From Blastocatellia bacterium (lineage in GTDB: Bacteria; Acidobacteriota; Blastocatellia; UBA7656): a stretch of 33,606 nt of DNA. Each line of letters starts with the position of its first letter. The stretch's first letter is position 1. The stretch is taken from positions 6,185 to 39,790 of the forward strand of contig JAHFUG010000012.1 in assembly GCA_023265195.1 (NCBI GenBank). The letters are read 5' to 3'. This document shows positions 1-33,606 of the stretch, one piece after another. Under the pieces are notes generated by a model. That model was given only the letters and a program-made list of their open reading frames with translations. It did not search any database and was not told where the DNA came from. Made by a program: the position numbers and the translations under genes.

Positions 1-219
1 TGTCGTTATTGTGCCCAATAATGTTGATCGCGCGGTCATATGATATCGAGATGCTGCCTCGGTAAAAACAGGTGGAATAACCGCGGTGGCGGAGTCGGAG
101 CGGCGGTTGTTTTCCATAGTTCTTTTCGTTAGAATCCCCGACTGAACCACATGAAGGCGCTGGGCTGTTATCGTCCTTGTTCCTGCTGTCGTTCGCACCC
201 TGAAGGTTGGGAGAACACA

Positions 220-1866
220 ATGAAATTCAAAAGACGAATCTTGTTGGTTGCTATCGCGATGGCGGCGCCCCTTCTGTTTGCGGGCGCGCACCGCGCTCAA
301 CGAGTTTCATCGGCGGGCGACGACGACCTGCCCAGGCAGGGAAAGATAACAAGCGATTTCATAGACGCGCTGCGGATCGCCGAGGACAATTACGCGGGCC
401 GCGTTGAATACGAAAGACTCACTAAGAACTCGATCCTCGGCATGCTTCACACGCTCGATCCCCATTCTTCCTACCTGGACCGAAAAGAGTACGAGAAGTT
501 TCTAAACGATCAACACAGCCGCTACTCCGGCATTGGATCGACGATCGTGCCGCGAAACGGCAAGGTCTATATCATGTCGCCCTTCGACGGAACGCCCGCG
601 TACAAAGCGGGCATTCGTTATGGCGACCAGATAGTCGAGATCAACGGAGAGTCGACCGAGGGCTGGAGTTCGCTTCAGGTCTCCAACAAGCTGATCGGGC
701 CGGAAGGCACTCCCGTAACGGTCAAGGTGTCTCGTTTGGGCGAGAACAAGCCGGTCGAGTACAGGCTGGTTCGCGGCACGGTGCCGCTGTTGTCGATCGC
801 CAACTACTTCATGCTGGGCAAGAACATCGGGTACATAAACCTGCAGCGTGGGTTCAACACTACAACCGGCGACGAGATGCGCGACGCCATTCGGGATCTC
901 AAAGGGCAGGGCATGTCGTCGTTGCTCCTGGACTTGCGCGGAAATCCCGGCGGGCTCGTTGAAGCGGCGGTGCGGGTCGCTAATAACTTTCTGTACCGGG
1001 GTCAGAAAATTGTCTCGATGAGGGGAAGACCTTCTTCGTTTCCTACCAGGGAAGTCAGCGCCCAGAATGCCCAACCCGAAGATTTTCCGATGGTGGTTCT
1101 GGTCAATCGAGGAACGGCGTCCGCGGCTGAGATCGTCGCCGCTTCGCTTCAAGATCACGACCGCGCGCGATTAGTCGGGGAGAACAGCTTTGGCAAGGGG
1201 CTGGTGCAGAACGTTTGGCAGCTTTCGGATGGCTCAGGGTTGACGCTCACGACCGGCAAGTACTATACGCCGAGCGGCAGATTGATCCAGCGTGACTACT
1301 CGGGACGGTCATTTTACGATTACTATCTTCAGCGCGGCGATAAAGAGGCCGTACAGCAGACGGAAGAAAAGCATACGGATTCTGGCCGGGCGGTCTATGG
1401 AGGCGGAGGCGTCAATCCAGACGTCGCGGTGAAGATTCCCGCCAGGGATTTGGAGCTTCAGCGCACATGGCTGGAGCCAGCCTTTGAGTTCTCGCGATTT
1501 CTCGCCGCTGGAGCCATTCAAGGCTTTCCAGAACTGAAGGTGGCCCGGCCAATCGAGCGCGGGCATCGGCTTCAACAGAATGATTACCCGGTCGGCGACA
1601 AAGTGATCTCGGCGTTCAAGAGTTTCTTGCGCGAGCGAAAGGACGCCAAGGAATCACGCGTGGATAAAGACTCGGAGTTCCTGAAGAGGCAGATTCGCTA
1701 CGAGCTTGCTACGGCGGCATACGGACAAGAAGTCGCGTACCAGGTGTTGCTTGAAGGCGACGCTCAAATGCAGAAGGCGCTTCTAGAGATGCCTAAAGCA
1801 AGAACCATGGCCGATGACGCTCGGCGTCAATGGACTGCCCGGAGCGGCGGGCTCAAACGCGATTAG
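220..1866 (+). CDS. S41 family C-terminal processing peptidase with PDZ domain, secreted
   Basis: ORF 151..1866; the internal ATG at 220 starts a clear signal peptide (MKFKRRILLVAIAMAAPLLFAGA). PDZ-like SPFDGTPAYKAGIRYGDQIVEINGEST and S41 catalytic region NRGTASAAEIVAASLQDHDRARLVGENSFGKGLVQ. Confidence 0.93.
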   Translation: MKFKRRILLVAIAMAAPLLFAGAHRAQRVSSAGDDDLPRQGKITSDFIDALRIAEDNYAGRVEYERLTKNSILGMLHTLDPHSSYLDRKEYEKFLNDQHSRYSGIGSTIVPRNGKVYIMSPFDGTPAYKAGIRYGDQIVEINGESTEGWSSLQVSNKLIGPEGTPVTVKVSRLGENKPVEYRLVRGTVPLLSIANYFMLGKNIGYINLQRGFNTTTGDEMRDAIRDLKGQGMSSLLLDLRGNPGGLVEAAVRVANNFLYRGQKIVSMRGRPSSFPTREVSAQNAQPEDFPMVVLVNRGTASAAEIVAASLQDHDRARLVGENSFGKGLVQNVWQLSDGSGLTLTTGKYYTPSGRLIQRDYSGRSFYDYYLQRGDKEAVQQTEEKHTDSGRAVYGGGGVNPDVAVKIPARDLELQRTWLEPAFEFSRFLAAGAIQGFPELKVARPIERGHRLQQNDYPVGDKVISAFKSFLRERKDAKESRVDKDSEFLKRQIRYELATAAYGQEVAYQVLLEGDAQMQKALLEMPKARTMADDARRQWTARSGGLKRD

Positions 1867-2001
1867 ATTGCCGGCGGCGGTTGAGTCGATTGCGGAAGAG
1901 CGGGGATAAATTCCTCTTCCCGACCTGTGATTTTTTCATTTTTGGTGAAACTAACCAGTTTCTTCCTGACAAAAGCGCAACCAAAATGGCCAGACTCCAT
2001 G

Positions 2002-2017
2002 CCTCACTGAAGTGAGG
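2002..2017. terminator. Short perfect hairpin CCTCACT-GA-AGTGAGG between the S41 peptidase and the hydrolase
   Basis: 7-bp perfect stem read directly; no T-tract follows, so terminator function is only possible. Confidence 0.3.
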
Positions 2018-2188
2018 TGTCAATGAGACGTCAAACAAGCAAGCATGTCGCACTTCTAATTGCGCCCGGTTCGTTGCAATCGCAGCGAATTCACTTGCGC
2101 AAGCATCGTCCGTGCGATAGAAAGACGGATCATCTCTGACTTCAAACCCGGCGCGCATTCACAAGCGCCATTCCCAAGGAGCAGCCTT

Positions 2189-4159
2189 ATGCAAAGAAAG
2201 ATCTTCTGGACCCTGATATTCGCAGCGGCCGGATTCGTTGTTGCCGCTCAAAGCGCTTTTACTCCGAACGCTAATGGCCAGGGCCGGGCCGGCGCGAACG
2301 CCGACCTTATTGGGCAGAGAACCTCGATCGAGAAGGAACTGCAATCGATCGCGATCGTCGAGCGCAAGGTAATGGTTGCGATGCGCGACGGAAAACGCAT
2401 GGCGACCGACGTCTATCGCCCCAAAGACACGTCGAAGAAATATCCCGTGATTTTTGTACGCTCCCCGTACAACTTTAATTTCTGGGATGTCCGCAACGGC
2501 GCGCCGCGTAACATGAGCAATGAGCTCCAGGTGGTCAAGCGTGGATACGCACTGGTCGAAATGAACGAGCGCGGTCACTTCTTCTCGGAAGGCAACTACG
2601 ACATCCTGGGCCCACCGCTAAGCGACGGCGATGACGCCATATCTTGGATGGCCAAACAGCCCTGGTCGAATGGCAAGGTCGGTACGATCGGATGCTCGTC
2701 GACCGCGGAGTGGCAGTTGGGCGTCGCGGCGCGGGGGAATCCGGCGTTCGCCGCGATGATTCCACAAGGCTTCGGCGCTGGCGTGGGCCGTGTGGGCCCT
2801 TATTACGAGCAGGGGAATTGGTATCGCGGCGGCGCGGTGCAGATGTTGTTCATCGCTTGGCTGTATGGGGAGCAGAACCAGGTGCGGCCGATGTTTCCGC
2901 CGAACACGTCGCAAGAGGAATTGCTTCGCGCCTCAAAGTCGTTCGATCTGGCGCAGCAGCTCCCGCCCGTTGATTGGTCGCAGGCTCTACGCCACCTTCC
3001 CGTTATGGATATTATGAGGGCGGTGGATGGGCCCAAGGGAATCTTCGCCGACGAGACGCCGGTCGACACGGGCGGCGCGATGATCAAGCGCGCGCCTAAC
3101 GATCCGGCCTGGTACAAGGGCGGATTGTGGCACGACAACATGAAGATCAACGTGCCGGGCTTTTGGTTCATGTCCTGGTACGACGTCTCGGTGGGGCCGA
3201 ACCTGGCCGCCTACAATCAAGTGCGGAAGACCGCCAGACCCGAGATCGCTAACCAGCAGTATGCGGTGATCGCGCCGACGCTCCACTGCGCATATAGGTT
3301 CGCCTCAGAGAATACGATCGTCGGCGAGCGCAGCATGGGCGACGCGCGCCTGAACAACGATGATCTGACGTATGGATGGTTTGATTACTTCCTCAAGGGA
3401 GAGAACAACCACATTCTGGAAACAATGCCCAAGGTCCGTTACTTCACGATGGGGATCAACAAGTGGCAGTCGTCGGACACCTGGCCGCCCCGCGGCGCGC
3501 AACAGATGAGCTTCTTTCTGTCGAGTTCCGGAAAAGCAAACACCCTCAACGGGGACGGGCGGCTCGGCGATGCGGCTCCATCAGAAGACAGCGCCGACCG
3601 ATTCGACTACGACCCGATGAATCCGGTTCCGTCCTACGGTGGAAACGTCTGTTGCACCGGCAACGCGGTGCAAGGCGGCGCCTTCGACCAGCGAAAGATG
3701 GAAGAGCGGCCCGACATTTTGGTTTACAGCACCGAGCCCCTGAAAGAAGGCGTCGAGGTGAGCGGCTCGATCGAGGTAACTCTGTACGTATCGTCGGACG
3801 CCAAGGACACGGACTTCACCGTGAAGTTGATTGACGTGTATCCGGACGGGCGCGCTTACAACCTGGACGAAACGATTCAGCGGGCGAGGTATCGGAACGG
3901 GTACGACAAGCCCGTCGCATGGATGGAGCCGGGCAAAGTCTACAAGGTGACGCTCCAGCCGATGACGACCAGCAACTACTTCGAAGCGGGCCATAGGATT
4001 CGGATTGAGGTGTCGAGCAGCAACTTCCCGCGGTTCGATCGAAACTTGAACACGGGAGGGAAGAACTACGACGAATCAAAGGGCGTGGTTGCGCACAACG
4101 CCGTCCACCACTCGAAACAGTATCCATCAGAGGTGAAGCTGACGGTAGTGAAGAAGTAG
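2189..4159 (+). CDS. CocE/NonD family hydrolase (X-Pro dipeptidyl-peptidase-like), secreted
   Basis: ATG at 2189 gives signal peptide [24 protein letters not shown]-terminal [20 protein letters not shown], nucleophile region [13 protein letters not shown]-terminal jelly-roll region with [16 protein letters not shown] typical of CocE/NonD enzymes. Confidence 0.92.
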
Positions 4160-4419
4160 GGGACGACGTAAGTGGATGATCTGCCTCGTTGACGGATTGG
4201 AATGTTTGTGGGTTGCGTTGTGCGCCCAGCTACCAATCCCGTATGGTTCTTTATCTCCGCGCGCCACCGCGGCGCAAGATTCATTATTATGCAAATCGCT
4301 TGCAACCTGAGCGTCGAACAAGCCGGCTACGTGATACGATTTCAGCCGGAGGTTGTCAATGGGCATCGCTCAAGCGATAACGACTGATCGGGAGAATGAC
4401 GCATCGAGGGCATTGATCC

Positions 4420-4695
4420 ATGCTCGTAATGAAGACGGACAAACTCCTCGCTGGAGGCTTTATGTCAGGATTACTTACACCGGTCGGAACTGAGTATGGC
4501 TGGGTCATTACGATGACGCCGGAAATGAGCCGGCAGGCTGGAGTTGCTGAAAACTCCTTGATTGTCCTGCATCTTGAAGGAAAGATATCCGCGGAAATTC
4601 TGCCGCCCGCAACCCCGGAGATGAAGGAGAGCGTACGGCGGATTTCCGAAAAATTCCGCGAAGCGTTTGCTGAGATGAAACGGCTTGGCGACTGA
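4420..4695 (+). CDS. Small AbrB/SpoVT-like putative antitoxin
   Basis: 91 aa; ITMTPEMSRQAGVAENSLIVLHLEGKISAEILPP resembles a swapped-hairpin AbrB domain; overlaps the following Doc ORF. The start could be an internal Met. Confidence 0.6.
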   Translation: MLVMKTDKLLAGGFMSGLLTPVGTEYGWVITMTPEMSRQAGVAENSLIVLHLEGKISAEILPPATPEMKESVRRISEKFREAFAEMKRLGD

Positions 4696-5074
4696 TGGAA
4701 TGCTTTATCTCTCTTACGCTGTTGCATATCACATTGAGTTGATGTGGTACTGGGAGGAGATGCACTGCGGAGTCTTTTCCCGGCATTTGATTGAATCGGC
4801 GCTCGCTCGGCCGCAACAGGCCGCCATTTGGGAGAATGCGGACCTCCCACGTCAAGCAGCCACGCTCTGCTTCGGCCTCATCAAGAATCATCCCTGGATC
4901 GGCGGCAACAAGCGAACCGCCACATTCTTGACGGAACAGTTTCTCAATCTCAATGGATATGGGATACTAGCCTCGGCTTCAGAGATTCTAGCGTTGGTTC
5001 ATGCTATCGACACGGATAAGTGGGAAGTAGATCGAATCGAGTCCTGGATGCGCCGGCATATTCAGAAGGCCTGA
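4685..5074 (+). CDS. Fic/Doc family toxin-like protein
   Basis: Doc motif NHPWIGGNKRTATF plus flanking helices. Start is TTG at 4685 (overlapping the upstream stop) or ATG at 4700. Confidence 0.8.
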   Translation: MATDGMLYLSYAVAYHIELMWYWEEMHCGVFSRHLIESALARPQQAAIWENADLPRQAATLCFGLIKNHPWIGGNKRTATFLTEQFLNLNGYGILASASEILALVHAIDTDKWEVDRIESWMRRHIQKA

Positions 5075-5170
5075 GCTAAATAAGACAAGAGAGAAGTAAG
5101 AAGGTCACATCACAAAGCTCGCCCTGGTTGAAAGCTTGCCAGGCGCTCTGGATAGTCTGCGCCAGCCGTT

Positions 5171-8100
5171 CTACTCCGCTCTCAACGCCGCCAATAATGG
5201 AGAGCCAAGCGCCGCCTTTGTCGCCAGCACCGATGCAATGAGACCTGCTGCCAGCACCGCGAGAAAGAGGGCGCCCATCGATGCCGCCGATACCCGCCCT
5301 CCCCGAGACAGAAGCGCTGGAGCTACCGCCACAAGCGCGCTCAGAGCGCCGATCAGCAATCCGCTTACAACCAGAAAAGCGTTCTCGGACAACACGAGAA
5401 CCCGAAAGTGCGCCGAGCGATAGCCCACCGCGCGAAGCACGGCCAGTTCTTTTCGCCTCTCCAGGACGTTTCTCAACAACACCGCGGCCAGCCCGAACGT
5501 GCCCAGCATCAGGCCAAGTCCGCCCAGCGCCTGAAACGTGGACAGATAAGTGTTCTCGACCTTGTGAAAGGCGGCCAGCCGCTCGGCGCTGCTTGTTACG
5601 TCGAAGCCGAAGTCGGAGAGTTCTTCCTCGAGAGCCTCGGTTGCTCCAGTAACCCTGCCGGGCGGGGTTTCCAGTAGAAAGAAGCCGAAGCCGCCGTTGT
5701 CGGGAAAAAGAGCGAGAAAGTTCCTTTCTGAGATCAGCAACTCGCTTTGAAAGAGGCTGTCGGACAGGGCCGCGGCCAGACGTAAGCGAACCGTCTTTCC
5801 ACCCAGATCCAGGACGAGATCATCACCCAGCTTGTGGTGCAGCACGTAAGTCATCGAGTTGGCGTCCGCTATCGCCGGCACTATGTCGCCGCCGAAATTT
5901 TTTTCGAGCAGCAACCAGGGGTTGTCGCGCTCTCCATCGTCAGCCGCTAATGAGTCTTGAAACGAAAACCGGCCGCTCTTTATGAAGTCGCTTGACGGCG
6001 CAAGTATTCTCGGGTTGCGCGGCTGATAGAGATTCAGGCAGCTTGCGTCGTCCCCTTCACGCACCCGAAAAGAGAAGAACTTGACGTCGTCCGGCTTGAA
6101 GTCCTTTCGGGAACTCAGGTTCAAAGCCTCCCTGCCTTCCGTGGTGTTTGGGTCGTGATACAGCGGCAGCATCGACTGAGCAAGCAAGGGGAATCCGCCG
6201 CCGCCGGATTTCTTGTTCAGAGTATCGGTGTCGCGATCGCGTCTGAAGGCGTCAACTGCGACAACGATGAAGACAGCCGATGCGATCAGTGTTATGCATA
6301 ACAGGCTCCTGCCGGGCCGGTGAGTTGTGTTTCGAAATCCGACTCTGATTATCGACAGCCACCCGGCGCCTTTGATCGGCGCTCCGCCCTTGCTGGAAAG
6401 CCAGACCGCTTCCCAGCAAAGCAATGAAGCAAGCAGCAAGCTGCCCGCCCCGAAGAAGCCTTCGGTCTGGCCTATTATTTTCAGGAAGCTCAAGAGCATC
6501 AGGAGCAACGCAGCGGTGGCGAGAACCATCGCGGCTAATCCCAGCCGCTTCGCCGTTCGCGGTTTCCCCGTTGCGGTTTGTTCATGACTGCGATCTCTCT
6601 CAGCATCCAGGTTCCCAGCCAGCAGGCTTCGTGGTGAAGAGCGGCTCAGCGCCCTTAACGTCCAAATCACGCACAGTACCGCCGCGAGAACTCCTCCCGC
6701 GCCACCCAATCCAAGCGAACCGGGCGAGAGATGCATGCTCAGCGCCGTTGTGCCGACCGCGCCTACCCACCACGTTCTCAACCCAACCATCACCAATTCA
6801 GCGTAAGCTACGGAACCGAACATTCCTAGTACACTGCCTGCCATCGCCAGCGCGACTCCCTCGCTCAAGAAGAGAATTCGAATCTTCGATGTTGGAAAGC
6901 CTAGCGCCCGCAGCAGTCCGATCTCACGGACTCGTTGTTCGATTCCGAGCTTGAAGAACAAGCTCGCCAGAAGCAGAGATGACACTACGAGGAAAAAACT
7001 GAAGTAGACGAAGTACTCTCCGAAGTCGGTGGCGCCTTGCGACGCTTGCAGGCCCCCAATCAGAACGGATCGCGCCGAAAGTCCCGACTCCGCCGGGTCT
7101 ATCTCAGCCCGCAGTTCTCTCTTGTATGCTTGCAGCGCATCCTGAAGACCAGCTGACGCCTCGGGAAATAGCCTGATCGAAGTCAGCTTTCCGTGCCGCG
7201 ACCCCCAAAGCTTCTGGCCTCGCTCGATGGGCACGAACGCCTTCGGGGCCGTGCGGTATTGTCGCCAGTACGCGTCATCCCGAGGCCGCACGCGTTTGAG
7301 ATCGATTGGAAACGGCGGATCCCAACCGCTCAGGCTGGTAGTTTCGGTGATTCCCGGATAATCAGGCGCGAGATCGCGGTCTGCTGTCTTGTCGTTGAGA
7401 GAAATAATTCCGTCCAGCTTGAATTGGGCGGAGCGCGTGATCAGTCGTCCCGAGTCTTCCCACTCGTAGTATTCAAGGACGATGGGGTCACCGGCCTTCA
7501 CTCCCAAATCACCGGCCGCCCAATCATTCAGCACAATGCCGTCCTCGGAAGGATGAAGCAATGGCGCGAGTTTATGATAGCCAGTCTCGTCCAGAGCGGT
7601 GACGATCGAGTAGGGGATCTCCCGCTCACCCGAGCGGATGGTATTGGCAAGATAAGTGAGAACGCCTGATGTGTCGAAGCCTAGCCGTGCGGCGACGGCC
7701 CTTGCAGTCTCCGCGTCCGAGTCGCTTATTATGGCCGTGTCACTCTCGAGCGAAACACAGCCTCGATCGTTGAGCAACCGAAGCTTGACGCCAAGGTCTT
7801 CAATCGCAAAGCGGTCCTTCAAGATGGATCCCAGCAATCGTTCCCCGGCGGCTGCTTCGATCATAGGCGCGTTTCGCCGTAGAAGGAGCGTGTTCACTCT
7901 ACTAGCCAGCTCGAGATCTTTCTGTAGCCGGCGCAGTGAAACGAAGACGGCTCTCACGGGCCCCTGCTGTGGCATGAGAGAAAAGTCTCCCAGCGCTCGA
8001 GGCCCGCCTGAAGTCAGACGAATCGTGCGGCCGAGATCTTCCTTGCGTCCGTGCAAAGAGCCGGCTGGAATAGCGGAAGGTTTCTCGATTCGCAAGAGGA

Positions 8101-8557
8101 GAGATTCGCCTGACCCGGCTCCAAACTCCCTGGCGAGATCGGGGCTGAGAATGATCTCTCGATCTCCAGGCGGCGCCGCTTCAGGTCCGTGAAACCTCCA
8201 GAAGCGCGCGTCCACTCCGTAGACTTGAACGTGCGATGCGCGCCTTCCGCTCTTCTCATGGGTAACTAGTCCATTTAGAACGATGAGGGGACAGGGTGGC
8301 GCGAACACCGTAGTGAAGCGGCCGTCCGACTCGAGATCGTCCGCAAGAGCTTCTCGAAAAAAGGTCGCTCCTGAAATCAGGTATTCCGTTTTGCCAAGAC
8401 GGGCCAAAAAAAGATCGCGAAGACTGGCGCGAACCGAGTCTCCAACCAGCAGGGCTCCAGCCAGAACCGCGATTGCGATTCCCACACCCGCGATCACGGC
8501 GAGATTCGTGCGCCAGTAATGAGCTAGATTGTGCTTCAGGAGATTGACGGTTCGCAT
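5171..8557 (-). CDS. Large FtsX-like (MacB-type) ABC transporter permease
   Basis: About 1128 aa starting at MRTVNLLKHNLAHYWRTNLAVIAGVGIAIAVLAGALLVGDSVR; multiple TM clusters and two FtsX-like segments (EIGLLRALGFPTSKIRILFLSEG; ELAVLRAVGYRSAHFRVLVLSEN). Confidence 0.9.
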   Translation of the reverse strand: MRTVNLLKHNLAHYWRTNLAVIAGVGIAIAVLAGALLVGDSVRASLRDLFLARLGKTEYLISGATFFREALADDLESDGRFTTVFAPPCPLIVLNGLVTHEKSGRRASHVQVYGVDARFWRFHGPEAAPPGDREIILSPDLAREFGAGSGESLLLRIEKPSAIPAGSLHGRKEDLGRTIRLTSGGPRALGDFSLMPQQGPVRAVFVSLRRLQKDLELASRVNTLLLRRNAPMIEAAAGERLLGSILKDRFAIEDLGVKLRLLNDRGCVSLESDTAIISDSDAETARAVAARLGFDTSGVLTYLANTIRSGEREIPYSIVTALDETGYHKLAPLLHPSEDGIVLNDWAAGDLGVKAGDPIVLEYYEWEDSGRLITRSAQFKLDGIISLNDKTADRDLAPDYPGITETTSLSGWDPPFPIDLKRVRPRDDAYWRQYRTAPKAFVPIERGQKLWGSRHGKLTSIRLFPEASAGLQDALQAYKRELRAEIDPAESGLSARSVLIGGLQASQGATDFGEYFVYFSFFLVVSSLLLASLFFKLGIEQRVREIGLLRALGFPTSKIRILFLSEGVALAMAGSVLGMFGSVAYAELVMVGLRTWWVGAVGTTALSMHLSPGSLGLGGAGGVLAAVLCVIWTLRALSRSSPRSLLAGNLDAERDRSHEQTATGKPRTAKRLGLAAMVLATAALLLMLLSFLKIIGQTEGFFGAGSLLLASLLCWEAVWLSSKGGAPIKGAGWLSIIRVGFRNTTHRPGRSLLCITLIASAVFIVVAVDAFRRDRDTDTLNKKSGGGGFPLLAQSMLPLYHDPNTTEGREALNLSSRKDFKPDDVKFFSFRVREGDDASCLNLYQPRNPRILAPSSDFIKSGRFSFQDSLAADDGERDNPWLLLEKNFGGDIVPAIADANSMTYVLHHKLGDDLVLDLGGKTVRLRLAAALSDSLFQSELLISERNFLALFPDNGGFGFFLLETPPGRVTGATEALEEELSDFGFDVTSSAERLAAFHKVENTYLSTFQALGGLGLMLGTFGLAAVLLRNVLERRKELAVLRAVGYRSAHFRVLVLSENAFLVVSGLLIGALSALVAVAPALLSRGGRVSAASMGALFLAVLAAGLIASVLATKAALGSPLLAALRAE

Positions 8558-8629
8558 TGGGTAAAATGCTATCACACCGGGGAGTCGAACCGCGTCAAAG
8601 TACACATAGGGTGGTCAAGACTCGCTGAG

Positions 8630-9352
8630 CTATCTGACAGCGGCAATCCTATCGGAGGTTACAGGGGTTAGCGCCTCTGCCGCGCGCTTGAGTTCTTCTT
8701 CGATGTAAGCTTCCTCGACGGGTGTCTCGAGAATGATCGGAACGGAAGGCAAGATCAAGTTGGACACTTCCCTAAACGTCCTGATAGCGCCTCGTGAAAT
8801 CCTATCATGCTTGCTGTTGGTGTTGACCTCGCTTATATGAATCTGACCAAGCCGGCTTCCAAAGGCGTGCAATAGCAGATATGACTCAGTCATTGAACTG
8901 TCAACTTGGCGGGCGTGGGCGATATCGAAGCAAAAACGAGCGTCAGGCAGTTTATCGAAGAAAGGCTTTAGCCCGGCAACGGTGCGGCCCACAGGTTTCC
9001 GCCTGTCCATATTCTCCAGGTAGAGCAGATCGCCGAATCTTTGCCATAGTTCGAGACGGTGAATAGCATCGGGATGCAGAATTATTGGCCAACCACGCGG
9101 AATGCACTGACTCAACAGTTCTACTATTGCCGGCTCTTCGTCTTCAGCGAAACTGCTTGGCGCATGCACTGAAACATACCGATACTGGGATAGATCAAGC
9201 TCGCCCAACGCCGCCATTAAGACCGGCAACTCATGCTTTCGAAGAGCAGACAACTCAACGGCGTTAACCGATTTCCCATTTAGCATGGCGAGCGCACGGG
9301 CGAAGTCCCCAAACGCCAGCGCACCTGTTGAAAAGCCTATCAGCATAATCAA
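8630..9352 (-). CDS. TIM-barrel protein, xylose isomerase/AP endonuclease 2-like
   Basis: 240 aa; VSVHAPSSF, IILHPDAIH, YLENMDRRK, CFDIAHARQVD, IHISEVN, IILETPV strand-end motifs typical of this superfamily. Confidence 0.75.
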   Translation of the reverse strand: MIMLIGFSTGALAFGDFARALAMLNGKSVNAVELSALRKHELPVLMAALGELDLSQYRYVSVHAPSSFAEDEEPAIVELLSQCIPRGWPIILHPDAIHRLELWQRFGDLLYLENMDRRKPVGRTVAGLKPFFDKLPDARFCFDIAHARQVDSSMTESYLLLHAFGSRLGQIHISEVNTNSKHDRISRGAIRTFREVSNLILPSVPIILETPVEEAYIEEELKRAAEALTPVTSDRIAAVR

Positions 9353-9557
9353 AACACTCCGTAGACACTTGTGAGTTTAATCAATTTGACTTCTTTTCGT
9401 CTCCCAATTCCTCGGTTTAGGCATCAATACTTCGTAGATGAAATTTCCGTCTGGAGCGCCCGCCTGATCAACGGCCATCTAATTACAATGTCATGGTCGA
9501 CTGAAAACACGCAGCCTTGCTGCATCGCTGCCGTTCCGTCGGGAAATCTCCATGTGT

Positions 9558-10220
9558 CTATGCTTTCCTGAGCCGCCTGTCTATCAACTCGAACCTGGCC
9601 GGGAATCTGGAAGCCAACTCCGTGCTATGAGTGACTACGATCATTATCGTCTGCTGCTCCGCGTGCAGATCGAGAAGAAGCGACGCGACGGAGTCCGCCG
9701 ATTTTCGGTCGAGATTGCCGGTCGGCTCATCGCACAACAGCAAACACGGCTTCATTATCATCGCGCGAGCAACCGCCACTCGCTGCTTTTCGCCGCCGGA
9801 GAGCTCGCCAGGACGATGGCCGATCCTATCAGTCAAGCCAACCTGGTCCAACAACGATCTGGCCCGCTCCGCGTAGTCATCGGGTTCGGCTACCAGAGTG
9901 GGAATCAAGACGTTTTCGAGAACCGAACACTGAGGGAGCAGGCAATGGTCCTGGAAGACAAACCCGACGCTCTTATTTCTAAACTCCGCGATGTTCTTCT
10001 CGTTCAACTCGAACGGGTTCTGACCATCAAGAGTGACCGTGCCGGAGGTCGGCGGCTCGAGTGCGCCGGCTATGTAGAGCAGCGTGCTCTTGCCGCTGCC
10101 GGACGGGCCCATCACCGCGGCCGCGTCGCCGCGCTCCAGGGTTAGCGATACGTCCGAGAGAATGGGGAGCGAACCCCGCGGTGTCGAATATTCCTTTGTT
10201 AAGTGGCTGATTTCGAGCAA
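9558..10220 (-). CDS. ABC transporter ATP-binding protein (LolD/MacB-like)
   Basis: Walker [10 protein letters not shown], signature [14 protein letters not shown], Walker [13 protein letters not shown]. Confidence 0.93.
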
Positions 10221-10262
10221 GCGCTACCTTTATCTTGCCTCGCTTACAGTTTCCCGGTGACG

Positions 10263-10631
10263 TTAGCGGAGTAATCCCGCCAGCCGCGGCAGATCCGTTG
10301 ACCAAGCCTGAGCTTCATCGGCTACTCGATCCCGCTGAACCGCGTCGGCCCAGATACTGCTCCAGGCAAGTTGCCATCGTGCGAGTTGGAGTTGCAGTTC
10401 GATCAATCTCAATTGGAGTTCCAGTCCAGCATCAGGCGCCGCCAACTCGATAACGAACTTACTCTCTTCAACCGGATTTTCAACCACGTTGCGATGCCCA
10501 AGGTGATTCGAGAATGAGTTCACCCGTGCAAGGTTAGCCGCTAAGCCTCCGATGCGAATCCGCACCTCGTCGCGTGGATACCTTTCCCGAATCGCGCTTC
10601 GGTCTTTCACACACCCTCCAGTGACCCTCAA
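10263..10631 (-). CDS. Small hypothetical protein, translationally coupled to the GT4 gene
   Basis: 122 aa from TTG at 10631, with 4-nt TTGA overlap with the stop of the GT4 gene; collinear with the downstream ATPase (42-bp gap). A downstream GTG start is also possible. Confidence 0.5.
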   Translation of the reverse strand: MRVTGGCVKDRSAIRERYPRDEVRIRIGGLAANLARVNSFSNHLGHRNVVENPVEESKFVIELAAPDAGLELQLRLIELQLQLARWQLAWSSIWADAVQRDRVADEAQAWSTDLPRLAGLLR

Positions 10632-11965
10632 TCCGCGGGCTGGCCGGCGGACGATGCCGATCTCGCCGCGCCACGGATCGACTCCGTCAGAAGTTCATAC
10701 ACCTCGAGCGCGCGAGACGCCATTAGCTTTGCGCTGTAGTGCTCGCGGACCCCTTCGAACCCCGTCCGGCTTAGGGCGGCTGCAAGAGCCGGATCACGCC
10801 AAACTCGCAGCAATCCCTCCGCTAAGCTATCCGGGTCGTCAGGCTCGACCAGAATTCCGCCCCCGGTTTTCTCTACTATCTCCGTGAACGCTCCGCGGCG
10901 GGGCTGCACGACCGGCGTTCCGTTCGCCATCGACTCCAAGAGAAACATCCCCTTGGGTTCGTCGTACGTTGCCGGGACGGAGAGCACATCGATGCCGCGC
11001 AGGAACTCGATCTTCTGGTTTCGGTCCAGCACGCCTCGATAATGAAACTCCGCGCCATAATCCCATTCGGTCATCTGCCGCTGGATGGCATCGAGATAGC
11101 TCTGATGGTTTGGCAGGAGATAGCCCGCCGCCTCGAGCCGCGCCTTCGGTGAATCGCTCTTCTCGCGCAGGCGCCTGTAGGCTTCGCACAAAACGTGCAA
11201 TCCCTTCTCAGGCGCTATTCGCGCGAAGTAGCCGATGGTGAATTCCTCCGATGCTCTCGAGGCCGCCGGTTCGCAGCCTTCAAAGTTTATCCCAAGCGGC
11301 ACAACGTGAATCTTCTCATCCGGTATCCGGAGGTAATCGGACATGAACTCGGCGCAGAATTCGCTCACCGCGATAAAACCGTCGACGAACTCGACGTTGG
11401 CGCGAATGAGATCGACCGCGGCGTTTCTGTAAGAGTCGTCGAGCCCGCTCAAGAAGAGATCTTCGCCTTGGAGCGTGCAGCAGACCGGCCGCCCGAGCGC
11501 CTTCCTGATGGGCCGCGCCAGTCCGATCAATAATGAGTTCGGGAGGTTCACAATATCGGGAAGTGAATTGCGGCGGAGCCAGCCAATGAGCTTCCTCATC
11601 TCTTTTCGCTGGTTCCCGTCCTCCCCTTTCAGCATCGATATGGTCAACTCGCCAAGCGACTCCGGATCCACGTGGATTGATTTCCTGGATGCGAGCTTTA
11701 ACGCGAATGAAGAATCCCACAAACGGTCTACGAGCCACGGCGTGTGCCGGAACAGCGCGTAGTGCTGCTCAAGGTAGACGCTGATCCCACCGAAAAACAC
11801 TCTACCGTCGCTGACGTTGCGCTCATCGGTGTGCGTTGGCGTGTAGAGCGGCGTCAGGGTCACATCGTGTCCCTGCGCCAGTAATTCGGCCGCGAGCGCG
11901 TTGTCTCTAAAGCAACTGCCGCAGTACATGTCAGCGGCCCCGGCCGTTATGTAGAGAACCTTCAT
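10628..11965 (-). CDS. Glycosyltransferase family 4 (GT-B)
   Basis: N-term MKVLYITAGAADMYCGSCFRDNALAAELLAQGHDVTLTPLY; FTIGYFARIAPEKGLHVLCEAYRRL; C-terminal SVPATYDEPKGMFLLESMANGTPVVQPRRGAFTEIVEKTGGGILVEPDD. Confidence 0.92.
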   Translation of the reverse strand: MKVLYITAGAADMYCGSCFRDNALAAELLAQGHDVTLTPLYTPTHTDERNVSDGRVFFGGISVYLEQHYALFRHTPWLVDRLWDSSFALKLASRKSIHVDPESLGELTISMLKGEDGNQRKEMRKLIGWLRRNSLPDIVNLPNSLLIGLARPIRKALGRPVCCTLQGEDLFLSGLDDSYRNAAVDLIRANVEFVDGFIAVSEFCAEFMSDYLRIPDEKIHVVPLGINFEGCEPAASRASEEFTIGYFARIAPEKGLHVLCEAYRRLREKSDSPKARLEAAGYLLPNHQSYLDAIQRQMTEWDYGAEFHYRGVLDRNQKIEFLRGIDVLSVPATYDEPKGMFLLESMANGTPVVQPRRGAFTEIVEKTGGGILVEPDDPDSLAEGLLRVWRDPALAAALSRTGFEGVREHYSAKLMASRALEVYELLTESIRGAARSASSAGQPAD

Positions 11966-11985
11966 AGGAATTGATGGGAATTGAT

Positions 11986-12180
11986 GGGGAATTGATGATT
12001 GCGAATTGATGATTGATGATTGTCGGATTGCGGATTTTGAATTGCGGATTTGACGGAATCTTCAATCGTGTTGGCTCATCCGCAATCATCATTCCGCAAT
12101 CATCAATCGTCGTCATCATTAATAATCATCATTCCGCAATCCGCAATCCGCAATCCGCAATGCGCAATCATCAATTCCCC
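11986..12180. repeat. AT-rich element bounded by a perfect 18-bp inverted repeat, built of GATTG/GAATTGATGATT and GGATTGCGG units
   Basis: 11986-12003 GGGGAATTGATGATTGCG is the exact reverse complement of 12163-12180 CGCAATCATCAATTCCCC. Interior left half has TTGATGATTG/GGATTGCGGATT units; right half has their complements (CCGCAATCCGCAATCCGCAATCCGCAAT). Confidence 0.85.
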
Positions 12181-13214
12181 TTTGCCTGGAATCGCGAGAA
12201 CGGCCTGACGTTTCTCACCCCGTCCCAAGGGTAGAGTTCATACGGCGGCTCGCGCTCCGCCTCATCGCGTTCCAGAAAGCGGGGCATGAAGAATTCGCGA
12301 GTGAGAGTCGTCAGCCGTACTCTGCCGGTGGAGCCATACTCGACCACCTTTTCGGGTTCGTCGGGATCGACCACCTCTATCATCGCCCGAGGAGCTGGTG
12401 GGTAATAGATCACCGCGTAGTTGTCTTCAGGCAGTCGAGGCTTGTGAACGGCAAGACCCATCAGCGTGTTCCCGTACGTAGGCGCGAAGTAAACTCCCTC
12501 CAATAACTCCTCTACCGCGAATCGGTGAAACTGAGGCGTCATCTCGGTCCCTCCGCAGAAGACTCCCTTGATTCCAATGCGCTCGAGCGAAACCTTGTCA
12601 CATAACGCCTCGAGCAGTTTCGGCGTCGTGAACAGACAGCGAATGTTGTCATGGGCTTTAAGCAGAGTCAGGCCCTGGTCTATTACGTGCTGCTTGTACT
12701 TCTCCGTCATCTCCTGCTGATTCATCTTGACCAGCTTGACGACCCAACGCGGATCGAGATCGACCATGAAGCATATTCCGCCGCGGTGCTGCGCCAGGTG
12801 TTCTACCGCGAGACGCAGCCTGCGAGGCCCGGATGGCCCCAGCATCAACCAATCGGATCCCTTTGGGAAGCTCTCATCAGGCAGCGTGCCGCTGAACGCT
12901 TCGTAGTCGATGCGAAAATCGTCTACGCTAATTCGCGATTTGGGAACGCCGGTGCTGCCTCCGGTTTCAAACACGTAAACAGGCCGGCCCGCGTACGCCC
13001 TTGGCAGCCATCTCTCGACCGGTCCTCCACGCAGCCATTCGTCTTGAAAAAAACCGAAGCGCGCCAGGTCTTCATACCCGTGAATTTCTTTGCGGGGGTC
13101 CCAGTCGAGTTTCTCCGCGTACTCGAGCCAGAATTTGCATCCCGTCGCGGGATCGAAATGCCACTGCACTATCTCGCGAACCCAGTCGTCGAGCGCCGCG
13201 CGAGATGCTTTCAC
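12171..13214 (-). CDS. Short AMP-binding (ANL superfamily) acyl-activating protein, phenylacetate-CoA ligase-like
   Basis: 347 aa; VYVFETGGSTGVPKSRISVDDF phosphate-binding motif, FCGGTEMTPQFHRFAVEELLEGVYFAPTYGNTLMG, VEYGSTGRVRLTTLTREFFMPRFLERDEAE. No C-terminal AMP-binding_C lid domain visible. Confidence 0.8.
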   Translation of the reverse strand: MKASRAALDDWVREIVQWHFDPATGCKFWLEYAEKLDWDPRKEIHGYEDLARFGFFQDEWLRGGPVERWLPRAYAGRPVYVFETGGSTGVPKSRISVDDFRIDYEAFSGTLPDESFPKGSDWLMLGPSGPRRLRLAVEHLAQHRGGICFMVDLDPRWVVKLVKMNQQEMTEKYKQHVIDQGLTLLKAHDNIRCLFTTPKLLEALCDKVSLERIGIKGVFCGGTEMTPQFHRFAVEELLEGVYFAPTYGNTLMGLAVHKPRLPEDNYAVIYYPPAPRAMIEVVDPDEPEKVVEYGSTGRVRLTTLTREFFMPRFLERDEAEREPPYELYPWDGVRNVRPFSRFQAKGN

Positions 13215-13867
13215 CTTTGTTTGCAGGATCCGTCTCCCTTTGTCGTTGTGAAGTTACATCGGTTGCCGAACCGTCCCTCGATTGTTGCGGGGCAATAAGT
13301 TCGTGTCAAGGGACCAAGATGCAATGCAAAGAAGTGCGGGCAACTTCACGGTGAGAGTAGAAAAGAGGTCACGCCACTCAAGCCTCGCTTGCTTGCTGGA
13401 CATAACAGGAAAGCGCTGTAGTAAGGATCACGCTGAATCCGGACGACTTCGAAATGCTGGTATTCCTTCTTCCCAAAATATCACGCGGGACCGAGTCGCC
13501 GAAGTTGATCATCGAGAATTGGAGGCACACTTTTCTGAGTTGACGCCAGTCCTCATCGCCGGCTCCAACCACGAGGAGCGCACGGCCTTGGGTGACAACC
13601 CGGCCTCGGCTAAGCGCCGTCCTCGTCCTCCCCGCCCGCGAGCGGTTCTAATTGCGCGGATTCCATGATACTATGTGCGGCGCATTCAGTAGGCTCGCTT
13701 CATACTCGCTCTTATTGTGAATTTCATTGAATCGTTGCTTCGATTTCGGAGTCGTGCGTTTCCTGGTCGAGAACATGCGGGATCACGGGCCGATCGAGTG
13801 GATGTTCTGTCCGAGCCCTCGTGCAAGTTCAATCAAGTAGGAATGGAGTGAAAAAGGAGGATACACC

Positions 13868-16111
13868 ATGAAGAGAAACAAGATGTGGTTTCTTACCCTC
13901 ACCTTTGTTGTGGCCTTCGGTCCGATTGGGCTGACCGTTCCAAAGTTGCGGGCGGCGCAAACGAACACGCAAACAGACGCTTCGGCGGCCAACCGTTGGC
14001 TATTGCTCCGAGGCTTAGAGAACTATGACGTCCGATATGATCCGGGCGCCGACGCCCAAGTCACGGGAAGCGGCCTCGATCAGTTTGCCGGTGGAAACGA
14101 GCAACGAGACTCGCTCGGCCGGATGCGCGCGCGGATGTCCGAGGCTGAAAGCAGCTTGAGACTCCGGGCGCCGGAGTTGACGGTCCAGTACAGCCAGGCG
14201 CTCGCCGCGCCTGAAATCGTCGAGGCGCGCGGGGATCACCCGGTTTTCCTCACATCGCCGTCGGTTGACCAACACGAGAAGATACTTCGGCGCTTCGTCA
14301 CTCAAAACGCGGGGTTATATGGCTTGACCCGCCGGCAGATCGCGCTATTGAAGAAAACCGCCGACTACACTAATCCCGACGGGAATCTCTCGTGGGTAAC
14401 TCTTCAACAGGAGATCAACGGCATTCCGGTCTTTCTGGGCGAAATGCGCGCGGCATTTACCGCGCAGGGCGAGTTGGTGCGAACCGTCAGTGAGATCGTT
14501 CCCGGCGTTGACTATTCGACGATTCCGGACTTGCCTTTGGTTAGCGCTGTTGAGGCATTACCTATAGCCGCGGGCTCGATCAACATGGACATAGAGACGG
14601 GCCGTTTGCCGGTCAAGTCATCCTCGGCAACCGAGGTCGTCTTTGAATCGGGCCCGTTCACCGAAGAAACCAAAGCGCGGCTTCAGTACTTTCCGCTCAG
14701 GGCCGGCGCTGTCTCGCTGGCCTGGTCGATGGTGTTGTGGGGAGAAGAGTCAAGCTACTACACATTCATTGACGCATTCAGTGGGAAGCTGCTTTTCAGG
14801 AAGAACATCACGCAGGATCAGACTCAAAACGCGACCTACGTGGTCTATAACGACGACAGCCCGGGACCGCTCTCTCCATCGAACGCGATTCCGGGGTCCG
14901 GGATTCAGGGCCCGGCGATCGGCCGCACGACTTTCACGTTCGTGAGTGAGTTGCCGGCCTTCGACAATCTCGGATGGATTACCGACGGAGTCAACACGAC
15001 GACCGGGAACAACGTCGACGCTGGATTGGACGTAACTTCGCCAAACGGCATCGACAATAACGGCCGCCCGACCGGCAGCCCCAATCGAGTTTTCAACTTC
15101 GCCTACAACCCGCCGCCGGGTGGAGCCGACGTTCCGACCGGCAGCAACTATCGGTTCGGCGCGGTGACGAATCTCTTCTTCTGGAGCAATCGCTACCACG
15201 ACCGCTTGTACCAGCTTGGCTTCACCGAGGCGGCGCGAAATTTCCAGACCAACAATTTCGGGAGAGGCGGCTCAGGCAACGATCCAGTGAGGGCCGAGGT
15301 GCAAGACCGTTCCGGAACTAACAACGCCAACTTCGCCACTCCGTCCGATGGCTCGCCGCCTCGCATGCAAATGTTCATCTTCACCGGGCCGACCCCCGAT
15401 CGAGATGGCGACCTGGACGGCGACGTGTTCCTGCACGAGATAACGCATGGAACATCTAACCGGCTTCACGGCAACGCCGGCGGGCTTAGCTTCGCGCAGG
15501 GAGGTGGAATGGGCGAAGGCTGGTCGGACTTCTACGCTCGCGCGATACTCTCTGACGCAACCGAGGACGTTAACGGCGTCTACGCGGCGGGCGCTTATGT
15601 TACGCGCCAGCTCAGTTCGCTGGGAACGGACAACTACTACTACGGCATTCGCCGCTTCCCCTACGCCGTGAAGACGAATGTCGGCGCGAACGGCAAGCCA
15701 CATAATCCGCTGACCTTCGCCGATATCGACGTGGCTCAGATCAACACGACTGATGGGGCGTTCCCGAAGAGTCCGATCATCGGCAACACCGCCAACGAGG
15801 TCCACAACATCGGTGAGCTGTGGTGTATGGCTCTGCTCGAAGTAAGGGCGCGGCTGATCACCCGGCTGGGCTGGGCAACCGGCAATCAGCGCATGCTTCA
15901 GCTTGTGACGGACGCGATGAAACTGGACCCGACGAATCCGACGCTGCTCGACGGGCGGAACTCGCTCATTGCGGCGGCCAACGCTTTAGGCGGTACGGAC
16001 GTCGCGGACATCTGGGCCGGGTTTGCGGCTCGCGGGATGGGAACGGGCGCGACCGTTTCTTCGGCGACGAGCAGCACGATCACGGTGACGGAGTCGTTCC
16101 TGGTTCCATAA
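13868..16111 (+). CDS. M36 (fungalysin-like) family metallopeptidase, secreted
   Basis: Strong RBS (AAAAGGAGG) before ATG 13868; signal peptide; FTP-like propeptide; zinc motif DVFLHEITHGTSNRLHG and downstream GMGEGWSDFYA. Confidence 0.93.
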   Translation: MKRNKMWFLTLTFVVAFGPIGLTVPKLRAAQTNTQTDASAANRWLLLRGLENYDVRYDPGADAQVTGSGLDQFAGGNEQRDSLGRMRARMSEAESSLRLRAPELTVQYSQALAAPEIVEARGDHPVFLTSPSVDQHEKILRRFVTQNAGLYGLTRRQIALLKKTADYTNPDGNLSWVTLQQEINGIPVFLGEMRAAFTAQGELVRTVSEIVPGVDYSTIPDLPLVSAVEALPIAAGSINMDIETGRLPVKSSSATEVVFESGPFTEETKARLQYFPLRAGAVSLAWSMVLWGEESSYYTFIDAFSGKLLFRKNITQDQTQNATYVVYNDDSPGPLSPSNAIPGSGIQGPAIGRTTFTFVSELPAFDNLGWITDGVNTTTGNNVDAGLDVTSPNGIDNNGRPTGSPNRVFNFAYNPPPGGADVPTGSNYRFGAVTNLFFWSNRYHDRLYQLGFTEAARNFQTNNFGRGGSGNDPVRAEVQDRSGTNNANFATPSDGSPPRMQMFIFTGPTPDRDGDLDGDVFLHEITHGTSNRLHGNAGGLSFAQGGGMGEGWSDFYARAILSDATEDVNGVYAAGAYVTRQLSSLGTDNYYYGIRRFPYAVKTNVGANGKPHNPLTFADIDVAQINTTDGAFPKSPIIGNTANEVHNIGELWCMALLEVRARLITRLGWATGNQRMLQLVTDAMKLDPTNPTLLDGRNSLIAAANALGGTDVADIWAGFAARGMGTGATVSSATSSTITVTESFLVP

Positions 16112-16310
16112 CAGCCGTAGGACTCACTTCCGAACCCGCCGGCCTATGCAGGCTTGCGGCGGACGCAACAACAAAGCGGCGCGTTGCCCGGACTCGCTCC
16201 GGCATCGCGCCGCAATTCTAACGCTAAAGCATTAGCAGGCGTCAAAAAATAACTTCCCGTTTTGAGTTATGCGGCAGCGCGAGATGACGACTTCCGGTGA
16301 AGTGAGGACA

Positions 16311-16402
16311 TCACCGCGGAGCCGCAGAGATCGCAGAGAGAGCCGCGGAGAGTAAGCCCCCTCTGCGGTCCCTCTCCGCGGTCTCCGCGACTCCGCGGTG
16401 AA
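16311..16402. repeat. Long imperfect inverted repeat of the CACCGCGGAG..CGCAGAG / CTCTGCGG..CTCCGCGGTG type
   Basis: Left arm TCACCGCGGAGCCGCAGAGATCGCAGAGAGAGCCGCGGAG; right arm CCTCTGCGGTCCCTCTCCGCGGTCTCCGCGACTCCGCGGTGA. Confidence 0.8.
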
Positions 16403-16543
16403 CTCCCTCGATAAAAGGGAGCTTATTTCTTTAACGCCACCCAAGACTGAGTTACGCTCTCTCTTTCTGATACAATGGCCGCCGGCCTCTATCAGCCCCT
16501 GAGCTATTGGCTGTTATTCACGATCGATTGAATCGGAGGGTTT

Positions 16544-17284
16544 ATGTCATTGAAGCGCGTTGCCGGTCTCGGGTTTATTCTGTTCTTATGCGTGTTCAGT
16601 TCGGCTTGCTTTACATTTGAACAAGAAATCTTTCTGAATGCTGATGGCAGCGGTGAGTTGACGCTTTACATCTCGCTGCCGGACTTCCCCGAAGACCTCA
16701 AATCTCAGGGCGCTCCCGGGCAGAAAAAAGACCCGGTCCTGGAGATGGAACAGTTCAAAAGGGAAATGACCGCGAGCGCGCCTCCGTCGCTCAAAATCAA
16801 AGAAATTCGAGAAATCAAAGCGAATGGATCGCAGGGCATTTACGCCGTGTTTCAGTTCAAGGATATCAAAGACGTTGAGGCGACATTGGCCAATCTCGGA
16901 AAAGGGAGCCTCAAGGAAAGCGAAATAAAAGGCAATTCTCAATGGACGGTTGGCCTAGAGAAGAAAGCGAATAAGAACTTTTTCACGGGCAGGTTTCTCC
17001 TCGATATAGACGACAAGAAGGAAGCCAGGAAGGCTGAGGACAAAAAGCCCGAGGAAAAGAAGGAAGGCGAGCCGAAAATCGAGATCAATATGGATGGATT
17101 CGAGGAGCAGATGAAATCGCTGCTGCTCGGAATGATCAGGTTTCGCTTCGTGCTGCACGCGCCAACGCCGATCACCGACACCAACGCGGACATGGTAATC
17201 CAGGAAAAGACGGCGGTCTGGAACTGTTCGCTGATCGCTTTCGTGAAGAACAAGAAGCCTATAGAGATGAAGGCAAGCTACTGA
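16544..17284 (+). CDS. Putative lipoprotein with LppM-like N-terminal domain, function unknown
   Basis: Signal peptide plus lipobox VFSSAC; FTFEQEIFLNADGSGELTLYISLP; hydrophilic K/E-rich middle; RBS GGAGG upstream. Confidence 0.75.
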   Translation: MSLKRVAGLGFILFLCVFSSACFTFEQEIFLNADGSGELTLYISLPDFPEDLKSQGAPGQKKDPVLEMEQFKREMTASAPPSLKIKEIREIKANGSQGIYAVFQFKDIKDVEATLANLGKGSLKESEIKGNSQWTVGLEKKANKNFFTGRFLLDIDDKKEARKAEDKKPEEKKEGEPKIEINMDGFEEQMKSLLLGMIRFRFVLHAPTPITDTNADMVIQEKTAVWNCSLIAFVKNKKPIEMKASY

Positions 17285-17357
17285 CCTCTCGCGACCCCGA
17301 GAGCCGAGGCCGTACATTATTGACTGCCGCCGCGGACTTGGCCTTAATGAGACCGGC

Positions 17358-19151
17358 TCAAGCCTCCGCCGGAAACAACGCGGGTCGATCCCTGAACTGA
17401 ATCTCGTAAAGTCTCTTATACAGCCCGCCGAGCGCGAGGAGTTCTTCGTGACTGCCCTCCTGAACGACGCGGCCCGCATCGAGAACGACGATGCGGTCCG
17501 CCCGGCGCACGGTCGACAGTCGATGCGCTATCACGAACGTGGTTCGTCCCCGCATCAGCGTGTCGAGCGCGTCCTGAACAAGCTTCTCCGACTCGGAATC
17601 CAGTGAGCTAGTGGCCTCGTCCAGAATCAGGATCGCGGGGTTCTTGAGCAAGGCTCGAGCGATCGCTATGCGCTGGCGCTCGCCGCCCGACAGCTTCACG
17701 CCTCGCTCGCCGACAATAGTGGCGTAGCCTTCGGGAAATGCGCTGACGAATTCATGCGCATGGGCCGCCCGCGCCGCGGTTTCTATTTCTTCGTCAGATG
17801 CTTCGAGCTTGCCGTAGGCGATGTTCTCGCGGACCGTCCCTCCAAAGAGCACCGTTTCCTGAGGCACTATTCCGATGGCTTGCCTGAGATCGCTCAGCTT
17901 GATGTTCCTGATGTCATTTCCGTCTATCCGGATCGATCCCTCGACCACGTCGTAGAATCTCGGTATGAGCGAAACAAGAGTGGACTTGCCCGCTCCGCTC
18001 GGGCCCACCAAAGCTATTACCTCGCCCGGACGGGCTTCGACGACCACGCCTTCGAGCACCGGCAAGACCCTGTCTTGTGCATAGCTGAATCCAACTCCGT
18101 CCAACTCAACGTGGCCGCGAACCGCCGTCAGCGGCCTGGCGTCCGGCGCGTCGGTGATCGCCGGAGCAGTGTCGAGCAGTTCAAAGACCCGCCGCGAGGC
18201 GCCGATGGCCCGCTGAAACTGGCCATAGATCTCCGCCATTCCTCCGATCGCCCCTCCCACGACGAAGGTGTACAGGACGAAAGCTATCAACTCGCCGGCC
18301 GTCATCTCTTGCGCCAACACCATTCTGCTTCCTACCCAAAGCACGAATGCAATTCCGCCATAAACGACCAGGATGATGAACGCGACGAAGCTGCCGCTCG
18401 CGACCGAACTACGCACCGCGAGCCTGAGCGCTTCTCTTATCCTGTCGCGGTATCGGCCGCGCTCGTATTCCTCTCTGACGAACGACTGCACGATTCGTAT
18501 CGCCGACAGAGTCTCCTGGAGAATGGCGCTGGCTTCCGCAAGTTGATCCTGAACTCTAGTGCTGAGCTTGCGCACGTAGCGGCCGTAGAAGACCGCTGAC
18601 AAAATCACCACGGGCACGACCGCCAGCATTACCGCCGTCAATCGCGGGTTCGTCCAGGTGATTATCGCGATGCATCCCACAAGGAGAAAACCGATTCTCA
18701 GCAACTCGGTGATGGCGCCGGTCGTGACCGTTTGTATGACGCTCACATCGGAGGCCAGGCGTGAAGTCAGCTCGCCGACGCGGCGGCTCTCATAGAATGA
18801 GACCGGAAGATTGGTCAGATGCGCATAGAGTTGCGTTCGGACCTCGGCTACGATCCGCTCGCCGGTATATGAAAGCAAATAGGATCTTAGGAAGCTGAAC
18901 GCGGCCTGGAGGGCGAATGCGCCGAGCATGACTAGCGCAAGGCTGTTCACCTCCGCAACGTCGCGCCTTGTGAACGCCGCGTCTATTATGTGCTGGACTA
19001 TTTTCGGCGCAACGAGTCCAAACGAGTTCGCGATCAAGAGGCTGACCAGCGCTATGGCGAGCCTCACACGGTAAGGCTTCGTGTAGACGAGCAACCGCAG
19101 GAGGTCGCGCGGGGAACCCTTCTTCTCACCGGCTTCTTCTTGCTTGGTCAA
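17358..19151 (-). CDS. ABC transporter, fused permease/ATPase (MsbA-like type I exporter)
   Basis: 597 aa; six-TM domain; Walker A GPSGAGKST, signature LSGGERQRIAIARALL, Walker B ILILDEATSSLD, IAHRLSTVRRADRIVVLDAGRVVQEGSHEELL. Confidence 0.94.
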   Translation of the reverse strand: MTKQEEAGEKKGSPRDLLRLLVYTKPYRVRLAIALVSLLIANSFGLVAPKIVQHIIDAAFTRRDVAEVNSLALVMLGAFALQAAFSFLRSYLLSYTGERIVAEVRTQLYAHLTNLPVSFYESRRVGELTSRLASDVSVIQTVTTGAITELLRIGFLLVGCIAIITWTNPRLTAVMLAVVPVVILSAVFYGRYVRKLSTRVQDQLAEASAILQETLSAIRIVQSFVREEYERGRYRDRIREALRLAVRSSVASGSFVAFIILVVYGGIAFVLWVGSRMVLAQEMTAGELIAFVLYTFVVGGAIGGMAEIYGQFQRAIGASRRVFELLDTAPAITDAPDARPLTAVRGHVELDGVGFSYAQDRVLPVLEGVVVEARPGEVIALVGPSGAGKSTLVSLIPRFYDVVEGSIRIDGNDIRNIKLSDLRQAIGIVPQETVLFGGTVRENIAYGKLEASDEEIETAARAAHAHEFVSAFPEGYATIVGERGVKLSGGERQRIAIARALLKNPAILILDEATSSLDSESEKLVQDALDTLMRGRTTFVIAHRLSTVRRADRIVVLDAGRVVQEGSHEELLALGGLYKRLYEIQFRDRPALFPAEA

Positions 19152-19451
19152 TCTTACCTCGCGGCCAAACTATTCGACTCGGGAATTATTGCATCGCTCA
19201 GCGGCGAACTGAAGTGAAGTGGAGATCAGCGGCGGATTCCGAGGGACGTTTTCGACTCGCAGGGGGCCGCGCGGTCGATAGCCTCGCGGCCGGGACTCAA
19301 CTGGCGCCGCGCAACGCTGATGATTATGTCTCGATAGCAAATACGGCTTTGAACGAGTGGGGTAGGGTCAAATCTCCCTTACTCGGCTTTCCGCGCGCCG
19401 ATGTATCCTTTCGGTACTGGGTATTGGTGTTGGTGGCGCAGAATGTTTCGA

Positions 19452-19533
19452 TCCTCTGCGTGCCTCCGCGTCCTCAGCGGTTCTTTCCATCTCAGGCGAA
19501 GACAACCGCGGAGGTGCGGAGTAGCGCAGAGGA
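19452..19533. repeat. Second copy of the CTCTGCG/CTCCGCG/GCGGTT palindromic repeat family
   Basis: TCCTCTGCGTGCCTCCGCGTCCTCAGCGGTT (19452-19482) versus AACCGCGGAGGTGCGGAGTAGCGCAGAGGA (19504-19533), imperfect inverted repeat. Confidence 0.8.
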
Positions 19534-19648
19534 AGACTTCAGCAGCAACACACTATGACCCCACTACCATCCTTTCCAAACCGAGGCCGGGCCTTTAGAA
19601 TAACGGACTCGTTCTTGCCTTTAGTCTCGAGCGGAGGTCAGACAACAC

Positions 19649-20956
19649 ATGCCTAACAGAGAGCTTTCGAGGTACGCGCGCGAAGCGCAATCTTTGATCT
19701 TCGTCGCTATTGCGTCGATGTCTTCGTTCGCCTTGGCCGTCTGCGCGCAAAACCGCGCGGCCAATACCGCGCAGACCGCCAAACCCGTCGCCGCGAAGCC
19801 AGTACTTACGCATACAGAGATCAGGCCTGATAACTTGCCCGCCGCCGAAGTGTCGAAAGGACCTGTTAATTTCTCGAAGTTGGCGCCGCGGCCAGAGGGT
19901 GCGGAACTCAGCTTGCCGCCCGGCTTCGGCATCGCGGAGTACTCGACCGAAAAATTGGACCGGCCACGATGGATGGCGCTGGCTCCGAACGGCGACGTGT
20001 TCGTAGCAGAGTCGCAAGCCGGCCGCATCACGATACTTCGCGACACGAACGGCGACGGGAGAGAAGACCAGCGATTCATTTTTGCGTCAGGGCTCATGCA
20101 GCCGTTTGGGATGGCCTTTTGGCGAGACTACCTGTACGTCGGAAATACAAACGCGGTTGTGAGATTCAAGTACAAGCCGGGGCAGACTAAGGCGGAAGGA
20201 GAGCCCGAGAAGATCGCCGATCTCCCGGGCAAGGGCTACCGCGAGCACTGGACGCGCAACGTGTTGTTCAACCGCGACGGCTCCAAGCTGTACGTCACGG
20301 TGGGCTCCGAGACGAACGTCGACGCCGAGACGGATCCGATGCGAGCGGCGATCTCCGAATACAATCCCGATGGAAGCGGCCACCGAATCTACGCGGCGGG
20401 TACGCGCAACCCAATCGGTCTGGCGTTCCAGCCAGGCTCAAATCGGTTGTGGGCGGCCGTCCAGGAGCGCGACCTCATCGGAGACGACCTGGTTCCCGAT
20501 TACGTCACCTCGATCAAGGAAGGCGCCTTTTACGGTTGGCCATATTCTTATATTGGTCACAACGAAGACCCGCGCCGCAAAGGGGAAAAGCCGGACCTGG
20601 TCGCGAAAGCAATAGTCCCGGACGTCTTGATCCAGGCGCATTCGGCGGTGCTTGGCCTTGTATTCTACGAGGGTCGGATGTTTCCCGCGGACTATCAAGG
20701 CGACGCGTTTGTGGCTTTGCATGGCTCGTGGAACAGAGCGAAGCGAACGGGGTATAAGATCATCCGCATTAATTTCAAGAATGGAAAGCCGGTGGGCGGA
20801 TACGACGACTTCGTCAGCGGGTGGATGCTGGGCGAGGACAAGCCCGAAGTATGGGGCCGGCCAGTTGGTTTGCTCGTATTGAAGGACGGCTCGATGCTGA
20901 TAGCGGATGACGCGGCGCACAAGGTCTGGCGAGTTAGCTATTCAAAACCCAAATAG
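19649..20956 (+). CDS. PQQ-dependent sugar dehydrogenase-like (glucose/sorbosone dehydrogenase) beta-propeller, secreted
   Basis: LPPGFGIAEYSTEKLDRPRWMALAPNGDVFVAESQAGRITILRDTNGDG; YVTVGSETNVD; AAGTRNPIGLAFQPGSNRLWAAVQERD; GWPYSYIG. Confidence 0.9.
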   Translation: MPNRELSRYAREAQSLIFVAIASMSSFALAVCAQNRAANTAQTAKPVAAKPVLTHTEIRPDNLPAAEVSKGPVNFSKLAPRPEGAELSLPPGFGIAEYSTEKLDRPRWMALAPNGDVFVAESQAGRITILRDTNGDGREDQRFIFASGLMQPFGMAFWRDYLYVGNTNAVVRFKYKPGQTKAEGEPEKIADLPGKGYREHWTRNVLFNRDGSKLYVTVGSETNVDAETDPMRAAISEYNPDGSGHRIYAAGTRNPIGLAFQPGSNRLWAAVQERDLIGDDLVPDYVTSIKEGAFYGWPYSYIGHNEDPRRKGEKPDLVAKAIVPDVLIQAHSAVLGLVFYEGRMFPADYQGDAFVALHGSWNRAKRTGYKIIRINFKNGKPVGGYDDFVSGWMLGEDKPEVWGRPVGLLVLKDGSMLIADDAAHKVWRVSYSKPK

Positions 20957-20968
20957 AAGAGGTATCGC

Positions 20969-23464
20969 GTGAAGAAGAAACCATGTGCGGGCGGCGCTCC
21001 GTGGCCGCCCCTCTTTAAGAAACATACTCCTGAGTTTTCGACGACAACCTCAGTTCCGCCGCTTTTGAACGCGATCTCTGCTTACGGAGTGGCGGTAACG
21101 GAGGGCCGCCCGTACAGCGCTGTTCACCCGGCCGGGCGATATTCGAATCTGGCGCGTCGCGTAAGCGGCGCCGCGGCGTCAGTGATTTTTGTGACGTTGT
21201 CCCTCTTTCTTCAAGGTTCGGCGTTTCAAGCGGGCGGCGATGCGAAGCACCGCGTAGAAGGCGTCGTCAAAGATCAAACCGGCGCTCCGGTCGGGTATGC
21301 GGACGTGACCCTGACCGGGCCTGCCTTTTCGGCCAACACCATTACCAACAGTGAAGGACGATTCGTTTTCGAGGGCGTACAACAGCGGGCCGGCAAAATT
21401 ACCGTGCGGGCAAGCGGGTTCGCGGTGGGAGAGAGCAACTGGAAGATCGAAGGTTCGTCGGCCAATCTCGACATAACGTTGTCACTTGCTTCGGTCACCG
21501 ATCAGATCACCGTAACTGCCGCGCGCACTGAAACGAGACTCGGCGACACGCCTTCGAGCATTGCTCTTATTTCTCACGAGGCGCTCAACGCCACGGCCGC
21601 GCTTGCGCTCGACGACGCTTTGCGGCAGGTCCCTGGCTTCTCGCTCTTTCGCCGCTCCGGGAGCCGATACGCGAACCCAACGTCGCAAGGGGTGTCGCTA
21701 CGTGGCGTCGGGCCTAGCGGGGCAAGCCGCGCGTCCGTGCTCGTCGACGGAATTCCGTTGAACGATCCATTCGGAGGTTGGGTCTATTGGGGCCGAGTCT
21801 CTCGCGAATCGATCGAGCGAACGGAAATTCTGCGGGGGGGAGCCTCGAGTCTCTACGGGAGCGATGCGCTGGGCGGCGTCGTCAATGTAATAACGCGCAA
21901 GTCCAGCGACCCGGTGCTTCTCTTCGAAGGCTCCTACGGCAATCAGGCCACCCCGGCCACTTCCGTGTTCGCGGCGGGGCGGCTTGGCGCGTGGGGCGGG
22001 AGCTTCGCGGTTCACAACTTTCACACCGACGGCTACATTATCGTCGACGAGGCTCAAAGAGGACGCGTCGATACGCCGGCTGCGTCCGAATATTATTCCG
22101 TCGACTTGAACCTTGACCGCAAAATAGGCGAAACAGCGCGCGCCTTTGCTCGCGGATCGCTGTTTGGCGAGGCGCGCGAGAACGGAACGCCGCTTCAAAC
22201 GAACCGGACTCATATGCGGCAACTGGCCGCGGGAGTCGACTGGCGATCAAAGCTCGCCGGTACTTTTTCTCTCCGAGGGTTTGGGGGAACCGAGGTCTTC
22301 GATCAATACTTCACGGCTATCGCGGCGGATCGAAACAGTGAATCACTGACGCGAAGCCAGCGTTCGCCCTCACAACAAACGGGCCTTGCCGCGCAGTGGT
22401 CGAGACCCGCGGGATCAATCCAGACGTTTGTCGCCGGCATCGACGCGCGGCAAGTGCGCGGCGCCAGTAACGAGCTGGCGTTCGCCGCCGGAAGAGTAAC
22501 TTCCGCGGTCGAGGCCGGTGGGCGAGAAGGATTGTTTGGGATCTTTGGCGAAGACATCATCAGAATAGCGCGGCGCTGGTTTGTCACGGCGGGACTTCGC
22601 TTTGACCGTTGGCGCAACTACGCCGCGGCGTCCACCACCAAGCCGCTGGCGGCGCCTGGCCCTCGAGTGGTCACCGTGTTTCCCGACCGCGATGAAACCG
22701 CGGTCAGTCCTCGTTTGTCGGTGCTCAATAAGGTGACTGACAATGTATCGCTGCTCGCTTCGTTTTATCGGTCGTTCCGCGCTCCGACCCTCAATGAGTT
22801 GTACAGATCGTTCCGCGTCGGCAACGTCCTGACTCTCGCAAACGATAAGCTGCGCGCCGAACGGTTGACCGGCGGCGAGGCGGGCGTCAACGTGACGGCG
22901 TTCAAGCAGCGGTTGAATGCGCGAGGCGTCTTCTTTTGGAGCGAAGTCGACGGTCCCGTCGCTAACGTTACGCTCAGCGTCACGCCGGCCCTGATAACGA
23001 GACAGCGCCAGAACCTTGGCGGCACCCGGTCTCGCGGCGTTGAAATGGACGCGGAAGCAAGAATCACTCATACACTGACGCTGTCGGGCGGATATGAATT
23101 CCTCGACGCCACGGTGCTGAGTTTTCCCGCCAATGTATCTCTCGAAGGACTGATGATTCCGCAGGTGCCTCGTCATCAACTGACGTTTCAGATGAGGTAC
23201 AGCGATCCGTCGACGCTCAACGTGTCGTTCCAGGGCCGCTTCGCCAGCGCGCAGTTCGACGACGACCAGAACAAACTCGCGCTCAGCCGCTACTTCACCT
23301 TGGACGGAATGATCTCGCGTTCGCTCGGAAAAGGAGTCGAGCTTTTCGTGGCGGGAGAGAATCTCCTGAATCAAAGGTACGAGACCGGGCGTACGCCGGT
23401 GACGACATTGGGTCCGAGATTGCTGGCCCGAGCCGGAATCCGGTTGCAGCTCGGCGCGAAATGA
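20969..23464 (+). CDS. TonB-dependent receptor with N-terminal carboxypeptidase-regulatory-like domain
   Basis: VEGVVKDQTGAPVGYADVTLTG..., plug PSGASRASVLVDGIPLNDPFGGWVYWGRVSRESIERTEILRGGASSLYGSDALGGVVNVIT, C-terminal beta-barrel. N-terminal approx. 50 aa overlap a repeat element, so the start (GTG 20969 or downstream, e.g. GTG 21182) is uncertain. Confidence 0.9.
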   Translation: MKKKPCAGGAPWPPLFKKHTPEFSTTTSVPPLLNAISAYGVAVTEGRPYSAVHPAGRYSNLARRVSGAAASVIFVTLSLFLQGSAFQAGGDAKHRVEGVVKDQTGAPVGYADVTLTGPAFSANTITNSEGRFVFEGVQQRAGKITVRASGFAVGESNWKIEGSSANLDITLSLASVTDQITVTAARTETRLGDTPSSIALISHEALNATAALALDDALRQVPGFSLFRRSGSRYANPTSQGVSLRGVGPSGASRASVLVDGIPLNDPFGGWVYWGRVSRESIERTEILRGGASSLYGSDALGGVVNVITRKSSDPVLLFEGSYGNQATPATSVFAAGRLGAWGGSFAVHNFHTDGYIIVDEAQRGRVDTPAASEYYSVDLNLDRKIGETARAFARGSLFGEARENGTPLQTNRTHMRQLAAGVDWRSKLAGTFSLRGFGGTEVFDQYFTAIAADRNSESLTRSQRSPSQQTGLAAQWSRPAGSIQTFVAGIDARQVRGASNELAFAAGRVTSAVEAGGREGLFGIFGEDIIRIARRWFVTAGLRFDRWRNYAAASTTKPLAAPGPRVVTVFPDRDETAVSPRLSVLNKVTDNVSLLASFYRSFRAPTLNELYRSFRVGNVLTLANDKLRAERLTGGEAGVNVTAFKQRLNARGVFFWSEVDGPVANVTLSVTPALITRQRQNLGGTRSRGVEMDAEARITHTLTLSGGYEFLDATVLSFPANVSLEGLMIPQVPRHQLTFQMRYSDPSTLNVSFQGRFASAQFDDDQNKLALSRYFTLDGMISRSLGKGVELFVAGENLLNQRYETGRTPVTTLGPRLLARAGIRLQLGAK
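20984..21116. repeat. 133-bp element with inverted ends, TGTRCGGGCGGC-CTCCGT-CCGCC family
   Basis: Left end TGTGCGGGCGGCGCTCCGTGGCCGCCCC; reverse complement of right end TGTACGGGCGGCCCTCCGTTACCGCCACTCC. Lies inside the open frame of the TonB receptor. Confidence 0.75.
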
Positions 23465-23527
23465 GGGCTTCGCTTAGGGGATGAAAAAGGAATTAACTTC
23501 CGTTTTGACCGCCTGGCGCGGAATGAA

Positions 23528-23626
23528 TGTACGGGCGGCACTCCGTGGCCGCCCCTTCTTAGGGATCGGTTCTTCGCAAGAAGAATACGCGCCGGAAGGA
23601 GGGGCGGCCACGGAGACCCTCCGACA
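23528..23626. repeat. 99-bp second copy of the TGTACGGGCGGC...CTCCGTGGCCGCCCC inverted-end element
   Basis: Left end TGTACGGGCGGCACTCCGTGGCCGCCCCTTCTT; reverse complement of right end TGTCGGAGGGTCTCCGTGGCCGCCCCTCCTT. Confidence 0.8.
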
Positions 23627-23637
23627 ATGTTGTAAAA

Positions 23638-23655
23638 CGCCCCTATTGGGGCGTG
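23638..23655. terminator. Hairpin ACGCCCC-TATT-GGGGCGT
   Basis: 7-bp perfect stem with TATT loop, read directly; no T-tract, function uncertain. Confidence 0.35.
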
Positions 23656-23657
23656 GG

Positions 23658-23926
23658 TCAAAAGGGGGCGGTTCTACCCGAAACACCACGTCTATATGAC
23701 TGCGGTTTACGTCCACTCGCTTGACTAGCTAGCCCCGTTTCGGCGGCATATGCCTGCCGCTCTATTTCGTCAGGGCTTCCTTCCACCTGGACGTTTACAG
23801 AAATGACCACAACGCTGCCCGAAGTTGATCTCGCCGCAACCGTGGTGATGTCTGACAGCACAGCTTCATCAAGCTTCCCGTCATAATCAAGCCACACTAT
23901 CGACTTGGTCTCCCAGTCTAGGTTCA
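23658..23926 (-). pseudogene. Internal fragment of a methyltransferase-like protein (IVWLDYDGKLD motif), fused out of frame to the herA 3' end
   Basis: C-terminal part of the 136-aa ORF: NLDWETKSIVWLDYDGKLDEAVLSDITTVAARSTSGSVVVISVNVQVEGSPDEIERQAYAAET looks like a coherent Rossmann-type segment, whereas the N-terminal 45 aa are the wrong-frame reading of HerA sequence. Confidence 0.5.
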
Positions 23927-25276
23927 CTGAGGGAATTCGGCGAGAAGTGGATTCCGCATTCAGCCAACTCCGCGAAGTTGGTCGCGTGGCCGCCAGTCGT
24001 AACGAACGCATCGGCGTCCTGCGAAGCCAGCCATACAGGAAATCCCCACGAACGCCCTTGCCGCGCAAGTTGACCCAGCAGACCCGCCTTACCCTTCCTT
24101 GGGCAATAGAAGATGGGCTTCGTCGACGAACAAGACCATCTTGAGGGGCTGAATGCGTTTCTTGATCGCCTGGTTCCGGTTCATGCGCTTCATAAGAAAG
24201 TTCAGGATCAGAGCCATAGTCAGCGCCTTGGTTTCACTGTCCGTGCCGAATTGCTTGAAGTCTATGACGACCGAATTGCTTAGCCACTCTTCTGGGCTGA
24301 TCGCGGTGGGCGCGGTCGCAAACAAGTTGAAGCGTTCGATCTTCTGAATTATGGAGAGGTCTACTCCGTTCGCTCCGCTCTCTTCTAAAGCGATAGCCAG
24401 GGAGGTGAAGTCTGGCTCGCGAAGCCCTTGATACGCGTCGCAAATGTTGCGCTCCTGCTTCGCGCCGAGTTGAGGTGCAAAGCAACGGATGAGATTCGCG
24501 ATCTCGTACGCGACCTGTGCATTCCCGGTTGGGTTCGAGTCTCGGAAAAGTGGATTGATCGGCAAATCCTGTTTAATGAGACGGACGTACCGCGCCCCCG
24601 TCTGCTCTAAAAAAAGAGTCCGGTTCTTGCGCTGGTCGCTGTTGTGTGGATCGTCTTCCAACTCGCCCTTCAAGTCGAAGAAGCAGAAGCGGACGCCCTG
24701 TCCCGCCAGTTGCGCGAGCAAGTCGAGCGCAAGCTGGCTCTTGCCCGAACCGGGCTCGCCCGAGATCACAAGCAGACCATTCTTGGTTCCCGGACCGTTG
24801 ATGCTCCATTCAGGTCCTTCCACAAGAACTTTGAGCTTGACCTCTTGCTCTACGACCGGCATGGGCGCCCCTGCCCTGACCACGCCGCCGCCGTCAAAAT
24901 CCTTGTCGGCGAGTTTCAGCAACAACGAGACGAACCTTGTCTGATCGTTGCCTGACTCTTCCCAAAACTGACTGAGCCTGTGGCAACCGAACTCAAAGTA
25001 CCGGCGAAACTCCGATCTATATCCTGCTTCATCCAGCGTCCTGCCCGCGCGATGATTCAGGGCGGCGCGCACGAGGTCTCTTAACTCAACGCCAACGACT
25101 TGCTCATCGTTGAGCGTCACTCCCTTCGAATCCATTGGCTTGAAGTTAGTGGGCACTCCTTCGCCCAGCGCGACAAACAGCGCCGCGCGGCCAAGGACCG
25201 CTTGATTGCGCGCGCCAACCCGAGCGAAAACGTTCTCGATGAACTGATGAGCAGCAGCGCTGGTATCGAATTTCAT
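23887..25276 (-). pseudogene. DndE (DUF1832)-like domain fused to a HerA/FtsK-type ATPase; frameshifted near 24090
   Basis: True start ATG 25276 (MKFDTSAAAHQFIENVFARVGARNQAVLGRAALFVALGEG...). Walker A ISGEPGSGKSQLAL, Walker B KMVLFVDEAHLLLPKEG then TAA. Another frame continues immediately with KAGLLGQLARQGRSWGFPVWLASQDADAFVTTGGHATNFAELAECGIHFSP, the expected post-Walker B HerA sequence. Confidence 0.7.
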
Positions 25277-25282
25277 CTCAAT

Positions 25283-25539
25283 CTCACTCTTTGGTGACCT
25301 GCGGCGTCTGTATGTTCTGCCTGAACACTGCACTAAGGCTGGCGAACCAAGCCTCGTAGACATCGCGATCCGCTTCCAGCAACTTCGCCGTCTTCCGCGC
25401 CCCGCGCCTGAACGCCGCGCGGGACTGCCAGTCCAGCGTGCTATGAAAGACGTCTTCTCGCATGATGAACTCGATCTTGGTTGCATCGTCGGGGCTGCAG
25501 CCAAGTGTCTTCGACGATCATCTCCTCGTAGGTGCTCAT
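25283..25539 (-). pseudogene. Small dnd-associated ORF with a frameshift
   Basis: RBS GAGGAG then ATG 25539: MSTYEEMIVEDTWL, then frame change near 25495-25505 to SPDDATKIEFIMREDVFHSTLDWQSRAAFRRGARKTAKLLEADRDVYEAWFASLSAVFRQNIQTPQVTKE, stop at 25283, 6 bp before the ATG of the DndE-HerA gene. Confidence 0.55.
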
Positions 25540-25555
25540 TGCTTCTCCTCTTCGA

Positions 25556-25990
25556 TCACAGGTCGCGGCCGAAGTAGTCGTTGGTAATCCGAACTTCGTA
25601 GTCGGTCCCTTCGGGCTTGCCGTGCGGGCGCAAGGTGTACACGCGAGCCAGTCGGTCGCCTATCGTTTCGAACATCGGCCCGTCAGGATCGACTTCGGAG
25701 TTGGTAGTGAGAATTATCGACTGATGCCCGCTCAGGTAGAGTTGATCCAGCACATTCGCTCTCACTTCCTTATCCAGGCGCGCGAAAGGAGTATCCACGA
25801 CGAGCGGAGGCACAAGTTTGGCTAGCCTGCGCAAGGCTTCATAGAAAGCGAGCATGCGAACCAGCCTCTGCCCGGCTGTGGCATTTGTCTCTTCCCAAGT
25901 GACCTTCTTGCCGTCGCGCCGAATCAAGGAACACTGCCATTGGCTACCCTGTCGCGGGTTTGTTTCCAACACTCGTAGGAGAGGAATTTG
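25556..25990 (-). pseudogene. 5'-truncated DndD (SMC-like ATPase of DNA phosphorothioation), C-terminal fragment
   Basis: TAGQRLVRMLAFYEALRRLAKLVPPLVVDTPFARLDKEVRANVLDQLYLSGHQSIILTTNSEVDPDGPMFETIGDRLARVYTL: Walker B/D-loop end of a DndD-like ATPase. No Walker A half upstream; in-frame TAG just upstream near 25991-25993. Confidence 0.7.
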
Positions 25991-26040
25991 TTTGCGCTAC
26001 TCGGCGACAACTTATGCGTGCGCTTGACATGCAATAACTC

Positions 26041-26769
26041 CTAAACAACACCCAACTCCAAAGCCAATTCATCAAGCAGGCCGCTGTCCGCGAAGCTGAA
26101 GACCGACTCTTCGCCGATGATCAGATGATCCAGTATCTTTACCGCCAGCGGCCGCGCCGCTTTCATCAAGTCACGCGTCAAAAGCCGATCCGGTTTGCTT
26201 GGCTCCGTTGTCCCCGATGGGTGATTGTGAGCCGCGATCAGCGCGCTGGCGTTCACTTGCAGCGCGCGCCCAAGAATGATCCGCAGCGGCGGCGTTACCG
26301 AATCCACGGCGCCTTTTGCGATCAGCACGTCGTCCAGCAGCGCTCCTCGCCGGTTCAAGTAGAGGACTCGAAAGTGTTCCTCGGATAGTCCGCGCAGCCT
26401 GTCGCGCAAGTACTCCGCGGCGGCGGCGGTGCTCTTCAACACGAGATGACTTCGTTTCTTTGGAACCGAGACGCGGCGGCAAATCTCGACCGCCGCGAGT
26501 AACTGAGCGGCCTTCGCTCCCTTCAAGCCTTTTACGTCGAGCAAGGCCGCCACCGGCGCTTCAATCATCGCCCGCAAAGATCCAAACCGCTGCAAGAGCT
26601 GCCGCCCTAGTTCAACCGCGCTCGTGCCCCTGAGCCCCACGCGAAGGAGTATTCCGATCAACTCGGCGTCCGTCAGCGCGTCGGGCCCGCGTGACAGAAG
26701 CCGCTCTCGCGGCCTCTCTTCTTCAGGCCACGAGGCGATTCCTTTTGTTCTTTCTTTTATTGCTTCCAC
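26041..26769 (-). CDS. radC: RadC family protein (JAB/MPN domain)
   Basis: IASWPEEERPRERLLSRGPDALTDAELIGILLRVG; JAMM-type EEHFRVLYLNRRGALLDD...ALIAAHNHPSGTTEPSKPD; VKILDHLIIGEESVFSFADSGLL. Confidence 0.94.
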   Translation of the reverse strand: MEAIKERTKGIASWPEEERPRERLLSRGPDALTDAELIGILLRVGLRGTSAVELGRQLLQRFGSLRAMIEAPVAALLDVKGLKGAKAAQLLAAVEICRRVSVPKKRSHLVLKSTAAAAEYLRDRLRGLSEEHFRVLYLNRRGALLDDVLIAKGAVDSVTPPLRIILGRALQVNASALIAAHNHPSGTTEPSKPDRLLTRDLMKAARPLAVKILDHLIIGEESVFSFADSGLLDELALELGVV

Positions 26770-26916
26770 TCTTAAACCGCCGGCGCCGCTAAAATGATAA
26801 GCTCCGAATAAAAGCGCGGTCCGTTTTGCGGCATTAGATTATAAGCAAGTTCACACCATTTGCCATTCTCCTAAGCGGTGCTCGGCTGAAATTAATCCAC
26901 AGCCGTGTCGTTTAGA

Positions 26917-26990
26917 GTTCACGCTTCAGCGCGCCGCGGCCTGAAGGCTGAACTCTGAACGTCTCCCGCTCAGACATTGGCCCGTAGCGG
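26917..26990. repeat. 74-bp GTTCACGCTTCAGC...CCCGTAGCGG repeat, single copy
   Basis: GTTCACGCTTCAGCGCGCCGCGGCCTGAAGGCTGAACTCTGAACGTCTCCCGCTCAGACATTGGCCCGTAGCGG; same length and near-identical to the tandem pair at 28491-28638; shared tail GCAAGAAACTT.CGCCGAGC. Confidence 0.88.
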
Positions 26991-27095
26991 GCAAGAAACT
27001 TCCGCCGAGCAACACTGGCTCGCCTCAATAAGAACTCGGTTTAGATTGCGGATCACGCTGGCGTGAGCGGCGCGGATGGCATTAGGATATGCCGT

Positions 27096-27617
27096 ATGAA
27101 AGTCCAAACCCTTTCTTTGAGTGCAATCGTGCTCGTTGTCGCGGCAGCCGCAATAGCCGCCTATACGCGCGAGCCGGGCCAAAAGGCCGGTAGCGGCACG
27201 GACCAAAAAGGACATAAAATGCGCGACAAAGTCGTAAAGACCGATGAAGAATGGCGCAAGCAACTGACCGAAGATCAGTATTACGTCACCAGGAAGCACG
27301 GGACGGAGAGGGCGTTCACCGGTGAGTATTTCAACTCGCACGAAAAAGGCGTGTTCACCTGTGTGTGCTGCGGCTTGGAACTTTTCAAATCGGACGCCAA
27401 GTTCGATTCGGGAACCGGATGGCCAAGCTTCTGGAAACCGATCTCCGAAGACGCGGTCGATCTCAACACCGACAATAGCTACGGCATGAGCCGGACCGAG
27501 GTGCTATGCAGCCGTTGCGACGCGCATCTCGGGCACGTCTTCGACGACGGGCCGGCGCCTACGCACAAGCGCTATTGCATGAACTCGGTTGCTCTCAAGC
27601 TCGTCAAGAAAGAGTAA
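27096..27617 (+). CDS. msrB: Peptide-methionine (R)-S-oxide reductase, exported/anchored
   Basis: N-terminal hydrophobic segment [33 protein letters not shown]...[14 protein letters not shown]...[33 protein letters not shown] with CxxC zinc pairs. Confidence 0.96.
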
Positions 27618-27673
27618 GGCGCCTGAACGGCTTGCGTTGCGCTTATCGCTCGCGCTTCGAGGAATCCTTCGAG

Positions 27674-27719
27674 GAATCAATGAAAAGGGCGGCCTCCGTG
27701 GCCGCCCGTTCCTGATTCG
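27674..27719. terminator. Hairpin GAATCA...GGGCGGC-CTCCGTG-GCCGCCC...TGATTC between convergent msrB and beta-barrel genes
   Basis: Perfect 7-bp GC stem with CTCCGTG loop plus flanking GAATCA/TGATTC; the core is shared with the repeats at 20984 and 23528. No clear T-tract. Confidence 0.5.
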
Positions 27720-27759
27720 CCTCCGGCTTCAGCGGCGCGCAAGGGACTGGCCGCTGAGA

Positions 27760-28254
27760 TTACTTATCGCCAAATCGCCACACGACGCCGGTCGACAACC
27801 TGCCGTTGCTGGAGTTCGCGCCATTGTCGTGCAGCAGCACGTAGCTGACGTCGATGACGCGGATCGCGACGTTCTTATTCACCTTAACGTCGATCCCGCC
27901 GCCCGTCACCCACGCAAAGCCGGTGTTCGAGCCGCCGTTGCCGAAATGCGCGCCGCCGAACAGGGACTGGAAGTACGGGTTCAAGCGAGTGTTTCCTCTA
28001 TAAGTGAACTTCGGCCCGAAGGTAAAGGTGTGCAGCTTGAAGCCCTCGACATAGTGCCCGGCGAAATCGCCCGTCAGGCCAAACCACTTGTTGACGTTAC
28101 CCGTCGCCGAGACGTTCCAGCCGTTGAAGTTCGCGTCGAGGTTTCCACGAAGGTAAGAATAGCCGGTAAAGACCTCCGCCTTAGGATAGTCCTGCGCCGC
28201 TGCAAGCAGCGGAAGGCAGAGAACGATTCCACACATCAACAACATCTTTCGCAT
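27760..28254 (-). CDS. Outer-membrane beta-barrel protein
   Basis: Signal peptide MRKMLLMCGIVLCLPLLAAAQ; YPKAEVFTGYSYLRG...; alternating beta strands; C-terminal GVVWRFGDK. Confidence 0.85.
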   Translation of the reverse strand: MRKMLLMCGIVLCLPLLAAAQDYPKAEVFTGYSYLRGNLDANFNGWNVSATGNVNKWFGLTGDFAGHYVEGFKLHTFTFGPKFTYRGNTRLNPYFQSLFGGAHFGNGGSNTGFAWVTGGGIDVKVNKNVAIRVIDVSYVLLHDNGANSSNGRLSTGVVWRFGDK

Positions 28255-28490
28255 AAGTTTCCCCTTTTGAAAATTGCGCCAAACTCACCATTGGTTCCGC
28301 GAAGACGCGTATCGCCTTAACCGTTGCCCGCCATTAGCCGCGCGGTCTTCACAACACGGCGAGTCTGGCCGCAAGAAAATCAGCCGTTAGGTATGGCGCG
28401 GCTTCGAACGTAAACACGCACTCAGTATGCCACATTCCAGGTTAGGCTGACGCGGATATCAGCCATCAGGCCCCGACCGTGATCGCCATT

Positions 28491-28638
28491 GTTCACGCTT
28501 CAGCGTGCCGCGGCCTAAAGGCTGAACTCTGAACATCTCGCGTCCCGACAATGGCCCGTTGCGGGTTCACGCTTCAGCGTGCCGCAGCCTAATGGCTGAA
28601 CTCTGAACATCTCGCGTCTCGACAATGGCCCGTTGCGG
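28491..28638. repeat. Two tandem 74-bp units of the GTTCACGCTTCAGC repeat
   Basis: Units 28491-28564 and 28565-28638 are nearly identical; each contains the inverted motif TTCAGC...GCTGAA. Confidence 0.92.
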
Positions 28639-28767
28639 GCAAGAAACTTTCGCCGAGCGCAACTAGCTAGTACACCCAACCGCTGCATAAGATGAAGGAA
28701 GAAACCGGAAGAAACCGCGTCCGCTTGTGTCTAATGTTCATGTGGCCCTAATCTTACTGCTAAATAG

Positions 28768-29661
28768 ATGACGATCGGCGATTCAAAGACGGAACTTACC
28801 GAGCGTGAGATGGTGCGCGAGGCTCAGATTGGAGACAGGAGCGCCTTCAAGACGCTCTACGATTTGTATCGCGACCGTGTCTATACCGCGGCCTACTATT
28901 CGCTGAGAGACTCGCTGGCGGCGGAAGACACATTGCAGACCGTTTTCTTGAAAGTGCATCGGCGAATCGACCTGAGGCCGAACTTTTCCCGCTATGTGCA
29001 CGGCGAGTTACGGCCCGCGCGGCTCCGAAAAATCGAAGATCACCTCTTCGATTGCGGCGAGTGCCGCGCGAGACTTGCGCGCGTTCAAGCAATTCACATG
29101 CTGGCAAGTCAGTTGCCTCGCGAAGCGCCGTTTCGCGATCCGTGGGACGCAATCGAAGCCGCGCTTTCACCCACGCAGTCCCGGCGGCCGGCGGGCGAAG
29201 AGCGGGTACGGCCGGCCAGACTCAAATCGTTTTTGAGATCTCACTCCGTTGCTCTATCGCTCGGCGTCATCGCCGCTGTGCTGATCCTGGCTCTTGCTTT
29301 GGCGCTGGGACGTCACAAGGAGTCTTATTTAGTTGCGAAGGACGCGCTGGACCTGCGCGAGTTTCATCCGGTCAGTATTGCCGAAATGGAGCGAACAACC
29401 AGGCCGCACGTGGTGGCCGAGGGTTACGTCAGCGAGATGCGAATAAACGACGAAGACGGCGACTTGAGTTTCAAGCTGGTCGACGACCTCGGACAGGCCG
29501 GCCCCTTCATCGTGTGCGAGATCATCGACCCGATTAGAGTCGAGCCTCCATCCATCGGCAGCCGCGTACGCGTCTACGGAGTCAGCCGCTATGACAATCA
29601 GCGGAATCACAACTGGTATGAAGTCCATCCGGTATTGGGGATCGAGGTTGTGCGCCATTGA
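28768..29661 (+). CDS. Fusion of sigma-70 region 2 (ECF type) with zinc-finger anti-sigma domain, TM helix and C-terminal OB-fold-like domain
   Basis: MVREAQIGDRSAFKTLYDLYRDRVYTAAYYSLRDSLAAEDTLQTVFLKVHRRI (sigma region 2), directly followed by FSRYVHGELRPARLRKIEDHLFDCGECRARL (Hx3Cx2C anti-sigma finger), TM SVALSLGVIAAVLILALALAL, then VVAEGYVSEMRINDEDGDLSFKLVDDLGQAGPFIVCEIIDPIRVEPPSIGSRVRVYGVSRYD. Confidence 0.8.
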   Translation: MTIGDSKTELTEREMVREAQIGDRSAFKTLYDLYRDRVYTAAYYSLRDSLAAEDTLQTVFLKVHRRIDLRPNFSRYVHGELRPARLRKIEDHLFDCGECRARLARVQAIHMLASQLPREAPFRDPWDAIEAALSPTQSRRPAGEERVRPARLKSFLRSHSVALSLGVIAAVLILALALALGRHKESYLVAKDALDLREFHPVSIAEMERTTRPHVVAEGYVSEMRINDEDGDLSFKLVDDLGQAGPFIVCEIIDPIRVEPPSIGSRVRVYGVSRYDNQRNHNWYEVHPVLGIEVVRH

Positions 29662-29815
29662 ACGAGTTTGAACCGAGACACCTCAACGAAATCTCAACGT
29701 CGTTTGGGGCTGTAAAGAATGACGTCCCGTTTTCAACTCGACGCCTTGGAATCCGCGCGGAACCCGAGAATAAATGAAACCACATCTTCAAAGTGAAACT
29801 TGAAAGGAATTCCAA

Positions 29816-32566
<2,751 letters not shown>

Positions 32567-32845
32567 GATGGTGGCGCTCGACACAAATGTCATACGGGAA
32601 AACCGATGATCGGCGCGGATCGCGTTACGCAGTCAGCGCAAATCAGCGGCTTTCCTCGTTTGGCGACTTGCGCCGAGCGCCACTAGTGGGTGATCGCGTA
32701 ATTTCCTCGGTGGGTGGTTCCGTACTCAATTGATGACACGGCCGCAATGCAGTGAGATCGAGACATCGTCGATGGAATTGAAGAGGCGCTTTATTGAAAT
32801 CGCGGTTAGCGGCGCCTCGCTTTTTGACGGTACGTACAAGGGGGA

Positions 32846-32885
32846 GCGAGGGCCGACGGCATAACAATGCTCGCTCGGCCCTCGC
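32846..32885 (-). terminator. Hairpin downstream of the secreted-protein gene: GCGAGGGCCGA / TCGGCCCTCGC
   Basis: Perfect 11-bp inverted repeat (32846-32856 and 32875-32885), 14 bp past the stop of the minus-strand ORF; no immediate U-tract. Confidence 0.5.
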
Positions 32886-32898
32886 CGGGTTAGGAAAA

Positions 32899-33594
32899 TC
32901 AGTGGGTCACGAGCGCGGTCGCGGTAGAGGCTCCGCCGCGAGCAACGACCGAGCCATCCTTGTCCACTACAATCTGAGTCGACGCGTACAACTTGCCATC
33001 GCCGCCGCCGTCCGAGCTTACCGTTAGTTGAATGTAACCAGCGGAGCCTCCCGTGGGGGAACGGCCACTGGAACTTGCGCTCGTCGAAAACGGTTTCGCC
33101 GAAACCAGGTAGATGTTATAAGACGAACCCACCTTCGCCGACGCCGCCATGTTGATTGCGAAGGTCTGGCCGCCTATCGTGACCGAGCCGTGACTCGTCT
33201 TGTTGATGGCTTGCAGCATTGCTTCGGCACCGGACCCCTGAGCGGCGACTACTTGATCGACCTCTTCCCTTGTCGAATAACTGCCGATGTTCATCGTGAT
33301 CGTCCCGCCGCTTGTTCCGGAGCTTGCGGACGCTTCGCGCGCCCTGCCTCGTGTAACCGTTCCACTCGCCGTACCAGCCGAAGCGCCGGTGGCCGCCGTG
33401 TATGCGCCAGTCGGCGCTCTGTCCGACGTATCAACTCCAGCCGTTGACGCTGCCGCTTCGTGCACTCCGCGCCTCTGTTCGCCGGAAGCGTTGTCGATCC
33501 GTTGTGAAACGAGGGCGAAAGCCGTGACAAGAATAATCCACAAAATGGCGCGTTGAGCATGAAGGTTCATGTTTAGTGATGGCTCCTTGTTCAT
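32899..33594 (-). CDS. Ser/Gly/Ala-rich secreted hypothetical protein
   Basis: Start at 33594 or ATG 33570 (MNLHAQRAILWIILVTAFALVSQ signal/anchor); low-complexity STAG linker, then globular NIGSYSTREEVDQVVAAQGSGAEAMLQAINKTSHGSVTIGGQTFAINMAASAKVGSSYNIYLVSAKPF. Confidence 0.65.
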   Translation of the reverse strand: MNKEPSLNMNLHAQRAILWIILVTAFALVSQRIDNASGEQRRGVHEAAASTAGVDTSDRAPTGAYTAATGASAGTASGTVTRGRAREASASSGTSGGTITMNIGSYSTREEVDQVVAAQGSGAEAMLQAINKTSHGSVTIGGQTFAINMAASAKVGSSYNIYLVSAKPFSTSASSSGRSPTGGSAGYIQLTVSSDGGGDGKLYASTQIVVDKDGSVVARGGASTATALVTH

Positions 33595-33606
33595 AGTGGC
33601 TTGAAA

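Follow-up and report, generated by a model that had tools for sequence, protein, structure and literature searches.

In all likelihood, the genes located downstream of an intact radC gene, at positions 23727-25940 on the minus strand of the window analysed here (a stretch of 33,606 nucleotides), are what is left of a DNA-phosphorothioation defence operon that died recently and belonged to the kind in which DndE is fused to HerA. The host is a soil acidobacterium represented by a draft MAG of 7.5 Mb in 686 contigs. The MAG is 94% complete, and genes missing from it could be located in the about 6% of the genome outside the assembly. All alignments refer to the intact operon of Blastocatellia bacterium AA13 (QHVH01000021.1; locus L006), which belongs to the same genus. 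Phosphorothioation introduces sulfur into the DNA backbone and thereby marks a cell's own DNA versus that of invaders. In the Dnd families, the desulfurase DndA supplies sulfur to DndC, the coiled-coil ABC ATPase DndD scans the DNA together with DndE, and a non-bridging oxygen is exchanged for sulfur where a target site is met. HerA proteins form hexamers that act as DNA motors.

Remnants of four genes were detected on the minus strand in the order dndD end, small gene, dndE-herA, and a piece of a Methyltransf_35 gene (MT35, PF20553), as listed in Table 1. The preliminary description of this DNA had named the same pieces, a DndD-like C-terminal fragment without its N-terminal half, a small ORF needing one frameshift, a DndE-HerA ATPase and a methyltransferase-like fragment, and all four identifications were borne out. 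Its span of 23658-25993 needs minor correction, since no homology to the operon is found between 23658 and 23727.

The dndD fragment was recognized by the DndD model of PADLOC (1.7e-14, profile positions 542-658 of 659) and by TIGR03185 (1.3e-14, positions 534-650 of 650), and it shows 72% amino acid identity to residues 562-688 of the intact 688-aa DndD of AA13. The 5' four-fifths of the gene (82%) are gone, and the break lies at most about 100 bp from the radC stop codon. The small gene begins 16 bp past the dndD stop and ends 7 bp ahead of the dndE start, a tight operon spacing. Both of its frame pieces reach codon-usage scores (0.27-0.34) which match those of true genes (0.28 ± 0.10) and are far from those of wrong frames (-0.39 ± 0.20); therefore, the small ORF very probably once was a genuine gene. 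Its single frameshift, near 25490-25500, is placed solely by codon usage in a gene without an intact homologue. No homologues of the small gene were detected in NCBIfam or plasmids, nor of its 59-aa piece in Pfam, PADLOC or 396 Acidobacteriota genomes, and the gene is missing from the AA13 operon.

The true start of dndE-herA is the ATG at 25276 and not position 25504 of the mechanically defined ORF. Up to a frameshift near 24095, its product is 77% identical over 394 codons to the 493-aa homologue of AA13; homology then continues at 83% over 60 codons and reaches 23921, where the final 42 or so codons are deleted. The DndE domain (PF08870) scores 7e-4 in the window, which is below the cut-off, and 3.3e-9 in the AA13 homologue, which is above it. 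In the HerA part, the Walker motifs A (GEPGSGKS) and B (VLFVDEAH) can still be read; among PADLOC models it matches mad8 best, and the HerA domain also hits DndH. The MT35 remnant matches PF20553 (1.1e-13, profile positions 87-153 of 309), contains the motif WLDYDG and is 78% identical over 65 codons to residues 101-165 of the protein encoded by L006:523-1524.

Table 1. Remnants of the operon and adjacent features in the window
Feature	Position	Strand	Remarks
Dispersed palindromic repeat of about 100 bp, just past the MT35 remnant, outside the system	23515..23622		27-nt arms, 85% complementary
MT35 (PF20553) remnant, internal stretch of 65 codons (full gene 333 codons), both ends lost	23727..23921	-	
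Deletion junction relative to the sister operon, about 1.8 kb missing	23921..23921	-	blastn pieces meeting at one base
dndE-herA fusion pseudogene encoding a DndE domain and a HerA/FtsK ATPase	23921..25276	-	identity to L006:2906-4387
Orphan small gene, about 84 codons, between dndD and dndE-herA	25284..25539	-	two reading-frame pieces
dndD remnant, final 127 or so codons of an ABC-ATPase gene of about 688 codons (Walker B end)	25559..25939 (ORF 25556-25972)	-	
radC (UPF0758), intact neighbour, outside the system	26041..26769	-	PF04002 3.8e-35 and PF20582 1e-25, full length

The adjacency of radC, which had been mentioned in the preliminary description, is without meaning: radC of AA13 is located on a different contig, and that contig does not contain dnd genes. 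Comparison of the radC sites of window and sister revealed no synteny and no empty site. The palindromic repeat has 57 matches in the host genome, some of them to a single arm, as in a REP/MITE-like family, and short pieces of it are also present at 20997-21009 and 27694-27706 of the window. Elsewhere in the window, an ORF at 28768-29661 starts with a sigma-70 region-2-like sequence that runs into a zinc-finger anti-sigma-like part; possibly, it arose when a deletion joined the genes of an ECF sigma factor and its anti-sigma factor.

In AA13, dndC, dndD, dndE-herA, a GHKL ATPase gene and the MT35 gene are arranged on a single strand, with dndA nearby. Spacing of these genes is -8, 63, 14, and -4 bp, and they are therefore considered an operon. 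DndC (438 aa) exceeds the cut-off of TIGR03183 (2.5e-114) and possesses the PP-loop SGGKDST and a four-cysteine cluster. DndD is detected by PADLOC (6.7e-66), the GHKL ATPase (456 aa) by PF13589 and MT35 (333 aa) by PF20553 (1e-100). The DndA cysteine desulfurase (PADLOC 2.3e-144) is encoded about 1.7 kb beyond the end of the MT35 gene on the opposite strand, adjoined by an HNH protein. The remnants with counterparts match the AA13 genes at 72-83% amino acid identity, in the same order and on the same strand. The earlier suspicion of a wrecked phosphorothioation cluster, which had been based solely on the association of the genes, is thus supported: the sister operon corresponds to the wreck one gene after another and has a counterpart even for the methyltransferase-like piece. 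The ancestral order shown by this comparison would have been dndC-dndD-(small gene, in this lineage)-dndE.herA-GHKL ATPase-MT35, as in AA13 apart from the small gene. AA13 provides the single intact operon of exactly this layout that is known.

Of the genes characteristic of Dnd systems, dndC is missing from window and MAG and present in AA13, dndD is represented in the window by the C-terminal fragment only and in AA13 at full length, and dndE is present in fusion with herA. As in the DndE-HerA fusion subset, DndE and HerA are joined in a single polypeptide whose gene neighbours that of a DndD-type ATPase. Since dndC is absent, the window harbors a remnant and not a working Dnd member. An origin from a relative of Dnd sharing a DndD-like or HerA-like ATPase, either the CxC/PbeABCD branch or MADS, is extremely improbable: PbeC models give the dndD fragment almost as good a score and mad8 is the best PADLOC model for the HerA part, but the AA13 operon contains dndC, and the mad8 match spans the ATPase only. 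In the PADLOC scan of the AA13 operon and its neighbours, the sole other MADS-type match is a partial one to mad2, which covers 107 residues of a generic methyltransferase encoded just outside the operon on the other strand. Both candidates were rejected, MADS because the set mad1-mad8 is not present and mad8 is hit through the common HerA domain only, CxC/PbeABCD because AA13 DndD has no CxC or CxxC zinc hook, no gene for a PbeA HKD-SF2 protein is found in the operon and dndC is there.

Comparison with AA13 also defined the lesions. In blastn alignments, positions 23765-23921 correspond to 1068-1224 of the AA13 locus and positions 23921-25246 to 3033-4357, with base 23921 shared at the junction. 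The deletion of about 1.8 kb removed the 3' end of herA, the entire GHKL gene and the 5' third of the MT35 gene and fused herA to MT35. Further losses relative to the sister concern dndC, most of dndD and the 3' half of the MT35 gene, and one frameshift each is found in the small gene and in dndE-herA; these events together would account for the death of the operon. Comparison with a sister genome, a check suggested in the preliminary description, has yielded an intact cluster, and since dndC and the N-terminal part of DndD are both present in it, their absence from the window represents loss. The absence of dndB, also noted in the preliminary description, is not a sign of decay: among the proteins scanned from the AA13 operon and its neighbourhood (about 36 kb) no match to DndB, DndF or DndG was obtained, and the DndH models matched only the HerA portion of DndE-HerA.

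In the 94%-complete MAG, dndC was not found anywhere, in a search run without a separate positive control. Searches of the whole MAG also failed to detect the N-terminal part or any other piece of dndD and further pieces of dndE-herA or MT35, including the MT35 ends. These results bear on the question of whether the operon is in truth intact and only misrepresented in the consensus of the MAG through an assembly or sequencing artefact, which is very unlikely. The assembly is a draft in 686 contigs, and the two single frameshifts could be errors in it. Three lesions, however, the disappearance of dndC together with most of dndD, the 1.8-kb deletion with its clean junction and the loss of the MT35 3' end, are large structural changes of a kind that point errors in sequencing cannot produce. 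Moreover, the missing parts searched for (dndC, the dndD N-terminus and the MT35 ends) are nowhere else in the assembly, and the neighbouring genes are intact.

Divergence between the remnants and the sister genes is 0.10-0.14 at second and 0.43-0.65 at third codon positions, compared with 0.07 and 0.54 for radC; dS between window and sister is saturated. Because divergence is dominated by third positions and close to the pattern of radC, the pieces of the operon must have been under selection for nearly all their history, and their decay is recent. A codon pattern that still looks selected, together with readable Walker A and B motifs, could also be expected if the shortened DndE-HerA ORF or the remaining piece of DndD were retained for another role, as a minimal device still at work. 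The probability of such a device is next to negligible: the C-terminal core of HerA lies beyond the frameshift and its end is deleted, DndD is without its N-terminal Walker A half, and merely recent decay should leave the same codon pattern. The dead remnant is predicted to be no longer able to modify or restrict DNA, and the DNA of the window strain is predicted to be negative for phosphorothioate. The wreck itself is an ordinary case of defence-island turnover.

DndE-HerA fusions are not new and have already been described: Rakesh, Aravind and Krishnan (2024, PMC10853773) reported a fusion beside a DndD-type gene as HerA/FtsK clade-3, which occurs in some Dnd systems. When 396 Acidobacteriota were scanned, DndE was detected in nine, five of which contain long fused frames. 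According to sequence motifs inspected by eye, one fused locus (L047) includes dndC and dndD, a second (L048) dndD, and a third (L046) dndC without dndD. The last, at 5691-10743 of L046 (genome G003), consists of dndC, an HNH-like gene, a PIN gene and dndE-herA, and this dnd locus looks incomplete. GHKL-MT35 is not present at any of these other Acidobacteriota loci. Searches of plasmids and viral contigs and a pattern scan of genome contigs revealed no close DndE-HerA relative except that of AA13, and plasmid matches at relaxed E values were to generic HerA or DptH. Searching the sequences of solved structures gave nothing for DndE-HerA, GHKL or MT35.

The two proteins at the end of the AA13 operon belong to phrog_20521 (GHKL) and phrog_19983 (MT35), both annotated without function. 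PF13589 is present in 14 of 14 GHKL members; PADLOC has no specific model for this protein, and four of the 14 match MzaB weakly. AlphaFold models built from the alignments of the loci are of high confidence (pLDDT 86 for GHKL, 89 for MT35). The GHKL model matches MORC2, MORC3, SMCHD1, Hsp90, and GyrB over the ATPase and S5 domains, with about 400 residues covered for MORC2, SMCHD1 and Hsp90. That of MT35 shows a class-I SAM-methyltransferase fold with weak TM scores and no close specific relative. A GHKL ATPase combined with an S5 domain and found in restriction-modification neighbourhoods characterizes paraMORCs; the AA13 protein shows these features and, based on the model, can be regarded as paraMORC-like. 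Restriction-modification systems containing paraMORCs are the subject of Iyer, Abhiman and Aravind (2008, PMC2292703), and the available part of that paper does not mention phosphorothioation genes. Neither a GHKL-MT35 tail of a Dnd operon nor the recurrence of this pair as a module linked to DNA modification was found described in the literature searched.

With the AA13 proteins as queries, MT35 adjoined GHKL in every bacterial context examined. The pair is located inside DISARM on plasmid pR24_2 of Microvirga terrae and, split by an insertion, near a C5 methylase on pSymA of Sinorhizobium meliloti. In two Acidobacteriota, it is flanked by Vsr and a C5 methylase (L027) or preceded by an N6/N4 methylase (L028), and in the filamentous phage PfAC20 it lies beside a C5 methylase. 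Searching viral contigs with GHKL alone identified 18 loci; in 16 of these MT35 follows directly, and in 16 a C5 methylase is adjacent, sometimes with Vsr (four C5 and two Vsr genes were confirmed by Pfam, the remainder by motif). Two viral loci without MT35 carry a longer GHKL gene, whose extra C-terminal part could stand in for MT35. Distant archaeal relatives of GHKL are not followed by an annotated MT35 gene.

Several details of these loci may be added. On S. meliloti pSymA (KH46; L021, 8205-13350), the insertion is an IS66-like transposase and the start of MT35 is missing. The longer GHKL proteins (573-581 aa; L066, 5953-7674, and L068, 5977-7722) are encoded beside a C5 methylase, and in L066 the extra part has no Pfam match. 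Overall, the pair recurs among L051-L068 (in 16 of these 18) as well as on L050, L022, L027, and L028, and many of these are phage or prophage contigs.

By homology, DndA would transfer sulfur to DndC in this operon, while DndD and DndE would scan the DNA. The HerA motor fused to DndE may pump or track DNA and couple scanning to translocation. The co-transcribed GHKL-MT35 pair, a paraMORC-like ATP clamp and a SAM-binding protein, would act on unmodified DNA, a role suggested by its recurrence beside other DNA-modification genes. Probably, the two genes form a portable unit that serves as a companion or as a restriction module. The minimal triads of C5 methylase, GHKL and MT35 contain no evident nuclease, and therefore either a host nuclease would be recruited or DNA would be blocked without cleavage. 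Alternatively, the pair may help modification and not restriction. More tentatively, and with the balance tilted somewhat against it, GHKL-MT35 could be a portable restriction module that works irrespective of which self-mark the host uses (C5-methylcytosine, an N-methyl base, the DISARM mark or phosphorothioate) and that replaced DndFGH as effector in the window lineage. The wreck has led to an intact unusual phosphorothioation operon and to a pair of genes common to DNA-marking systems of different chemistry. Should this pair be the part that carries out restriction, a single effector could work with more than one type of self-mark, which would bear on DNA restriction in the many Dnd systems without DndFGH and on the role of bacterial MORC-like ATPases.

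Compared with known systems, the AA13 operon shares homologues of DndA, DndC, DndD, and DndE with canonical DndABCDE (plus DndFGH), but DndE is fused to a HerA motor, the genes of the tail are other ones, and neither DndB nor DndFGH was seen in about 36 kb. With the clade-3 Dnd subset it has in common DndE and HerA/FtsK in one polypeptide by a DndD-type ATPase, along with the dndC and dndA genes of AA13. It differs in that GHKL-MT35 completes the operon of AA13, the text of PMC10853773 being without MORC, GHKL or Hsp90, and in that the version in the window is dead. MADS possesses a related HerA-like ATPase domain in mad8, whereas a complete set of the other MADS genes is absent here and a DndE domain, dndC, and dndD are present. 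DISARM of Microvirga terrae pR24_2 likewise contains the adjacent pair in a modification-linked defence operon, but this host system is composed of DrmD/MmeI-type/DrmA/DUF1998/DrmC and is not Dnd. Finally, paraMORC systems (PMC2292703) also combine a GHKL and S5 ATPase with neighbouring C5 methylases and Vsr; in contrast to these, the GHKL protein considered here has a constant SAM-fold partner of the MT35 family, does not need a helicase, and is attached in AA13 to phosphorothioation genes.
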